Assembly (NCBI RefSeq): GCF_035581345.1
Contig: NZ_CP141608.1
Location: 1,258,001-1,322,000 of the forward strand
Direction of reading: 5' to 3'
DNA from: Pseudomonas sp. JQ170C
GTDB lineage: Bacteria > Pseudomonadota > Gammaproteobacteria > Pseudomonadales > Pseudomonadaceae
Length of the DNA stretch: 64,000 nucleotides
The notes beneath the pieces are model-generated. The model was not told the origin of the DNA, made no database searches, and was given only the letters and a program-made list of their open reading frames with translations. Every line of letters begins with the position of its first letter. Position 1 is the first letter of the stretch. Made by a program: the position numbers and the translations under genes. Positions 1 through 64,000 of this stretch are shown here, piece after piece.

Positions 1-132
1 GCCGTCGGGGGACTCGATCTTGATCACTTGGGCACCGAATTCGGCACAGATTCGCGAGGCGAACGGGCCGGCGATCAGGGTGCCGAGTTCGATGACTTTG
101 AGGCCGGCGAGAGGTTTGCTGGGCGTAGACAT
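1..132 (-). CDS. CaiB/BaiF-type (family III) CoA transferase, N-terminal fragment
   Basis: Only the first 44 codons lie in the window; the gene continues past the left edge. The translation opens MSTPSKPLAGLKVIELGTLI and continues AGPFASRICAEFGAQVIKIE. This is the standard N-terminus of family III CoA transferases: a 'L.GLKVIELG' strand, then '(A)GP.A...L...GA.VIK(V/I)E'. Such enzymes move CoA between carboxylic acids in the cytoplasm. Substrate specificity cannot be judged from this piece. The gene is divergent from yaeQ across a gap of about 130 bp. Confidence 0.85.
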   Translation of the reverse strand, partial: MSTPSKPLAGLKVIELGTLIAGPFASRICAEFGAQVIKIESPDG

Positions 133-261
133 GGGGCATCCGTGGCGGCAGGACAGAGCCCCCGTTTTTATCATACGCAGGCGCGCTCAGATACTGCCGC
201 GGGGCAAGGATTGCCAGGATCGGTTAGACTGGGCGACTTTTCTTGCCGCAAGATGCTCACC

Positions 262-804
262 ATGGCCCAGCCGTCCACGACCTACAAATTTGAACTGAAC
301 CTCACCGATCTCGATCGCGGTGTGTACGAAAGCGTCAAGCAGACCATTGCCCGCCATCCTTCGGAAACCGAAGAGCGCATGGCCGTGCGCTTGCTGGCTT
401 ACGCCCTGTGGTACAACGAGCAGTTGACGTTCGGGCGTGGTCTGTCGGATGTGGACGAGGCTGCACTGTGGGAAAAGAGCCTGGACGACCGCATCCTGCA
501 CTGGATCGAGGTCGGTCAGCCCGATGCCGAGCGTCTGACCTGGTGCTCGCGCCGTACCGAACGTACCAGCCTGCTGGCCTACGGCAGCCTGCGTGTGTGG
601 GAGACCAAGGTGGTCGGTGCGGTCAAGGGCCTGAAGAACCTCAACATCGCCGCCGTGCCCCAGGACGTCCTCGAGACCCTCGCCACCGACATGCCACGTT
701 CGATCAAGTGGGATGTGATGATCAGCGAAGGCACGATCTTCGTCACCGATGATCGCGGCCAGCACGAAGTGCAGCTCCAATGGCTGCTGGGTGATCGCGG
801 CTAA
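262..804 (+). CDS. yaeQ: YaeQ family protein
   Basis: This 180-residue protein begins MAQPSTTYKFELNLTDLDRG and carries the features of YaeQ: 'RHPSETEERMAVRLLAYALWYNE' near residues 30-52, 'GLSDVDEAALWEKSLDD' and 'HWIEVGQPDAERL'. YaeQ proteins adopt a PD-(D/E)XK nuclease-like fold. A role in transcription antitermination was suggested by RfaH-suppression work but is not settled. The frame stays open upstream to about position 28, but family homology begins at 262. An in-frame ATG at 253 is a possible alternative start. recJ follows 56 bp downstream on the same strand, so the two may share a transcript. Confidence 0.9.
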   Translation: MAQPSTTYKFELNLTDLDRGVYESVKQTIARHPSETEERMAVRLLAYALWYNEQLTFGRGLSDVDEAALWEKSLDDRILHWIEVGQPDAERLTWCSRRTERTSLLAYGSLRVWETKVVGAVKGLKNLNIAAVPQDVLETLATDMPRSIKWDVMISEGTIFVTDDRGQHEVQLQWLLGDRG

Positions 805-860
805 GGCCGCCTCGCACACACTGCCGTCTACCCCTGATTCACGAGAAGCCCCGTCGCCCC

Positions 861-2570
861 ATGCGCATCGAACCCCGCCCGCTGCCCTCCACCTTGCCGT
901 TTCTTGGCGATTTGCCGCCCCTGCTGACTCGCCTGTATGCCGCGCGCGGCGTGCAATCGGCCGATGAACTGGACAAGAGCCTGGCGCGCCTGCTGCCTTA
1001 CCAGCAGCTCAAGGGTATCGAGGCGGCGGTCGACTTGCTGGTCGAGGCACTGGCGCAGCGCCAGCGCATCCTGATCGTCGGCGACTTCGATGCCGATGGC
1101 GCGACGGCCAGCACCGTTGGCGTACTCGGTCTGCGCCTGCTAGGTGCAGCCCATGTCGATTACCTGGTGCCTAACCGTTTCGAGTTCGGCTACGGCCTGA
1201 CCCCGGAAATCGTCCAGGTGGCCCTGGAGCGCCAGCCACAGCTGCTGATTACCGTGGATAACGGTATCTCCAGCGTCGAAGGCGTGGCCGCTGCCAAGGC
1301 CGCCGGGCTCAAGGTGCTGGTGACCGATCACCACTTGCCTGGCAACGAGCTGCCTGCCGCCGATGCCATCGTCAACCCCAACCAGCCAGGTTGCACCTTT
1401 GCCAGCAAGGCCCTGGCCGGCGTCGGGGTGATTTTCTACGTGTTGATGGCGTTGCGCGCACGCTTGCGTAGCCTCGGCCACTACGAAAACCGGCCGCAAC
1501 CGAACATCGGTGAACTGCTCGACCTGGTGGCCCTGGGCAGTGTGGCCGACGTGGTGCCGCTGGACGCCAACAACCGCATCCTGGTGCACCAAGGGCTGGA
1601 GCGGATCCGTGCCGGGCGTGCCCGTCCAGGGCTCAAGGCAATCCTGGAAGTGGCGCGGCGCGATCATGCCCGTATCACCTCCACAGACCTTGGCTTCATC
1701 CTCGGCCCACGCCTCAACGCCGCCGGGCGTCTGGATGACATGAGCCTGGGTATCGAGTGCCTGCTCAGCGACGACCCTGGCCTGGCCCGGGAAATGGCCG
1801 GGCAACTGGACGAACTCAACCAGGATCGCAAATCCATCGAGCAGGGCATGCAGCGCGAGGCGCTGGCCCAGCTCAAGGACCTGCCACTGGAGTCGATGCC
1901 GTTTGGCTTGTGCCTGTTCGAGCCGGACTGGCACCAGGGGGTGATCGGCATCCTGGCCTCGCGCCTCAAGGAGCGCTATCACCGGCCAACCATCGCCTTT
2001 GCCGACGCGGGTGAGGGCATGCTCAAGGGATCGGCGCGCTCGGTACCCGGTTTTCACATCCGTGACGCACTGGATGCGGTGGCTGCGCGTTATCCGCAAT
2101 TGATCAGCAAGTTCGGTGGCCATGCCATGGCCGCCGGCCTGTCACTGCCTGCCGACAACTTTCCGGCGTTCGCCCAGGCGTTCGATGAAGAAGTCCGTCG
2201 CCAACTGCAAGAAGACGACCTGACCGGGCGTCTGTTGTCGGACGGCACCCTGGCCGTCGAAGAGTTTCACCTGGAGTTGGCCCGCGCCCTGCGCCATGCC
2301 GGCCCTTGGGGTCAGCACTTCCCGGAGCCGCTGTTTCATGGCGTGTTCCAGTTGGTCGAACAGCGCGTGGTCGGTGAGCGACATTTGAAGGTGGTGCTCA
2401 AGAGCGAGTGCGGCTCGGTGCGCCTGGATGGCATCGCCTTTGGCGTGGATCGCGAGGTCTGGCCGAACCCGACGGTTCGCTGGGTGGAGCTTGCCTACAA
2501 GCTCGACGTCAACGAATTCCGCGGCCAGGAAAGCGTGCAACTGATGATCGCGCACATGGAGCCGCGCTGA
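861..2570 (+). CDS. recJ: Single-stranded-DNA-specific exonuclease RecJ
   Basis: The 569-residue product is a full-length RecJ (E. coli 577). RecJ is the 5'-to-3' ssDNA exonuclease of RecF-pathway recombination, mismatch repair and base-excision repair. Visible DHH-superfamily motifs are IVGDFDADGATAST (motif I, about residues 74-87), VTVDNG/ITVDNGIS, VTDHHLPG (the DHH signature, about 155) and GRLDD (about 293). The C-terminal DHHA1 region holds 'KFGGHAMAAGLSL'. The protein acts in the cytoplasm. It lies downstream of yaeQ in the same direction, and a 116-bp gap separates it from the flavin reductase gene. Confidence 0.97.
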   Translation: MRIEPRPLPSTLPFLGDLPPLLTRLYAARGVQSADELDKSLARLLPYQQLKGIEAAVDLLVEALAQRQRILIVGDFDADGATASTVGVLGLRLLGAAHVDYLVPNRFEFGYGLTPEIVQVALERQPQLLITVDNGISSVEGVAAAKAAGLKVLVTDHHLPGNELPAADAIVNPNQPGCTFASKALAGVGVIFYVLMALRARLRSLGHYENRPQPNIGELLDLVALGSVADVVPLDANNRILVHQGLERIRAGRARPGLKAILEVARRDHARITSTDLGFILGPRLNAAGRLDDMSLGIECLLSDDPGLAREMAGQLDELNQDRKSIEQGMQREALAQLKDLPLESMPFGLCLFEPDWHQGVIGILASRLKERYHRPTIAFADAGEGMLKGSARSVPGFHIRDALDAVAARYPQLISKFGGHAMAAGLSLPADNFPAFAQAFDEEVRRQLQEDDLTGRLLSDGTLAVEEFHLELARALRHAGPWGQHFPEPLFHGVFQLVEQRVVGERHLKVVLKSECGSVRLDGIAFGVDREVWPNPTVRWVELAYKLDVNEFRGQESVQLMIAHMEPR

Positions 2571-2686
2571 GGCCAGGGGCAAAGTGGTCTAGGCTCAGTA
2601 GGATTGGTCGAAGAACCTGCGGGGAAGATTCTGTAGTCGGCCGGTCAACCATCTGGAGCCTTACCACTTGATTTGAGAGGTGCCCC

Positions 2687-3793
2687 ATGAGCCTGCTGCT
2701 TGAGCCCTATACCCTGCGCCATCTGACCCTGCCCAACCGAATCGCCGTTTCACCCATGTGCCAGTATTCCAGTGTCGATGGCCTGGCCAATGACTGGCAC
2801 CTGGTTCACTTGGGTAGCCGCGCGGTTGGGGGCGCCGGGTTGATCTTCACCGAAGCCACGGCGGTGACCGCTGACGGACGGATCACTGCCCAGGATCTGG
2901 GGCTGTGGGACGACGCCCAGATCGCGCCGCTGCAACGCATCACCCGCTTCATTACGGCCCAGGGTGCGGTGCCTGGCATTCAACTGGCCCATGCCGGGCG
3001 CAAGGCCAGTACCTATCGGCCCTGGTTGGGCAAGCAGGGTAGCGTCAAGCCGGAGGAGGGTGGCTGGGTGCCGATCGGGCCGTCGAAAATTGCCTTTGAC
3101 CCGCAGCACACCGCACCGATCGAGATGACCAAGGCGCAGATCGACGAGGTGATCCAGGCCTTTGTCGATGCGGCGCATCGTGCGTTGCAAGCCGGCTTCA
3201 AGGTGGTTGAGGTGCATGCGGCGCATGGCTATCTGCTGCATCAGTTTCTTTCGCCCTTGAGCAACCAGCGCCGAGACGAGTACGGCAGCTGCTTCGAGAA
3301 TCGTATTCGCCTGACCTTGCAGGTGACCGAGGCTGTGCGTGAGGTCTGGCCGGAAGAATTGCCGGTGTTCGTGCGGCTGTCGGCCACCGACTGGGTCGAG
3401 GATGGCTGGAACCCGGACGAGACGGTCAAGTTGGCCAAGCACTTGAGAGAGCGGGGGGTGGACCTGATCGATGTATCGTCCGGCGGCACCTCGGTGAATG
3501 CCGAAATTCCCACCGGGCCTGGGTACCAGACCCAGTTTGCGGCGAAGGTGCGGGAGGAGTCGGGGATTGCCACCGGTACCGTGGGGATGATCACCGACCC
3601 GATGCAGGCCGAAACCATCTTGCGTACGGCCCAGGCCGATATCATCTTCCTGGCCCGGGAACTGCTGCGCGACCCGTACTGGCCCCTGCATGCCGATGAC
3701 GACCTGGGCGGTAACAAGGCGACCTGGCCGGCGCAGTACCAGCGGGCGACCAGCCGGGCCAACCCCATTCATGAGTCCGATCTGCGGGATTGA
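2687..3793 (+). CDS. Old yellow enzyme, YqjM/XenA class (NADPH:flavin ene-reductase)
   Basis: The 368-residue FMN-dependent TIM-barrel oxidoreductase would reduce activated C=C bonds (enones), and in some relatives nitro or nitrate ester compounds. YqjM/XenA-class marks are the active-site cysteine in VSPMCQYSS (about residue 26), the His-containing 'QLAHAGRKAS' (about 100), and 'AAHGYLLHQFLSPLSNQR' with the NADPH- and FMN-contacting Asn/Arg (about 180). The ATG at 2687 follows a purine-rich stretch, gagaggtgcccc. The sequence resembles Pseudomonas XenA, but I could not separate it from other paralogues, so no symbol is given. A perfect REP palindrome follows the stop codon. Confidence 0.88.
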   Translation: MSLLLEPYTLRHLTLPNRIAVSPMCQYSSVDGLANDWHLVHLGSRAVGGAGLIFTEATAVTADGRITAQDLGLWDDAQIAPLQRITRFITAQGAVPGIQLAHAGRKASTYRPWLGKQGSVKPEEGGWVPIGPSKIAFDPQHTAPIEMTKAQIDEVIQAFVDAAHRALQAGFKVVEVHAAHGYLLHQFLSPLSNQRRDEYGSCFENRIRLTLQVTEAVREVWPEELPVFVRLSATDWVEDGWNPDETVKLAKHLRERGVDLIDVSSGGTSVNAEIPTGPGYQTQFAAKVREESGIATGTVGMITDPMQAETILRTAQADIIFLARELLRDPYWPLHADDDLGGNKATWPAQYQRATSRANPIHESDLRD

Positions 3794-3797
3794 CCCG

Positions 3798-3870
3798 TGT
3801 AGGAGCGGGCTTGCCCCGCGATAGCGATCTGTCTGTCGGATCGCTATCGCGGGGCAAGCCCGCTCCTACA
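3798..3870. repeat. REP palindrome pair, perfect 32-bp arms
   Basis: Two arms of 32 bases (3798-3829 and 3839-3870) are exact reverse complements around a 9-base loop. The arms carry the shared core GGAGCGGGCTTGCCCCGCGA. The element fills the gap between the convergent reductase and spdH genes, where it could block read-through or stabilise both 3' ends. It is the longest perfect palindrome I saw in the window. Confidence 0.95.
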
Positions 3871-3876
3871 GGTTTC

Positions 3877-5739
3877 CTAGCTCAGTTCGCCTACCGCGCG
3901 CCAGGCTTCGTCAATGGCTGCATGGGCGTAGGCACTCCAGGCCGCATCGGAGTTGGCGATGCTGACCTTGCCCACAGGTTTGCGCGCCAGCTCCATCCAT
4001 TGTTCGGTTTGTTCGGGATCGTCGTAGAGAGTGTTGGTAAAGCAGGCGTAGCCATGTGGCCAACGGTTGGCGGTAATCGCCAGAATGTCCTGTTGGTGCT
4101 CGAAACCGCCAGGCCCGAGCATGCGTTGCAGCTGTTCGCGCAGTTGGCTTTCCAGGACGTCGAACGGGGTGCCATACAACCGCGCACGCCCGGCGCGTGC
4201 CTGGTCGCGGCTGTCCATCTTGCTGTCGGGGCTGGTGGGCACGTAGACCATATGCAGGCCAATGGGCTGCGCCGGATCGCGTGGGTGTTCATAGCCGCCC
4301 ATGCTCACCGGGTAATCCAGCTTGATGCGGCTGTAGGTCTGGGTGGCGGCATAGATCTCGTGCACACCCAGCTTCTGGAAGGCTTGCCAGTTGCGCACGA
4401 TCACCTTGGTGTACACCAGCGGGAACTTCACGTTCTGGGCCAGGGCATGGGCCTGTTCAGCGGAGAGGTCGCGCAGCAGGTAGGGGATCATCATGTTGTA
4501 GCAGGCCAGAATGCAGTGCTTGCCGCGCACCTGGGCCAGTTTTCCGCCCTGGCTGTAGCCGACGTCCACCGCGCCATCGCGATTGCGCACGCTGACCGCG
4601 GTGCTGTTCAGGCGCAGGCGTACCGGCTGGCCGGTGCGGTCGAGCTGGCTGTAGTCGAAGTTGGCCAGCACGATGTCGTCCATTCCCTGGCCCGGCGCCA
4701 CGGTGGGGATCAGGCTGCGTACCAGCAGCCGTGCCAGCGAGGCATTGCCGTCGGGGAAGTGGTAGATGTACGGCTCTTCCATCTCGGCCTGGGCTTCTTC
4801 GCTGATCGGCTCAAGGTCCATCGCGGCAAAACCCGGGAAGCCCACGTAATAGGCATCTGCCGCCGCAACCGCATCGATGCTCAGGGCCATGAAGTCGTTG
4901 GTGCGGCCCTGGAAGTACTTCACCGCCGCAGGTGACAGGCCAACATCCTTGAGCAAAAAGTCCTGGTAGCTGGTTTTCTCCAGGTAGGCGGTCTTCTCTT
5001 GCTGCGACTTGCCGGCCAGGTAATCCCTGGGGGCCTCGTGCAGGTCGATCAGGGCGTTGCGGTCGCTCGCTGGCAGGGGGAAATCATTGATGAAGTCGCG
5101 CACCGGGCGGGCATTGAGCTGCTCGGGGGCAATGTCGTCGGCGACCATGGGGGTCGGGTCGCCGGTCACCAGCTTGTCTTCGCCAAAATGCTCCTTGTCG
5201 AAAAACACCCCGCGCGAAAGCCCCAGGTCCGGGTAGAAGCTGCGGTCGAAAGCGGTTTCAAAGCGCTTGATGTCTACCCCGAGGTCTTTGAGCAGTCCGT
5301 TGACCTCGGCGCTGTACAGGTGGTTGGGCGACTGGAAGGCTTCGCTGCCGCCATAGCCCAGGATCATCCGCCCGCCGGCGCTGAACTCGTTGCGCTTGGC
5401 ATGGCCGCCGAAGTCGTCGTGGTTTTCCAGGATCAGGATTTTCGCCTGGGGGTGCTTCTGGCGATAGAAGTACGCCGCCGACAGCCCGCTGATGCCGCCG
5501 CCGACGACCACCAGGTCATAGGTTTCGCTGATCGGCAGGGTGTCGGTGGTGAAGGTTTTCTTCTCCCAGCCCATCTGGTGTGCGACTTCAAAGGCGCCGA
5601 CGTGGCTGCCGCGCAAGCCGGTCAGCGCCGGTGGATAGTAACGGCCGCTCTGGGCTGCCTGGAGCAGTTGCAGCGGGGTCAGGCCCGCTGCAATGCCGAT
5701 GGCGACGCCATTGATGAAGTCGCGTCGGGTAATTTCCAT
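3877..5739 (-). CDS. spdH: Spermidine dehydrogenase-like FAD amine oxidoreductase with Tat signal
   Basis: The 620-residue protein opens MEITRRDFINGVAIGIAAGL, a twin-arginine signal with Arg5-Arg6 before a hydrophobic segment, so export in folded form is predicted. The FAD/NAD(P)-binding motif is DLVVVGGGISGLSAAYFY (about residues 76-93), followed by a second glycine motif FGGHAKRNEF. Length, Tat signal and context match P. aeruginosa SpdH, which cleaves spermidine to 1,3-diaminopropane and 4-aminobutyraldehyde. It is the last gene of the polyamine operon, 13 bp after an aminobutyraldehyde dehydrogenase that would use its product. Assignment rests on recalled family features plus context. Another FAD-dependent amine oxidase substrate is possible. 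Confidence 0.82.
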   Translation of the reverse strand: MEITRRDFINGVAIGIAAGLTPLQLLQAAQSGRYYPPALTGLRGSHVGAFEVAHQMGWEKKTFTTDTLPISETYDLVVVGGGISGLSAAYFYRQKHPQAKILILENHDDFGGHAKRNEFSAGGRMILGYGGSEAFQSPNHLYSAEVNGLLKDLGVDIKRFETAFDRSFYPDLGLSRGVFFDKEHFGEDKLVTGDPTPMVADDIAPEQLNARPVRDFINDFPLPASDRNALIDLHEAPRDYLAGKSQQEKTAYLEKTSYQDFLLKDVGLSPAAVKYFQGRTNDFMALSIDAVAAADAYYVGFPGFAAMDLEPISEEAQAEMEEPYIYHFPDGNASLARLLVRSLIPTVAPGQGMDDIVLANFDYSQLDRTGQPVRLRLNSTAVSVRNRDGAVDVGYSQGGKLAQVRGKHCILACYNMMIPYLLRDLSAEQAHALAQNVKFPLVYTKVIVRNWQAFQKLGVHEIYAATQTYSRIKLDYPVSMGGYEHPRDPAQPIGLHMVYVPTSPDSKMDSRDQARAGRARLYGTPFDVLESQLREQLQRMLGPGGFEHQQDILAITANRWPHGYACFTNTLYDDPEQTEQWMELARKPVGKVSIANSDAAWSAYAHAAIDEAWRAVGELS

Positions 5740-5752
5740 GGGTTTCCTTACC

Positions 5753-7177
5753 TTAGTGTTTGAACATCACATGCCGAATGCAGGTGTAGTCTTCCAGTCC
5801 GTACATGGACATGTCTTTGCCGTAGCCAGACAGTTTCTGACCACCGTGGGGCATTTCGCTGACGAGCATAAAATGCGTATTGACCCAGGTACACCCGTAC
5901 TGCAAGCGCGCCGAAACCCGGTGGGCGCGCCCGACATCCGCCGTCCACAGTGACGAGGCCAGGCCGTAGTCGGAGTCGTTCGCCCAGGCCAGGGCCTGGG
6001 CTTCGTCATCGAAGCGGGTGACCGAGACTACCGGGCCGAAGACTTCACGGCGCACGATCTCGTCATCCTGCTGGGCATCGGCGAGCACCGTCGGCTCGAA
6101 GAAGAACCCGTTGCCTGCCACCGCTTTGCCACCGGTCACCAGGCGGATATGCGGCTGGGCGAGGGCGCGTTCGACCATGGCAGCGACCCGGTCGCGATGT
6201 TGTGCGGTAATCAGCGGGCCAAGCTCGGTATCAGGATCGTTTTGCAGGCCGTGCTTGAGGCTTGCCACCGCCTTGCCCAGCTTTTCCACGAACTGATCGT
6301 ATATGCCGCTCTGGGCGTAGATGCGGCAGGCGGCGGTGCAGTCTTGCCCGGCGTTGTAGAAGCCAAAGGTGCGTATCCCCTCGACGGCGGCATCGATATC
6401 GGCATCGTCGAAGATGATCACCGGGGCCTTGCCGCCCAGCTCCATGTGCATGCGTTTCACGCTCTCGGCGGTGCTGGCGATGATGTTGGCGCCGGTGGGG
6501 ATGGAGCCGGTCAGCGAGACCATGCGCACTTTCGGGTGGGTAACCAGCGGGGTGCCCACGCTTGGGCCCCGGCCAAAGAGGATGTTGAGCACGCCGGCGG
6601 GAAACAGGCCGTCAGCCAGTTCGGCCAGGCGCAGCGCGGTCAGGGGCGTCTGCTCCGATGGCTTGAGCACCACTGTGTTGCCGGCGGCCAGGGCCGGTGC
6701 GATTTTCCAGGCGACCATCATTAACGGGTAGTTCCAGGGGGCAATCGAGGCGATCACGCCCAGTGGGTCGAGGCGGATCATCGAGGTGTGGCCCGGCAGG
6801 TACTCACCGGCCGCCGAACCGCCCAGGCAGCGGGTGGCACCGGCGAAGAAACGGAACACATCGGCGATGGCCGGGATCTCGTCGTTGAGGGCCGCCGCAT
6901 AGGGCTTGCCGCAGTTGTCCGACTCCAGGCGCGCCAGTTCTTCCCCGTGGGCTTCGATACGCTCTGCCAGCTTGAGCAACAGCAGCGAGCGCTCCTTGGG
7001 TGTGGTCTGTGACCAGGTTTCAAAGGCATGGTCGGCGGCGCGCACGGCTGCATCGACCTGGGCCTCGCTGGCTTCGTTGATCTCCACCAGCACGCTGCCC
7101 AGGGCCGGGTTCAGTACAGACAAGGCCGGCCCCTCGCCAGCCACCAATTGGCCATTGATCAGCAGTCGGGTTTGCAT
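5753..7177 (-). CDS. patD: Gamma-aminobutyraldehyde dehydrogenase
   Basis: The 474-residue NAD-dependent aldehyde dehydrogenase would oxidise 4-aminobutyraldehyde (in equilibrium with 1-pyrroline) to GABA in the cytoplasm. Visible family features are [20 protein letters not shown] (about 145), the general-base Glu in HMELGGKAP (about 250), the catalytic Cys in GQDCTAACR (about 285) and the C-terminal EVFGPVVSV. Length and flanking polyamine genes fit the PatD/YdcW subgroup. The start has a cggagg-type Shine-Dalgarno on the minus strand just beyond 7180. It sits between the permease gene (18-bp gap) and spdH (13-bp gap), so all are probably co-transcribed. Confidence 0.88.
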
Positions 7178-7195
7178 CGTTGAGTCCTCCGGGAG

Positions 7196-8002
7196 TTATT
7201 TGCCGCTGCCGGCAACGCTTTCGCCGCCGCGGGTCAGGTAATAGGCGCCCAGGATGGGCAGCATGGTCACCAGCATCACCAGCATGGCGACCACGTTGGT
7301 CACCGGCACGTCCCGGGGCCGGCTGAGCTGGTTGAGCAACCAGATCGGCAAGGTCCGCTCGTGGCCGGCGGTGAAGGTGGTGACGATGATTTCATCGAAC
7401 GACAGGGCAAAGGCCAGCATGCCACCGGCCAGCAGGGCCGAGCCGAGGTTGGGCAGGATGATGTAGCGAAAGGTCTGCCAGCCATCGGCGCCGAGGTCCA
7501 TCGATGCCTCGATCAGGCTCTGGGAGGTACGGCGCAGGCGGGCGATGACGTTGTTGTAGACGATCACCACGCAGAAGGTGGCGTGGCCGACGACGATGGT
7601 GAAGATGCCAGGCTCGATGCCCAGGGTCTTGAAGGCCGACAGCAGGGCGATGCCGGTGATGATGCCGGGCAGGGCGATGGGCAGGATCAGCATCAGCGAG
7701 ATGCTTTCCTTGCCGAAGAAGTTGCGCCGGTACAAGGCTGCCGAGGCCAGGGTGCCGAGCACCAGGGCAATCAGCGTGGCCAGGCAGGCCACCTGCAACG
7801 ACAGCTTGATCGACTCCAGTACATCGGGGCGGGAGAACGCCACGCCGAACCACTTCAAGGTGAAGCCCTGGGGCGGGAAGCTGAAGGCGGCATCCTCGGT
7901 GTTGAAGGCATAGAGGAAGATGATCAGGATCGGGAAGTGCAGGAACACCAACCCGCCCCAGGCCGCCAGGCGCAGCCCCATTGACGCGCGTTCAGAGTGC
8001 AT
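7196..8002 (-). CDS. Polyamine-type ABC transporter permease (PotC/PotI-like)
   Basis: The 268-residue inner-membrane permease begins [17 protein letters not shown]. The start at 8002 was chosen because it overlaps the end of the upstream permease gene by 11 bp; a longer frame to 8044 lies inside that gene and adds no homology. About six membrane segments are visible, starting at [16 protein letters not shown]. The EAA loop that contacts the ATPase is [20 protein letters not shown] (about 150-170). It should pair with the permease encoded just upstream. The substrate is inferred from operon context to be spermidine or putrescine. Confidence 0.9.
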
Positions 8003-8930
8003 CGAAGGCCCCCAGGCGTTTGACGATGGACAGGTAGATGGCAATCAGCACGATCGGCACCAGGGTGAACGCGGCGGCCATGGGCATGTTGCCGATGGCG
8101 CCTTGCTGGGCGTAGACCATGCTGCCGATGAAGTAGCCAGGCGGGCCGATCAGTTGCGGCACGATGAAATCGCCCAGGGTCAGGGAGAAGGTGAAGATGG
8201 ACCCTGCGGCAATACCAGGGACCGACAGCGGCAGGATCACCTGCATGAAGGTCTGCCGTGGCTTGGCGCCCAGGTCCGCCGACGCTTGCAGCAGCGAAGG
8301 CGGCAAACGTTCCAGGGAGGCCTGGATCGGCAGGATCATGAACGGCAGCCAAATGTAGACGAACACCAGGAAGCGCCCCAGGTGCGAGGTCGACAAGGTG
8401 CTGCCGCCCACCCCCGGAATACCGAGGATGAACAACAGCACCGCCTCCAGGTGCATCTGCTGGATGAACCACTGGGCCACGCCGCCCTTGGCCAGCAGCA
8501 GTGTCCAGGCATAGGCCTTGACGATGTAGCTGGCCCACATCGGCATCATCACCGCGATATAGAAAAACGCCTTGGTCTTGCCGCTGGTGTAGCGGGCCAT
8601 GTAGTAGGCAATGGGGAAGGCCAGGATGGCGCTGGCGATCGATACGGCGACGGCCATGCCCAGGGTGCGCAGGATGATGTCGAAGTTCGAGGGATTGAAC
8701 AGGGCGGCGAAGTTGGCCAGGGTCAGTTCCGGGCTGACCGCCATGGTGAAGTCATCGAAGGTGTAGAAGCCCTGCCACAGCAGGCTCAGCAGCGATCCCA
8801 GGTAAATGGCGCCGAACCAGATCAGCGGCGGGATCAACAGCAGCGCCAGGTACAGGTTGGGGCGCCGGTATAGCAGGTTGGAGAAGCGCCGCAGTGGCGA
8901 TGTGGCCTGGGCGCTGGTGTCCAGGCTCAT
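7992..8930 (-). CDS. Polyamine-type ABC transporter permease (PotB/PotH-like)
   Basis: The 312-residue protein has an N-terminal cytoplasmic tail, a first membrane segment around [20 protein letters not shown] (about 29-48) and five further hydrophobic segments. The EAA-type coupling loop reads [20 protein letters not shown] (about 220). PotB/PotH permeases carry the long periplasmic stretch seen here after the first helix. Its start is 1 bp from the ATPase gene's end, and its own end overlaps the next permease by 11 bp. This spacing points to tight translational coupling of the transporter subunits. Confidence 0.9.
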
Positions 8931-8931
8931 G

Positions 8932-9972
8932 TCACGGGCCCTCGTGCAGGACAGTTTCCTGCAGTGCTGTCATGGCCTGGCGCGCCCAGCTGGCCTTCAG
9001 TTGCTGGCCGGTCTGCCAGGGGGCGGTTTGCGCCTGCCACTGATTATTGGCCTGGCTGACGCACAGCAATTGGCCGCCGTCCAGTTTCAGCTCGTAGCGG
9101 GTGGCGCTGCCCTGATACTGGATGTCGTGGAGCAGGCCACTGACCTGGATGTCATCGCTGGCCGCCGCCTGTTCACCCAGGCGTATATGCTCGGGGCGAA
9201 TCGAGAAGGGCTGCGGGCTACCGCTCAATTGCACGGCCAGCTCGCCGCGCAGCACGTTGGAGGTGCCGACGAATTCGGCGACAAAGGTGGTGGCCGGCTT
9301 CATGTAGAGGTTGCGCGGCGTATCGACCTGCTCGATGCGGCCACGGTTGAACACGGCCACCCGGTCGGACATCGACAAGGCTTCGGTCTGGTCGTGGGTG
9401 ACGAAGATGAAGGTAATGCCCAGCTGGCGCTGCAGTTTTTTCAACTCGCCCTGCATCTGTTCGCGCAACTTCAAATCGAGGGCACCCAGGGGTTCGTCGA
9501 GCAGCAATACCCGTGGTCGATTGACCAGTGCCCGGGCCAGGGCCACGCGTTGGCGCTGGCCGCCGGACAACTGCACCGGCTTGCGCTGGCCGTAACCGCC
9601 CAGGGCAACCATGGCCAGGGCTTCCTCGGCGCGGGCCATGCGTTCCTGCTTGGCGACGCCCTTGACCTTCAGGCCATAGGCGACGTTGTCGCGAACGTTC
9701 ATGTGCGGGAACAGGGCGTAATCCTGGAACACCGTGTTGACGTCACGCTGATAGGGCGGGAGGCCGGCGGCCTCGGCACCGTGGATGCGGATGGAGCCTG
9801 CGCTGGGTTGCTCGAAGCCTGCGATCAGGCGCAGGCAGGTGGTCTTGCCTGAGCCGGAGGGGCCGAGCATCGAGAAGAACTCACCGTCCTGGATGTCGAT
9901 GGAAACCCGGTCAACGGCTTTCACCTCGCCGAAGTGGCGCGACACGTCGGTGAACTGGACTGCAAGGGTCAT
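8932..9972 (-). CDS. Polyamine-type ABC transporter ATP-binding subunit (PotA/PotG-like)
   Basis: The 346-residue ATPase has Walker A GPSGSGKTT (about 39-47), the Q-loop FQDYALFPHM, the ABC signature LSGGQRQRVALARAL (about 136-150), Walker B VLLLDEPLGALD and the switch His in FVTHDQTEA. The C-terminal roughly 110 residues form the TOBE regulatory domain typical of the PotA/PotG/MalK branch. It energises uptake through the two downstream permeases. A 93-bp gap with a REP pair separates it from the binding-protein gene. Confidence 0.92.
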   Translation of the reverse strand: MTLAVQFTDVSRHFGEVKAVDRVSIDIQDGEFFSMLGPSGSGKTTCLRLIAGFEQPSAGSIRIHGAEAAGLPPYQRDVNTVFQDYALFPHMNVRDNVAYGLKVKGVAKQERMARAEEALAMVALGGYGQRKPVQLSGGQRQRVALARALVNRPRVLLLDEPLGALDLKLREQMQGELKKLQRQLGITFIFVTHDQTEALSMSDRVAVFNRGRIEQVDTPRNLYMKPATTFVAEFVGTSNVLRGELAVQLSGSPQPFSIRPEHIRLGEQAAASDDIQVSGLLHDIQYQGSATRYELKLDGGQLLCVSQANNQWQAQTAPWQTGQQLKASWARQAMTALQETVLHEGP

Positions 9973-9998
9973 GGTGTGGCTCCGAAGGTTGCGCGGTT

Positions 9999-10059
9999 TC
10001 GCGGGGCAAGCCCGCTCCTACAGGTTTGTGTACCGGCGGGAGTGGGCTTGCCCCGCGAC
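9999..10059. repeat. REP pair inside the polyamine operon
   Basis: A left arm containing GCGGGGCAAGCCCGCTCC (about 9999-10022) and an inverted, slightly diverged right arm (about 10038-10059, ggagtgggcttgccccgcga) sit between the binding-protein gene and the ATPase gene. Both genes run leftward. The position is analogous to REP sites between malE and malF in enteric bacteria. Confidence 0.9.
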
Positions 10060-10065
10060 AGGGCC

Positions 10066-11217
10066 TTAACGGCCGCCCATGATCGCGATGTAGTCCTGGG
10101 TCCAGCGGCTATAGGGCACGAACTTGCCACCCTCGGCCTGGGGCGTCTTCCAGAAGGCGATCTTGTCGAAGTTGTCGAAGCCATTGGTCTTGCAGCCCTC
10201 GGCCCCCAGCAACTCACTGCCCGTGCAGGCCGCCGGGACCGCTGGCAACGAGCCGAACCAGGCCGCCACATCGCCCTGGACCTTGGGCTGCAGCGACCAG
10301 TCCATCCACTTGTAGGCGCAGTTGGGGTGCTTGGCATCGGCATGCAGCATGGTGGTGTCGGCCCAGCCGGTGGCGCCCTCCTTGGGAATGGTCGAGCTCA
10401 CCGGCTGCTTGTCGGCCTGGAGGGTGTTGACCATGTAGCCCCAGGAGCTGGTGGCCGCCACGCCTTCGTTCTTCACGTCGCTCATCTGTACCGTCGCATC
10501 GTGCCAATAGCGATGGACCAGCGGCTGTTGCTGGCGTAACAGATCGAGCACCGCCTTGTACTGGGTTTCGTTGAGTTCGTAGGGGTTCTGGATGCCCAGT
10601 TCGGGCTTGGCCGATTTCAGGTAGAGCGCCGCATCCGCGATGTAGATCGGGCCGTCATAGGCCTGTACGCGACCCTTGTTCGGCTTGCCGTCGGGCAGGT
10701 TCTGCGGCTCGAACACCACGCTCCAGCTGGTGGGCGCTTCCTTGAACACAGTGGTGTTGTAGAGCAGTACGTTGGGGCCCCATTGGTACGGGGTGCCATA
10801 GACCTGCTTGTTCACCACATACCAGGCGCCGTCTGCCAGACGGGGGTCGAGGTTTTTCCAGTTGGGAATCAGCGCGGTGTTGATCGGCTGTACCCGCTTG
10901 CCGGCGATCAGGCGCAGCGAGGCGTCGCCGGACGCGGTCACCAGGTCGTAGCCGCCCTTGGTCATCAGGCTGACCATTTCGTCCGACGTGGCGGCGGTCT
11001 TGACGCTGACCTTGCAGCCGGTGTCTTTCTCGAAGCCGCTGACCCAGTCATAGGCCTTGTCGCTTTCACCACGCTCGATGTAGCCGGGCCAGGCGACGAT
11101 ATCCAACTGGCCTTCGCCGGCCCCCACGGCTTTGAGCGGCTCTGCGGCCTGCAGGCTGGCGCTCGCCAGCAGGGCGCTACCCAGGGCACAGAATGTGGTG
11201 GTCTTGTTCACGAGCAT
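10066..11217 (-). CDS. Periplasmic polyamine-binding protein (PotD/PotF-like)
   Basis: The 383-residue extracytoplasmic solute-binding protein begins MLVNKTTTFCALGSALLASA with a Sec signal peptide probably cut after SLQA. The mature part carries the LDIVAWPGYIERG-type opening and 'YDLVTASGDASLRLIAGKRV' seen in PotD/PotF-family proteins. The start at 11217 is supported by an AGAGGGAA Shine-Dalgarno; a longer frame to 11370 lacks homology. It is the first gene of the leftward polyamine operon and would capture spermidine or a related amine. Binding specificity cannot be read from the sequence. Confidence 0.88.
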   Translation of the reverse strand: MLVNKTTTFCALGSALLASASLQAAEPLKAVGAGEGQLDIVAWPGYIERGESDKAYDWVSGFEKDTGCKVSVKTAATSDEMVSLMTKGGYDLVTASGDASLRLIAGKRVQPINTALIPNWKNLDPRLADGAWYVVNKQVYGTPYQWGPNVLLYNTTVFKEAPTSWSVVFEPQNLPDGKPNKGRVQAYDGPIYIADAALYLKSAKPELGIQNPYELNETQYKAVLDLLRQQQPLVHRYWHDATVQMSDVKNEGVAATSSWGYMVNTLQADKQPVSSTIPKEGATGWADTTMLHADAKHPNCAYKWMDWSLQPKVQGDVAAWFGSLPAVPAACTGSELLGAEGCKTNGFDNFDKIAFWKTPQAEGGKFVPYSRWTQDYIAIMGGR

Positions 11218-11433
11218 GGTGTTCCCTCTTGTTCTAATGATGATCGAGGCAGTCATGACGGCAGTGACACATCTCCTTAAGCGTAGTGCTGATATTCCGG
11301 TCCATCCCGGGGGCGTGATCGGGCATGTCGTTTTTTGACTGCTGCGAGCAACATCTGGAAGCAAATGCATTCAGCTTCGCTTCAGCCAGCGGCAGTACTC
11401 TTGGGGTTTCTTTCCTCCCCATGGAGATGCTCG

Positions 11434-12165
11434 ATGAACACCCGTGGCTTGCTCGATCAATTGCTCAAATCCGGCCAGGACATGCTGCAAAAGCAGTCTG
11501 GTAGCCACCCGGCCGGAAAATCCGGCGCAGCCGGTGGGCTCGGCGACCTGCTGGGCGGTAAAGGCGGAGGCGGGGGGCTGGGCAGCCTGCTGTCCGGTGC
11601 CGGTGGCGGTGCCCTGGCCGCCGGGGTCATGGGATTGCTGATGGGCAACAAGAAAGCCCGCAAATACGGCGGCAAGGCCCTGACCTATGGCGGCCTGGCA
11701 GCACTGGGCGTGCTGGCCTACAAGGCCTATGGCAACTGGCAGGCCAAGCAGGGCGTCGCCAGCCAGGCCGAACCACAGACGCTGGATCGTCTGCCGCCTG
11801 CCCAGGTCGAGCAGCACAGCCAGGCCATCCTCAAGGCGCTGGTGGCAGCGGCCAAGTCCGATGGGCATGTCGATGATCGCGAGCGGGCCTTGATCGAAGG
11901 CGAGTTCGTCAAGCTCTCCAACGACCAGGAGCTGCAGCACTGGCTGCACGCCGAGCTCAACAAACCGCTGGACCCGGCCGATGTGGCCCGTGCTGCCAGG
12001 ACCCCGGAGATGGCTGCCGAGATGTACATCGCCAGTGTGATGCTGGTGGATGAGGAACACTTCATGGAACGTGCCTACCTGGATGAGCTGGCTCGCCAGC
12101 TCAAGCTTGATCCGGCCTTGAAACTCGAACTGGAAAATCAGGTGAAACTGGCCGCCAACCAATGA
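11434..12165 (+). CDS. DUF533 / TerB-like membrane-associated protein (YebE-like)
   Basis: The 243-residue protein has a glycine-rich, low-complexity N-terminal part (GGLGDLLGGKGGGGGLGSLL, about 32-51). A small-residue hydrophobic segment follows (GGALAAGVMGLLMG, about 57-70), then a second around GGLAALGVLAYKAYG. The C-terminal alpha-helical domain (about 115-243) matches the TerB-like fold of DUF533, including 'KSDGHVDDRERALIEGEF'. The molecular role is unknown. The start at 11434 follows a GGAG at 11423. It stands alone, divergent from the polyamine operon and 129 bp before wspA. Confidence 0.85.
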   Translation: MNTRGLLDQLLKSGQDMLQKQSGSHPAGKSGAAGGLGDLLGGKGGGGGLGSLLSGAGGGALAAGVMGLLMGNKKARKYGGKALTYGGLAALGVLAYKAYGNWQAKQGVASQAEPQTLDRLPPAQVEQHSQAILKALVAAAKSDGHVDDRERALIEGEFVKLSNDQELQHWLHAELNKPLDPADVARAARTPEMAAEMYIASVMLVDEEHFMERAYLDELARQLKLDPALKLELENQVKLAANQ

Positions 12166-12294
12166 TTCCGGGCTAACGGCCAGCAAGGCAACTCCGGGGC
12201 CTGGTCCGGCGTGTATGTCACCCGCAAAAGCGCGTAGTACCTGGGCTATACTCTGCCCATTTTTCTGCGCGCGTAGAACATTTGAGGGCTGACT

Positions 12295-13917
12295 GTGAAA
12301 AACTGGACCTTGCGCCAACGGATCCTGGCAAGTTTCGCCGTGATCATCGCCATCATGCTGTTGATGGTGGTTGCCGCCTATTCGCGCCTTGAGGCGATCG
12401 AGACTGACGAAGAAGCGGTTCGCACCGACAGCATCCCCGGTGTCTACTACAGCTCGATGATCCGCAGCGCCTGGGTCGACAGTTATGTGTTGACCCAGCA
12501 ATTGGTAGGGCTCAGCGGCAACCGCGAGCTCACGGCTGCCGACAAGCTGCAGTACAAGGATTTCGACGATCGCCTCAAGCAGCACATGGCCAGCTACCAG
12601 GCCACCATCCAGGACCCGAACGATCAGGCCAGCTTCGATGAGTTCGGGCGTCTGGAAAGCGTCTACGACAAGTCCATCGACTCAGTGCTGGACGCCTACA
12701 CACGCAAGGACTACGCACAAGCCCGCCTGCTGATCGAAAGTGAGCTGACCCCAGCCTGGATCGCGGGCCGCAAACACCTCAACGGCGTGATCGAGCACAA
12801 CCGCAAGTCGGCTGACATGGCGGCCGAATCCATTGTCAGTGCCGTGATCACCGCCAAGCTCAGCATGATCATTTCCCTGGTCCTGGCGATCATCGCTGCC
12901 GCCATCTGCGGCCTCTTGCTGATGCGCGCCATCACCGCGCCGATGCAGCGGATCGTGCATGCCCTGGACAAGCTCAGCAGCGGCGACCTCAGCGTGCGCA
13001 TGAAGCTGGATCGAAAGGACGAGTTCGGTGCCGTGGAAACCGGCTTCAACGACATGATGGGCGAGCTGACTAACCTGGTTTCCCAGGCCCAGCGCTCCTC
13101 GGTGCAGGTCACCACGTCGGTGACCGAGATCGCCGCCACCTCCAAGCAGCAGCAGGCTACCGCCACCGAAACCGCAGCCACCACCACGGAAATCGGCGCC
13201 ACCTCGCGCGAAATTGCCGCCACTTCGCGGGACCTGGTACGGACCATGACCGAGGTCACTTCGGCAGCCGACCAGGCCTCGATCCTGGCAGGCTCCGGTC
13301 AGCAGGGCCTGGCACGCATGGAAGAAACCATGCACCAGGTGATGGGCGCGGCGGACCTGGTCAACAACAAACTGGCGATCCTCAACGAGAAGGCCGGCAA
13401 CATCAATCAGGTGGTGGTCACCATCGTCAAGGTTGCCGACCAGACCAACCTGCTGTCGCTCAACGCCGCCATCGAGGCGGAAAAGGCCGGCGAATATGGT
13501 CGCGGATTTGCGGTGGTCGCCACCGAAGTACGCCGCCTGGCCGACCAGACCGCCGTAGCCACCTACGACATCGAGCAAATGGTCCGCGAGATCCAGTCGG
13601 CGGTCTCTGCCGGGGTCATGGGCATGGACAAGTTTTCTGAAGAAGTGCGCCGCGGCATGTTTGAAGTGCAGCAAGTGGGCGAGCAGCTGACGCAGATCAT
13701 CCACCAGGTCCAGGCCTTGGCGCCGCGGGTACTGATGGTCAACGAGGGCATGCAGGCCCAGGCCACGGGCGCCGAGCAGATCAACCACGCCTTGGTGCAG
13801 TTGGGCGATGCCAGCAGCCAGACCGTGGAATCGCTGCGTCAGGCCAGCTTTGCCATCGACGAGCTGAGCCAGGTGGCAACGGGCCTGCGTGGCGGTGTGT
13901 CGCGGTTCAAAGTCTGA
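12295..13917 (+). CDS. wspA: Methyl-accepting chemotaxis-type surface sensor WspA
   Basis: The 540-residue receptor starts with GTG. It has a first membrane helix (about 10-30), a periplasmic four-helix-bundle-like region (about 31-187), a second membrane helix rich in Ile/Ala (about 188-210), a HAMP domain (about 211-265) and an MCP signalling domain. The hairpin tip reads [20 protein letters not shown], the WspA variant of the usual NLLALNAAIEAARAGE. WspA responds to surface contact in P. aeruginosa and drives WspE phosphorylation. It is the first gene of a seven-gene operon; a TATACT hexamer at 12247 is a weak promoter candidate. Confidence 0.95.
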
Positions 13918-13923
13918 CCGACG

Positions 13924-14460
13924 ATGGACGATCTCAAATCTCACCGCAGCCAGGATGCGGCTTCCCACGGGACGCTGCACCTGTTGTTCCGGGTCAGTGA
14001 CCAGCGTTTTGCCATCGATGCCCATGAAGTGGCCGAGGTGCTGCCGCGCTTGCCGCTCAAGCCTATTGCCCAGACCCCGGACTGGGTGGCGGGGGTGTTG
14101 GCTCACCGTGGCGCGCTGGTGCCTGTGATCGACGTCGGCGCCTTGAGTTTCGGCCAGCCGGCGCCGGTACGTACCAGCACTCGCCTGGTGCTGGTGCACT
14201 ACCGGGTTGACCCGCAACGCCCGGAATTGCTGCTGGGGCTGATCCTTGAGCAGGCCACCGACACCTTGCGTTGCCACGCCGACGAGTTCCAGCCCTATGG
14301 TCTGGACAACCACCAGGCGCCTTACCTGGGCCCGGTACGGGAAGACGCCCAGGGCCTGGTGCAGCGCATCGGTGTGCAGGACCTGCTCAGCGACGAAGTG
14401 CGTGCCTTGCTGTTTCCCCTGCCTGACTCCCAGGCGCGTGAAGTGTGGGAGCCGCAATGA
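13924..14460 (+). CDS. wspB: CheW-like coupling protein WspB
   Basis: The 178-residue CheW-domain protein opens with a short leader and then HLLFRVSDQRFAIDAHEV (about 18-35), the usual CheW beta-barrel start. 'VAGVLAHRGALVPVIDVGAL' (about 57-76) is the conserved CheW core. It would link WspA to the kinase WspE at the membrane. Its stop overlaps the wspC start (ATGA at 14457-14460), which implies translational coupling. Confidence 0.92.
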   Translation: MDDLKSHRSQDAASHGTLHLLFRVSDQRFAIDAHEVAEVLPRLPLKPIAQTPDWVAGVLAHRGALVPVIDVGALSFGQPAPVRTSTRLVLVHYRVDPQRPELLLGLILEQATDTLRCHADEFQPYGLDNHQAPYLGPVREDAQGLVQRIGVQDLLSDEVRALLFPLPDSQAREVWEPQ

Positions 14461-15707
14461 GCAGCGAGCAGCGTTTCTTCCGTTTCCTGCAGGAGCGCAT
14501 CGGCCTGGATGTCGCCTCGGTTGGCGCCCCGATGATCGAGCGCGCACTGCGCCAGCGCTGCGCTGCGCTCAATGCCCGTGACCTGGATGACTATTGGCTG
14601 CAATTGCAGCAGTCGAGGGACGAACAACAGGCGTTGATCGAGGCGGTGATCGTTCCGGAAACCTGGTTCTTCCGTTACCCCGAATCCTTCACTGCGCTGG
14701 CAGGCCTTGCCAGCAAGCGCCTGGCGGAGCTGGCCGGTGCGCGCCCTTTGCGTATTCTCAGCCTGCCATGTTCCACGGGCGAGGAGCCTTACTCGATTGC
14801 CATGGCGTTGCTCGATGCCGGGATTGCCGGCCAGGCGTTCACCGTCGATGGCATTGATATCAGCCCCAACTCGATCAACCGGGCCGAACACGCCTTGTAT
14901 GGGCGTAATTCCTTCCGGGGCTCGCACCTGGATTTTCGCCAGCGGCATTTTGATGCGACCGAGGAAGGCCACAGCCTGCACGAGCGCGTTCGCCAGCAGG
15001 TCAACCTGCAAGTCGGCAACGTGCTCGACCCTGCACTGAAGTCCCGTGAAGGCACCTACGACTTTGTGTTCTGTCGCAATCTGCTGATCTATTTCGATGT
15101 GCCTACCCAGCAGCGGGTATTTGAGGTGCTCAAGGGGCTGATCCACGAGCAGGGCGTGCTGTTCATCGGCCCGGCCGAGGGCAGTTTGCTGGCGCGCATG
15201 GGGATGCGGCCGTTAGGGATTGCCCAGTCGTTTGCCTACGTGCGCCAGGCGCCGGTCGAGCCGCTTGTCGTCAGCAAACCGGCGATCGCGCCGCCGGTGG
15301 TCAATCTTTCCCGTCCGGTGTCGGCACCTGCCCGCAGGCCCCACCCGGTTACCCCGAAGCCGATTCTCCGTCCTGCGCCTGTCGATACCGGCGCCGAACT
15401 GTTGGTACAAATCGCCCAATTGGCCAACGCCGGCAGCAGTGCCGAGGCCACCGCAGCCTGTACGCGCTACTTGCAGCTCTATCCGCCCAATGCCCAGGTG
15501 TTCTATTGGCTTGGGCTGCTCAGCGATACCGCCGGTGACAGCACTCAGGCGTTGAATCACTACCGCAAGGCGCTGTACCTCGATCCACAGCATCATGAGG
15601 CGCTGGTGCACCTGGCAGCGTTGTTGGCCTCCCAGGGCGACAGCGCCGGTGCCAGGCGCCTGCAGGAACGCGCCGCACGCCGGGCCGATCGGGAGTCTGA
15701 ACAATGA
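14457..15707 (+). CDS. wspC: CheR-type methyltransferase with TPR tail, WspC
   Basis: The 416-residue protein has an N-terminal CheR domain with the SAM-binding LRILSLPCSTGEEPYSIAMA (about 97-116) and DFVFCRNLLIYFD (about 202-214). A proline-rich linker (about 270-312) leads to TPR-type helices with LDPQHHEALVHLAALLASQG (about 378-397). WspC methylates glutamates on WspA and thereby raises signalling. The start at 14457 is set by the ATGA overlap with wspB; the 4-base overlap is repeated at the wspC/wspD junction. Confidence 0.94.
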   Translation: MSSEQRFFRFLQERIGLDVASVGAPMIERALRQRCAALNARDLDDYWLQLQQSRDEQQALIEAVIVPETWFFRYPESFTALAGLASKRLAELAGARPLRILSLPCSTGEEPYSIAMALLDAGIAGQAFTVDGIDISPNSINRAEHALYGRNSFRGSHLDFRQRHFDATEEGHSLHERVRQQVNLQVGNVLDPALKSREGTYDFVFCRNLLIYFDVPTQQRVFEVLKGLIHEQGVLFIGPAEGSLLARMGMRPLGIAQSFAYVRQAPVEPLVVSKPAIAPPVVNLSRPVSAPARRPHPVTPKPILRPAPVDTGAELLVQIAQLANAGSSAEATAACTRYLQLYPPNAQVFYWLGLLSDTAGDSTQALNHYRKALYLDPQHHEALVHLAALLASQGDSAGARRLQERAARRADRESEQ

Positions 15708-16366
15708 TGGGAGAGCACGACGTGCAGTTGGTCGCCTCTGATGCCGCCGCCATCGACGATTGCTGGAACCGCATCGGCGTGCAGGGCGACAAGAGCTGCC
15801 CCTTGCTGGTCGAACATATTCACTGCCGCAACTGCGCCGTATACGCGGCGGCTGCAACCCGGTTGCTGGATCGCTACTCGCTCAGCCAGACCGTGCACGA
15901 GCAGGTCCATGCCCAGGAGGAGGGCAGTGGCCGCTCGATGCTGCTGTTTCGTTTGGGCGAGGAGTGGCTGGCGCTGGCCACTCGCTGCCTGGTCGAGGTA
16001 GCGCCGCTGCAGCCGGTGCATTCGTTGCCTCACCAGCGGGCGCGCATGTTGCAGGGCGTGGCCAACGTGCGCGGGGCCCTGGTGCCCTGTCTGTCGCTGG
16101 CAGACCTGCTTGGTCTGGAGGTGCTCGGCAACGGCGCCACCTCGGCCCGGGTCATGCCACGCATGTTGATCATCGCGGCAGCCGGAGGCTCTGTGGTGGT
16201 ACGGGTCGATGAAGTGGACGGGATCCATGGCCTGGACCCGGCGCGTGTGGTGCATGAGCAGGGTGAAGCACGCTTTACCGCCGCGGTCCTGCAATGGCGT
16301 GGACGCAGCGTGCGGGTACTGGATGAAGAACAAGTGCTGTCTGCCGTGAACCGGAGCCTTTCATGA
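15704..16366 (+). CDS. wspD: CheW-like coupling protein WspD
   Basis: The 220-residue protein is the second CheW-domain protein of the Wsp pathway. Residues 1-75 include a Cys-rich stretch, CPLLVEHIHCRNCAVYAAAA (about 31-50), that ordinary CheW lacks. The CheW domain begins at about 80 with LLFRLGEEWLALATRCLVEV and continues to VLDEEQVL. Two CheW-like proteins in one pathway suggest division of labour in the WspA-WspE array. It overlaps wspC and wspE by 4 bases each (ATGA). Confidence 0.92.
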   Translation: MMGEHDVQLVASDAAAIDDCWNRIGVQGDKSCPLLVEHIHCRNCAVYAAAATRLLDRYSLSQTVHEQVHAQEEGSGRSMLLFRLGEEWLALATRCLVEVAPLQPVHSLPHQRARMLQGVANVRGALVPCLSLADLLGLEVLGNGATSARVMPRMLIIAAAGGSVVVRVDEVDGIHGLDPARVVHEQGEARFTAAVLQWRGRSVRVLDEEQVLSAVNRSLS

Positions 16367-18654
16367 CCCCAGAGCAAATGCGCGATGCCTCCTTGCTCGA
16401 GCTGTTCAGCCTGGAGGCCGAGGCCCAGACCCAGGTGCTCAGTGCCGGGCTGCTGGCGTTGGAGCGTAACCCGACTCAGGCCGACCAGCTCGAAGCCTGC
16501 ATGCGCGCCGCCCACTCGCTCAAGGGGGCGGCGCGTATCGTTGGCGTCGATGCTGGTGTCAGCGTCGCCCATGTGATGGAAGATTGCCTGGTGGGCGCCC
16601 AGGAAGGCCGGCTGCTGCTGCGCCCTGAGCATATCGATGCCTTGCTGCAGGGCACCGACTTGTTGATGCGTGTCGCCACCCCGGGGGATCCGACCCTCGA
16701 TTCGGCGGTGCAGGCCTTTTTGGTGCAGATGGCGGGCTTGCTCGATCCTGCCGGGATGGCCGCCGCGGCGGTGCCAGCGCCGGTGCAGCCGCCACCTGCC
16801 CCGTTGCCGCCGATGGCCGCCCCCCTGTTCGAGCCGCCGCTGCTTGAAGCCGAGCCTGAACCTGAGCCTGTGGCCGCGCCCAAGGGCGTGCGTGGCGGCG
16901 AAGGGGGCGAGCGGGTGCTGCGGGTCACGGCCGAGCGCCTGAACAGCTTGCTTGATCTGTCGAGCAAATCGCTGGTCGAAACCCAGCGGCTCAAGCCCTA
17001 CCTGGCCACCTTGCAGCGCCTCAAACGCATGCATGGCCAGAGCATACGCGCCCTGGACGGGCTCAAAAGCCAGCTCGAGGCCAGTGGGCAAAGCCCGGAA
17101 GTCCGCGAGGCACTGGCCCAGGCCCAGCAACTGCTGGGGGAAACCCAACAGATGTTGCTGCAGCAGGCTGCCGATCTTGACGAGTTCGGCTGGCAGGCCA
17201 GCCAACGGGCGCAGTTGCTCTATGACACGGCCCTGGCCTGCCGCATGCGTCCGTTTGCCGATGTGCTGACCGGTCAGAGCCGCATGGTTCGCGACCTGGG
17301 ACGTTCGCTGGGCAAGCAGGTGCGCCTGGAGATCGAAGGTGAAAAGACCCAGGTCGACCGCGACGTACTGGAAAAACTCGAAGCACCGCTGACGCACCTG
17401 CTGCGCAACGCGGTCGATCATGGTATCGAACTGCCGGAGCGGCGGCTGTTGGCCGGCAAGCCGCTGGAAGGGCAGATTCGCCTGCGCGCCTCGCACCAGG
17501 CCGGCCTACTGGTGCTGGAATTGAGCGACGACGGTGGCGGCGTTGACCTTGAGCGTCTACGCCGCAGCATTGTCGAGCGCCACCTGTCACCGGCCGAAAC
17601 CGTGGCGCAGTTGAGCGAAGCCGAACTGCTGACTTTTCTGTTCCTGCCGGGCTTCAGCCTGCGTGACCAGGTCACCGAGGTCTCGGGGCGTGGCGTCGGC
17701 CTGGACGCCGTCCAGCACATGGTGCGCCAGCTGCGTGGCTCCATCGAGCTGACCCAGACCACAGGCCAGGGCAGTTGCTTTCACCTCGAAGTGCCGCTGA
17801 CGCTCTCGGTGGTGCGCAGCCTGGTGGTGGAAGTCGGCAACGAGGCCTACGCCTTTCCCCTGGCCCATATCGAACGCACCCTGGAGTTGCCGGCCGAGGC
17901 TATCGTGCAGATCGAGGGGCGCCAGCATTTCTGGCATGACGGGCGGCATATCGGCCTGGTTGCTGCCAGCCAGTTGCTCAATCGTCCACCCAGCCAGACG
18001 GATGGCCAGACCATCAAAGTGGTGGTGATTCGCGAGCGCGACATGCTCTATGGCGTGGCGGTCGAGCGCCTGATCGGCGAGCGGGTGCTGGTGGTGATGC
18101 CGCTGGATGCGCGTCTGGGCAAGATCCAGGACATTTCTGCCGGCGCCTTGCTGGATGACGGCTCGGTGGTGCTGATTATCGACGTCGAGGACTTGCTGCG
18201 TTCGGTGGACAAGCTGCTCAGTACCGGTCGCCTGGAGCGTATCGAGCGCGGTCAGCGCAGTACCCGCGAGGCGGCGCGCAAGCGCGTGCTGGTCGTCGAC
18301 GACTCGCTGACCGTGCGCGAGCTGCAGCGCAAGCTGCTGAGCAACAAAGGTTACGAAGTTGCCGTGGCAGTCGATGGCATGGATGGCTGGAATGCCTTGC
18401 GCAGCGAGGATTTCGACCTGCTGATCACCGACATCGACATGCCGCGCATGGACGGTATCGAACTGGTGACCTTGTTGCGCCGCGACAGTCGCTTGCAGTC
18501 GCTGCCGGTCATGGTGGTTTCCTATAAAGACAGAGAAGAAGATCGTCGTCGTGGACTGGATGCTGGAGCCGACTACTATTTGGCAAAGGCCAGTTTCCAC
18601 GATGATGCCTTGCTTGATGCAGTGGTTGAGTTGATCGGGGGAGCCCAGGGATGA
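16363..18654 (+). CDS. wspE: Hybrid CheA-type histidine kinase/response regulator WspE
   Basis: The 763-residue protein starts with an Hpt domain with the phosphoacceptor His51 in AAHSLKGAARIVG. A proline/alanine-rich linker (about 145-170) follows, then dimerisation and HATPase_c domains with LLRNAVDHGIELPERR (N box) and LSDDGGGVD/GRGVGLDAV (G boxes). Next come a CheW-like domain and a C-terminal receiver with VLVVDDSLTVREL and acceptor Asp690 in LLITDIDMPRMDG. WspE phosphorylates WspR and WspF. The carried receiver is typical of WspE and probably acts as a phosphate sink or internal regulator. Confidence 0.95.
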   Translation: MTPEQMRDASLLELFSLEAEAQTQVLSAGLLALERNPTQADQLEACMRAAHSLKGAARIVGVDAGVSVAHVMEDCLVGAQEGRLLLRPEHIDALLQGTDLLMRVATPGDPTLDSAVQAFLVQMAGLLDPAGMAAAAVPAPVQPPPAPLPPMAAPLFEPPLLEAEPEPEPVAAPKGVRGGEGGERVLRVTAERLNSLLDLSSKSLVETQRLKPYLATLQRLKRMHGQSIRALDGLKSQLEASGQSPEVREALAQAQQLLGETQQMLLQQAADLDEFGWQASQRAQLLYDTALACRMRPFADVLTGQSRMVRDLGRSLGKQVRLEIEGEKTQVDRDVLEKLEAPLTHLLRNAVDHGIELPERRLLAGKPLEGQIRLRASHQAGLLVLELSDDGGGVDLERLRRSIVERHLSPAETVAQLSEAELLTFLFLPGFSLRDQVTEVSGRGVGLDAVQHMVRQLRGSIELTQTTGQGSCFHLEVPLTLSVVRSLVVEVGNEAYAFPLAHIERTLELPAEAIVQIEGRQHFWHDGRHIGLVAASQLLNRPPSQTDGQTIKVVVIRERDMLYGVAVERLIGERVLVVMPLDARLGKIQDISAGALLDDGSVVLIIDVEDLLRSVDKLLSTGRLERIERGQRSTREAARKRVLVVDDSLTVRELQRKLLSNKGYEVAVAVDGMDGWNALRSEDFDLLITDIDMPRMDGIELVTLLRRDSRLQSLPVMVVSYKDREEDRRRGLDAGADYYLAKASFHDDALLDAVVELIGGAQG

Positions 18655-19664
18655 AGATCGCTATCGTCAACGACATGCCCATGGCCGTGGAGGCCTTGCG
18701 CCGGGCGTTGGCGTTTGAACCGGCGCACCAGGTCATTTGGGTAGCCAGCGACGGTGCCGAGGCCGTAAGGCTTTGCACCGAGCAGTTGCCGGACCTGATT
18801 CTGATGGACCTGATCATGCCGGTCATGGATGGCGTCGAGGCGACTCGGCGGATCATGGCCGAGACGCCATGCCCCATCGTGATTGTCACGGTAGACCGCA
18901 AGCAGAACGTACACCGGGTGTTCGAGGCCATGGGCCACGGCGCGCTGGATGTGGTCGATACCCCGGCCCTGGGCGGCGGCGATCCGAAGGAAGCGGCTGC
19001 GCCGCTGTTGCGCAAGATCCTCAATATCAGTTGGTTGGTCGGCCAGCAGCGCAACAACACCCCGCGGCCATTGGCTGCGCCGTTGCGTGAGTCTGTGCAG
19101 CGCCAGGGCCTGGTTGCCATCGGCTCGTCGGCTGGCGGCCCGGCCGCGCTGGAGGTACTGCTCAAGGGCTTGCCTCGTGATTTCTCCGCCGCCATCGTGT
19201 TGGTCCAGCATGTCGACCAGGTGTTCGCCGCCGGCATGGCTGACTGGCTGAGCAGCGCCTCGGGCCTGTCGGTACGCCTGGCGTGCGAAGGCGAGCCGCC
19301 ACAACCGGGGCAGGTGTTGCTGGCCGGGACCAACCACCATATTCGCTTGTTGAAAAACGGCACCCTGGCCTACACCGCAGAGCCGGTCAACGAGATCTAC
19401 CGACCTTCGATCGACGTATTTTTTGAAAGCGTGGCCCGCTATTGGCGTGGCGACGCGGTGGGCGTACTGCTGACCGGCATGGGGCGCGATGGCGCCCAAG
19501 GCCTGAAGCTGATGCGCCAACAAGGCTACCTGACCATTGCTCAGGACCAACACAGCAGCGCCGTGTACGGCATGCCAAAAGCCGCGGCCGCGATAGACGC
19601 CGCGGTGGAGATACGCCCCCTGGAGCGGATCGCTGCACGATTGATGGAAATTTTTCCAAAATGA
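18651..19664 (+). CDS. wspF: CheB-type receptor methylesterase WspF
   Basis: The 337-residue protein has an N-terminal receiver domain with Asp53 in LILMDLIMPVMDG, then a CheB methylesterase domain with the catalytic serine in IGSSAGGPAALE (about 158), VLVQHVD (catalytic His region) and LLTGMGRDGA (catalytic Asp region, about 275). WspF demethylates WspA and so resets the pathway. In related species, wspF loss locks WspR on and gives wrinkly colonies. The reading frame here is intact. It overlaps wspE by 4 bases. Confidence 0.95.
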   Translation: MKIAIVNDMPMAVEALRRALAFEPAHQVIWVASDGAEAVRLCTEQLPDLILMDLIMPVMDGVEATRRIMAETPCPIVIVTVDRKQNVHRVFEAMGHGALDVVDTPALGGGDPKEAAAPLLRKILNISWLVGQQRNNTPRPLAAPLRESVQRQGLVAIGSSAGGPAALEVLLKGLPRDFSAAIVLVQHVDQVFAAGMADWLSSASGLSVRLACEGEPPQPGQVLLAGTNHHIRLLKNGTLAYTAEPVNEIYRPSIDVFFESVARYWRGDAVGVLLTGMGRDGAQGLKLMRQQGYLTIAQDQHSSAVYGMPKAAAAIDAAVEIRPLERIAARLMEIFPK

Positions 19665-19715
19665 CGATATGTATTGAGCCACGCCGGCCTGCCGGCAGTG
19701 ACCAGGTGACAGCGC

Positions 19716-20720
19716 ATGAATGATTTACCGCTCGACGGTTTTCCGACCATGAACGAAAACTCGGCAATGGTCCTATTGGTCGACGATCAGGCGATGATCG
19801 GTGAGGCGGTGCGCCGTGGCCTGGCTCACGAAGAAAACATCGACTTCCACTTCTGCGCCGACCCACACCAGGCGGTGGCGCAGGCAATGCGGATCAAGCC
19901 CACGGTGATCCTCCAGGACCTGATCATGCCGGGCCTCGACGGCCTGAGCCTGGTGCGCGAGTACCGCAACAACCCGGCCACCCAGGACATCCCGATCATC
20001 GTTCTGTCGACCAAGGAAGACCCGCTGGTCAAGAGCGCGGCCTTTGCCGCCGGTGCCAACGATTACCTGGTCAAGCTGCCGGACAACATCGAACTGGTAG
20101 CGCGCATCCGTTACCACTCCCGTTCCTATATGACGCTGCTGCAGCGTGACGAGGCGTACCGCGCCCTGCGTGTCAGCCAGCAACAGCTGCTCGACACCAA
20201 CCTGGTGCTGCAGCGGTTGATGAACTCCGACGGCCTGACCGGGCTTTCCAACCGTCGTCATTTCGATGAGTACCTGGAGCTGGAATGGCGCCGTGCCATG
20301 CGTGAGCAGGCCCAGCTGTCCTTGCTGATGATCGACGTCGACTACTTCAAGTCGTTCAACGACAACTTCGGCCACCTGGCCGGTGACGAAGCCCTGCGCA
20401 AGGTGGCTGAGGCCATTCGCAACTCCTGCGCGCGCCCAAGCGACCTGCCGGCCCGCTACGGCGGCGAAGAATTCGCCCTGGTGTTGCCCAACACCTCGCC
20501 GGGCGGTGCGCGCCTGGTGGCTGAAAAGTTGCGCCAGAGCGTCGAGGCGATGCAGATTCCCCACAACATGCCCGAGGCAGGCTCCAGCCTGACCGTGAGC
20601 ATCGGCCTGGCCACCCACACGCCGAGCATTGGTAGCCATTGCCGGCAGCTGATTTCGGCCGCGGACAAAGGCCTGTACCTGGCCAAGCACAACGGCCGCA
20701 ACCAGGTGGGCATAGACTGA
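19716..20720 (+). CDS. wspR: Diguanylate cyclase response regulator WspR
   Basis: The 334-residue protein has an N-terminal receiver with Asp68 in [13 protein letters not shown], a helical linker (about 140-170) and a GGDEF domain with active-site GGEEF at 249-253. The inhibitory I-site RPSD at 240-243 lies five residues before it, so product feedback should operate. It makes c-di-GMP when phosphorylated by WspE. The 51-bp gap after wspF is the longest within the operon. An in-frame ATG at 19749 is an alternative start. A REP pair follows the stop codon. Confidence 0.95.
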
Positions 20721-20723
20721 CCT

Positions 20724-20796
20724 GTGCAGGAGCGGGCTTGCCCCGCGATAGCGGTGTGGCTGACAGATCGCTGTCGCGGGGCAAGCCCGCTCCCAC
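20724..20796. repeat. REP pair after wspR
   Basis: An inverted pair of REP arms (about 20724-20752 and 20769-20796), each with AGCGGGCTTGCCCCGCGA or its complement, starts directly after the wspR stop codon. It probably marks the 3' end of the wsp operon. A few mismatches distinguish the arms from the perfect palindrome at 3798. Confidence 0.92.
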
Positions 20797-20921
20797 CCAC
20801 AACAAGCCCATTCCCTCAACAAGCCCGCCTTCACATCTACCGCCCGGCGGGCTGCCGTGGCGATACATACTCGGTTATACTCTCCGGCTTTTCTACAGAA
20901 TACGCACGAGAGCTGCCGACC

Positions 20922-22017
20922 ATGGAAATCAACCCGATCCTGAATACCATCAAGGACCTGACCGAGCGTTCCGAATCAATTCGGGGGTATCTTTGACTAC
21001 GATCAAAAGCATGAGCGCCTGATCGAAGTCAACCGCGAGCTTGAAGATCCAAACGTCTGGAACAAGCCCGAATACGCCCAGGAACTGGGCCGCGAACGTT
21101 CTGCGCTGGCACAGATCGTCGAGACCCTGGACGAGATGTCCAGCGGTCTGGCCGATGCGCGCGAACTGCTCGACATGGCCGTTGAAGAGGACGACGAAAG
21201 CGCCGTCAACGATGTCGTCGAGATGCTCGAAGGCCTTGAAGCCTCCCTCGCCCAGCTGGAATTCCGTCGCATGTTCAGCGGCGAAATGGACATGAACAAC
21301 GCCTACCTGGACATCCAGGCCGGTTCCGGCGGCACCGAAGCCCAGGACTGGGCCAACATCCTGCTGCGCATGTACCTGCGCTGGGCGGCCAAGCGTGGCT
21401 TCGACGCCACCATCATGGAACTGTCCGAAGGCGAAGTCGCCGGCATCAAGGGTGCCACCGTGCACATCAAGGGCGAGTACGCCTTCGGCTGGCTGCGTAC
21501 CGAAATCGGCGTGCACCGCCTGGTGCGCAAAAGCCCGTTCGACTCCGGCGCCCGCCGCCACACCTCGTTCTCGGCCGTGTTCGTATCGCCCGAGATCGAC
21601 GACAAGGTCGAGATCGAGATCAATCCGTCGGACCTGCGCATCGACACCTACCGCTCCTCGGGCGCCGGTGGTCAGCACGTAAACACCACCGACTCGGCGG
21701 TACGTATCACCCACGTACCGACCAACACCGTGGTCAGTTGCCAGAACGAACGCTCCCAGCACGCCAACAAAGACACCGCCATGAAAATGCTGCGGGCCAA
21801 GTTGTACGAGCTGGAAATGCAGAAGCGCAGTGCCGCTTCCCAGGCGCTGGAAGACAGCAAGTCGGACATCGGCTGGGGTCACCAGATCCGTTCGTACGTG
21901 CTCGACGCCTCGCGGATCAAAGACCTGCGCACCAACATCGAGCGCAGCGACTGCGACAAGGTGCTCGACGGCGATATCGACGAATACCTGGAAGCCAGCC
22001 TCAAGCAGGGGCTGTAA
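20922..22017 (+). CDS. prfB: Peptide chain release factor 2, made through programmed +1 frameshift
   Basis: RF2 recognises UGA and UAA stop codons and triggers peptide release. The gene reads 20922-20993 (24 codons), meets an in-frame UGA at 20994-20996, and resumes one base forward at 20995 to the stop at 22017, giving 364 residues (E. coli 365). The release loop [17 protein letters not shown] carries the GGQ motif; [14 protein letters not shown] and '[11 protein letters not shown]' segments are also typical. lysS lies downstream, as in many bacteria. The leading part is not a pseudogene fragment: the recoding site is complete. Confidence 0.97.
20983..20997 (+). promoter_or_regulatory. prfB autoregulatory +1 frameshift site
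   Basis: The sequence GGGGGTATCTTTGAC contains an internal Shine-Dalgarno-like G run (20983-20987), a 3-base spacer, the slippery CTT codon and the UGA stop followed by C. This is the canonical RF2 recoding signal: low RF2 slows termination at UGA and lets the ribosome slip into the +1 frame, which raises RF2 synthesis. Confidence 0.97.
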
Positions 22018-22052
22018 CCGCGACAAAGATGCCGCGGGCAGTCCGCTCCAGC

Positions 22053-22076
22053 GTAGGAGCGGGCTTGCCCCGCGAT
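22053..22076. repeat. Single REP unit between prfB and lysS
   Basis: One REP unit with the core GTAGGAGCGGGCTTGCCCCG lies in the 107-bp gap between prfB and lysS, which point the same way. It is unpaired, unlike the other REP loci in the window, though the unit itself can fold into a short hairpin. Confidence 0.85.
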
Positions 22077-22124
22077 CCCGGCCCCGGCCTGGGACAATGA
22101 ACCCGTGATGGAAAATGTGACGAC

Positions 22125-23627
22125 ATGAGCGACCTCAAACTCGATCCGCAAGACCTGCAACAGGAAGAAAACACCCTGATCGCCCTGCGCAAGGAAAAGC
22201 TTGCTGCCGAGCGTGCCAAGGGCAATGCCTTCCCCAACGACTTCCGCCGTGACAGCTACTGCAACGACTTGCAGAAACAGTATGTCGACAAGACCAAGGA
22301 AGAGCTGGAAGCTGCAGCGATTCCGGTCAAGGTTGCCGGCCGCATCATGCTCAACCGTGGCTCGTTCATGGTGATCCAGGACATGACCGGGCGCATCCAG
22401 GTCTACGTCAACCGCAAGACCCTGCCGGAAGAAACCCTGGCCGCCGTCAAGACCTGGGACCTGGGCGACATCATCGCCGCCGAAGGCACCCTGGCCCGTT
22501 CCGGCAAGGGCGACCTGTACGTCGAGATGACCAACGTGCGCCTGCTGACCAAGTCGCTGCGCCCGCTGCCCGACAAGCACCACGGCTTGACCGACACCGA
22601 GCAGCGCTACCGCCAGCGCTACGTCGACCTGATGGTCAACGAAGAAGTGCGCGACACCTTCCGCGTGCGCTCGCAGGTCATCAACCATATCCGCAACTTC
22701 CTGATCAAGCGTGACTTCCTGGAAGTGGAAACGCCGATGCTGCAGACCATCCCAGGTGGTGCCGCAGCCAAGCCGTTCGAGACTCACCACAACGCCCTGG
22801 ACATGGCCATGTTCCTGCGTATCGCGCCGGAGCTGTACCTCAAGCGCCTGGTGGTCGGTGGCTTCGAGAAAGTCTTCGAGATCAACCGCAACTTCCGTAA
22901 CGAAGGTGTTTCGACCCGGCACAACCCCGAGTTCACCATGCTCGAGTTCTACCAGGCCTACGCCGACTACGAAGACAACATGGACCTGACCGAGGAGCTG
23001 TTCCGCGAACTGGCTCAGCTGGTCCTGGGCAGCACCGACGTGCCGTACGGCGACAAAGTGTTCCACTTCGGCGAGCCGTTCGTGCGCCTGTCGGTGTTCG
23101 ACTCGATCCTCAAGTACAACCCCGAGCTGACCGCTGACGACCTGAACGACATCGACAAAGCCCGCGACATCGCCAAGAAGGCCGGTGCCAAGGTCCTGGG
23201 CTTTGAAGGCCTGGGCAAGCTGCAGGTGATGATTTTCGAGGAGCTGGTCGAGCACAAGCTGGAGCAGCCGCACTTCATTACCCAGTACCCGTTTGAAGTG
23301 TCGCCACTGGCCCGTCGCAACGACGAGAACCCGAACGTTACCGACCGCTTCGAGTTGTTCATCGGTGGCCGCGAGATCGCCAACGCCTACTCCGAGCTCA
23401 ACGACGCGGAAGACCAGGCCGAGCGCTTCATGGCCCAGGTGGCCGACAAGGACGCCGGTGACGACGAAGCCATGCACTACGACGCCGACTTCGTCCGTGC
23501 CCTGGAATACGGCATGCCGCCAACCGCCGGTGAAGGTATCGGTATCGACCGCCTGGTGATGCTGCTGACCAACTCGCCGTCGATCCGCGACGTGATCCTG
23601 TTCCCGCACATGCGTCCACAGGCCTGA
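22125..23627 (+). CDS. lysS: Lysyl-tRNA synthetase, class II
   Basis: The 500-residue protein charges tRNA-Lys. An N-terminal OB-fold anticodon-binding domain (about 65-150, [20 protein letters not shown]) precedes the class II catalytic core. Motif 1 is near [15 protein letters not shown]. Motif 2 is [20 protein letters not shown] (about 265-284). Motif 3 is [14 protein letters not shown] (about 472). The start at 22125 is the ATG of [16 protein letters not shown] strong hairpin terminator follows the stop. Confidence 0.98.
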
Positions 23628-23640
23628 GTGATCTGAACAA

Positions 23641-23664
23641 GCCGCCTTACGAGGCGGCTTTTTC
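23641..23664 (+). terminator. Rho-independent terminator of lysS
   Basis: AGCCGCCT (23641-23648), a four-base loop TACG and AGGCGGCT (23653-23660) form a perfect 8-bp stem followed by TTTT. It lies 13 bp after the lysS stop codon. Confidence 0.93.
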
Positions 23665-23717
23665 ATGCCTGAAGAAAACCTCTTCATCCGTTCCAATTCA
23701 TTGGGAGAGAACCTGCA

Positions 23718-24434
23718 GTGACTCCTGCAATGGCTCAACAAGGTGCGGCCGACGTTGCCACGGCGGTCGCCGAAAGCGTGCAGTACCAGGGGCGCAAGGC
23801 CAGCCGCCTGGGCAGTGAACAGCGTCGCCAGGACATCCTCGATGCGGCCATGCGGATTGTCGTGCGCGATGGCGTGCGCGGGGTGCGCCACCGCGCGGTG
23901 GCAGCCGAAGCGGGCGTGCCGCTGTCGGCGACCACTTACTACTTCAAGGACATCGAAGACCTGCTCACCGACACCTTCGCCCAGTACGTGGAACGCAGTG
24001 CGGCGTACATGGCCAAGCTATGGGAAAACACCGAGGTGGTGCTGCGTCAGCTCTTGTCCCAGGGCGACGGTAGCCTGCAGTGGCGGGCGCGGTTGGCCGA
24101 TGAGGTGGCGAAGATGACCGCCGATTATGTGCAGCGCCAGTTGCACAACCGTCGCGACTTTCTCATGGCAGAGCAGGCGTTTCGCCAGGAGGCATTGCTG
24201 TGCCCGCGTCTGGCCGAACTGGTCAGGCTGCACGAGCAGATTCTGTTGCGTGGCACCTGCCAATTGCTTCAGGTCGTGGGCTCGCGCCAGCCACAGCAGG
24301 ATGCGCTGGTGTTGACGGCGATTATCGAGCAGATGGAATATCAGGGGCTGCTCGACGGCTCACGTGCCGATGCGCAAGCACAGATGCTCGCTATCCTTAC
24401 CCGGTACATGCACCTGGTGCTGGCTGACGTGTGA
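23718..24434 (+). CDS. TetR-family transcriptional regulator
   Basis: The 238-residue regulator starts at GTG 23718, 9 bases after GGGAGA; the in-frame ATG at 23730 is a weaker alternative. After a 30-residue Gln/Ala-rich tail comes the TetR DNA-binding domain: RRQDILDAAMRIVVRDGVRG (helices 1-2, about 35-54) and AVAAEAGVPLSATTYYFKDI (helix-turn-helix, about 59-78). The C-terminal ligand domain is not recognisable to a ligand class. It lies just upstream of a four-gene codirectional set, with a 28-bp gap to the lipoprotein gene, and may regulate that set. Confidence 0.88.
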   Translation: MTPAMAQQGAADVATAVAESVQYQGRKASRLGSEQRRQDILDAAMRIVVRDGVRGVRHRAVAAEAGVPLSATTYYFKDIEDLLTDTFAQYVERSAAYMAKLWENTEVVLRQLLSQGDGSLQWRARLADEVAKMTADYVQRQLHNRRDFLMAEQAFRQEALLCPRLAELVRLHEQILLRGTCQLLQVVGSRQPQQDALVLTAIIEQMEYQGLLDGSRADAQAQMLAILTRYMHLVLADV

Positions 24435-24462
24435 GGCGCGGCCCCATTTCAAGGAGAACCCG

Positions 24463-25008
24463 ATGAAAGCCAGAAGTCTGTTGTTGGCGTTGTCGTTCCT
24501 GCTGCTTGGCGGTTGTCTGGTGACCTTCAACGAGCCGATGCCGGCCAATGAAGCGGCGCCCAAGGCTTTGCTCGGAAAGTGGTCGAGCAAGGACGCCTGG
24601 GGTGAGCCCCTGACCCTGCAGATCAGCCGCAGCGGTGGTAACGCCTACAAGGCGGTGGCCATCGGCAAGGACAAGAAACGTGATGAGTACGCCTTTACCG
24701 TCTCAAGGCACGGCAACCGCTGGTACCTCTCGGCGGGCGTGCCCAAGCGCCTGGGCGGCAACTTCCTGATCGGCGGCTTCGAGGTCATCGACGGCAAGGA
24801 GCTGGTGGTCTACAACCTCGACGTCGAACAGGTGAACCAGGCCGTGGAGAAGAAAGAACTCAGCGGTCGCACCTACGAGGTGCCCGAGGACAATGGCGAG
24901 GGCGTGCTGATCGACAGCCCGGCCGAGCGTGTCCTGGCTTATCTGGACGACCCGGCCAACTCCGACCTGTTTATCGAAGTGGCGCGGTTCCAGCGGGCCG
25001 GCAAGTAA
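24463..25008 (+). CDS. Conserved lipoprotein of unknown function
   Basis: The 181-residue protein begins MKARSLLLALSFLLLGGCLV, a signal peptide with lipobox LGGC, so acylation at Cys18 and outer- or inner-membrane anchoring are predicted. Mature residues (about 40-175) look like a compact beta-rich domain, with LLGKWSSKDAWGEPLTLQIS and TYEVPEDNGEGVLIDSPAER. No catalytic motif was recognised. The start at 24463 has AAGGAG at a good distance. It is the first of four closely spaced genes (lipoprotein, DUF1704, alpha/beta hydrolase, small membrane protein). Confidence 0.82.
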   Translation: MKARSLLLALSFLLLGGCLVTFNEPMPANEAAPKALLGKWSSKDAWGEPLTLQISRSGGNAYKAVAIGKDKKRDEYAFTVSRHGNRWYLSAGVPKRLGGNFLIGGFEVIDGKELVVYNLDVEQVNQAVEKKELSGRTYEVPEDNGEGVLIDSPAERVLAYLDDPANSDLFIEVARFQRAGK

Positions 25009-25032
25009 TCAAGATTATTCAAGGAGAGTAGG

Positions 25033-26310
25033 GTGGACGAGTACCAGCAGACGATACGTGCCCTGTCTGACCGCATTGTCCTGGCACAAACCCCGATACG
25101 CGTACTCGATGCGGTGAAGTGGGACGACAACATCCGCCAGGGCTTTCTCAAGGCCAAGGGCAAGGAGATGCCGGCGGTGGATCGCGCCTATTATCAGGGG
25201 CGGCCGCTGTCGTTCGATTCCAGTGCGGTCAAGCTCGAGTTCCAGAACATCGAGCGCGATATCACCCGCCAACTGGGCCAGTTCAACCCGGTCGGGCAGA
25301 TCATGCGGCGCATGTGCAAGGAGTACCGCATGGTGGTGCGCATGCTCGAAGCGCGCGGCACCGAGGATTTCGGCCTGATTTCCCAGGAGCTGTACGGGGC
25401 GGCGTCCGATGCCTTTCATGCCGGTGATCCGACCCTGGCGGACCTGGGCCTGATGCTTTCGGATTACCTGAACAACATTGATGGCCGTGGCGATCTCAAG
25501 GACGAGCCGAAGGACCTGACGGCCAAGCAGGCCGTGGAGATGCTCCAGCGGCGCTTGAACAAAGTGTTCAATGAAGCGGAAGACACCATTCGGGTCTTCG
25601 AGTCCGACGGTATCGTTGCCGATGCTGCCGCAGGCGCCGACTACATCAAGATTCGCGCCGATGCCATGTTCAACAGCCGTGACGTGCGTGCCCTCGAAGT
25701 CCATGAAGGGCTGGTGCACGTAGGCACCACCCTCAACGGCTTGAACCAGCCGATCTGCACCTTCCTGGCCAAGGGCCCGCCCTCGTCGACCGTGACCCAG
25801 GAAGGCCTGGCGATCCTGATGGAGGTGATTGCCTTTGCCTCCTACCCCAGCCGCTTGCGCAAGCTGACCAACCGCACCCGGGCCATCCACATGGTCGAGG
25901 AGGGCGCCGACTTCATGCAGGTCTACGAGTTCTTCCGCGCTCAGGGCTTCGGTATGCCGGAAAGCTACGGCAATGCCAGCCGGGTGTTCCGTGGCTCGGT
26001 GCCCAACGGGCTGCCGTTCACTAAAGACTTGTCCTACCTCAAGGGCTTCATCATGGTTTACAACTATATTCAGTTGGCCGTGCGCAAGGGCAAGCTCGAA
26101 CAGATCCCCTTGCTGTTCTGCGGCAAGACCACGCTTGAAGACATGCGCACCCTGCGCCAACTGGTCGATGAAGGCCTGGTGGAGCCGCCCAAGTACCTGC
26201 CGGAGCAGTTTCGCGACCTCAATGCGCTGTCGGCCTGGATGTGTTTCTCCAACTTCCTCAACCACCTGAGCCTGGACCGGATTGAAGCCGACTACTCGAA
26301 CATTCTCTGA
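25033..26310 (+). CDS. DUF1704 family protein with HExxxH and QEGLA motifs
   Basis: The 425-residue protein starts with GTG behind AAGGAG. It belongs to the family named 'flavohemoglobin expression-modulating QEGLA motif protein' (DUF1704). I see HEGLVH at residues 224-229 and QEGLA at 256-260. In the eukaryotic DUF1704 relatives (the MATCAP/TMCP tubulin carboxypeptidases) the equivalent HExxxH plus a downstream Glu bind catalytic zinc. By that analogy this is probably a zinc metallopeptidase, but bacterial substrates are unknown. No signal peptide is visible, so a cytoplasmic location is likely. It lies 24 bp after the lipoprotein gene, and its end overlaps the hydrolase start by 29 bp. Confidence 0.88.
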   Translation: MDEYQQTIRALSDRIVLAQTPIRVLDAVKWDDNIRQGFLKAKGKEMPAVDRAYYQGRPLSFDSSAVKLEFQNIERDITRQLGQFNPVGQIMRRMCKEYRMVVRMLEARGTEDFGLISQELYGAASDAFHAGDPTLADLGLMLSDYLNNIDGRGDLKDEPKDLTAKQAVEMLQRRLNKVFNEAEDTIRVFESDGIVADAAAGADYIKIRADAMFNSRDVRALEVHEGLVHVGTTLNGLNQPICTFLAKGPPSSTVTQEGLAILMEVIAFASYPSRLRKLTNRTRAIHMVEEGADFMQVYEFFRAQGFGMPESYGNASRVFRGSVPNGLPFTKDLSYLKGFIMVYNYIQLAVRKGKLEQIPLLFCGKTTLEDMRTLRQLVDEGLVEPPKYLPEQFRDLNALSAWMCFSNFLNHLSLDRIEADYSNIL

Positions 26311-27205
26311 CCCATGGCGCAGGCCCCTGGGCCTGTTGCTGGTGTTGCTGAGTCTGGGCGGCTGCAGTTCGTTGCTGTTCTATCCGGAGCCGGGCCAGCC
26401 GTTCACACCTGAGAAAGCCAGGCTTGAATACCGCGACGTCACCCTGACGGCAGCCGACGGCACGCGCCTGCACGGGTGGTGGCTGCCGGCCAAGCCGGGT
26501 GTGGAGGTCAAGGGCACGGTGCTGCACCTGCACGGCAACGGCGGTAACCTGGCGTGGCACCTGGGCGGCAGTTGGTGGTTGCCCAAGCAGGGCTATCAGG
26601 TACTGATGCTGGACTACCGCGGGTATGGCCTGTCCCAGGGCAAGCCGGCATTGCCCGAGGTCTATCAGGACATCGCCGCCGCGCTGGACTGGCTGGACAA
26701 AGCCCCTGAAGTACAAGGCAAGCCTCAGGTGCTGCTTGGGCAAAGCCTGGGCGGCGCCATGGCCATTCACTACCTGGCCCAGCATCCTGAGCAAGCCCGG
26801 CGCTTCAAGGCGCTGGTCTTTGACGGCGTGCCGGCCAGCTACCGCCAGGTTGGGCGCTTTGCCCTGAGCACCTCGTGGTTGACCTGGCCGTTGCAGGTGC
26901 CGCTGTCATGGCTGGTGCCGGACGGTGACAGTGCGATTCATTCGATCGCCCGGATCAAGACACCGCCCAAGCTGTTCTTCCACAGCATCGACGACCCGAT
27001 TGTGCCACTGGCCAACGGCATCCAGTTGTATCAGGCTGCGCCACCACCACGGGTGCTGCAGCTGACCCGGGGCGGTCATGTGCAGACGTTTGGCGACCGT
27101 ACCTGGCGCCAGGTCATGCTGCGGTTCCTCGACGACCCCGAACATTTCAATGGATTGCGGCGCCTGGCCGAAGTCCCCAATTACCCTGACGAGACGTCAC
27201 AATGA
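26282..27205 (+). CDS. Alpha/beta hydrolase lipoprotein
   Basis: The 307-residue protein starts at TTG 26282, inside the preceding gene. That start gives a normal lipoprotein signal, with LGLLLVLLSLGGCSS and lipobox LGGC; the in-frame TTG 26336 and GTG 26342 would truncate the signal. The alpha/beta hydrolase core has the oxyanion region LHLHGNGGNLAWH (about 79-91), DYRGYGLSQGKP, the nucleophile elbow GQSLGG (about 157-162), DDPIVPL (catalytic Asp region) and RGGHVQTF (catalytic His). It is probably a membrane-anchored esterase or peptidase facing the periplasm. Its end overlaps the next gene by ATGA. Confidence 0.87.
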   Translation: MKPTTRTFSDPWRRPLGLLLVLLSLGGCSSLLFYPEPGQPFTPEKARLEYRDVTLTAADGTRLHGWWLPAKPGVEVKGTVLHLHGNGGNLAWHLGGSWWLPKQGYQVLMLDYRGYGLSQGKPALPEVYQDIAAALDWLDKAPEVQGKPQVLLGQSLGGAMAIHYLAQHPEQARRFKALVFDGVPASYRQVGRFALSTSWLTWPLQVPLSWLVPDGDSAIHSIARIKTPPKLFFHSIDDPIVPLANGIQLYQAAPPPRVLQLTRGGHVQTFGDRTWRQVMLRFLDDPEHFNGLRRLAEVPNYPDETSQ

Positions 27206-27531
27206 GTGAAGAACGTAACGCGATTCCCCTGATTATCACCGGTGTGTGCAGCATCATCGGTACTGTCTGTGCCTTGTGGTATTACGGCTACCTGCACTTT
27301 GCCAAGCCTGAGGATGCACTGCTGTTGAGCGACTTCACCATGCTCAAGACCGTGCCGGGGGAGGACTACAAGATCTCGCTCAAACCGGCCAACCAGGTAG
27401 CCCAGTGTGTCGATGGCGTGCTGGTGCTGTTTGATATGTCGCAGAAGGGCCTGACCGGTGTGCTGGTGGACAGCAAGAAGCAGGCGGTGCGCTGCCTTGG
27501 GCAGGAAACGCCGCAGCAGGTCCAGGAATAA
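27202..27531 (+). CDS. Small single-pass membrane protein, unknown function
   Basis: The 109-residue protein overlaps the hydrolase gene by four bases (ATGA). The N-terminal segment IPLIITGVCSIIGTVCALWY (about 8-27) is a membrane anchor. The rest (about 35-109) is soluble and carries two Cys residues (about 69 and 98) that could pair if periplasmic. No family was recognised. It is the last gene of the lipoprotein/DUF1704/hydrolase set and is followed directly by a REP element. Confidence 0.72.
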   Translation: MSEERNAIPLIITGVCSIIGTVCALWYYGYLHFAKPEDALLLSDFTMLKTVPGEDYKISLKPANQVAQCVDGVLVLFDMSQKGLTGVLVDSKKQAVRCLGQETPQQVQE

Positions 27532-27534
27532 CGC

Positions 27535-27576
27535 AATCGCGGGGCAAGCCCGCTCCTACAGGCTTGCCCCGCGATC
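27535..27576. repeat. Compact REP palindrome
   Basis: A REP pair with short arms (aatcgcggggcaagcc at 27535-27550 and ggcttgccccgcgatc at 27561-27576) sits between two convergent genes. It forms a 15-bp stem, with the end pair mismatched, and probably serves as a shared 3' boundary. Confidence 0.9.
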
Positions 27577-27582
27577 ATTTCA

Positions 27583-28371
27583 TCAATGCGCCTGGCTTAC
27601 TGTACGCGGCGCCACTGGCTGGTTGTCATTGGAGATCGTCACTTCCACCCGACGATTCTGCGCCCGGCCCGAGGTGCTCGCGTTGTCGGCCACCGGAAAC
27701 TCCTTGCCGTACCCCTGGGACACGATCCGCGCAGGATCGACCCCAGCCCTCACCAAGGCCATGCGTACCGCAGCCGCGCGGCGCTCAGACAGCGACTGGT
27801 TGTAGTTGGCGCTGCCCTTGCTGTCGGTATAGCCCTCGACGATCACCTTGCGGTCAGGGTTTTCCTGGAGGAACTGCGCCAGCTTGGTGACGTTGGGCAA
27901 GGCGCTGCTCTTGAGGTTGGCCTTGTCGAAATCGAACAGCACATCGCCAAAGGTCACCAGGGTGCCCCGGTCAGTCTGCTTGGCGTTGAGGCTGTCCTGC
28001 AGCTTTTTGATCTGCGCATCGCGGGCATCGAGCCTTGCCTGGGCGCGCTGATCGGAAGCGTTGTTGAGGTTGGCCTCGGCCGTGCGCAGGGCGATGGTCT
28101 GCTTGGCCACTTCAATACGCTGGTTGGTCAGGTAGGCGAGCTGATCGACTTTCTTCTCGTCTTGCTTGTCCATGTAGGCCTTGTCGGCCTTGTTCAACGA
28201 GTCCTGGGCCTCTTTGGTTTCCAGGGCGGCGACTTTGCTCGACTGTGGGTTGCTCTGCAGGGTCGAGAAGTTGGTCCGGGCCGATTCCAGATTGGCGTTC
28301 GGCTGCGTGGAGCAGGCGGCCAGGCCAACGCTCATGGCCAGGAGGGCGGGGATAAAGATGTGTTTACGCAT
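27583..28371 (-). CDS. lptF: OmpA-family outer-membrane lipoprotein
   Basis: The 262-residue protein begins MRKHIFIPALLAMSVGLAAC with lipobox LAAC. A charged coiled-coil-like stretch (about 40-125, many Lys/Ala/Gln) precedes a C-terminal OmpA peptidoglycan-binding domain with VLFDFDKANLKSSALPNVTK (about 140-159), VEGYTDSKGSANYNQSLSER and GYGKEFPV. The start at 28371 was preferred over ATG 28380 because AAAGG lies at a normal distance. Length and the small lipoprotein partner upstream match recalled P. aeruginosa PA3692 (lipotoxin F). The symbol should not be confused with LptF of LPS export. Confidence 0.85.
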   Translation of the reverse strand: MRKHIFIPALLAMSVGLAACSTQPNANLESARTNFSTLQSNPQSSKVAALETKEAQDSLNKADKAYMDKQDEKKVDQLAYLTNQRIEVAKQTIALRTAEANLNNASDQRAQARLDARDAQIKKLQDSLNAKQTDRGTLVTFGDVLFDFDKANLKSSALPNVTKLAQFLQENPDRKVIVEGYTDSKGSANYNQSLSERRAAAVRMALVRAGVDPARIVSQGYGKEFPVADNASTSGRAQNRRVEVTISNDNQPVAPRTVSQAH

Positions 28372-28420
28372 AATGTTCATCCTTTGATCGAATACCAATG
28401 CTCGGGTCGACAGCGCAGCC

Positions 28421-28834
28421 TCACTGGGTGCTGCGCATACCTTCCTCACGCAAGTCCTGGACGCCCTCGTGGGCATCTTTCACAGCCTTCTCGGCCTTGG
28501 CGGCCTGAGCCTTGCGCTCGGCAACCCGGGCGTCCCACTCGGCCTGCTCGGCGAGCAGCTTGGCGTCGTCGTACTTTTTGTCGTGCATGGCGATTTCGGC
28601 TTGCTTGAGCTTGTCCTGGGCCGCTTTCATTTCCACGGCGGCAAACTCGGTACCGCCGGAACTCACCGCCGCATTGACGGCCGATTGGGTCACGGCGAAC
28701 TGCTCGGTGGGCGGGTTGCCGGCACAACCGGCCAGGACCAGGCTGCTGCCCAGTGCCAGCGCGGCGAGTTTGAGCCCGCGCAAGGGGGTGGACGGGGTGT
28801 TAGCGGTGCGGGTCTTCATAGTGGTCAACTCCAT
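28421..28834 (-). CDS. DUF4398 domain lipoprotein
   Basis: The 137-residue protein carries a signal with LAALALGSSLVLAGCAG, lipobox LAGC. A single Ala/Lys/Glu-rich helical domain follows (about 60-130, with TEFAAVEMKAAQDKLKQAEI), typical of DUF4398. It probably sits in the outer membrane as a helical hairpin. ATG 28834 has AGGAG 8 bases upstream; ATG 28819, five codons in, has GGAG and is an equally good alternative. Its end is 49 bp before the OmpA-type gene, so the two form a small operon. Confidence 0.85.
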   Translation of the reverse strand: MELTTMKTRTANTPSTPLRGLKLAALALGSSLVLAGCAGNPPTEQFAVTQSAVNAAVSSGGTEFAAVEMKAAQDKLKQAEIAMHDKKYDDAKLLAEQAEWDARVAERKAQAAKAEKAVKDAHEGVQDLREEGMRSTQ

Positions 28835-29006
28835 TGGATCACTCCTGATGAACAACGAATTCCGTAACATTCCATTGGCGCGACCCGCCGGTCTCGAGCA
28901 CTGCCATCAACCCGAGTCCAGGTGGGCTTTGCCATGATGGTTACAGGGTGTGACCGAGGCGTTTTTTCAATAGTTCAGAAAAATTTCCCGCATGATCGCG
29001 GCTTTT

Positions 29007-29024
29007 ACTGACTGATCGGTCAGT
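29007..29024. promoter_or_regulatory. 18-bp palindrome upstream of the DUF4398/OmpA operon
   Basis: ACTGACTGATCGGTCAGT pairs in 16 of 18 positions (ACTGAC N GATC N GTCAGT). It lies about 173 bp upstream of the DUF4398 start codon in a 275-bp non-coding stretch. The form fits a dimeric repressor site such as those of TetR-family proteins. The cognate protein is unknown. Confidence 0.5.
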
Positions 29025-29109
29025 CGATTTTTTTCGGAACTTTGCAGGCGGGCGGTGGTACGCGAGCGCCCGCGCGGGCGCTCGAAGGATGGAAAAAAGG
29101 CGGGGGAAA

Positions 29110-29454
29110 TCAGTGGGTTGATTCGTCCTTGCGGCTGCTCATGTCATGCAGGTAGCGGCGTGACAGGGCAAGAAAACGCGGGGTCGGGCCGATGTCTTCA
29201 TACAGTGGGTCGCCTTCTTCGTCGGTGGCGATCACCTGGTGGCCCTGCACGTACGGAAAGCTTGCTTCCAGTTCTTCAAGGGCTGCGCCCAACAGTTCGC
29301 CCAGCAGCTCTTCCGGGCGGCGCTTGGGGTACATCTCGGTGAGAGCGGCCAGGCGTGCCGCCGACTCCACGTCCAGGTGCAGGACGTGACCGGTAGGGCT
29401 CAGGCGGCCTTTGGCGTTCTGTTCCCAGTGCTGGGCAAGCTCGCGGATTTTCAT
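29110..29454 (-). CDS. Conserved small protein, possible ribbon-helix-helix N-terminal half
   Basis: The 114-residue protein has the order strand-helix-helix: SPTGHVLHLDVESAARLAAL (about 19-38), then RRPEELLGELLGAALEELEA (about 45-64). This resembles a ribbon-helix-helix DNA-binding fold. The C-terminal half (YVQGHQVIATDEEGDPLYED) is acidic, and no family is recognised. ATG 29454 is preferred over GTG 29460 because GAGGTG sits at a proper distance. It is divergent from ppc with a 134-bp gap. The function is unknown. Confidence 0.7.
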   Translation of the reverse strand: MKIRELAQHWEQNAKGRLSPTGHVLHLDVESAARLAALTEMYPKRRPEELLGELLGAALEELEASFPYVQGHQVIATDEEGDPLYEDIGPTPRFLALSRRYLHDMSSRKDESTH

Positions 29455-29588
29455 GATCACCTCATCAACGCTATGTACCTGATTTGAGCGTAGCTACTGT
29501 GCAGGCTTTGGTCTGCCTTGAAAGCACGACCGGTAGTGGGGCACTCTGGGGCTAGAGCGGTTTTCCAGGAATGCCGGAGACAAGGCTG

Positions 29589-32216
29589 ATGACTGATATC
29601 GATGTGCGCTTGCGTGAAGATGTTCATTTGTTGGGTGAGTTGTTGGGGGACACCGTGCGCGAGCAGTACGGTGAAGCGTTCCTGCAAAAGATCGAGGACA
29701 TCCGCCGCAGTGCCAAGGCGGACCGCAGTGGCAGCGCCGAGCAGTTGAGTTCGACCCTCGATGACCTGGCAGAAGACGAACTGCTGCCGGTGGCACGCGC
29801 CTTCAACCAGTTCCTCAACCTGGCCAACATCGCTGAGCAATACCAGTTGATACGCCGTCGCGATGCCGGCCAGGCCGATCCCTTCGAGGACCGGGTGCTG
29901 CCCGAGTTGCTGGCGCGGCTCAAGGCCGAGCGGCACGGCGACGATGCCCTGGCGCGTCAGCTGGGCAAATTGAACATCGAGCTGGTGCTGACGGCGCACC
30001 CGACCGAAGTGGCGCGCCGTACGCTGATCCAGAAGTACGATGCCATCGCCGCACAGCTGGCTGCCCAGGACCACCGCGACCTGATGCCGGCCGAGCGCGA
30101 GCAGATCCGCGAACGCCTGCAACGGCTGATCGCCGAAGCCTGGCATACCGAGGAAATTCGCCGCACCCGACCAACGCCGGTGGACGAAGCCAAATGGGGC
30201 TTCGCCGTGATCGAGCATTCGCTCTGGCAGGCCATCCCTCATCATCTGCGCAAGGTCGACAAGGCCCTGCATGCCGCCACCGGTCTGCACCTGCCGCTGG
30301 AGGCGGCGCCGATTCGCTTCGCGTCCTGGATGGGCGGTGACCGCGATGGCAACCCCAATGTCACTGCACCTGTCACCCGTGAGGTGCTGTTGCTGGCGCG
30401 CTGGATGGCCGCCGACCTGTTTCTGCGCGACATCGACGCCCTGGCTGCGGAGTTGTCCATGCAGCAGGCCAGCGAGGCGCTGCGCACCAGGGTAGGCGAG
30501 TGCGCCGAACCGTACCGGGTGCTGCTCAAGCAATTGCGTGATCGGCTGCGCGAAACCCGTGCCTGGGCTCACAGCGCCTTGACGGCGCCCCAAGCACCTT
30601 CTGCCCAGGTGCTGCACGACAACCACGACCTGTTCGAGCCCCTGCACCTGTGTTTCGAGTCGCTGCATGCCTGTGGCATGGGCGTGATCGCCAACGGGCC
30701 GCTGCTCGACTGCTTGCGTCGGGCGGTGACCTTCGGCCTGTTTCTGGTACGTCTGGATGTGCGCCAGGATGCAGCGCGCCACACCGCTGCACTGAGCGAA
30801 ATCACCGACTACCTCGGCCTGGGCCGCTATGGCGACTGGGACGAGGAGGCGCGCATTGCCTTTCTCCAGCAGGAACTCAACAGCCGCCGCCCACTGCTGC
30901 CCAGTTACTTCAAGCCCGAGGCCGACACCGCCGAAGTGCTCGCCACCTGCCGCGAGATCGCTGCGGCGCCTGCGGCGTCGTTGGGCTCGTATGTCATTTC
31001 CATGGCCGGGGCCGCCTCCGACGTCCTGGCCGTACAGTTGCTGCTCAAGGAAGCCGGCGTGCTGCGCCCCATGCGCGTGGTGCCGCTGTTCGAGACCCTG
31101 GCTGACCTGGACAACGCCGGCCCGGTCATGGAGCGCCTGCTTGGCCTGCCAGGCTATCGCAGCGCCTTGCATGGCCCGCAGGAAGTGATGATCGGCTATT
31201 CCGATTCGGCCAAGGATGCCGGAACTACCGCCGCTGCCTGGGCCCAGTACCGCGCCCAGGAAACCCTGGTGCGCATCTGTCGCGAGCAGCAGGTCGAATT
31301 GCTGCTGTTTCACGGCCGTGGCGGCACCGTGGGACGAGGCGGCGGCCCGGCGCATGCGGCGATCCTTTCGCAGCCGCCGGGTTCGGTGGCCGGGCGCTTC
31401 CGGACTACGGAGCAGGGTGAAATGATCCGCTTCAAGTTCGGCTTGCCGGACATTGCCGAGCAGAACCTCAACCTGTACCTGGCCGCCGTGCTCGAAGCGA
31501 CTCTGTTGCCGCCACCCCCTCCGCAGCCAGCCTGGCGCGAGCTGATGGACCAGCTGGCCGCGGACGGGGTCAAGGCCTACCGTGGCGTGGTGCGCGACAA
31601 CCCCGAGTTCGTCGAGTACTTCCGCCAGTCCACCCCGGAGCAAGAGCTGGGTCGCCTGCCGCTGGGCAGTCGGCCGGCCAAGCGCCGTGCCGGTGGCATC
31701 GAAAGCCTGCGGGCAATCCCGTGGATTTTCGGCTGGACCCAGACCCGCCTGATGTTGCCGGCCTGGCTCGGCTGGGAGGCGGCACTGACCAATGCACTGG
31801 CACGGGGGCAGGGCGAACTGCTGGCGCAAATGCGTGAGCAGTGGCCGTTCTTCCGCACCCGTATCGACATGCTGGAAATGGTCCTGGCCAAGGCCGATGC
31901 CGAAATTGCCCGCTCCTACGACGAACGTCTGGTGCAACCACAACTGCGACCTTTAGGTGCACATTTGCGCGACCTATTGTCGCAGGCGTGCCAGGTGGTG
32001 CTGGGCTTGACCGGGCAGCCGGTGCTACTGGCGCACAGCCCCGAGACCCTGGAGTTCATCCGCTTGCGCAACACCTACCTGGACCCGCTACATCTATTGC
32101 AGGCGGAGCTGCTGGCCCGCTCCCGTGTGCGCGAAGCCGCTCTGGATAGCCCGCTGGAGCAGGCCTTGCTGGTCACGGTGGCCGGTATTGCAGCAGGTTT
32201 GCGCAATACCGGTTGA
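29589..32216 (+). CDS. ppc: Phosphoenolpyruvate carboxylase
   Basis: The 875-residue enzyme fixes bicarbonate onto PEP to form oxaloacetate, an anaplerotic step. Visible signatures are the catalytic His in [14 protein letters not shown] (about 136), the substrate loop [15 protein letters not shown] (about 243-257), the second catalytic loop [20 protein letters not shown] (about 575-594), and [16 protein letters not shown] 29589 was chosen over 29571 because AAGG lies a few bases before it, while the earlier ATG abuts its purine run. Length is typical of gamma-proteobacteria. Confidence 0.97.
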
Positions 32217-32258
32217 AGGGGGCGGAACGGTCGCCGATGGGTGTCGCAAGGAGGGGAG

Positions 32259-32296
32259 ATTGCTTGCAAAGCAATAGGTTGCGCTCGGCGCAACCT
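32259..32296 (+). terminator. Two adjacent hairpins downstream of ppc
   Basis: ATTGCTT-GCA-AAGCAAT (32259-32275) and AGGTTGCGC-TCG-GCGCAACCT (32276-32296) are perfect stems of 7 and 9 bp with three-base loops, back to back, 43 bp after the ppc stop. The second is followed by a poor T tract (gtgctttgtg). They may end ppc transcription or protect its 3' end. A role in the adk leader is also possible. Confidence 0.5.
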
Positions 32297-32443
32297 GTGC
32301 TTTGTGCAGCCGATGTGAGTGGTTTTTTCCGACTTTCGACCGCTTGTGTGGCTTGAAGGCGCTGTGTATCTTGAGCAGCCTTTTGACCGATTTGTGGTCA
32401 TTACCCAAATTCCGGACTTGGCCCTCTGCGCCGACTCCATTGA

Positions 32444-33121
<678 letters not shown>

Positions 33122-33140
33122 TTGACGCTCGGTAGTGCAG

Positions 33141-33170
33141 ACAACGGCCCGCTTGCGGGCCGTTGTTGTT
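33141..33170 (+). terminator. Rho-independent terminator of adk
   Basis: ACAACGGCCCGC (33141-33152), a TT loop and GCGGGCCGTTGT (33155-33166) form a perfect 12-bp stem followed by TGTTT. The next gene's -10 element (33171) begins directly after it. Confidence 0.93.
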
Positions 33171-33176
33171 TATAAT
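33171..33176 (+). promoter_or_regulatory. -10 element of the tsaB promoter
   Basis: A consensus TATAAT lies directly after the adk terminator and 33 bp before the tsaB start codon, which predicts a short leader. I did not find a convincing -35 hexamer, because that position is occupied by the terminator stem. Confidence 0.6.
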
Positions 33177-33208
33177 GCCGCTCTTTTTTCTTACGCCTGG
33201 ATACACCG

Positions 33209-33883
33209 ATGACCACCTTGTTGGCCCTGGATACCGCCACTGAAGCCTGCTCTGTCGCCTTGCTGCATGACGGCAAGGTTTCCAGTCACTACGAGGTGAT
33301 CCCGCGCCTGCACGCACAGAAGCTGCTGCCGATGATCCAGCAACTGCTGGCGGATGCCGGCACCACGCTGGCGGCGGTCGATGCCATTGCCTTTGGCCGT
33401 GGGCCGGGTGCCTTCACCGGTGTGCGTATCGCCATCGGCGTGGTCCAGGGCCTGGCCTTTGCGTTGGAGCGGCCGGTGTTGCCGGTGTCCAACCTGGCGG
33501 TACTGGCCCAGCGGGCCCTGCGCGAGCAGGGCGTGCACCAGGTGGCCGCCGCCATCGATGCGCGCATGGATGAGGTGTATTGGGGCTGCTATCAGGACGT
33601 TGGCGGTGAAATGCGCCTGGTGGGCAGCGAAGCGGTGCTGCCCCCGGAGCAGGCCGTTTTGCCAGCGGATGCCAAGGGCGACTGGTTTGGTGCAGGCACC
33701 GGCTGGGGCTACGCCGAGCGTATCCCGGTGGCCCTGAGCGGCCAGGATGCAAGCCTCTTGCCCCATGCCCAGGACTTGCTGACCCTGGCCACCTTCGCCT
33801 GGCAGCGCGGCGAAGCCATCCCCGCCGACCAGGCCCAGCCGGTATACCTGCGCGACAACGTGGCCACGCCAAAAGCGCGTTGA
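33209..33883 (+). CDS. tsaB: tRNA threonylcarbamoyladenosine biosynthesis protein TsaB
   Basis: The 224-residue ASKHA-fold protein starts MTTLLALDTATEACSVALLH. It contains HAQKLLPMIQQLLADAGTTL and AIAFGRGPGAFTGVRIAIGV (about 62-81), both strongly conserved in TsaB. TsaB pairs with TsaD and TsaE to make N6-threonylcarbamoyladenosine at position 37 of ANN-decoding tRNAs. TcdA, which further modifies this base to the cyclic form, is encoded in the same window at 52.9 kb. The gene stands alone behind its own -10 element. Confidence 0.95.
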   Translation: MTTLLALDTATEACSVALLHDGKVSSHYEVIPRLHAQKLLPMIQQLLADAGTTLAAVDAIAFGRGPGAFTGVRIAIGVVQGLAFALERPVLPVSNLAVLAQRALREQGVHQVAAAIDARMDEVYWGCYQDVGGEMRLVGSEAVLPPEQAVLPADAKGDWFGAGTGWGYAERIPVALSGQDASLLPHAQDLLTLATFAWQRGEAIPADQAQPVYLRDNVATPKAR

Positions 33884-34013
33884 GTGCAGCTCGTCGGTTA
33901 TTCCCAGGGCAAATAAAACCTTTTGCCTAGACTGTGGTCCAGTTATCAGTCGGGGATTAGCGAAGGATCTCTGATGCTGTTAAATTGCCATCAATGGTCC
34001 TGAGTAGATCGCC

Positions 34014-34301
34014 ATGCGCATCGACGGATTTTCCTCACAGTCCTATCCCATCAAGCGTACCCCGCGCAAAGCGCCGGCCCGCAGCGATGACGTGGACGAG
34101 GATCTGCCCGGCGAATACGAGGTGCAGCCTCAGGCCAGCACTGGCCAGGCGCGTACCGCTGGATTGCCCGCCCGCCCGCAGGACATGATCTTCCCCCGCG
34201 CCTGCAACAAACGCACAGCCAAGGCCCTGGCCAGCTACCTGACGACTGCAGGCTTCGTGGATTGGGAGATGGAAGTGCTGGGGCTGGACCTGTACATTTG
34301 A
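34014..34301 (+). CDS. Small conserved protein of unknown function
   Basis: The 95-residue protein begins MRIDGFSSQSYPIKRTPRKA. Its first 55 residues are polar, rich in Pro/Arg/Asp, and probably disordered. The last 40 (DMIFPRACNKRTAKALASYL, then TTAGFVDWEMEVLGLDLYI) look like a small helix-strand module. No family was recognised. Coding is supported by position, codon use in keeping with its neighbours, and close linkage to the DUF72 gene (3-bp gap). Confidence 0.65.
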   Translation: MRIDGFSSQSYPIKRTPRKAPARSDDVDEDLPGEYEVQPQASTGQARTAGLPARPQDMIFPRACNKRTAKALASYLTTAGFVDWEMEVLGLDLYI

Positions 34302-34304
34302 TGG

Positions 34305-35174
34305 ATGAGTCTGTCCACGCTTCCCTATTTTCTCGGTTGCCCGTCCTGGAGTGAAAACGCCTGGCGCGAGTACCTGTATCCCGCTGACGCCAAGAGCGGC
34401 GAATTTCTAAGCCTCTACAGCCAGGTGTTCAACGCCGTAGAAGGCAATACCACCTTTTATGCCCGCCCGGCCCCGGCGACCATCGAGCGCTGGGCTCAGA
34501 TCATGCCTGCGCACTTTCGCTTCACCGCCAAGTTTCCCGGCGATATCAGCCATGGCGGCGACCTGCACGGGCAACTGACGGCGGCACAGACCTTCATTGA
34601 ACTGCTCAAGCCCCTGGGTGCACGGGTCGCCCCCTATTGGCTGCAACTGCCGGCGACCTTCGGGCCGGCGCGGTTGGGGGAGCTGGTGACGTTTCTCGAT
34701 GAGGTCGACGTGCCCATTGCCGTCGAGGTGCGCAACCAGGCGTTCTTTGCCAAGGGCGATGAGGAGCGGTTGCTCAACCGCCTGCTGCTCGACCGTGGCG
34801 TAGAGCGCATCTGCCTGGACCCGCGGGCACTGTTCAGTTGCACCTCTCGTGATCCGGGCGTGCTCCATGCCCAGTCGAAAAAGCCGCGGGTGCCACCGCG
34901 CCCCACCGCCTTCAGCCAGCACCCGCAGGTGCGCTTCATCGGCCACCCGGAACTGGCTGCCAATGAGCCCTTTCTACTGCAATGGCTGGACAAGGTTGCT
35001 GCCTGGATCGAGGAAGGTCGCAGCCCCTATGTTTTCCTGCATACTGCCGATAACCGCCTGGCCGCGGCCCTGGCGCAGCGTTTTCATCGGGGTTTGATGG
35101 AGCGCCTGCCGGGACTTGCGGCCTTGCCTGAACTGGACAGGACGCCTGAGGCCGAACAGCTCGGCCTGCTTTGA
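34305..35174 (+). CDS. DUF72 family protein
   Basis: The 289-residue TIM-barrel-like protein begins MSLSTLPYFLGCPSWSENAW. It has the DUF72 marks GCPSW, the AVEGNTTFYARPAPATIERW segment (about 41-60) and FRFTAKFPGDISHG. A His/Asn-rich C-terminal part includes YVFLHTADNRLA. The biochemical role is unestablished. The start at 34305 is offset by one frame from an ATG at 34301 that ends the previous gene region. Neighbours offer no functional hint. Confidence 0.88.
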   Translation: MSLSTLPYFLGCPSWSENAWREYLYPADAKSGEFLSLYSQVFNAVEGNTTFYARPAPATIERWAQIMPAHFRFTAKFPGDISHGGDLHGQLTAAQTFIELLKPLGARVAPYWLQLPATFGPARLGELVTFLDEVDVPIAVEVRNQAFFAKGDEERLLNRLLLDRGVERICLDPRALFSCTSRDPGVLHAQSKKPRVPPRPTAFSQHPQVRFIGHPELAANEPFLLQWLDKVAAWIEEGRSPYVFLHTADNRLAAALAQRFHRGLMERLPGLAALPELDRTPEAEQLGLL

Positions 35175-35207
35175 ACGCGTCCTGCCGCCTGCCCGGGAGC
35201 CGTGATC

Positions 35208-36038
35208 ATGGATGTACAAACCCTGCGTGCCGAAGCCTTCAAAGCCCTGCATGAACGTGACACCGCTTTCGTCATCCCCAATCCCTGGGATGCCGGCTCC
35301 GCCAAGCTGCTGGCGAGCCTGGGGTTCGAGGCGTTGGCGACCACCAGCGCAGGCCTGGCGTTCTCATTGGGGCGCCCGGACGCCGAAGGGGCGCTGAGCC
35401 TGGATGAAACCCTGGACAATGCCCGCGCCATCGTCGATGCGACCGCCTTGCCGGTGGCCGCGGACCTTGAGAACGGTTTCAGCGATGACCCCAAAGGCTG
35501 CGCCGAAGCGATCCTCCAGGCCGCGCAGGCGGGCCTGGTGGGCGGCTCTATTGAAGATGCCAGCGGCAACCCGGATGAACCCATCTACAGCTTCCACCAT
35601 GCCGTGGAGCGGGTTGAAGCGGCCGTGGCCGCGGCCCGTAGCCTGGACTTTCCTTTCACGCTCTGCGCCCGTGCCGAGAACCTGCTGCACGGGCGCCTGG
35701 ACCTGGACGACACCATCGGCCGTTTGCAGGCGTTCGCCGAAGCGGGGGCTGACGTGCTCTATGCCCCGGGCCTGCGCACTGCCGAAGAAATTCGGGCCGT
35801 GGTCCAGGCGGTGGCGCCCAGGCCGGTGAACGTGCTGATGGGGCTCGCCGGCGTGCAGTTGAGCGTCAATCAGTTGCAGGACCTGGGCGTGCGGCGCATC
35901 AGTGTCGGTTCTTCCATGGCCCGCGCGGCCTACGGGGCGTTCTACCGGGCAGCGCAGGAGATCCAGGACCAGGGCAGCTTCACCTTTGGTGAACAGGCGC
36001 TGCCGTTCGCCCAGTTGAACCAGCTGTTCAGGCGCTGA
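35208..36038 (+). CDS. Isocitrate lyase / PEP mutase superfamily protein
   Basis: The 276-residue protein begins MDVQTLRAEAFKALHERDTA. It has the superfamily opening VIPNPWDAGSAKLLASLGFE (about 23-42), the Mg-binding region PVAADLENGFSDDP (about 84-97) and GGSIEDASGNPDEPIY (about 113-128). The lyase-specific KKCGH catalytic loop is absent; CARAENLLHG occupies that area. It may therefore be an oxaloacetate decarboxylase-like or C-C bond hydrolase member rather than an isocitrate lyase. ATG 35208 has GGGAG 8 bases upstream; GTG 35202 is an alternative. The extensin-like gene begins 6 bp after its stop. Confidence 0.85.
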   Translation: MDVQTLRAEAFKALHERDTAFVIPNPWDAGSAKLLASLGFEALATTSAGLAFSLGRPDAEGALSLDETLDNARAIVDATALPVAADLENGFSDDPKGCAEAILQAAQAGLVGGSIEDASGNPDEPIYSFHHAVERVEAAVAAARSLDFPFTLCARAENLLHGRLDLDDTIGRLQAFAEAGADVLYAPGLRTAEEIRAVVQAVAPRPVNVLMGLAGVQLSVNQLQDLGVRRISVGSSMARAAYGAFYRAAQEIQDQGSFTFGEQALPFAQLNQLFRR

Positions 36039-36044
36039 TCTGCC

Positions 36045-36734
36045 ATGGGCAAGGGCCTGCTGCTGTGCCTGTTGCTGGTGGCGGCAGGCGTTGTCGCCTG
36101 GTACCAGGGCGTGCGTGTGCTGGACGCCTGGAACCCCTGGGCCGTGCTCGATGTGCGCCAACCGCCCAATCTGCTGACGGCGTACAAGCTCGGTCGTTTG
36201 CAGGATGATCCGCAGCGCTGCGCCCAAGCGCTGGCCACCTCCGGTCTACGCTATCGCCCGCAGGCTGACAGCGCTGCCCAGGCGCCCTGTCCGCTGGAAA
36301 ATGTGTTACGCGTCGAAGGCGGCGCGGCGCGCCTGAGCAGCAGTTTTCTGGCCAGTTGCCCGCTGGCGGTGGCCTATGCATTGTTCGAGCGTCATGCCTT
36401 GCAGCCGGCGGCCCAGCGCGCTTTTGCCCAGCCGGTGGTGCAGGTCGATCACCTGGGCAGTTTTGCCTGTCGCAACGTCTACAACCGCAAGGACGGTCGG
36501 CTCAGCCAGCACGCCACAGCCAACGCTCTGGATATCGCCGGGTTTCGCCTGGCCGATGGGCAGCGGATAAATCTGCTGAAGGACTGGCGCGGCGAGGGCG
36601 CCAAGGCGCAGTTCTTGCGTGAGGTGCATGCGGGGGCTTGCGACAGCTTCAATACGGTCTTGGGGCCGGACTACAACGCCGCCCACCATAACCACTTTCA
36701 TCTGGACATGGGCTTCTGGCAGGTGTGCCGCTGA
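36045..36734 (+). CDS. Extensin-like protein with LAS-type metallopeptidase signature
   Basis: The 229-residue protein has an N-terminal membrane anchor or uncleaved signal (LLLCLLLVAAGVVAWYQGV, about 5-23). The Extensin-like_C domain follows, with several Cys residues (about 59, 82, 105, 142, 199, 228). Two short motifs match LAS metallopeptidases (the D-Ala-D-Ala carboxypeptidase and MepA fold): SQHATANALD at 154-163 (family SxHxxGxAxD) and HFHLD at 217-221. His156, Asp163 and His219 would be the zinc ligands. A periplasmic peptidoglycan-acting role is inferred. It ends 1 bp from a convergent gene. Confidence 0.85.
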   Translation: MGKGLLLCLLLVAAGVVAWYQGVRVLDAWNPWAVLDVRQPPNLLTAYKLGRLQDDPQRCAQALATSGLRYRPQADSAAQAPCPLENVLRVEGGAARLSSSFLASCPLAVAYALFERHALQPAAQRAFAQPVVQVDHLGSFACRNVYNRKDGRLSQHATANALDIAGFRLADGQRINLLKDWRGEGAKAQFLREVHAGACDSFNTVLGPDYNAAHHNHFHLDMGFWQVCR

Positions 36735-36735
36735 C

Positions 36736-37356
36736 TCAGGCGGCGATCCGTACGTTGTTCAGCACTACAGGCCGCGCCCAGCGGCTGTCGAAATCCAGGG
36801 CTGATTGCTGGGCCGCCAACGTGGGCTCGTCAAAGGGCTCGGCGGCCTTGTCCAGCAGGTCCAGCTCGAACTCGGCGATCGGCAGGTACAGCGGCTTCGG
36901 TGTGGGGCCAGGGCCGGGCTCTGGAATCGGATGCCCCTGGCTCATGACCACCGGGCGCACCCAGGTGTTGCTGATGTCCAGCTGGCGTTGCTGTTCGATC
37001 AGCTCGGCATCGCTATAAGGCGGGGCGAGCTTCTCCAGCAGTTCCGGTTCAAATTCGGCAATCGGCAGGAACAGGGGTTCGGGCGGGGCGATCTCGGTGT
37101 CCAGCACATTGCACAGGCGCTGGTTGTGGATGTGCGCCAGTACCTGGCTGCCGCCCAGCGGCTCGCCGGTGTGCTTGTCGTACTGCTCGATGACGGGGCT
37201 GTCACTGTCGCCGTCTTCACCTTGTTGCTCGGCCAGGGCGCGGGCAAAGAAGTCCTGCCACAGGTGGCTGACGCCACCCAATGCCTGGGTGTTATGCCGC
37301 CCGTAGTTGCCGACGGGCGATAAATAACCTGAGCTGAGCTGAAGAATGTCGGTCAT
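36736..37356 (-). CDS. Uncharacterised protein with two 46-residue repeats
   Basis: The 206-residue protein has no signal peptide or membrane segment. Residues 94-139 and 155-200 are copies of one module: each starts PL.LPIAEFE..LL.K.A, continues with ..QQ..LD, and ends W.RPVV (24 of 46 positions identical by eye). The linker between them is Pro/Gly-rich (HPIPEPGPGPTPK). The N-terminal 90 residues hold HLWQDFFARALAEQQ. No known domain was recognised. There is no good Shine-Dalgarno before ATG 37356, yet no other start is available nearby. It is divergent from rsmJ and convergent with the extensin-like gene. Confidence 0.75.
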   Translation of the reverse strand: MTDILQLSSGYLSPVGNYGRHNTQALGGVSHLWQDFFARALAEQQGEDGDSDSPVIEQYDKHTGEPLGGSQVLAHIHNQRLCNVLDTEIAPPEPLFLPIAEFEPELLEKLAPPYSDAELIEQQRQLDISNTWVRPVVMSQGHPIPEPGPGPTPKPLYLPIAEFELDLLDKAAEPFDEPTLAAQQSALDFDSRWARPVVLNNVRIAA

Positions 37357-37405
37357 GGCAGTCGCAGGCGCTGAAGGTCTGGCAAAATAGCGAATACTTC
37401 GTATA

Positions 37406-37438
37406 TCGGCCGTGGCCGACGATCATTTAATTTTTTTG
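37406..37438 (+). promoter_or_regulatory. Hairpin and T-run between the repeat protein and rsmJ
   Basis: TCGGCC-GT-GGCCGA (37406-37419) forms a perfect 6-bp stem, followed 10-20 bases later by a run of seven T residues, just before the rsmJ start codon at 37452. It resembles an attenuator, but the short stem and delayed T-run make that uncertain. Confidence 0.35.
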
Positions 37439-37451
37439 AGTACAGGATTTG

Positions 37452-38234
37452 ATGGTGGAGCAACTGGCGGACGGCGGCATCCGGGTCGAGGCACTGACAG
37501 CTGACTATCAGGCCCAGGCCAATGAGTGGGCGCAGCGCCTGGACCTGCCGCTGGCGGACGATAAGGCAGGCTTTGCCGTGCAGGTCGGTGCCAACGGCCT
37601 GCAGATCCAGCAACTGGGCCCGCAGGCGCCGGGGCCGGTGCGGGTCGACTTCGTCGAAGGCGCGGCGGCGCACCGGCGGATGTTCGGCGGCGGTAGCGGG
37701 CAGATGATCGCCAAGGCGGTGGGCATTGCCCAGGGCGTGCGCCCGCAAGTGCTCGATTGCACGGCGGGGTTGGGCAAGGATGCGTTCGTGCTGGCCAGCC
37801 TGGGTTGCCGGATGACCCTGATCGAGCGCCAGCCGCTGGTTGCCGCGCTGCTGCAGGATGGCCTGGCGCGGGCGGCCAGCGATGCCGAGGTCGGCCCCAT
37901 TGTCGCGCGGATGCAGCTGCTTACCGGCAATGCCATCGAGCACCTGCGCAATTGGCAGGGCGAGCCGCCGCAGGTGATCTACCTCGACCCGATGTTTCCC
38001 CACCGCGACAAGAGCGCCCTGGTGAAAAAGGAAATGCGCGTATTCCGCCCCCTGGTCGGTGACGACCTGGATGCGCCGGCGCTGCTTGAAGCGGCGCTGG
38101 CCCTGGCCAGCCACCGGGTAGTGGTCAAGCGCCCGCGCAAGGCACCGATCATCGACGGGCCCAAGCCGAGCCATAGCCTGGAAGGCAAGTCCAGTCGCTA
38201 CGACATCTACCCGAAAAAAGCCCTCAAGGCCTGA
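37452..38234 (+). CDS. rsmJ: 16S rRNA (guanine(1516)-N(2))-methyltransferase RsmJ
   Basis: The 260-residue SAM-dependent enzyme methylates G1516 of 16S rRNA. The fold is seen in [20 protein letters not shown] (about 101-120, SAM motif I), [20 protein letters not shown] and [16 protein letters not shown] (about 178-193, motif IV). '[16 protein letters not shown]' precedes the SAM site as in RsmJ. ATG 37452 has AGGA just upstream; TTG 37449 is immediately before it. Its stop codon abuts that of the convergent TetR gene in the palindrome TGATCA. Confidence 0.95.
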
Positions 38235-38870
38235 TCAGGGCCGATAGGCACTCAGGAACATTCCCACCACTTCCTCGACATGGGCCTGGGCGGCCTCCGC
38301 GTCCAGGGCAGGGGCGTAGCCGAGCAGCAGGCGATAATTCGGCGCGCCCTTGAGCAGGCAGAAGAAGTGTTCAGCCGCTTTGTCCGGATGCTCGATGCGC
38401 AGCAACCCGCGCTGGTCGACGCGTCGCAGCAACGCCTCCATCTCCCGCAACACCCGCAATGGGCCGGCTTCAAAGAAGATCTGGCTGAGCTTGGGGTCCT
38501 GGGTACCCAGGGTCATGATCAGGCGCGTCAGTTGCACGGACTGCTCGCTGCTGATCAGCGCCTGGAAGCCGCAGCCAATGTTGAGCAATACCTGCTCCAG
38601 CGGCGCACCGTCAGGCAGCTCGAAGATCAACTCCGGCAATTGCGCGGTGCAGGTTGCCGAGATGGCAGCGGTAAACAGCGTTTCCTTGTCGGTGAAGTGG
38701 CTGTAGACCGTGAGTTTTGAAACACCTGCCGCTGTCGCGACCGCATCCATGCTGGTGCTGGCATAGCCAAGCGTTAGAAACAGCTGCTTGGCCGCCTCGA
38801 GTATGGCCTGGCGCTTGGCCAGGTCTTTGGGCCGGCCGGGGCCGACGGGAGCGGTGAGATCGTTGGGCAT
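38235..38870 (-). CDS. TetR-family repressor divergent from the RND efflux genes
   Basis: The 211-residue regulator (start MPNDLTAPVGPGRPKDLAKR) has the N-terminal helix-turn-helix: RQAILEAAKQLFLTLGYAST and MDAVATAAGVSKLTVYSHFT (about 39-58). GRPKD before helix 1 is common in this group. A longer start at 38909 is possible. It is divergent from the efflux pair and probably represses it, as MexL does for mexJK in P. aeruginosa. P. aeruginosa has two TetR genes in this interval, so I cannot say which one this corresponds to. Confidence 0.85.
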   Translation of the reverse strand: MPNDLTAPVGPGRPKDLAKRQAILEAAKQLFLTLGYASTSMDAVATAAGVSKLTVYSHFTDKETLFTAAISATCTAQLPELIFELPDGAPLEQVLLNIGCGFQALISSEQSVQLTRLIMTLGTQDPKLSQIFFEAGPLRVLREMEALLRRVDQRGLLRIEHPDKAAEHFFCLLKGAPNYRLLLGYAPALDAEAAQAHVEEVVGMFLSAYRP

Positions 38871-39010
38871 GAGTACGTGTACAGGTTCCAGTTGGTGCAC
38901 ATGGTACATCGCCGACCCGTCCGGGGCTGGCAGATATCGTCATAAAGGATTCGCGTTAATGCGTTTTTTCTCTTGGGCCGCGGCTTCCCGGCTGTGGTTC
39001 CCTGATTTAA

Positions 39011-39026
39011 TATACCCGCCAGTATA
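39011..39026. promoter_or_regulatory. Candidate repressor operator TATAC-N6-GTATA upstream of the RND genes
   Basis: TATAC (39011-39015), six bases, then GTATA (39022-39026) form an inverted repeat in the 192-bp region between the TetR gene and the adaptor gene. It overlaps a TATAAA hexamer (39023-39028) that could serve as -10 for the efflux genes, with TTCCCT (38998-39003) as a weak -35 at 19 bp. Confidence 0.45.
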
Positions 39027-39062
39027 AATATTCAAAGCGTCACTCGCGAAAGGTCATTCCTC

Positions 39063-40163
39063 ATGTTACGCCATGCCTTGCCCCTCGCTCTGCCCATCGG
39101 CCTTGCCGTGCTGCTTTCTGCCTGCGGGCAGGAAAGTGCGCCGCAGACCTCCCTGCGTCCTGCCATGGTGGTGCAGCCGCAACCGGCCAGCGCCGCTGCC
39201 GACAGCTACCCGGGCGAGGTGCGCGCGCGCTTCGAGCCGGAGCTGGCGTTCCGTATTGGCGGCAAGGTCAGCAAGCGCCTGGTCGAAGAGGGGCAGCGGG
39301 TCAAGGCCGAGCAGCCGCTGGCACAGCTCGACCCCCAGGATGTGCGCCTGCAACTGGAGGCCAGCCGCGCCCAACTGGCCGCCGCTGAAGCCAACCTGAC
39401 CCTGGTCAAGGCCGAGCGCGACCGCTACAAGACCCTGCTGGACCGTCAGATGGTCAGCCATTCCCAGTATGACAATGCCGAAAACCTCTATCGCGCCGGC
39501 CTGGCCCGGCTCAAGCAGGTGCGTGCCGAATACGACGTGGCCGGCAACCAGGCCGAATACGCTGTGTTGCGCGCCTCCCAGGACGGTGTGATCGCCAAGC
39601 GTCAGGTCGAGGTCGGGCAGGTGGTGTCCGCCGGCCAGACCGTGTTCACCCTGGCCGCCGATGGCGAGCGCGAAGTGCTGATCGGTCTGCCGGAGCAGCA
39701 CTTCGGCCGCTTCAAGGTCGGTCAGCCGGTGTCGGTCGAGCTCTGGTCGCAACCCGATGAACGTTTTACCGGGCGTATTCGTGAGCTGTCGCCTTCGGCC
39801 GATCCGCGCTCGCGGACCTTCGCCGCGCGCATTGCCTTCACCGCCGGCAAGGTGCCGGCAGAGCTGGGCCAGAGTGCCCGGGTGTATATCCAGCATGCCG
39901 AGCGGGCGCCGCTGGCCGTGCCACTGTCGGCGCTGACGGCCGAGAACGGTCAGACCTATGTCTGGCGTGTGGACGCCAACAATACCCTCAAGCGTATACC
40001 GGTGCGGGTTGGGGCTTATGGCGAACACACAGTGCCGGTACTCGAAGGCCTCAATGCTTCGGACTGGGTAGTGGCGGCCGGCGTGCATGTGCTCCAGGAG
40101 GGGCAACAGGTACGTCCGGTGGATCGTTCCAATCGTGTGGTGAATCTGGCGGCCAAGGAGTAA
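39063..40163 (+). CDS. mexJ: RND efflux periplasmic adaptor lipoprotein (MexJ-like)
   Basis: The 366-residue membrane-fusion protein begins with a lipoprotein signal, LPIGLAVLLSACGQE (lipobox LSAC). Visible parts are the lipoyl half-motif PGEVRARFEPELAFRIGGKV (about 50-69), a helical hairpin (about 95-155) and the second lipoyl half ASQDGVIAKRQVEVGQVVSA. Beta-barrel and membrane-proximal domains follow. It bridges the inner-membrane pump to an outer-membrane channel. The symbol rests on family similarity and on recalled order rsmJ, TetR, adaptor, pump, plsB in P. aeruginosa. The pump gene starts 6 bp after its stop. Confidence 0.85.
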   Translation: MLRHALPLALPIGLAVLLSACGQESAPQTSLRPAMVVQPQPASAAADSYPGEVRARFEPELAFRIGGKVSKRLVEEGQRVKAEQPLAQLDPQDVRLQLEASRAQLAAAEANLTLVKAERDRYKTLLDRQMVSHSQYDNAENLYRAGLARLKQVRAEYDVAGNQAEYAVLRASQDGVIAKRQVEVGQVVSAGQTVFTLAADGEREVLIGLPEQHFGRFKVGQPVSVELWSQPDERFTGRIRELSPSADPRSRTFAARIAFTAGKVPAELGQSARVYIQHAERAPLAVPLSALTAENGQTYVWRVDANNTLKRIPVRVGAYGEHTVPVLEGLNASDWVVAAGVHVLQEGQQVRPVDRSNRVVNLAAKE

Positions 40164-40169
40164 GTCCCG

Positions 40170-43100
40170 ATGGGTTTCAACCTTTCCGCCTGGGCCCTGC
40201 GCAATCGGCAGATCGTGCTGTTCCTGATGATTCTCCTGGCGCTGGTCGGCGCGCTGTCCTACACCAAGCTTGGGCAGAGCGAAGACCCGCCATTCACCTT
40301 CAAGGCCATGGTGATTCGCACCATCTGGCCCGGCGCCAGTGCCGAGGAAGTTTCGCGCCAGGTCACCGAGCGCATCGAAAAGAAGCTGATGGAGACCGGC
40401 GAGTACGAGAAGATCCTGTCGTTTTCGCGCCCGGGTGAGTCTCAAGTCACCTTCATGGCCCGTGACTCGATGCATTCGGCCGATATTCCCGAGCTGTGGT
40501 ATCAGATCCGCAAGAAGGTCGCCGATATCCGGCATACCTTGCCGCCGGGCGTCCAGGGGCCGTTTTTCAACGATGAATTCGGCACCACCTTCGGCAACAT
40601 CTACGCGCTGACCGGCGAAGGTTTTGATTACGCCGTGCTCAAGGACTATGCCGACCGCGTGCAGATCCAGCTGCAGCGGGTCAAGGATGTGGGCAAGGTC
40701 GAGCTGTTGGGGCTGCAGGATGAAAAGATCTGGATCGAGCTGTCCAACGTCAAGCTGGCTACCCTCGGCTTGTCCCTGGCGGCTGTGCAGCAGGCCCTGG
40801 AAGAACAGAACGCGGTCAGTACCGCGGGCTTCTTCGAGACCCCCAGCGAGCGCCTGCAGCTACGGGTGAGCGGTCGCTTCGACACGGTCGAGCAGATCGA
40901 GCAGTTCCCCATCCGTGTTGGCGATCGCACCTTCCGTATCGGTGATGTGGCCCAGGTGCGTCGCGGTTTCAACGACCCTCCCGCGCCACGCATGCGCTTC
41001 ATGGGGCAGGACGCCCTCGGCCTTGCGGTGTCGATGAAAGCCGGTGGCGACATCCTGGTGCTGGGCAAGGCCCTGGAAGCCGAGTTCGAGCGCATCTCGC
41101 ACAACTTGCCGGCTGGCATGGAGCTGCGCAAGGTGTCGGATCAGCCGGCGGCGGTGAAAACCGGGGTGGGCGAGTTCGTCCAGGTGCTGGTCGAGGCCCT
41201 GGCGATCGTGTTGCTGGTGAGCTTCTTTTCGCTCGGTGTGCGCACCGGACTGGTGGTGGCCCTGGCCATTCCGCTGGTGTTGGCCATGACTTTCGCCACC
41301 ATGTACTACCTGGGAATTGGCCTGCACAAGATCTCTCTGGGGGCGCTGGTGCTGGCCCTGGGGCTGTTGGTGGACGATGCGATCATTGCCGTCGAGATGA
41401 TGGCGATCAAGATGGAGCAGGGCTTCGACCGCATCAAGGCCGCCAGCTACGCCTGGACCAGCACGGCCTTCCCGATGCTCACCGGCACCCTGATTACGGC
41501 GGCAGGCTTTTTGCCGATTGCCACGGCGCAGTCGAGCACCGGCGAGTACACCCGTTCGATCTTTCAGGTGGTCACCATTGCCTTGGTAGCCTCCTGGATT
41601 GCCGCCGTGGTGTTTGTGCCGTACCTGGGCGAGCGCCTGTTGCCGGACCTGGCCAAGCTGCATGCCGCCAAGCATGGCACCGCCGAAGGCGGGCCGGACC
41701 CCTACGGCACACCGTTCTACCAGCGTGTGCGGCGTGTGGTGGGCTGGTGCGTCGAGCGGCGCAAAACCGTCATCGTCGCAACCATCGCGCTGTTCATCGG
41801 CAGCATTCTGCTGTTTCGCTTCGTGCCCCAGCAGTTCTTCCCGGCCTCCGGGCGACTGGAACTGATGGTCGACCTGAAACTGGCCGAAGGTGCCTCGCTG
41901 AGCAATACCGCCGATCAGGTCAAGCGCCTGGAGGCCATGCTCAAGGACCGCGCGGGTATCGACAACTATGTGGCCTATGTCGGCACCGGCTCGCCGCGCT
42001 TCTACCTTCCGCTGGACCAGCAGTTGCCGGCGGCAAGCTTTGCCCAGTTCGTGGTACTGGCCAAGACCATCGAAGAGCGTGAAACCCTGCGCAGCTGGCT
42101 GATTGCCACCCTCGACGAGCAGTTCCCGGACCTGCGCTCGCGCGTCACCCGCCTGGAGAACGGCCCGCCCGTGGGCTATCCGGTGCAGTTCCGGGTGACT
42201 GGCGAGCATATCGAGCAGGTGCGTGCCCTGGCGCGCAAGGTCGCCGCCAAGGTGCGCGAGAACCCCCATGTGGTCAACGTCCACCTGGACTGGGAAGAAC
42301 CGAGCAAGGTGGTGTACCTGAACATCGACCAGGATCGTGCCCGTGCCTTGGGCGTGAGTACCGCCAACCTTGCCAAGTTCCTGCAGAGCTCGCTCACAGG
42401 GTCGTCGGTCAGTCAGTTCCGTGAAGACAACGAACTGATCGAGATCCTCCTGCGCGGTACCCAGCAGGAGCGTACCGAACTTGCCAACTTGCCAAGCCTG
42501 GCAGTACCGACCGACAACGGCCAGAGTGTGGCCCTGTCGCAGGTGGCAACGCTTGAGTACGGTTTCGAGGAAGGCATCATCTGGCACCGCAACCGCCTGC
42601 CTAGCGTCACGGTGCGTGCCGATATCTATGGCAAGGAACAGCCAGTGACCCTGGTCAAGCAGATCCTGCCGACCCTTGATCCGGTGCGTGCCGAGCTACC
42701 CGATGGCTATTTACTGGAAGTCGGTGGCACGGTGGAGGACTCCACCCGCGGACAGAAGTCGGTGAACGCTGGCGTGCCGCTGTTCATCGTGGTCGTGTTG
42801 ACCTTGCTGATGCTGCAACTGCGCAGCTTTTCGCGCACGGTGATGGTGTTCCTCACCGCGCCGCTGGGGTTGATCGGGGTGACCCTGTTCCTGCTGGTGT
42901 TCCGCCAGCCGTTCGGTTTCGTGGCGATGCTCGGGACGATCGCGCTGTCGGGGATGATCATGCGCAACTCGGTGATCCTGGTCGATCAGATCGAACAGGA
43001 CATTGCGGCGGGGCTGGATCGTTGGCAGGCGATTATCGAGGCGACCGTGCGACGCTTCCGGCCGATTGTGCTGACCGCGCTGGCGGCGGTGCTGGCGATG

Positions 43101-43235
43101 ATCCCGCTGTCACGCAGCGTGTTCTTCGGGCCGATGGCGGTGGCGATCATGGGTGGGTTGATCGTGGCCACGGCGTTGACGCTGTTGTTCTTGCCGGCGT
43201 TGTACGCCGCGTGGTTCAGGGTCAAGAAGGGGTGA
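40170..43235 (+). CDS. mexK: RND efflux pump inner-membrane transporter (MexK-like)
   Basis: The 1021-residue proton-driven exporter has the usual RND plan: a membrane helix at about 12-30, a large periplasmic loop, six helices (about 335-530), a second periplasmic loop and six final helices. Asp402-Asp403 in LLVDDAIIAVEMM are the proton-relay residues of helix 4. GQSEDPPFTFKAMVIRTIWP (about 36-55) marks the heavy-efflux branch close to MexK and TriC. No outer-membrane factor gene is adjacent, so it must borrow one, as MexJK does with OprM or OpmH. Substrates (for example triclosan or erythromycin in MexJK) are not deducible here. Confidence 0.9.
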   Translation: MGFNLSAWALRNRQIVLFLMILLALVGALSYTKLGQSEDPPFTFKAMVIRTIWPGASAEEVSRQVTERIEKKLMETGEYEKILSFSRPGESQVTFMARDSMHSADIPELWYQIRKKVADIRHTLPPGVQGPFFNDEFGTTFGNIYALTGEGFDYAVLKDYADRVQIQLQRVKDVGKVELLGLQDEKIWIELSNVKLATLGLSLAAVQQALEEQNAVSTAGFFETPSERLQLRVSGRFDTVEQIEQFPIRVGDRTFRIGDVAQVRRGFNDPPAPRMRFMGQDALGLAVSMKAGGDILVLGKALEAEFERISHNLPAGMELRKVSDQPAAVKTGVGEFVQVLVEALAIVLLVSFFSLGVRTGLVVALAIPLVLAMTFATMYYLGIGLHKISLGALVLALGLLVDDAIIAVEMMAIKMEQGFDRIKAASYAWTSTAFPMLTGTLITAAGFLPIATAQSSTGEYTRSIFQVVTIALVASWIAAVVFVPYLGERLLPDLAKLHAAKHGTAEGGPDPYGTPFYQRVRRVVGWCVERRKTVIVATIALFIGSILLFRFVPQQFFPASGRLELMVDLKLAEGASLSNTADQVKRLEAMLKDRAGIDNYVAYVGTGSPRFYLPLDQQLPAASFAQFVVLAKTIEERETLRSWLIATLDEQFPDLRSRVTRLENGPPVGYPVQFRVTGEHIEQVRALARKVAAKVRENPHVVNVHLDWEEPSKVVYLNIDQDRARALGVSTANLAKFLQSSLTGSSVSQFREDNELIEILLRGTQQERTELANLPSLAVPTDNGQSVALSQVATLEYGFEEGIIWHRNRLPSVTVRADIYGKEQPVTLVKQILPTLDPVRAELPDGYLLEVGGTVEDSTRGQKSVNAGVPLFIVVVLTLLMLQLRSFSRTVMVFLTAPLGLIGVTLFLLVFRQPFGFVAMLGTIALSGMIMRNSVILVDQIEQDIAAGLDRWQAIIEATVRRFRPIVLTALAAVLAMIPLSRSVFFGPMAVAIMGGLIVATALTLLFLPALYAAWFRVKKG

Positions 43236-43238
43236 GTG

Positions 43239-43287
43239 ATCGCGGGGCAAGCCCGCTCCTGTCGTAGGAGCGGGCTTGCCCCGCGAT
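43239..43287. repeat. REP palindrome, perfect 22-bp arms
   Basis: Arms at 43239-43260 and 43266-43287 are exact reverse complements around the loop GTCGT. The element starts 4 bp after the pump gene's stop codon and ends 5 bp before the convergent DUF4197 stop, so it fills the entire gap between the two genes. Confidence 0.95.
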
Positions 43288-43291
43288 GCGA

Positions 43292-43981
43292 TTACAAGGC
43301 CCCGAAAACCTTCTTGGCAACGCTGGTAGCCGCCGCTGCAGGGTTCTGGCGAATGCTTTCTTCCTGCTTGGCAATCATCTCGAACAGGCCGTTGAGCGCC
43401 TGCTCGGTCACATAGCCTTCCACATTGGCGCTCTTGGCATCCACCACGCCCAGGGCCGCTGCCTGCCCGGCAAAGCTGTTGTACTGCTGGACCAGGCCCA
43501 CCTGGTCGGTGGCCTGCTTGACGATCGGCAGGAACTTGGCGCGGATCTGTTCGCGGCTGGTCTTGCTCAGGTACTGGGTGGCCGAGTCGTTGCCGCCTGC
43601 GAGGATGCCCTTGGCATCGTCGACGGTCATTTTCTTCACGGCATCGACCAGCAGCGCCTGGGCCTGGGGAACGGCCGCTTCGGCCGCCTTGTTCATGCTG
43701 GCCTCCAGCTGCTCGACCTCGGCCCCCATGCCGAACTTCTTCATGGTCTTGGCAGCCTTGCCCAGTTTGCCAGGCAGCTCGATACGCACGTCGGGGTTGG
43801 CGCTGAAACCACCGGGCGTGCCCAGTTGCTTGACGGCGACTTGCGCGCCCTGGGTCAGGGCATCCTTGAGGCCGGCGGAGGCGTCTTTCTGCGTGAGGTC
43901 ACCCAGCGACAGTGCCAGGGCACTGGCCGAAAACAGCAGGCCGGCGCACAGGCCGGTAAAGGTGAGGGCAGGGCGTAACAT
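43292..43981 (-). CDS. DUF4197 domain-containing exported protein
   Basis: The 229-residue protein has a Sec signal, LTFTGLCAGLLFSASALALS, probably cut at ALA. The mature domain (about 30-225) is alpha-helical and matches DUF4197: SLGDLTQKDASAGLKDALTQ, SREQIRAKFLPIVKQATDQV and GLFEMIAKQEESIRQNPAAA. The molecular function is unknown. ATG 43981 has AAGGA at a suitable distance; a longer frame to 44017 adds no homology and would overlap the next gene. It lies 32 bp after the YbaY-type lipoprotein gene. Confidence 0.88.
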   Translation of the reverse strand: MLRPALTFTGLCAGLLFSASALALSLGDLTQKDASAGLKDALTQGAQVAVKQLGTPGGFSANPDVRIELPGKLGKAAKTMKKFGMGAEVEQLEASMNKAAEAAVPQAQALLVDAVKKMTVDDAKGILAGGNDSATQYLSKTSREQIRAKFLPIVKQATDQVGLVQQYNSFAGQAAALGVVDAKSANVEGYVTEQALNGLFEMIAKQEESIRQNPAAAATSVAKKVFGAL

Positions 43982-44013
43982 GGCAGCATCCTTATGCAAA
44001 AGCGGGCAATCAA

Positions 44014-44412
44014 TCAACGAACGGCATCAACCTTGATGCGTACCGGTTGCGGGTCGGTGCCATCGAGCTGCACGCCATGGTGTTCGGTGTTGATGAACAG
44101 CAATTTGCCGTCGAGCTCGATCCGCGCGCTGACCGCGTAGCGGTGACCAGGCTTGACCTGGGCCGGGTCGTAGCTCAAATGAAAGGGCAGCGGAACCTGG
44201 CCTTTGACCGGGCCGCTCTGGCTGGCAAGCGTTACGGCCGGGGCGTCCATCAGTGAAACGTCCTGCAGGCTGACGCTAAGGGTGGCGGCCGGTGGCAGGG
44301 CAATGCGCTGCAAGTAGAACACCTCGCCGTCGAGGCTGGCCTTGGAGGCGGGCGGGGTGCTGCTGCAGGCGGCGAGCAGGCTGCCAAGCAGGATCAGGGA
44401 CAGTTTTTTCAT
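44014..44412 (-). CDS. YbaY-family lipoprotein
   Basis: The 132-residue protein begins MKKLSLILLGSLLAACSSTP with lipobox LAAC. Its mature part has the YbaY layout: GEVFYLQRIALPPAATLSVS, LQDVSLMDAPAV and a beta-sandwich pattern through FHLSYDPAQVKPGHRYAVSA. YbaY proteins sit in the outer membrane; their role is not established. The Shine-Dalgarno AAGGAG on the minus strand lies just beyond 44415. It shares its orientation with plsB upstream (106-bp gap) and DUF4197 downstream. Confidence 0.87.
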   Translation of the reverse strand: MKKLSLILLGSLLAACSSTPPASKASLDGEVFYLQRIALPPAATLSVSLQDVSLMDAPAVTLASQSGPVKGQVPLPFHLSYDPAQVKPGHRYAVSARIELDGKLLFINTEHHGVQLDGTDPQPVRIKVDAVR

Positions 44413-44486
44413 CAGTAGCTCCTTGTGGGTGGAGCCGCCAAGGCGGCGACCAACCCGGGTTAAGTCGTGTTGCTCCAGGGCACAGG

Positions 44487-44529
44487 CCGGTAGGGTCTAT
44501 GCCGGTACCATACCGGTGCTAGGCCGGTA
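44487..44529. repeat. Cluster of four CCGGTA hexamers at the plsB 3' end
   Basis: CCGGTA occurs at 44487, 44502 and 44524, and its reverse complement TACCGG at 44511. The second and third form the small hairpin CCGGTA-CCA-TACCGG (44502-44516). The cluster spans the plsB stop codon. It could serve as a transcript end for plsB, although no T tract is present. Confidence 0.4.
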
Positions 44530-47005
44530 CGTCGGGGTGCTCTTCGCTGCGGTGCAGGGCAACCTGGCGAATCGACAGCCGAACCTCGGCCGACAGTACG
44601 CGCTTGGCAGCACCTTCGGCCAGTTCGCTGAGTTTTTCGTGGTAGCCCAGTTTGCCGTTGGTGTCCGGGCGCAGTACGCCCTGTTCGATCTGGGTCTGGA
44701 TGAAATGGCGGAACAGGGTCTTGTCGAAGAACTCCGGGGCGTTGAGGCCGTGCAGGATCGACAGGCGCTGGGCCATGACCACGCACAGGTCTTCCAGCTC
44801 TTCGGCGCTGAGGGTGTGTTGGCCGCTGTTGAGCAACAGTGCGGTGGCCATGTAGAAGCGCTGTAGCGTCTGGGTGATGGCCCGGGCCAGCAAGGTCAGC
44901 AGCACGAACAGGCGTGAGCTGGGCGCCGGGCGCAGGTACACGCCGTTCTCGAAGCGCAGCAGGCCGTGGTCGACAAAGGCTTGCAGCCACTGGTCGATCA
45001 GGCCGTCGAGCTCGTCCAGCTCCCAACGAATGAACAGCTCCGATTGCAGGTACGGGTACAACGCCCGGGTGTACTGCAGGATCAGCTCGCGGCTCATGCG
45101 CGAGCTGCTCTGGAAGAAACTCGCCAGCAACGCTGGCAGGGCGAAGATGTGCAGGACGTTGTTGCGGTAGTAGGTCATCAACACCGCGTTCTGTTCGTCC
45201 AGGTACAGGATCTTGCCCAGCGCATCACTCTGTTCGGCCAGCAGGCCCATGCCCTTGACGTGGCTGATCAAGGCCAGGCCGTCACCTTCGGGCAGGGTGG
45301 TGTGCGGTGAGTAGGGCACCTGGCGCAGCAAGGCCAGGTAGAGGTCAAGCACACGCGCCAGGGCGCGCTCGTCCAGGGCCAGCCGGCTGGTCGAGAGCAG
45401 GGCCAGTGCGGCGAGATTGACCGGGTTGATGGCCGCGGCCTCGTTGAGGTGGCGGGCGACCTTTTCACCCAGGCGCGAGGTGGTTTCGTTCAGCCAGGCG
45501 GGGCGGAACTGCGGTGCATGGGCTTGCTCGCGCCAGCCCGGTTGTTGCTGGTCGAGGAAGGCGCCGAGGCGAATCGGCTCGCCGAAGTTGACCGCCACCT
45601 GGCCGAAGCGCTGCTTGAGGGCACCCAGGACCTTGAAGATGTCGAAGATCGACTCCTTCTTTTTGCTCGCGCCACGCAGTTCACCCAGGTAAGTGCGGCC
45701 TTCAAGCACGCGCTCGTAGCCGATGTACACCGGTACGAAGACGATGGGCGTGCGCGAGGAGCGCAGGTAGCTGCGCAGGGTAATGGCCAGCATGCCGGTC
45801 TTGGGCTGGAGCATGCGCCCGGTCCGCGAACGGCCGCCTTCGACGAAGTACTCCACCGGGAAACCCTTGGTGAACAGGGTGTGCAGGTATTCGTTGAACA
45901 CCGCCGTGTACAGCGGGTTGCCCTTGAAGGTACGGCGCATGAAGAACGCCCCGCCGCGGCGCAGCAGGCCGCCGATCACCGGCATGTTCAGGTTAATGCC
46001 GGCGGCGATGTGCGGCGGCGTCAGGCCGTTGCGAAACAGCAGGTACGACAGCAGCAAGTAGTCGATGTGGCTGCGGTGGCAGGGTACGTAGATCACCTCG
46101 TGGCCCGGGGCGATGCCCTGTACCTGCTCGATGTGATTGACCTTGATGCCGTCGTAGATCTTGTTCCAGAACCAACTGAGCACCACTTCCAGGAAGCGGA
46201 TGGCCGTATAGGTGTAGTCCGAGGCGATCTCGTTGCCATAGCGCAGGGCCTGGGCCTCGGCCTTGGCCAGGGGGATATTCTGGCGTTCGGCCTCGTCGGC
46301 GATGGCCTGGCGAACCAGCGGATCGTGGACCAGGCCTTTGACCAGGTTGCGCCGGTGCGAGATGTCCGGGCCGATGACCGCGGTCTTGAGGTTGCGAAAG
46401 TGTACCCGCAGCATGCGCTGGGCCATGCGCACGGTGCGCTCGTGGCCCTTGTTGTGCTGCACCAGTTCACGCAGGTGAATCGGCTCGGAAAACTGCACGC
46501 GGGTCTTGCGGCCCAGAATCAGCACGGTCAGCAGCCGGCGCAAGCGGCCGGTGACGGCCCAGCTGTCGGCGAACAGCAGTTTCCAGGGGCTGGACTCACT
46601 GGCCGGTGACTGGCCCCAGAACACGCTGACCGGAATGATCTGCGCATCTTCTTCGGCATGCTGGCTGATGGCATTGACCAGCCGGGCCAGGGTCGGCGGT
46701 GCGCCGCGTTTGTCCTGACGGCCAAGCCAGTCTGGCTCGGGCGTGAGGTAGAAGAACGCGGCAGGCTCTTGCAGGGTGCCCACCGACACCGGCAATACCG
46801 GACGCGGCAGCCCCGCTTTGGTGCACTCGCGGTCGAGCACGGCCAGGTCGGTCAGGGAGGGCGATTGCAGGGCGTAGAACACCGGACGGCTGCGGTCCAG
46901 GTTCAGGGTGAAGGCTGACTGGTTGATGGTCTCGGAGCGAACCCACAGGTACAACAGGCGACGCAGGGCGCCAAAGATCAGGCGGCGCAGGGGGGAACGG
47001 GTCAT
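44519..47005 (-). CDS. plsB: Glycerol-3-phosphate 1-O-acyltransferase
   Basis: The 828-residue inner-membrane-associated enzyme makes the first commitment to phospholipids by acylating sn-glycerol-3-phosphate. The acyltransferase block I motif HX4D is seen in [19 protein letters not shown] (about 305), block III in [18 protein letters not shown] (about 380) and block IV in [14 protein letters not shown] (about 416). Length matches E. coli PlsB (807) with a small extension. It is transcribed alone leftward; the cold-shock gene is divergent, 222 bp away. Confidence 0.97.
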
Positions 47006-47134
47006 ACGGTGTGTGCTCTGGATGAGATTTTCGAGTGGTTGCTCAGTCGGTTAGTGTGCCGTATCCGCGCAAGTTCAGCAAAAAGCACTCCGGTCATGAA
47101 ATTTAATTTAAGTGTGTCATATACTCGGTCCGCC

Positions 47135-47185
47135 GCTTGCAGGAGTTTTCTGCAAGCTGCGTCGGTGGAGGGTGGTGACCCCTCC
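47135..47185 (+). promoter_or_regulatory. Two-hairpin 5' leader of the cold-shock gene
   Basis: GCTTGCAG and CTGCAAGC (47135-47142, 47150-47157) form a perfect 8-bp stem. GGAGGG and CCCTCC (47167-47172, 47180-47185) form a second stem, extendable by two pairs. TATACT at 47120 may be the -10. Long structured leaders that control translation with temperature are known for cspA-type mRNAs, so a similar role is inferred. Confidence 0.5.
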
Positions 47186-47227
47186 GCAAGCAAGGCGATT
47201 CCAAAATAAAAATTCGGAGTAGTTCAG

Positions 47228-47437
47228 ATGTCGTCTCGTGAAACTGGAAGTGTGAAGTGGTTCAATGACGCCAAGGGTTATGGCTTCATTCAGCGTGAAG
47301 GTGGCGCGGACGTGTTCGTTCACTACCGTGCCATTCGTGGTGAGGGGCATCGCACCCTCATCGAGGGGCAGCAGGTCGAATACAGTCTGACTCAGGGCCA
47401 GAAAGGCCTGCAGGCGGAAGATGTAATCGGGCTGTAA
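47228..47437 (+). CDS. Cold-shock domain protein (CspA family)
   Basis: The 69-residue single OB-fold protein carries RNP1-type KGYGFIQ (about 16-22) and RNP2-type VFVHYRAI (about 29-36), with [11 protein letters not shown]. It binds single-stranded RNA or DNA and melts secondary structure. [12 protein letters not shown] differs from the usual FSAIQ..GFKTL, and the C-terminus is shortened to LQAEDVIGL. This places it in the divergent Csp subgroup seen in Pseudomonas. A 47-bp tail separates its stop from a strong bidirectional terminator. Confidence 0.95.
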
Positions 47438-47473
47438 GCGCCGGGCCACAAGCCTTGAGCCTGGGTCCACCAG

Positions 47474-47514
47474 CGAAAAGGCCCGCCGCCGGACGACCGG
47501 GGCGGGCCTTTTCG
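47474..47514. terminator. Bidirectional Rho-independent terminator
   Basis: CGAAAAGGCCCGCC (47474-47487) and GGCGGGCCTTTTCG (47501-47514) form a perfect 14-bp stem with a 13-base loop. A/T runs on both sides let it work for the cold-shock gene on the plus strand and for the small gene ending at 47527 on the minus strand. Confidence 0.93.
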
Positions 47515-47526
47515 TAAAAAACCGGC

Positions 47527-47904
47527 TCAGCTGGTACGCCAGGTGATTTCCTCTTCACCGTCGGCGCTGATGCGGATCCAGCGATCGGCATCGTCCTCAC
47601 CTTCTTCCTCGACCCAGGTACCCGGCGCACAGCGCACTTCGACGTTCAGTGCGGCAAAGGCGGCGCGGGCGCAGGCGATGTCATCGTCCCACGGGGTCTG
47701 GTCACTTTCCAGGTAGAGACTGTTCCATTTGCCTACAGCCTTCGGTAACCAGGTAACTGGAATGTTACCGGCCGTGCATTTCCAGGTCTGACCTTTTTGC
47801 TGCCATTCGCTGCAAGGGCCCAATGCCTGGGTCAGCCAGTCAGCGATCTGCTTGTGGTCGACGTCGGCGTCTTTGAGGTAAATCTCGATATCGGGTTGGC
47901 GCAT
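47527..47904 (-). CDS. Conserved small acidic protein, unknown function
   Basis: The 125-residue protein is rich in Asp, Glu and Trp. It begins MRQPDIEIYLKDADVDHKQI and includes LGPCSEWQQKGQTWKCTAGN (about 28-47), with a Cys pair around a Trp, and GTWVEEEGEDDADRWIRISA (about 94-113). No domain was recognised. It lies 17 bp downstream of rlmA in the same orientation, so it belongs to the dapE-rlmA transcript. It has no signal peptide and is probably cytoplasmic. Confidence 0.72.
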   Translation of the reverse strand: MRQPDIEIYLKDADVDHKQIADWLTQALGPCSEWQQKGQTWKCTAGNIPVTWLPKAVGKWNSLYLESDQTPWDDDIACARAAFAALNVEVRCAPGTWVEEEGEDDADRWIRISADGEEEITWRTS

Positions 47905-47921
47905 GGGGGCTCCGGGTGTGC

Positions 47922-48734
47922 TCAGTCTTGTCGCACAAAGTAATCGTAACGCATCGATACCGTGACCTCGAAAGGCTCGGCCTGCTCGATGACGCCGGCT
48001 CGTTTTTCCGCGCTGGCGCGCCAGCCATGAGGGGTCATGGCCAGCAGGTCGGCGCGGGACTTGCCATCGACAAGGCTCAGGCGGAATTTCAGGGTTTCGC
48101 TGTGGGCGTGCTGCATGCCCGCCGGGACCAGCGCCAGGTGCTTGTCGTCGGCGTAGTCGCGCACTTCATCGTAGAGCTTGTGGCGCAATTCGATCAGGTG
48201 CTCGTTGGTCGGGCCGACACGCATCAGGCCGCCGCCAGGGGCGAGCAGGCGCAGGGCCTCCTGCCAGTCCAGGGGGCTGAAGACGCTGGCCAGGAACTGG
48301 CAGCTGGCATCGGCCAGGGGCACCCGCGCCATGCTGGCGACCAGCCAGGTCAGTGCCGGGTTGCGCCGGCAGGCACGCTTGACCGCTTCGCGAGAGATGT
48401 CCAGCGCGTAACCGTCGGCCTCGGGCAGTGCCTGGGCGATCTGCGCGGTGTAGTAACCCTCGCCACAGCCGATATCCAGCCAGCGCTCAGGTGCGCGCTC
48501 TGCCGCAAGCTCCGCCAGCCGGCGGGCCACCGGGGCGTAGTGCCCGGCGTTGAGGAAGTCGCGGCGGGCTTCGACCATGGCCTGGTTGTCGCCCGGGTCG
48601 CGGCTGTTCTTGTGCTGCACCGGCAACAGGTTCAGGTAGCCCTGGCGGGCACGGTCGAAACGGTGGCCGGCCGGGCAGGCCACACCGTTATCGAGGGTGC
48701 TCAGCGGGGCGCTGCAGAGAGGGCAGGTGAGCAT
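47922..48734 (-). CDS. rlmA: 23S rRNA (guanine(745)-N(1))-methyltransferase
   Basis: The 270-residue enzyme has an N-terminal zinc knuckle, CPLC and CPAGH (about 4-7 and 20-24), followed by the SAM-binding motif WLDIGCGEGYYTAQIAQALP (about 85-104). 'DISREAVKRACRRNP' and SVFSPLDWQEALRLLAPGG are also typical. It methylates G745 in helix 35 of 23S rRNA. Its start codon overlaps the dapE stop by one base (TGATG at 48732-48736), which implies translational coupling. Confidence 0.93.
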   Translation of the reverse strand: MLTCPLCSAPLSTLDNGVACPAGHRFDRARQGYLNLLPVQHKNSRDPGDNQAMVEARRDFLNAGHYAPVARRLAELAAERAPERWLDIGCGEGYYTAQIAQALPEADGYALDISREAVKRACRRNPALTWLVASMARVPLADASCQFLASVFSPLDWQEALRLLAPGGGLMRVGPTNEHLIELRHKLYDEVRDYADDKHLALVPAGMQHAHSETLKFRLSLVDGKSRADLLAMTPHGWRASAEKRAGVIEQAEPFEVTVSMRYDYFVRQD

Positions 48735-49885
48735 CAGGCAAGCAACCGGGTCAGGGTCTGGTAGTAGATTTCGGTCAGTACATCCAGGTCGCTGGCCAGG
48801 ATCCGCTCGTTGACCTGGTGGATGGTCGCGTTGACCGGGCCCAGCTCGACCACCTGGGTGCCGAGGGTGGCAATGAAGCGCCCGTCGGAGGTGCCGCCGC
48901 TGGTCGAGGCTTTGGTTTCGCGGCCGGTCACGGCCTTGATGCTGGCCGAGACGGCATCGAGCAGGTCACCCGGCTCGGTCAGGAACGGCAGGCCCGACAG
49001 CGCCCAGTCCACATGCCAGTCCAGCTGGTGCTTGTCGAGGATCGCCGCGACACGCTGCTGCAGGCCTTCGACCGTCGACTCGGTGGAGAAGCGGAAGTTG
49101 AACAGTGCGGTCAGCTCGCCTGGCACCACGTTGGTGGCGCCAGTACCGGAATTGAGGTTGGAGATCTGGAAGCTGGTTGGCGGGAAGAAAGCATTGCCTT
49201 CGTCCCAGTGCTCGGCTGCCAGTTCCGCCAGGGCCGGGGCGGCCAGGTGGATCGGATTCTTGGCCAGGTGCGGGTAGGCCACATGCCCCTGCACACCGCG
49301 TACGGTCAGCTTCGCGCCCAGGGAGCCGCGACGGCCGTTCTTGACCACGTCACCCACCAGGCTGGTGCTCGACGGCTCACCGACGATGCACCAGTCCAGA
49401 CGCTCCTTGCGCGCGGCCAGGCGCTCGATGACGGCCTTGGTGCCGTGGTGGGCCGGGCCTTCTTCGTCGCTGGTGATCAGGAATGCCACCTTGCCGCGGT
49501 GGTTGGGGTAGTCGGCGACAAAGCGCTCGGTGGCTACCACCATGGCGGCCAGGCTGCCTTTCATGTCGGCGGCGCCGCGGCCACAGAGCATGCCTTCGGC
49601 ATCGATCAGGGCATCGAACGGATCGTTCTGCCAGGCTTGCACCGGGCCTGTAGGCACCACGTCGGTGTGACCGGCAAAGCACAGCACCGGGCCGTCCTGG
49701 GTACCGTGGGTGGCCCAGAAGTTGTCGACGTCTTCGATGCGCATCGGCTCGAGCATGAAGCCGGCATCGCCCAGGCGCTGCATCATTTGTTTCTGGCAGT
49801 CGGCGTCCACTGGGGTTACCGAGGGGCGACGGATCAGGTCGCAGGCCAGTTCAAGGGTAGGCGAGAGGTCGGCTGGGGCCGTCAT
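48734..49885 (-). CDS. dapE: Succinyl-diaminopimelate desuccinylase
   Basis: The 383-residue M20-family di-zinc hydrolase removes succinate from N-succinyl-LL-DAP in the lysine/peptidoglycan pathway. Metal-binding marks are [12 protein letters not shown] (about 69-80), [16 protein letters not shown] (about 103-118), ITSDEEGPA (about 138) and [12 protein letters not shown] near the end. ATG 49885 follows CGGAG; a longer frame to 50062 runs through a REP element and is spurious. dapD and dapC of the same pathway occur elsewhere in the window. Confidence 0.97.
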
Positions 49886-49945
49886 TGAAGGAACTCCGGG
49901 GGCAAGGCAGGGCACGAATTCGAGGGGCGTTATCTTATAGCAAAA

Positions 49946-50030
49946 CTGTAGGAGCGGGCTTGCCCCGCGATCAGCGTCAGCACAGATTGTGGCTGTGGGC
50001 GTTGATCGCGGGGCAAGCCCGCTCCTACAG
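49946..50030. repeat. REP pair between dapE and ndvB
   Basis: REP arms at about 49946-49976 and 50000-50030 (core GGAGCGGGCTTGCCCCGCGA and its complement) flank a 23-base loop. The genes on both sides run leftward, so the pair sits after ndvB and before dapE. Confidence 0.94.
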
Positions 50031-50033
50031 AGG

Positions 50034-52625
50034 TCAGGAGGCCTGGGCGGGTTGGGCGGCATCCACGGGTTTTGGCAGCGACGACAGCATCGCCATGATC
50101 AAGGCCGCCAGGTAGGGCAGCGATTGCACCAGCAGCATGGTCACCCAGAAGCGCATGTCATTGCTCGGCAGGCCCTGGACCAGGTAGATCCCCGCCGCCG
50201 CACCCCACAACAAGACCATGATGAACAGCTCTTCGCGGGCCTCGGAAATAGCCACCAGCAGCCCGTGGCTGTCGGCATGCTTGGGGGTGCGAATGAACGG
50301 AATGCTGCTGGTAAAGAACCCGTACAGCACCGCCTTGGCGATGGTGTGCGACAGCGCCAGGCCTGCCAGGGCCGCCGCGAAGGCGTCCTTGAGGTTGACC
50401 CCGACCGCGCGGCGGTACAGGAACACGATCTTGCCGACTTTGAACACGAACAGCGCCAGCGGCGGGATGGCGAAGATCAGCAGTGGCGGGTCGACCCGCT
50501 GCGGCACGATGATCATCGCCGCCGACCAGAGCAGGGCGCCCACGGTGAAGAAGATGTTCATGCCATCGGCGATCCACGGCAACCAGCCAGCCAGGAAGTG
50601 ATAGCGCTGGCCGCGGGTGAGCTCCGTGTCCTTGCCGCGCAGCAGGCTGGCGGCGTGGCGCTTGATGATCTGGATGGCACCGTAGGCCCAGCGAAAGCGC
50701 TGCTTCTTGAAGTCGATGAAGGTGTCGGGCATCAGGCCCTTGCCGTAGCTCTCATGGGAGTACGCCGCCGAGTAGCCTTTCTCGAATACCCGCAGGCCCA
50801 GTTCGGCGTCTTCACAGATGCACCAGTCGGCCCAGCCCAGTTCTTCGAGCACCGAGCGGCGGGTCATGGTCATGGTGCCGTGCTGGATGATCGCGTCGCG
50901 GTCGTTACGGGTCACCATGCCGATATGGAAGAAGCCCTTGTACTCGCTGTAGCACAGCTTCTTGAAGGTGCTTTCGTTCTGGTCGCGGTAGTCCTGGGGC
51001 GATTGCACCACGGCGATTTTCGGGTCGGCAAAGTGCGGCACCATGTGCTTGAGCCAGTTGCGGTCCACGCAGTAGTCCGAGTCGATCACCGCGATCACCT
51101 CGGCGTCCTTGGCCGTGTGCGGGATCAGGTAGTTGAGCGCACCGCCCTTGAACCCGGCAAGCGGCGAGACGTGGAAGAACTTGAAGCGTTCGCCGAGCAT
51201 CTCGCAGTGGGCCTTGATCGGCTCCCAGACGGCCGGGTCCTTGGTGTTGTTGTCGATGATCAGGACTTCGTAGTCCGGGTAATCGAGGGCCGCCAGGGCA
51301 TTGAGGGTCTGTTTGACCATCTCCGGCGGCTCGTTGTAGCACGGCACATGCACCGAGACTTTCGGTCGGTAGGCACTGTCGGCCTGCACCGGCAGGAACT
51401 CCCGGCGACGCTTGTGAATCCACACCGCCTCGGCCAGTTCATGGGCTTCGGTCAACAGCACGATGAACACCCCGAGGGCGCCGAGGGCGAGCAGAAAGCC
51501 CACGGTCAGGCTGAACCAGGTGCTGTATTGCTGGCTGTAGTCATAGCCGATCCACACCAGCACCGAGCCACAGAGGAACGCGATAAAGGTCAGGAAGGTG
51601 CGGCCGCGCTGGCGCAGGGCCGAGCCGTCGATCAGCAGCAGGGTCAGCGACAGCATCGCCAGCACCACCGAACCTACGGCCAGCACGCGCCACTGTGGAA
51701 TGGCCACCACCGGCCCTTCAAAATTGAATTTCTGCTGGCGTGCGGCATTGAACACGCCCCAGTAGGCGCCCACCGAACCTTCGTCGCTGGCTTTCCAGGG
51801 TTGATCGTAGGCTTCGATGACGAAGTAGTTGTAGCCCTGGCGGTTGAGGGTATTGACCAGGGTGCGCAGGTAGATCGCCTGGTCGGCCTGTGTGGCGTCG
51901 GCGCCACCGCGCATGCGGCCATTGCTTGGCCAGCCGACCTCGGAAAGCAGCAGCGACTTGCGTGGGAAGAGTTGCTTGAGATCGCGGGCACGGTCGAGCA
52001 CGAACTGACCGGCGTCCTTCATCGGGATGAATTCCCAGTACGGCAGGATGTGGGCAGCAATCAGGTCGACGTGCTTGGCCAACTCCGGGTGTTCCTTCCA
52101 GATGTGCCACTGCTCGCTGGTGGTCACCGGTACTTTCACGGCGGCACGGACCCGGTCCAGGTACTGGATCAGCGCCTCGGGGGTGATTTCTTCGCGGAAC
52201 AGGGCCTCGTTACCGACCATCACGCGCACGACGCTGCGCGAGCTGTTGGCCAGTTCGATGGCTTTCTGGATTTCCCGCTCGTTGCGTTCAAGGTCCGGGC
52301 TGATCCATACCCCAAGCGTCACTCGCAGGCCGAACTCCTCCGCCAGGCGAGGTATCTCGGCCTGGGTGCCTTCGACGGTGTAGATACGAATGCTGTCGGT
52401 GAGCTTGCTCAACTGCTCCAGGTCCTGGCGCAGTTCGTCCTCGTTGGGGTACTGGCCCTTCTGCGGGCTTTCGCCGAGGCGAAACGGCGAGTAGGAGAAG
52501 CCGGAAATCTGCTCCGGCCAGTCAGGGGCGGATACCGGGCGGTTGATCAGTGCCCAGAACCCGGTGAATAGCGCGGCAATGGCCATGACTATCACCAGGT
52601 TGATACCAAATTTACGCGATGACAT
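50034..52625 (-). CDS. ndvB: NdvB-type glucan synthase: GH17-like plus GT2 domains
   Basis: The 863-residue membrane protein begins with a helix (about 9-28), followed by a periplasmic GH17-like domain whose predicted acid/base Glu140 (MVGNE) and nucleophile Glu229 (LLSEVGWPS) are present. Two helices (about 312-395) lead to a GT2 domain with VPCYNEP (about 427-433), DSD at 515-517, ED at 605-606 and QRFRW at 642-646. Four to six helices follow. P. aeruginosa NdvB, of this architecture and also beside dapE, makes cyclic beta-1,3-glucans linked to biofilm-specific antibiotic tolerance. The gene is monocistronic, and a REP pair follows its stop codon. Confidence 0.92.
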
Positions 52626-52859
52626 AGATAGTTCGGGTTCCGAAGGGTGGAACGGGCGAGCGCCACAGGGCGCGGATCGTGCTCTTGGCCGGCCTATGCT
52701 GTGTAGGTACAGGTTGGCGGCTGTAGGTTAGATAGACTCCACGTGATGAAGTTCTTGGGCCCGTGCTGTTGTCGTCCAAGACTGAAGATTGCATCGGACA
52801 TTAAAGCAGGATTAGCGCCGACTTTACCAACTCGTGCGTGGCGTCCGGTCTGAAGCGGG

Positions 52860-52888
52860 ATGGCATCGGGCCGCAAGAGGCCTATAAT
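52860..52888 (+). promoter_or_regulatory. Sigma-70-type promoter of tcdA
   Basis: TATAAT at 52883-52888 with ATGGCA at 52860-52865 (four of six matches to TTGACA) gives a 17-bp spacer. Transcription would begin near 52895, only about 20 bases before the tcdA start codon at 52916. Confidence 0.65.
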
Positions 52889-52915
52889 GCGCGCCGGTTT
52901 TTTCGGGGTATGGCC

Positions 52916-53737
52916 ATGAGTACAGATGATCCACGCTTTGCCGGTGTTGCAAGGTTGTATGGCGACAACGGCTTGCAGCGCCTGCGCGAGGCCCATGTGG
53001 CAATCGTCGGCATCGGCGGCGTCGGCTCGTGGGCGGCCGAGGCGATGGCCCGGAGTGGCGTCGGTGAGATCTCGCTGTTTGACCTGGACGATGTCTGTGT
53101 CAGCAACACCAATCGCCAGTTGCATGCGATGGAAGGCAACATCGGTCGCGCCAAGGCCGAGGTCATGGCCGAGCGCCTGCGGGCGATCAATCCTGCGTGC
53201 AAGGTGCATGCGGTGGTGGACTTCGTGACCAAGGAAACCCTGCCCGAATACATCGGCAAGGACATCGACTGCGTGATCGACTGCATCGACAGTGTCATGG
53301 CCAAGGCCGCGTTGATCGGCTGGTGCAAGCGGCACAAGGTCACCATCATCACCACCGGCGGCGCCGGCGGGCAGATCGACCCGACCCAGATCCAGGTGGC
53401 TGACCTGAACAAGACCTTCAACGACCCACTGGCTTCGCGAGTGCGTTCGACCTTGCGTCGGGACTACAACTTTTCCCGTACGGTCACCCGCAACTACAGC
53501 GTGCCGTGCGTGTTCTCCACTGAGCAGCTGCGCTATCCCAAAGGTGACGGCAGTGTCTGCCTGCAGAAGAGTTTCGTCGGGGAGGGCGTCAAGCTCGACT
53601 GTTCCGGCGGCTTTGGCGCGGTGATGATGGTGACGGCGACCTTCGGCATGGTCGCCGCCAGCAAGGCGGTGGAAAAACTGGTGGGTGGTGCCCGTCGTCC
53701 TTCCGAGCGCAAGGCTCAAGTGCCGGCGGCGAGCTGA
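52916..53737 (+). CDS. tcdA: tRNA threonylcarbamoyladenosine dehydratase
   Basis: The 273-residue E1-like ATPase cyclises t6A37 to ct6A in tRNAs. The Rossmann nucleotide site is VAIVGIGGVGSWAAEAMARS (about 25-44), followed by LDDVCVSNTNRQLHA (about 54-68) and the adenylation Asp in DCVIDCIDSVMAKA. ATG 52916 was chosen because CGGGGT lies about six bases upstream; ATG 52910 abuts it. It faces csdE, and their 3' ends overlap by 22 bp. In E. coli the orthologue CsdL works with CsdA and CsdE. Confidence 0.95.
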   Translation: MSTDDPRFAGVARLYGDNGLQRLREAHVAIVGIGGVGSWAAEAMARSGVGEISLFDLDDVCVSNTNRQLHAMEGNIGRAKAEVMAERLRAINPACKVHAVVDFVTKETLPEYIGKDIDCVIDCIDSVMAKAALIGWCKRHKVTIITTGGAGGQIDPTQIQVADLNKTFNDPLASRVRSTLRRDYNFSRTVTRNYSVPCVFSTEQLRYPKGDGSVCLQKSFVGEGVKLDCSGGFGAVMMVTATFGMVAASKAVEKLVGGARRPSERKAQVPAAS

Positions 53738-54126
53738 GCCATGCGCTGCAGCACGGCGTTCAGGCCGTTGCTGCGCGAGGGGGAGAGCTGGCGGCCCAGG
53801 CCCAGTTGATGGAACCAGGCGGGCAGGTCGAGCTGCGCCAGTTCAGTGCTGGACAGGCCTTCGACCCGCACCAGCAGCAGTGCCAGCAGGCCGCGGATGA
53901 TCCGCGCATCGCTGGCACCCTTGAAGCGCCATTGCCCCTCGTGTTGTTCAGCCACCAGCCAGACCTGGCTTTCGCAACCGTGAACGCGATTGGCCTCGGA
54001 TTTTTCCTCGTCACTCAACGCTACCAGCCGCTCGCCCCATTGCATCAGTAGGCGAGCCCGTTGTTCCCAGCCGGCCGCCTGCTCAAAGCTGACAAGGGCC
54101 TCTTGTGCGCTTTCGGGCAGGCTCAT
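53716..54126 (-). CDS. csdE: SufE-family sulfur acceptor CsdE
   Basis: The 136-residue protein accepts persulfide sulfur from the cysteine desulfurase next to it. The acceptor Cys lies in NRVHGCESQVWLV (about 51). 'QWGERLVALSDEEKSEANRV' is the typical SufE/CsdE lead. Its ATG overlaps the csdA stop (ATGA at 54123-54126). Its own 3' end overlaps tcdA in antisense by 22 bp. The combination of CsdA, CsdE and TcdA as neighbours supports the Csd rather than the Suf assignment. Confidence 0.92.
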   Translation of the reverse strand: MSLPESAQEALVSFEQAAGWEQRARLLMQWGERLVALSDEEKSEANRVHGCESQVWLVAEQHEGQWRFKGASDARIIRGLLALLLVRVEGLSSTELAQLDLPAWFHQLGLGRQLSPSRSNGLNAVLQRMAQLAAGT

Positions 54127-55328
54127 CGCAGCAACTCCAGGGCTTGATCCAGTGCCTCGAAGAAGCGCTGCAAGTCATCGGAATCGTTGTAAAGCGCAAG
54201 GGAAACGCGGATGGCACCGTCCAGCCCAAGGCTTTTAAGCAGCGGCATGGCGCAGTGATGCCCGGCGCGGACGGCGATGCCTTGTTCGGTCAGCATATGC
54301 GCCAGGTCGGCGTTGTGGACGCCTTCGACCACGAAACTGGCCAGGGCCAGTTGCGGCTGGCCCAGCAGGCGGATGCCTTCGCGATCATTGAGGCCGCGCA
54401 GCAGATGGCGATGCAGGCCGGCTTCGTGTTCGGCCACTGCGCTCGGATCAAGCCCGGCCAGGTAGTCGAGGCTGGCGCCCAGGCCAATGACGCCGGCAAT
54501 CGGCGGTGTGCCGGCCTCGAAACCCAGGGGCGCCGGGCGAAAGCTGGCGCTGTGGTAGTCGGCTATCTGGACCATCTCGCCGCCGAACTGCCAATGGCGC
54601 AGGCGCGCCAGGGCTTCGCTGCGGCCGTAAAGCACGCCGACGCCGTCGGGGCCATAGAGTTTGTGGCTGGAAAATACATAAAAGTCGCAGCCCAGTTGCT
54701 GCATGTCCTGACGTCCATGCACTACCCCTTGGGCGCCGTCGACAACGGTCAGCGCGCCTTGGGCGCGGGCGTGGTCCAACAGCGGTGCGAGGGGCTGCCA
54801 GGCGCCCAGCACATTGGACAGCTGGCTTACCGCCAGCACTCGGGTGCGTGGGCCAATCAGCTGAAGTGCGACTTCCAGGTCGATCAGGCCGCGACCGTCC
54901 AGTGGCAGGATCACCAGCTTGAGGCCGCGACGATGGGCCAGCTGTTGCCAGGGCAGCAAGTTGGCGTGGTGTTCCAGGGCGCTGATGGCTATTTCGTCAC
55001 CGGGCTCGAACTGCCCCTCAAGGCCATAAGCCAGCAGGTTCAGGGCCGATGTGGCGCCATGGGTGAAGACGATGTTCTGGGTGTCGCCGGCATTCAGCCA
55101 GCCGGCGACCTTTTCCCGGCTGCGCTCGAACGCCTGGGTAGCCAGGGCGCCGGGCAGGTGTTGGGCACGGTGCACATTGGCGGCGCCGTGGCCGTAATAA
55201 TGGCTCAGGGCATCGAGCAGGATTTGTGGTTTTTGCGTGGTGGCAGCGCTGTCCAGGTAGGTCTGGTGCTGGCGTTGCAAGGCGGCGATGGCTGGAAAGT
55301 CAGCACGCCACGGGGAGGGCTGGAACAT
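54123..55328 (-). CDS. csdA: Cysteine desulfurase CsdA
   Basis: The 401-residue PLP enzyme mobilises sulfur from cysteine. Visible are DSAATTQKPQILLDALSHYY (about 27-46), the PLP-binding lysine in FYVFSSHKLYGPDGVGVLYG (about 221-240), and the flexible active-site loop with RAGHHCAMPLLKSLG carrying the persulfide Cys (about 362). It belongs to the SufS/CsdA group. It is the first gene of a two-gene unit with csdE; dapD runs in the same direction 54 bp upstream. Confidence 0.92.
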   Translation of the reverse strand: MFQPSPWRADFPAIAALQRQHQTYLDSAATTQKPQILLDALSHYYGHGAANVHRAQHLPGALATQAFERSREKVAGWLNAGDTQNIVFTHGATSALNLLAYGLEGQFEPGDEIAISALEHHANLLPWQQLAHRRGLKLVILPLDGRGLIDLEVALQLIGPRTRVLAVSQLSNVLGAWQPLAPLLDHARAQGALTVVDGAQGVVHGRQDMQQLGCDFYVFSSHKLYGPDGVGVLYGRSEALARLRHWQFGGEMVQIADYHSASFRPAPLGFEAGTPPIAGVIGLGASLDYLAGLDPSAVAEHEAGLHRHLLRGLNDREGIRLLGQPQLALASFVVEGVHNADLAHMLTEQGIAVRAGHHCAMPLLKSLGLDGAIRVSLALYNDSDDLQRFFEALDQALELLR

Positions 55329-55382
55329 GATGATCGGACCTGAATATCGGGCCTGGCGTTAGGCCAGACCCGATGGTACCAC

Positions 55383-56417
55383 TTAGTTGTGAGCGTGCAG
55401 CGCTTCGTTCAGCTCGATGGCCGACTTGTGCGTCTTGCACTCTACTGCGCCGGTGACCGAGTTGCGGCGGAACAGCAGGTCGGTCTGGCCAGCCAGATCG
55501 CGAGCCTTGACTACCTTGACCAGCTGGTTCTGCTCGTCGAGCAGGGCCACCTTGGTACCGGCAGTGATGTACAGGCCGGCTTCGACGGTGTTGCGGTCAC
55601 CCAGCGGGATGCCGATACCGGCGTTGGCGCCGATCAGGCAGCCTTCGCCGACCTTGATGATGATGTTGCCGCCGCCCGACAGGGTACCCATGGTCGAGCA
55701 GCCGCCGCCCAGGTCCGAACCCTTGCCGACGAAGACGCCCGCAGAAACGCGGCCTTCGATCATGCCTGGGCCTTCAGTACCGGCGTTAAAGTTGACGAAG
55801 CCTTCGTGCATGATGGTGGTGCCTTCACCGATGTAGGCACCCAGGCGTACGCGGGCGCTGTCGGCGATACGCACGCCTGCCGGCACGACGTAGTCGGTCA
55901 TTTTCGGGAACTTGTCGACCGAGAACACTTCCAGCAGTTCGCCCTTCAGGCGGGCTTCGAGTTGCTGTTCGGCCAGCTCTGCCAGATCGACGGCGCCCTG
56001 GCTGGTCCAGGCCACGTTCGGCAGCAGCGGGAAGATGCCGGCCAGGCTCAGGCCGTGCGGCTTGACCAGGCGGTGCGAGAGCAGGTGCAGCTTCAGGTAG
56101 GCCTCTGGGGTGGAGGTCAGGGCGGCATCTTCGGCCAGCAGGGTAGCGACCAGTGGCTTGTTGCTTTCGGCCAGGCGGGTCAGCAGGGCGGCCTGGGCGG
56201 CGTCGACACCCTTGAGGGCATCGGCCAGCTGGGCGGCCTGGGTGTTGCTGAAAGCGATGGCCTGGTTGCCACCTTCATAACCCAGCACTGGCGAGATGGC
56301 GGCAACCAGCTCGGCGCTCGGATTGACCAGTGGCTGTGCATAGAAGACTTCCAGCCAGGCGCCTTGACGGTTTTGAGTGCCGACACCGAAGGCCAGGCTG
56401 AACAGGGTAGTGGACAT
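55383..56417 (-). CDS. dapD: Tetrahydrodipicolinate N-succinyltransferase
   Basis: The 344-residue enzyme transfers succinyl from succinyl-CoA to tetrahydrodipicolinate in lysine/DAP synthesis. The C-terminal half shows the left-handed beta-helix hexapeptide pattern: VRLGAYIGEGTTIMHEGFVN, GGCSTMGTLSGGGNIIIKVG and GANAGIGIPLGDRNTVEAGL. The 344-residue length is that of the Pseudomonas/actinobacterial type, longer than E. coli DapD (274). ATG 56417 has AGAGG in front. It lies 42 bp after the Spx/ArsC-type gene, and both run leftward. Confidence 0.95.
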   Translation of the reverse strand: MSTTLFSLAFGVGTQNRQGAWLEVFYAQPLVNPSAELVAAISPVLGYEGGNQAIAFSNTQAAQLADALKGVDAAQAALLTRLAESNKPLVATLLAEDAALTSTPEAYLKLHLLSHRLVKPHGLSLAGIFPLLPNVAWTSQGAVDLAELAEQQLEARLKGELLEVFSVDKFPKMTDYVVPAGVRIADSARVRLGAYIGEGTTIMHEGFVNFNAGTEGPGMIEGRVSAGVFVGKGSDLGGGCSTMGTLSGGGNIIIKVGEGCLIGANAGIGIPLGDRNTVEAGLYITAGTKVALLDEQNQLVKVVKARDLAGQTDLLFRRNSVTGAVECKTHKSAIELNEALHAHN

Positions 56418-56459
56418 GCAGTTACCTCTTGCGAATTTGAATGAAAGCTTGGCGCCGCG

Positions 56460-56822
56460 TTATTGAAGGGCGGCTGCGTACAGGTCGGGCTTGAAGCCCA
56501 CCAGGGTCCGCTCGCCGAGATCGAGCACCGGGCGCTTGATCATCGACGGTTGGGCCAGCATCAGTTCGATGGCCTTGGCCTGGTCGAGGTCGGCCTTCTG
56601 AGCGTCGTCGAGCTTGCGGAAGGTAGTGCCGGCACGGTTGAGGACAGTTTCCCAGCCGTGTTCGTTGCACCAGCGGTTCAGGCTGTCACGGTCAATGCCT
56701 TGGGTCTTGTAGTCGTGAAAGTCGTAGCCCAGGCCTTTGTCTTCCAGCCAGGTACGGGCTTTCTTCATGGTGTCACAGGCCTTGATTCCATAAAGGTGCA
56801 ATGGCTTGTCGCGGTTGATCAT
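56460..56822 (-). CDS. ArsC/Spx-family reductase (YffB-like)
   Basis: The 120-residue thioredoxin-fold protein starts MINRDKPLHLYGIKACDTMK. It has the single active-site Cys in IKACDTMKKARTWLED (about 16) and RRPV-type 'MIKRPVLDLGERTLVGFKPD' (about 94-113), the ArsC/Spx signature. YffB-like members bind glutathione; a role in arsenate reduction is not supported, since no ars genes are near. A strong AGGAGGGG precedes ATG 56822. It is linked to dapD, 42 bp downstream. Confidence 0.9.
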   Translation of the reverse strand: MINRDKPLHLYGIKACDTMKKARTWLEDKGLGYDFHDYKTQGIDRDSLNRWCNEHGWETVLNRAGTTFRKLDDAQKADLDQAKAIELMLAQPSMIKRPVLDLGERTLVGFKPDLYAAALQ

Positions 56823-57052
56823 GTCTTGCCCCTCCTGGGAAAAAATGGTGAAGGATTATGCCACGGTCAACCGGTTTGGGTTGCCCTTGCCGAGGCACTT
56901 TGTAGCATTGTGTTACAGGTTTCGGCAGCCTCTGCGACTTTTGTGCAGCGGTGCGCCAGCAGCCTGAACGGCTACTATGTCGTTTCAATGGCAAGCCCTG
57001 TCCGGGGCATGTGCGCCATTGATTGCGCATGAATTGAACAGGAACACGCCGT

Positions 57053-58699
57053 ATGCAATCAGCCTACACCGTTCTCATCCTGCTGATGCTGGTGAGTGTC
57101 TCCAAACTCGTGGGTCGGGTAATCCCGTTGCCGCTGCCGCTGGTGCAGATTGGCGCCGGCGCTTTGCTGGCATGGCCGACCCTGGGGCTGCACGTAGCGC
57201 TGGACCCGGAACTGTTCCTCTTCCTGTTCCTGCCGCCGTTGCTGTTTGCCGATGGCTGGCGCATGCCCAAGCGTGATCTGTGGCGCCTGCGTGGGCCGAT
57301 CCTGACACTGGCGGTAGGCCTGGTGCTGTTTACCGTGGTGGGTGCCGGGTACTTCATTCACTGGATTTTGCCGAGCATCCCGCTGCCGGTGGCCTTTGCC
57401 CTGGCCGCGGTGCTGTCGCCAACCGACGCCGTAGCGGTATCGGCCATTACCCAGGACCGCCTGCCGACGCCCTTGATGCACATGCTTCAGGGCGAAGCCT
57501 TGATGAACGATGCAACGGGCCTGGTGACCTTCAAGTTCGCCCTGGTGGCGGCGATTACCGGGGCGTTCTCGCTGGCCCAGGCCAGCCTCACCTTCGTGCT
57601 GGTGGCAGTCGGTGGCCTGGCGATCGGTGTCGCGCTCAGTTGGCTGGTAGGGCGCTTGCGCGCCTGGATGATCGCCCGCGGTTGGGATGATCCGGCCACC
57701 CACGTGGTGTTCATGTTGCTGCTGCCGTTTGCCGCCTATGTGTTGGCCGAGCGCCTTGGCGCCTCCGGGATTCTCTCGGCGGTGGCGGCGGGGATGATGC
57801 AGAGCTGGCTCGACTTGCTGCCGCGCCAGACCAGCACCCGCCTGCTCAATCGCAGTGTCTGGTCGCTGCTGGAGTTCAGCTTCAACGGCTTGATCTTCCT
57901 GCTGCTGGGCCTGCAGTTGCCGGACATCATCAAGGCGGTCACCAGCCATGAGGCGTCGTTGTGGCCAACCCTGCTGTGGCGGTGCCTGGATGTGGTGGCG
58001 ATCTTTGCGATGCTGGTGGTGCTGCGTTTTGTCTGGGTGCAGGGCGTATGGCGCCTGATCGGCATGATCCGGCGTTGGCGCGGCAAGAAGGATCTGGTGG
58101 AGGTGCCAAATGCACGGTCCTGCTGGCTGTTGACCCTCGGCGGCGTGCGCGGGGCCGTGACGCTGGCCGGTGTCATGTCGGTGCCGCTGCTGATCAGCAC
58201 CGGCACTGCATTCCCGGAGCGGGACCTGCTGATCTTCATCGCCGCGGGCGTCATTTTGCTTTCACTGGTCTCGGCCTGTATCGCCCTGCCGGTTTTGTTG
58301 CGTGGGGTGCCCAAGAGTCCGGATGACACCTTGCGCCAGGAAGCCAAGGAAGCCTGGCGGCGTACGGCCGAAGCTGCGATTCATGCCCTGGAGGCCGAAG
58401 AACTGGCCGAGCCTGGAGCCCCTCAGGACGCGGCGCAGGCAGCGCTGGCGGCGGAGCTCAAGGCGCGCCTGATGGCCGAGTACCGGCATCAACTGGATAC
58501 GTTCAATGACAATGCCGAGGCGCAGGCCCTGGCCGAACAGATGGACCAATTGGAGCGGCGCTTGCGGTTGCGTGCGCTGCGGGCGCAGCGGCTGGAGTTG
58601 TACAAGCTGCATCGACATCACCAAGTGGGCGATGACGTGGTACGCGAGGTGCTGGGGGAGCTGGATTTGAGCGAGGCAAACCTGGGGGCGGTGAAATGA
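57053..58699 (+). CDS. CPA1-family Na+/H+ (or K+/H+) antiporter
   Basis: The 548-residue protein has about 12 hydrophobic segments in residues 1-420. Characteristic motifs are LSPTDAVAVSAITQ (about 122-135) and GEALMNDATGLVTFKFAL (about 147-164), the ion-binding Asn-Asp region of CPA1. A charged cytoplasmic tail (about 420-548) is rich in Ala, Glu, Arg and Leu and probably helical. It would exchange monovalent cations for protons at the inner membrane. AGGA lies 9 bases before ATG 57053. A perfect REP pair follows the stop codon. Confidence 0.92.
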   Translation: MQSAYTVLILLMLVSVSKLVGRVIPLPLPLVQIGAGALLAWPTLGLHVALDPELFLFLFLPPLLFADGWRMPKRDLWRLRGPILTLAVGLVLFTVVGAGYFIHWILPSIPLPVAFALAAVLSPTDAVAVSAITQDRLPTPLMHMLQGEALMNDATGLVTFKFALVAAITGAFSLAQASLTFVLVAVGGLAIGVALSWLVGRLRAWMIARGWDDPATHVVFMLLLPFAAYVLAERLGASGILSAVAAGMMQSWLDLLPRQTSTRLLNRSVWSLLEFSFNGLIFLLLGLQLPDIIKAVTSHEASLWPTLLWRCLDVVAIFAMLVVLRFVWVQGVWRLIGMIRRWRGKKDLVEVPNARSCWLLTLGGVRGAVTLAGVMSVPLLISTGTAFPERDLLIFIAAGVILLSLVSACIALPVLLRGVPKSPDDTLRQEAKEAWRRTAEAAIHALEAEELAEPGAPQDAAQAALAAELKARLMAEYRHQLDTFNDNAEAQALAEQMDQLERRLRLRALRAQRLELYKLHRHHQVGDDVVREVLGELDLSEANLGAVK

Positions 58700-58700
58700 A

Positions 58701-58749
58701 TCGCGGGGCAAGCCCGCTCCTACCGGGTAGGAGCGGGCTTGCCCCGCGA
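58701..58749. repeat. REP palindrome, perfect 23-bp arms
   Basis: Arms 58701-58723 and 58727-58749 are exact reverse complements around a three-base loop (CGG). The element begins directly after the antiporter stop codon and ends 5 bp before the convergent dapC gene, so it is the sole content of that gap. Confidence 0.95.
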
Positions 58750-58753
58750 AAAT

Positions 58754-59947
58754 TCACTTCTGCAAGAAAGCGCGAATCCGCTGCGCCGCTTCCACGCATT
58801 CAGCCAGCGACGCAACCAGCGCCATGCGCACACGGCCGGCCCCCGGGTTGACGCCATTCACTTCACGGGACAGGTAGGAGCCCGGCACCACGGTGACGTG
58901 CTGGGTCTGGTACAGGTCGCGGCAGAACTCGGCATCGTCACCCGGCACCTTGGCCCAAAGGTAGAAGCCACCGTCCGGGCGCTGCACATCCATCACCGGC
59001 GCGAGAATCTCCAGTACGGCATCGAATTTCTCGCGGTACAGGTCGCGGTTGGCCAGTACGTGTTCTTCATCGTTCCAGGCAGCAATGCTCGCCAGCTGGG
59101 TCTGGATCGGCATAGCGCAGCCGTGGTAGGTGCGGTACAGCAGGAACGGCTTGATGATCTCGGCGTCGCCGGCGACGAAGCCCGAACGCAGGCCTGGCAG
59201 GTTGGAACGCTTGGACAGGCTGTGGAACACCACGCAACGCTTGAAGTCGCTGCGGCCCAGCTCCACGCAGGCGCTGAGCAGGCCTGGTGGCGGGGTTTGT
59301 TCGTCGAAATACAGTTCGCTGTAGCACTCATCGGCGGCAATCACGAAGTCGTGCTCATCTGCCAGGGCGATCAGTTTTTTCAGGGTTTCCATCGGCACCA
59401 GAGCGCCGGTGGGGTTGCCGGGTGAGCACAGGAACAGGATCTGGCAACGCTTCCAGGTGTCGGCCGAAACAGCGTCGAAGTCGGGGTTGAAGCCGTTGGT
59501 GTCAAGGCAGGGCAAGTAGTGCGGGGTGGCGCCGGCCAACAGGGCCGCGCCTTCGTAGATCTGGTAGAACGGGTTGGGGCTGATCACCAGGCCGTCGGCG
59601 TCGCGGTTGACCACGGCCTGGGTGAAGGCGAACAGGGCTTCACGGGTGCCATTGACCGGCAGCACGTGTTTGTCGGCATCCAGCCAGCCACTTGGCACAT
59701 TGAAGCGACGCTCGCACCAGCGGGTGATGGCCTGGCGCAGGGCCGGAAGGCCGGCAGTAGTGGGGTAGACGGCCATCTGTTGCAGGTTGTCGGCCAGTGC
59801 CTGGGCGACGAAGGCCGGCGATTCATGCTTGGGCTCACCGATCGACAGGGCAATGGCGCGCTTGTCGGCAGCTGGCTGAACGCTGCCGAGCAATGCACGC
59901 AGTTTCTCGAACGGATAAGGCTGAAGCTGAAGCAGATCGGTGTTCAT
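58754..59947 (-). CDS. dapC: Succinyldiaminopimelate transaminase
   Basis: The 397-residue fold-type I PLP aminotransferase begins MNTDLLQLQPYPFEKLRALL. Motifs are SPNPFYQIYEGAALLAGATP (about 143-162), LCSPGNPTGALVP (about 185-197), the Asp/Tyr pair in IAADECYSELYFD and the PLP lysine in FHSLSKRSNLPGLRSGFVAG (about 248-267). DapC converts N-succinyl-2-amino-6-ketopimelate to succinyl-DAP. The gene lies downstream of glnD (22-bp gap), so it is probably transcribed with map and glnD. Confidence 0.93.
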   Translation of the reverse strand: MNTDLLQLQPYPFEKLRALLGSVQPAADKRAIALSIGEPKHESPAFVAQALADNLQQMAVYPTTAGLPALRQAITRWCERRFNVPSGWLDADKHVLPVNGTREALFAFTQAVVNRDADGLVISPNPFYQIYEGAALLAGATPHYLPCLDTNGFNPDFDAVSADTWKRCQILFLCSPGNPTGALVPMETLKKLIALADEHDFVIAADECYSELYFDEQTPPPGLLSACVELGRSDFKRCVVFHSLSKRSNLPGLRSGFVAGDAEIIKPFLLYRTYHGCAMPIQTQLASIAAWNDEEHVLANRDLYREKFDAVLEILAPVMDVQRPDGGFYLWAKVPGDDAEFCRDLYQTQHVTVVPGSYLSREVNGVNPGAGRVRMALVASLAECVEAAQRIRAFLQK

Positions 59948-59969
59948 CGGCGCAAGGTCTCGTCAAACG

Positions 59970-62669
59970 TTAAATGGTCAGGCGGGAAATCGGTACCACG
60001 GCGGCCTGGTCGACGCGCAATTGCTCGACGATGGCGTCCTGCAGGCGGCTGCACAGTTGGGGGTCGGACAGTGGCTGGTTGTCGGCGTCGGTAATGAAGA
60101 ACACGTCTTCGACCCGCTCGCCGAGGGTGGCAATCTTGGCATTTTGCAGCGACAGATCGAATTCCAGGAAGATCTTGCCGATCCGCGCCAGCAGGCCAGG
60201 GCGGTCGGGGGCGCTGAGCTCGAGGATGGTGACCGGGCGCTGGGCGTCGTTGTGGATGGTGACCTGCGGCGCGAAGGTGAAGTGCTTGAGCTGGCGCGGC
60301 ACCCGACGCTTGATGATGGTCGGGTAGTCATCCGGGTTGCGCAGGGCGTCGGTCAGGCCGTCGCGAATCTCCTTGACCCGCTGCGGATTGTCGCCGATCG
60401 AGCCGCCATCGTTGTCGAGCACGATGTAGGTGTCGAGGGTGAACTGGCTGCTGGAGGTGATGATGCGGGCGTCATGGATGTTCAGGTTGAGCTGGTCCAT
60501 GGCCGCTACGGTCACGGCGAAGAAGTCGTGCTGGTCGGGTGCGTAGATGAAGATCTGCGTGCCGCCTTCAAACTCGCGCTGGGTGGTTTCCTTGATCAGC
60601 ACCAGCGGGCCGCCGTCGGCCGGCTGCTGCAGGATCGCGTCGCTGTGCCAGGCCACGTCGGCTGCGGTATGGCGCAGGAAGTAGTCGTCGCCCAGTTGCG
60701 CCCAGAGCTGCTCGACGTCGTCCGGGTCGGTGCCTTCGCGGATCAGGATGTCCAGGGCCGAGCTCTGGGTCTGGCGGATCTGCTCTTCGCGGTCCAGCGG
60801 GTTTTCAAGGCCCCGGCGCAGGGCGCGCTTGGTCTCGGTGTAGAGCTGGCGCAACAGGCTTGCACGCCAGGAGTTCCACAGGCTTGGGTTGGTGGCGTTG
60901 ATGTCGGCCACGGTGAGCACATAGAGGTAGTCCAGGCGGGTTTCGTCGCCCACCAGCTGCGCAAAATCGTGGATCACCTGCGGGTCGGAGAGGTCCTTGC
61001 GCTGGGCGGTGGTCGACATCACCAGGTGATGCTGAACCAGCCAGACGATCAGGCGGCTGTCCCACACCGGCAATTGGTGGCGGACGCCGAAGGCCTGGGC
61101 GTCCACTGCACCGAGCTCGGAGTGATCGCCCTGGCGACCCTTGCCGATGTCGTGATAGAGCCCGGCCAGGTAGATCAGCTCAGGCTTGGGCAGTCGGCCC
61201 ATGAGCTTGCTGGCCAGCGGGAATTTCTCGGACACCGGGGTGTACTGCAGTTTGCGCAGGTGCTTGATCAGGTTCAGGGTGTGCGCGTCGACCGTATAGA
61301 TGTGGAACAGGTCGTGCTGCATCTGCCCGATGATCAGGCCGAACTCCGGCAGGTAGCGACCGAGGATGCCGTAGCGGTTCATCCGCCGCAGGTTGCGATG
61401 AATGCCGATTTCGCACTTGAACAGCTCGATGAACAGGCTGGTATTGCGAATGTCGTTGCGAAAGTCGTCGTCGATCAGGTGCCGGTGTTCGCGCAGCAGG
61501 CGAATGGTGTCGGCGCGCGCCCCCTTGATTTCCGGGTGCTGGGCCATCAGCACGAAGATTTCCAGCATGGCGAACGGCGTGCGTTTGAACACGTTCGGTC
61601 TGACGGCCTCGATGTAGCCGTCGTGCAGGCGGAAACGGGCGTTGAGTGGCTGGGTATTGCCACTGTCGTCGTCGAGGATGACTTCTTCAAAGTGCTGGAT
61701 GATCAGGTCGCTGAGCTCGGCGATGCTCATGACCACCCGGTAGTACTGCTGCATGAACTGCTCGATGGCCCGCTTGGGGTTCTCATCGGTAAAACCCAGC
61801 AGGGCGGCGATGCTGCGCTGGTGGTCGAACAGCAAGCGGTCTTCGGCGCGGCCTGCCAGCATGTGCAGGGCGTAGCGCACCTTCCACAGGAACTCCTGGG
61901 AGGAGGCCAGCAGGGCATTCTCGCTTTCCAGCAGGAAGCCTTCCCCGGCCAGGGCGTGCAGGTTGAGGGTGCCGTACTGGCGGCGAGCGATCCACAGCAC
62001 TGTCTGGATGTCGCGCAGCCCGCCCGGTGAACCCTTCACGTTGGGCTCAAGGTTATATTCGGTGTCGTTGTACTTGTGGTGCCGGGCCTTCTGCTCCGCG
62101 CGCTTGGCCAGGAAGAACTCCTTGCTCGGCCACATGTGCGCGATGCTGGTGACCTCGAGCATGCGCTGGCGCAGATGCTCGGGGCCGGCGATGGTGCGGC
62201 TTTCCATGAGGTTGGTGACCACGGTCAGGTCAGAGCGCGCCTGTTCTGCACATTCCTCGACCGAGCGCACGCTTTGGCCCACTTCCAGGCCAATATCCCA
62301 GAGCAAGGTCAGAAAGCGTTCGATCGAGTCGCGAAACACCTCGTGGTCGGCGCTGTCGAGCAGGATCAGCAGGTCGATGTCGGAGTGGGGGTGCAGTTCG
62401 CCGCGCCCGTAGCCACCGGTGGCAATCAGGGCGATATCGGCGTCTTCGCTCCAGGTGAACTGGTTCCAGGCCTGTTGCAGGATGTTGTCGACGAACCAGG
62501 CGCGGTCCTCGATCAGCCGGCGAATCTCGCGGTTGTCGCGAAAGCGCTTGTCGAGGACTTCGCCCGCCTGGCGGATGGCCTTCTTGAAGGCAGCGATAGG
62601 GCTTGCCTTGAGGGCCAGTTCAGCCTGGAACTGGCCGCGATCGAACAGCTCGGGATCCACCTGGGGCAT
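59970..62669 (-). CDS. glnD: [Protein-PII] uridylyltransferase / uridylyl-removing enzyme
   Basis: The 899-residue nitrogen sensor modifies PII proteins (GlnB/GlnK). Domains in order: nucleotidyltransferase with [20 protein letters not shown] (about 86-105), PII-UR central region, HD domain with [20 protein letters not shown] (about 494-513), and two C-terminal ACT domains (about 705-790 and 815-899; [14 protein letters not shown] and [20 protein letters not shown]). Length matches E. coli GlnD (890). It lies 21 bp after map and 22 bp before dapC, all leftward. Confidence 0.97.
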
Positions 62670-62690
62670 CGAGTCACTTTCCTGTTTGAA

Positions 62691-63473
62691 TCAGGCCGAC
62701 GTGCGGGGAATGGTGTCGTCTTTACGCAGGGTGAAGATCTCGTAGCCCGTGGCGGTCACCACCAGGGTGTGTTCCCACTGCGCCGAGAGCTTGCGGTCCT
62801 TGGTGATGGCGGTCCAGCCGTCGCCCAGTACCTTGGTGTCGGCACGGCCCTGGTTGATCATCGGCTCGATGGTGAAGGTCATGCCTTCCTTGAGTTCCAT
62901 GCCGGTACCGGCGCGGCCGTAGTGCAGGATCTGCGGCTCTTCGTGGAACACTTTGCCGATGCCGTGGCCACAGAATTCGCGAACCACCGAGAAGCCGTTC
63001 TTTTCAGCGTGCTTCTGGATCACTTCGCCGATATCGCCCAGGCGGCAGCCCGGCTTGACCAGTTCGATGGCCTTGTACATGCATTCCTGGGTGACCTGAG
63101 ACAGGCGCTCGGCCCAGACCGGCACGTTGCCGACGTGGAACATGCGGCTGGTGTCGCCGTGGTAGCCATCCTTGATGACGGTCACGTCGATGTTCAGCGT
63201 GTCACCGTCCTTGAGCGGCTTGTCGCCGGGGATGCCGTGGCACACCACATGGTTGACCGAGGTGCAGATCGACTTGGGGAAGCCCTTGTAGTTGAGCGGC
63301 GCCGGGATCGCCTTCTGGACATTGACGATATAGTCGTGGCACAGGCGGTCGAGCGCTTCGGTGGTGACACCGGGCTTGACGTGCTCTTCGATCATCTCCA
63401 GGACTTCGGCGGCCAGGCGGCCGGCGATACGCATCTTTTCGATGTCTTCGGCGGTTTTGATGGTTACGGTCAT
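62691..63473 (-). CDS. map: Type I methionine aminopeptidase
   Basis: The 260-residue metalloenzyme removes N-terminal Met from nascent proteins. Ligand motifs are GDTLNIDVTVIKDGYHGDTS (two Asp, about 94-113), CGHGIGKVFHEEPQ (His, about 171), TIEPMIN (Glu, about 204) and SAQWEHTLVVT (Glu, about 235). It is divergent from rpsB across 339 bp, an arrangement widely conserved in gamma-proteobacteria. glnD follows in the same direction. Confidence 0.97.
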   Translation of the reverse strand: MTVTIKTAEDIEKMRIAGRLAAEVLEMIEEHVKPGVTTEALDRLCHDYIVNVQKAIPAPLNYKGFPKSICTSVNHVVCHGIPGDKPLKDGDTLNIDVTVIKDGYHGDTSRMFHVGNVPVWAERLSQVTQECMYKAIELVKPGCRLGDIGEVIQKHAEKNGFSVVREFCGHGIGKVFHEEPQILHYGRAGTGMELKEGMTFTIEPMINQGRADTKVLGDGWTAITKDRKLSAQWEHTLVVTATGYEIFTLRKDDTIPRTSA

Positions 63474-63643
63474 TGCAGGCTCTCTACGGCGCTGGGGTGC
63501 GCGAATGAACTGAGGAAAGGCCGGATTCTACCAGAGCACTGCCCGCTCAGGCGGCTATGGTGCTGATACAGCCTTTATATAGAGGCATTCTGGCGCGATT
63601 GTGGCGCCGGTGCAAAAGCGCTGAAGGCCGATGTTATTTCGGG

Positions 63644-63672
63644 TTCCGTTTGCCCGCCTTCTGTGATATAAA
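63644..63672 (+). promoter_or_regulatory. Probable rpsB promoter
   Basis: TATAAA at 63667-63672 is a good -10; TTCCGT at 63644-63649 is a weak -35 at 17 bp. A leader of about 130 bases would follow before the rpsB start codon, agreeing with the long leader expected for the S2 operon. Confidence 0.55.
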
Positions 63673-63685
63673 ATGCGCCGCTTTG

Positions 63686-63806
63686 CGGGGATAGCCCCGA
63701 AAGCTTAAACCCACACACGTGTCGACACGATGACCTGGGTGCCTCAGATCACAGATCCGGGGTTGGTCATTGGGATACGTGGAGGCCCAACCCGACTTAT
63801 CAAGGA
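63686..63806 (+). promoter_or_regulatory. Structured 5' leader of rpsB (S2 autoregulatory element candidate)
   Basis: CGGGG-ATAG-CCCCG (63686-63699) forms a first hairpin. GGGTTGG (63760-63766) pairs with CCAACCC (63787-63793) in a second, with the AAGGA Shine-Dalgarno (63802) just after it. Proteobacterial rpsB leaders are known sites where free S2 represses translation, so the same role is inferred. Confidence 0.65.
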
Positions 63807-63812
63807 ACTATC

Positions 63813-64000
63813 ATGTCCCAAGTCAACATGCGCGATATGCTGAAGGCCGGTGTGCACTTCGGTCACCAAACCCGTTACTGGAACCCGAAAATGGGTAAGT
63901 ACATTTTTGGCGCGCGCAACAAGATTCACATCATCAACCTTGAAAAAACCCTGCCAATGTTCAATGAGGCTCTGACCTTCGTAGAGCGTCTGGCCCAGGG
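63813..64000 (+). CDS. rpsB: 30S ribosomal protein S2, N-terminal fragment
   Basis: The first 62 codons are in the window and read [20 protein letters not shown], then [20 protein letters not shown], the classic S2 start. AAGGA lies at 63802-63806, seven bases before ATG 63813. The gene continues past the right edge; tsf usually follows in the same operon. Confidence 0.98.

Follow-up and report, generated by a model that had tools for sequence, protein, structure and literature searches.

The locus described here lies in a window of 64,000 nucleotides, by which we mean the whole stretch of DNA that was analysed, situated within a single 5.94-Mb contig of its Pseudomonas genome. Downstream of lysS, five co-directional genes follow one another (Table 1), encoding a TetR-family regulator, a lipoprotein (LP1), a DUF1704 protein, an alpha/beta hydrolase lipoprotein (ABH) and a one-helix membrane protein of the PA3694 family; the first three junctions measure 28, 24 and -29 bp and the last one -4 bp, so that the coordinates and spacings of the four-gene layout with a TetR gene upstream, as given in the original prediction, are reproduced exactly, and so are the residue numbers of its HEGLVH and QEGLA motifs. 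The closest solved structure to the regulator is 3kkd (E 1.9e-76), ABH carries a GQSLG motif at residues 153-157, and AAGGAGAG is found directly 5' of the GTG start of the DUF1704 gene. LP1 matched neither an NCBIfam model (to E 0.1) nor a Pfam model (to E 0.01), and a structure search returned no credible solved relative for it, the two matches both having E >1.

Table 1. Features of the locus, with positions counted from the first letter of the window
Feature	Position	Strand	Remarks
Inverted repeat then T run behind lysS, likely lysS terminator	23639..23660	+	Sequence reading
TetR-family regulator gene	23718..24434	+	GTG start; Pfam TetR_N 27.4 bits
LP1, lipoprotein of unknown fold, 181 aa	24463..25008	+	ATG start; lipobox LGGC
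DUF1704, MATCAP/DUF1704 metallo-carboxypeptidase-like protein, 425 aa	25033..26310	+	GTG start
HEGLVH, putative metal-binding motif, residues 224-229	25702..25719	+	In helix 215-237 of the predicted model
QEGLA, residues 256-260	25798..25812	+	Glu257 in helix 252-266 of the predicted model
ABH, alpha/beta hydrolase lipoprotein, 307 aa	26282..27205	+	TTG start; lipobox LGGC; Pfam Hydrolase_4 E 1.7e-17
PA3694-family one-helix membrane protein, 109 aa	27202..27531	+	NCBIfam NF053721, 127.8 bits
Palindrome of 20 pairs closing the gene set	27534..27577		Terminator scan; terminator-like on the minus strand

As to the boundaries of this gene set, a CCGCC...GGCGG-type repeat occurs between lysS and TetR in 54 of 56 loci of the genus, and the corresponding repeat of the window, which did not appear in our terminator scan, is a likely terminator that sets off a TetR-led unit from lysS. 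The scan, whose sites were overall no more numerous than in shuffled sequences, did pick up the palindrome that closes the set. No sigma-70-like site was seen between positions 23600 and 27650. A search confined to palindromes revealed no shared operator upstream of TetR; the window's own candidate, CCAATTCATTGG, has a counterpart of its type in 1 of 56 upstream regions and was rejected as a TetR operator, the frequent inverted repeat there being the lysS-terminator-like one (54/56).

The DUF1704 protein matches PF08014 (MATCAP) at 448.1 bits (cut-off 27), with the Pfam match beginning at residue 37, and TIGR02421, the family of bacterial QEGLA proteins, at 451.8 bits (curated cut-off 338.65); it belongs to the latter family and no difference from it was found. 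A search of solved structures by profile retrieved 7z5g and 7z6s and a search by the single sequence gave no match. These structures represent human MATCAP/TMCP1 (KIAA0895L), which, together with TMCP2, shares with the Pseudomonas protein the PF08014 family by name and, as far as the predicted model goes, the fold, given that the model aligns with solved MATCAP over 305 residues (human residues 140-471); HExxxH, the second Glu and the basic and polar residues of the pocket are likewise common to both, although the two proteins are only 19% identical. The two motif helices are predicted with confidence, the HExxxH and [QE]EG motifs are in register with the human protein, and Glu257 aligns with Glu316 of the human EEG motif, the third ligand. 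The M32 metallo-carboxypeptidases, by contrast, constitute a different family with a different motif and are 9-13% identical to the DUF1704 protein.

How much weight can two short motifs bear? HExxxH by itself is not rare: it occurs eight times in the 62,852 residues of the window's stop-to-stop frames of at least 100 residues, and one of these eight is followed within 20-45 residues by QEG or EEG. That the motif of the DUF1704 protein rises above chance follows from the PF08014/TIGR02421 family match and from its invariance among relatives. Among the 113 loci that a search with the Pfam profile returned, a part of all matches that includes many genus-mates, the window's own gene and one broken gene, HExxxH followed by [QE]EG is present in the best frame of all 113; a loss of HExxxH in most bacterial homologues, which the original prediction had named as a sign against its reading, is therefore not what is seen. 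Residues 224, 225, 229 and 257 are invariant in an alignment of 53 rows that includes the human protein, as are Arg274, Arg281, Arg317, Lys331, Asp332 and Tyr335, and the four catalytic positions are invariant in an alignment of 82 rows as well. It must be borne in mind that 16 of the 53 and 28 of the 82 rows came from a scan that used QEGLA as its pattern, so that Glu257 in these rows constitutes no independent evidence. In a tree, the human protein sits on an end branch of 5.27, a length that makes its placement unsure, and 97 pattern matches on viral contigs contained no relative.

Taken together, the sequence and the predicted model make the assignment of this protein as a putative metal-dependent carboxypeptidase of the MATCAP kind well supported. 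To our knowledge, there is no tubulin in Pseudomonas for a MATCAP to act on. What, then, could be its substrate? MATCAP was discovered as a tubulin detyrosinase, i.e. it acts as an eraser, and the enzymes that write on tubulin tails, TTL and TTLL, are ATP-grasp enzymes; some bacterial relatives of the Pseudomonas protein, in turn, occur together with ligases that add amino acids. Some relatives exist in a long form in which the MATCAP domain is fused to a domain of the N-formylglutamate-amidohydrolase (FGase) family, and a separate FGase-family gene of the fused unit matches PF05013 with E 5.8e-22. In the best 80 of 565 loci of a named genome collection, which were picked by their closeness to a long-form protein and for this reason are not a fair sample of the family, the fused frame is present in 79, an ATP-grasp frame in 77 and a separate FGase frame in 71 (anywhere in the locus); in 72, the ATP-grasp gene lies downstream in the same orientation at a distance of at most 50 bp. 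Among the loci drawn by the Pfam profile, an ATP-grasp gene adjoins every one of the 15 long forms in one family and six of the seven other long forms examined, the seventh having an AstE/AspA gene. Two of the linked ligases score 481 and 476 bits with PRK12458, a 'glutathione synthetase' subfamily to which they belong; a third has glutathione synthetase as its closest relative of solved structure, followed by RimK-type glutamate ligases. According to record titles, many of them of MAGs, this MATCAP-ligase operon form is found in eight phyla, with members in Planctomycetota, Kiritimatiellota, Pseudomonadota (gammaproteobacteria and Rhizobiales), Acidobacteriota, Calditrichota, Gemmatimonadota, Bacteroidota and Desulfobacterales; in two further phyla, represented by a Polyangiaceae MAG (L160) and by an actinomycete MAG (L173), the ligase is encoded close by in the opposite orientation. 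Operons of this kind may be discussed in a 2009 paper on amidoligases. The window protein shares with these three-gene operons the MATCAP domain and the same catalytic residues, but differs from them in that a Pfam scan of its 425 residues revealed no N-terminal FGase-like domain and that none of 14 genus loci of 15-16 kb (L088-L101) has an ATP-grasp gene beside DUF1704.

For the standalone form, to which the window protein belongs, the candidate ligase is RimK of the RimK/RimA/RimB system of S6 glutamylation. In the Shewanella-type family, of which 77 genomes were surveyed and 32 carry the MATCAP branch of the window (by our own split, E <=1.6e-125), a RimK above the NCBI cut-off lies 0.4-6.5 kb from MATCAP in 17 of the 32 and was not found near it in the other 15, one of which (G602) ends at a contig end. 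Eleven of 20 loci examined at length have three genes between RimK and MATCAP, which in the one locus scanned (L286) encode a CHASE histidine kinase, a receiver protein and a GGDEF-EAL regulator; in four loci (L073, L259, L289 and L291) RimK adjoins MATCAP or is one gene off. At least two passing RimK genes are present in 24 of the 32 genomes with the branch, one of these second copies (G543) having a stop, against none of 22 genomes of the same genus without it (p 1.3e-8, ignoring shared ancestry). In a sample of the phylum, all 22 standalone genomes have a passing RimK (that of G270 with an in-frame stop), as do 2 of 7 genomes with only a long form or a fragment and 80 of 270 without MATCAP; within the class, the comparison reads 22 of 22 standalone versus 32 of 63 (p 6.7e-6, again ignoring shared ancestry). 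In the family of G324, finally, a passing RimK is present in 7 of the 9 standalone genomes (the two failures being one of 325.5 bits, just below the cut-off, and pieces at contig ends), in 8 of 14 long-form-only genomes and in 60 of 75 without MATCAP, and is uninformative there since its rate stands out in no group. In general, the co-occurrence is weak evidence, because RimK is common, and all of these comparisons ignore shared ancestry. In the window genome, RimK is remote from the DUF1704 gene, at 5,659,977 versus 1,283,033, i.e. 4.4 Mb along the contig or 1.6 Mb if it is circular; there is none within 10 kb and the RimK-profile matches lie elsewhere. Besides, PMC11957791 describes the glutamate tails of RpsF in P. 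fluorescens as already being erased by RimB, which, unlike a MATCAP-type enzyme, is an aspartic endopeptidase.

The recurrence of ligases as neighbours, the basic residues that never vary and the common thread of glutamate (FGase, RimK, tubulin with its acidic tails) together point to acidic chain ends as produced by ATP-grasp ligases. The explanation that we favour, and consider probable, is accordingly that of a MATCAP-type exopeptidase that trims acidic C-termini. By alignment with human MATCAP, His224, His229 and Glu257 of the presumably cytosolic enzyme would bind the metal and Glu225 would activate the water, while Arg274, Arg281, Arg317, Lys331, Asp332 and Tyr335, all present in human MATCAP, would probably hold the acidic end of the chain, from which the last residue or residues would most likely be removed; metal, activity and C-terminal specificity, which we infer jointly, are likely to hold. 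The best candidate substrates would be chain ends that ATP-grasp ligases have written, above all the tails or chains of poly-alpha-glutamate that RimK produces, and such RimK products are a possible, if rather doubtful, substrate of the window protein itself. It is conceivable, but only tentatively proposed, that bacterial MATCAPs in general remove what ATP-grasp ligases add to chain ends, the two acting as eraser and writer of one cycle; that the writers would be RimK in one branch and, in the fused branch, the ligase resembling glutathione synthetase is a part of this proposal and just as speculative, and the same caution applies to the thought that such a cycle might be a bacterial counterpart of the one that acts on tyrosine and glutamate at tubulin tails, or perhaps even its ancestor.

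Could the substrates instead be small glutamyl peptides, whether metabolites of the glutathione-like kind or N-acylated ones, in which case the family would be a metabolic one? The fused branch lends this idea some substance, as it forms a tight three-gene unit with an FGase-family gene and a PRK12458 ligase, the better of the two scoring as above; moreover, a simple clustering of 87 loci, which caught the ligase in 73 and FGase in 55 of them, found no other gene family common to more than eight, which would suit a self-contained small-molecule pathway. Against it, the branch of the window has neither the FGase domain nor the operon partners, the clustering did not reveal a gene of gamma-glutamylcysteine synthesis fixed in the operons, most of whose neighbours are un-annotated, and the only relatives that we know to have been characterised act on protein tails (PMC10499314). 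On balance, we regard small glutamyl substrates as an alternative worth keeping in sight, yet not a probable one.

The original prediction amounted to an envelope system in which the peptidase would have partners of its own, two lipoproteins and a membrane protein, and TetR would regulate it. The genes of the window are indeed tightly spaced, and their order is conserved across the genus sample: the DUF1704 gene is present in all 59 sampled genomes, the window's included (with a second copy in 6), and around it lysS is found in 59, TetR in 56, LP1 in 50, ABH in 53 and a PA3694-type gene in 53 loci, as are OmpA-like and DUF4398 genes on the opposite strand in 54, one of the loci (L196) stopping right behind the DUF1704 gene. 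In all of the eight loci inspected in which ABH is missing or distant, the DUF1704 gene is followed by a similar frame of ~250 aa; the one that was scanned, from L091, is a TIGR00266/AIM24 protein. The window has no such frame. Furthermore, PMC8707732 reports two-hybrid contacts of PA3694 with an EamA transporter and with PA5006, and calls PA3693-PA3698 a probable operon of unknown function. However, conserved gene order within one genus may reflect mere common descent, and beyond the genus the arrangement loosens: another member of the Pseudomonadaceae (L064) has the full set, but in one (L063) the enzyme gene lies next to lysS and the set is absent around it, and a third (L062, near a contig end) retains the PA3694-type gene only. 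Among 185 genomes of the class, LP1 occurs in one, the window's own, and the PA3694 family in two, neither being found outside the Pseudomonadaceae. The loss of partners in L063 and L062, along with this absence from the class sample, therefore defines the set as an arrangement of the Pseudomonadaceae, of which the enzyme is independent; TetR-LP1-MATCAP-ABH-PA3694 is probably one operon there. In addition, the DUF1704 protein shows no export signal or signal peptide, whereas LP1 and ABH carry lipoboxes, LP1 is absent from 9 of 59 genus loci, and no operator palindrome is shared. We have thus rejected the envelope complex as the main reading, deeming it improbable; the original prediction is partly supported, in that the peptidase stands, with its family, predicted fold and conserved HExxxH, and the partners do not. 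Contact between the enzyme and either the lipoproteins or the one-helix protein would not be required.

That the protein is a metallo-endopeptidase, or some other hydrolase with no more than the fold in common with MATCAP, seems slightly less plausible still. A catalytically dead regulator, as the flavohemoglobin name suggests and as NCBI's name alone would favour, is very unlikely, given that none of the 113 loci has lost the residues for metal binding and catalysis.

Searching the literature by title and abstract opening, we found no paper on the function of the bacterial DUF1704/QEGLA family and no activity for a bacterial member. Neither 'prokaryot' nor 'flavohemoglobin' is mentioned in PMC10499314, and 'bacteri' is not mentioned in PMC13269789; one paper uses the name 'flavohemoglobin expression-modulating'. 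Under the reading proposed here, a protein whose NCBI name still refers to a flavohemoglobin phenotype would receive a function, namely that of an enzyme likely to trim tails; all 59 genomes sampled in the genus have it, and relatives of it are encoded beside amino-acid ligases. The origin of MATCAP and the role of its many bacterial relatives would thereby gain a concrete hypothesis and, if it is true, tail editing of the tubulin kind may predate the tubulin tails themselves.

Downstream of the PA3694-family gene, the window's MATCAP operon meets a convergent pair of genes, encoding OmpA-like and DUF4398 proteins, across a 44-bp palindrome that is terminator-like or REP-like (see table). OmpA-like and DUF4398 genes were found near the MATCAP operon in 54 of the 59 Pseudomonas loci. 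Eight other members of the genus (L090, L091, L093, L189, L191, L202, L204 and L205) carry a TIGR00266/AIM24-like gene behind MATCAP, identified by a profile match in L091 and, at the other seven loci, by likeness to it; the window has no such gene.

Two MATCAP copies are present in six of the 59 genus genomes. The second copy of the window genome belongs to another branch, adjoins a short-chain dehydrogenase gene and has a chemoreceptor gene lying divergently. In genome G297, the sole MATCAP match is a fragment interrupted by an in-frame stop.

Coordinates of the features discussed
Feature	Location	Strand	Remark
OmpA-like and DUF4398 genes	window 27583-28870	minus	facing MATCAP operon
Palindrome, 44 bp	window 27534-27577		between convergent gene sets
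Second MATCAP gene (L002, L082)	G000:C1:3976098-3977171		425 aa
MATCAP fragment (L060)	G297:C1:1483790-1484281		

Among L102-L181, the best 80 of 565 loci by closeness to a long-form protein, an FGase gene, the FGase-MATCAP fusion and a glutathione-synthetase-like ATP-grasp ligase gene form a compact operon found in eight phyla. Two planctomycete loci (L102 and L108) carry two fused and three ATP-grasp genes lined up one after another, and at L078 an AstE/AspA deacylase-type gene stands in place of the ATP-grasp neighbour.

At L286-L305, the block lying opposite MATCAP comprises genes for a RimK paralogue, a histidine kinase with a CHASE domain, a receiver protein and a response regulator of the GGDEF-EAL type. 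Many of these loci also have a gene adjoining MATCAP whose 320-aa product matches a Cache domain below the threshold. In Shewanella-type genomes possessing only the long form, weak matches to the profile of RimK, an ATP-grasp glutamate ligase, occur about 1 kb from 15 of 15 long-form genes among the matches listed, a placement that is compatible with an ATP-grasp neighbour for the long form in these genomes.
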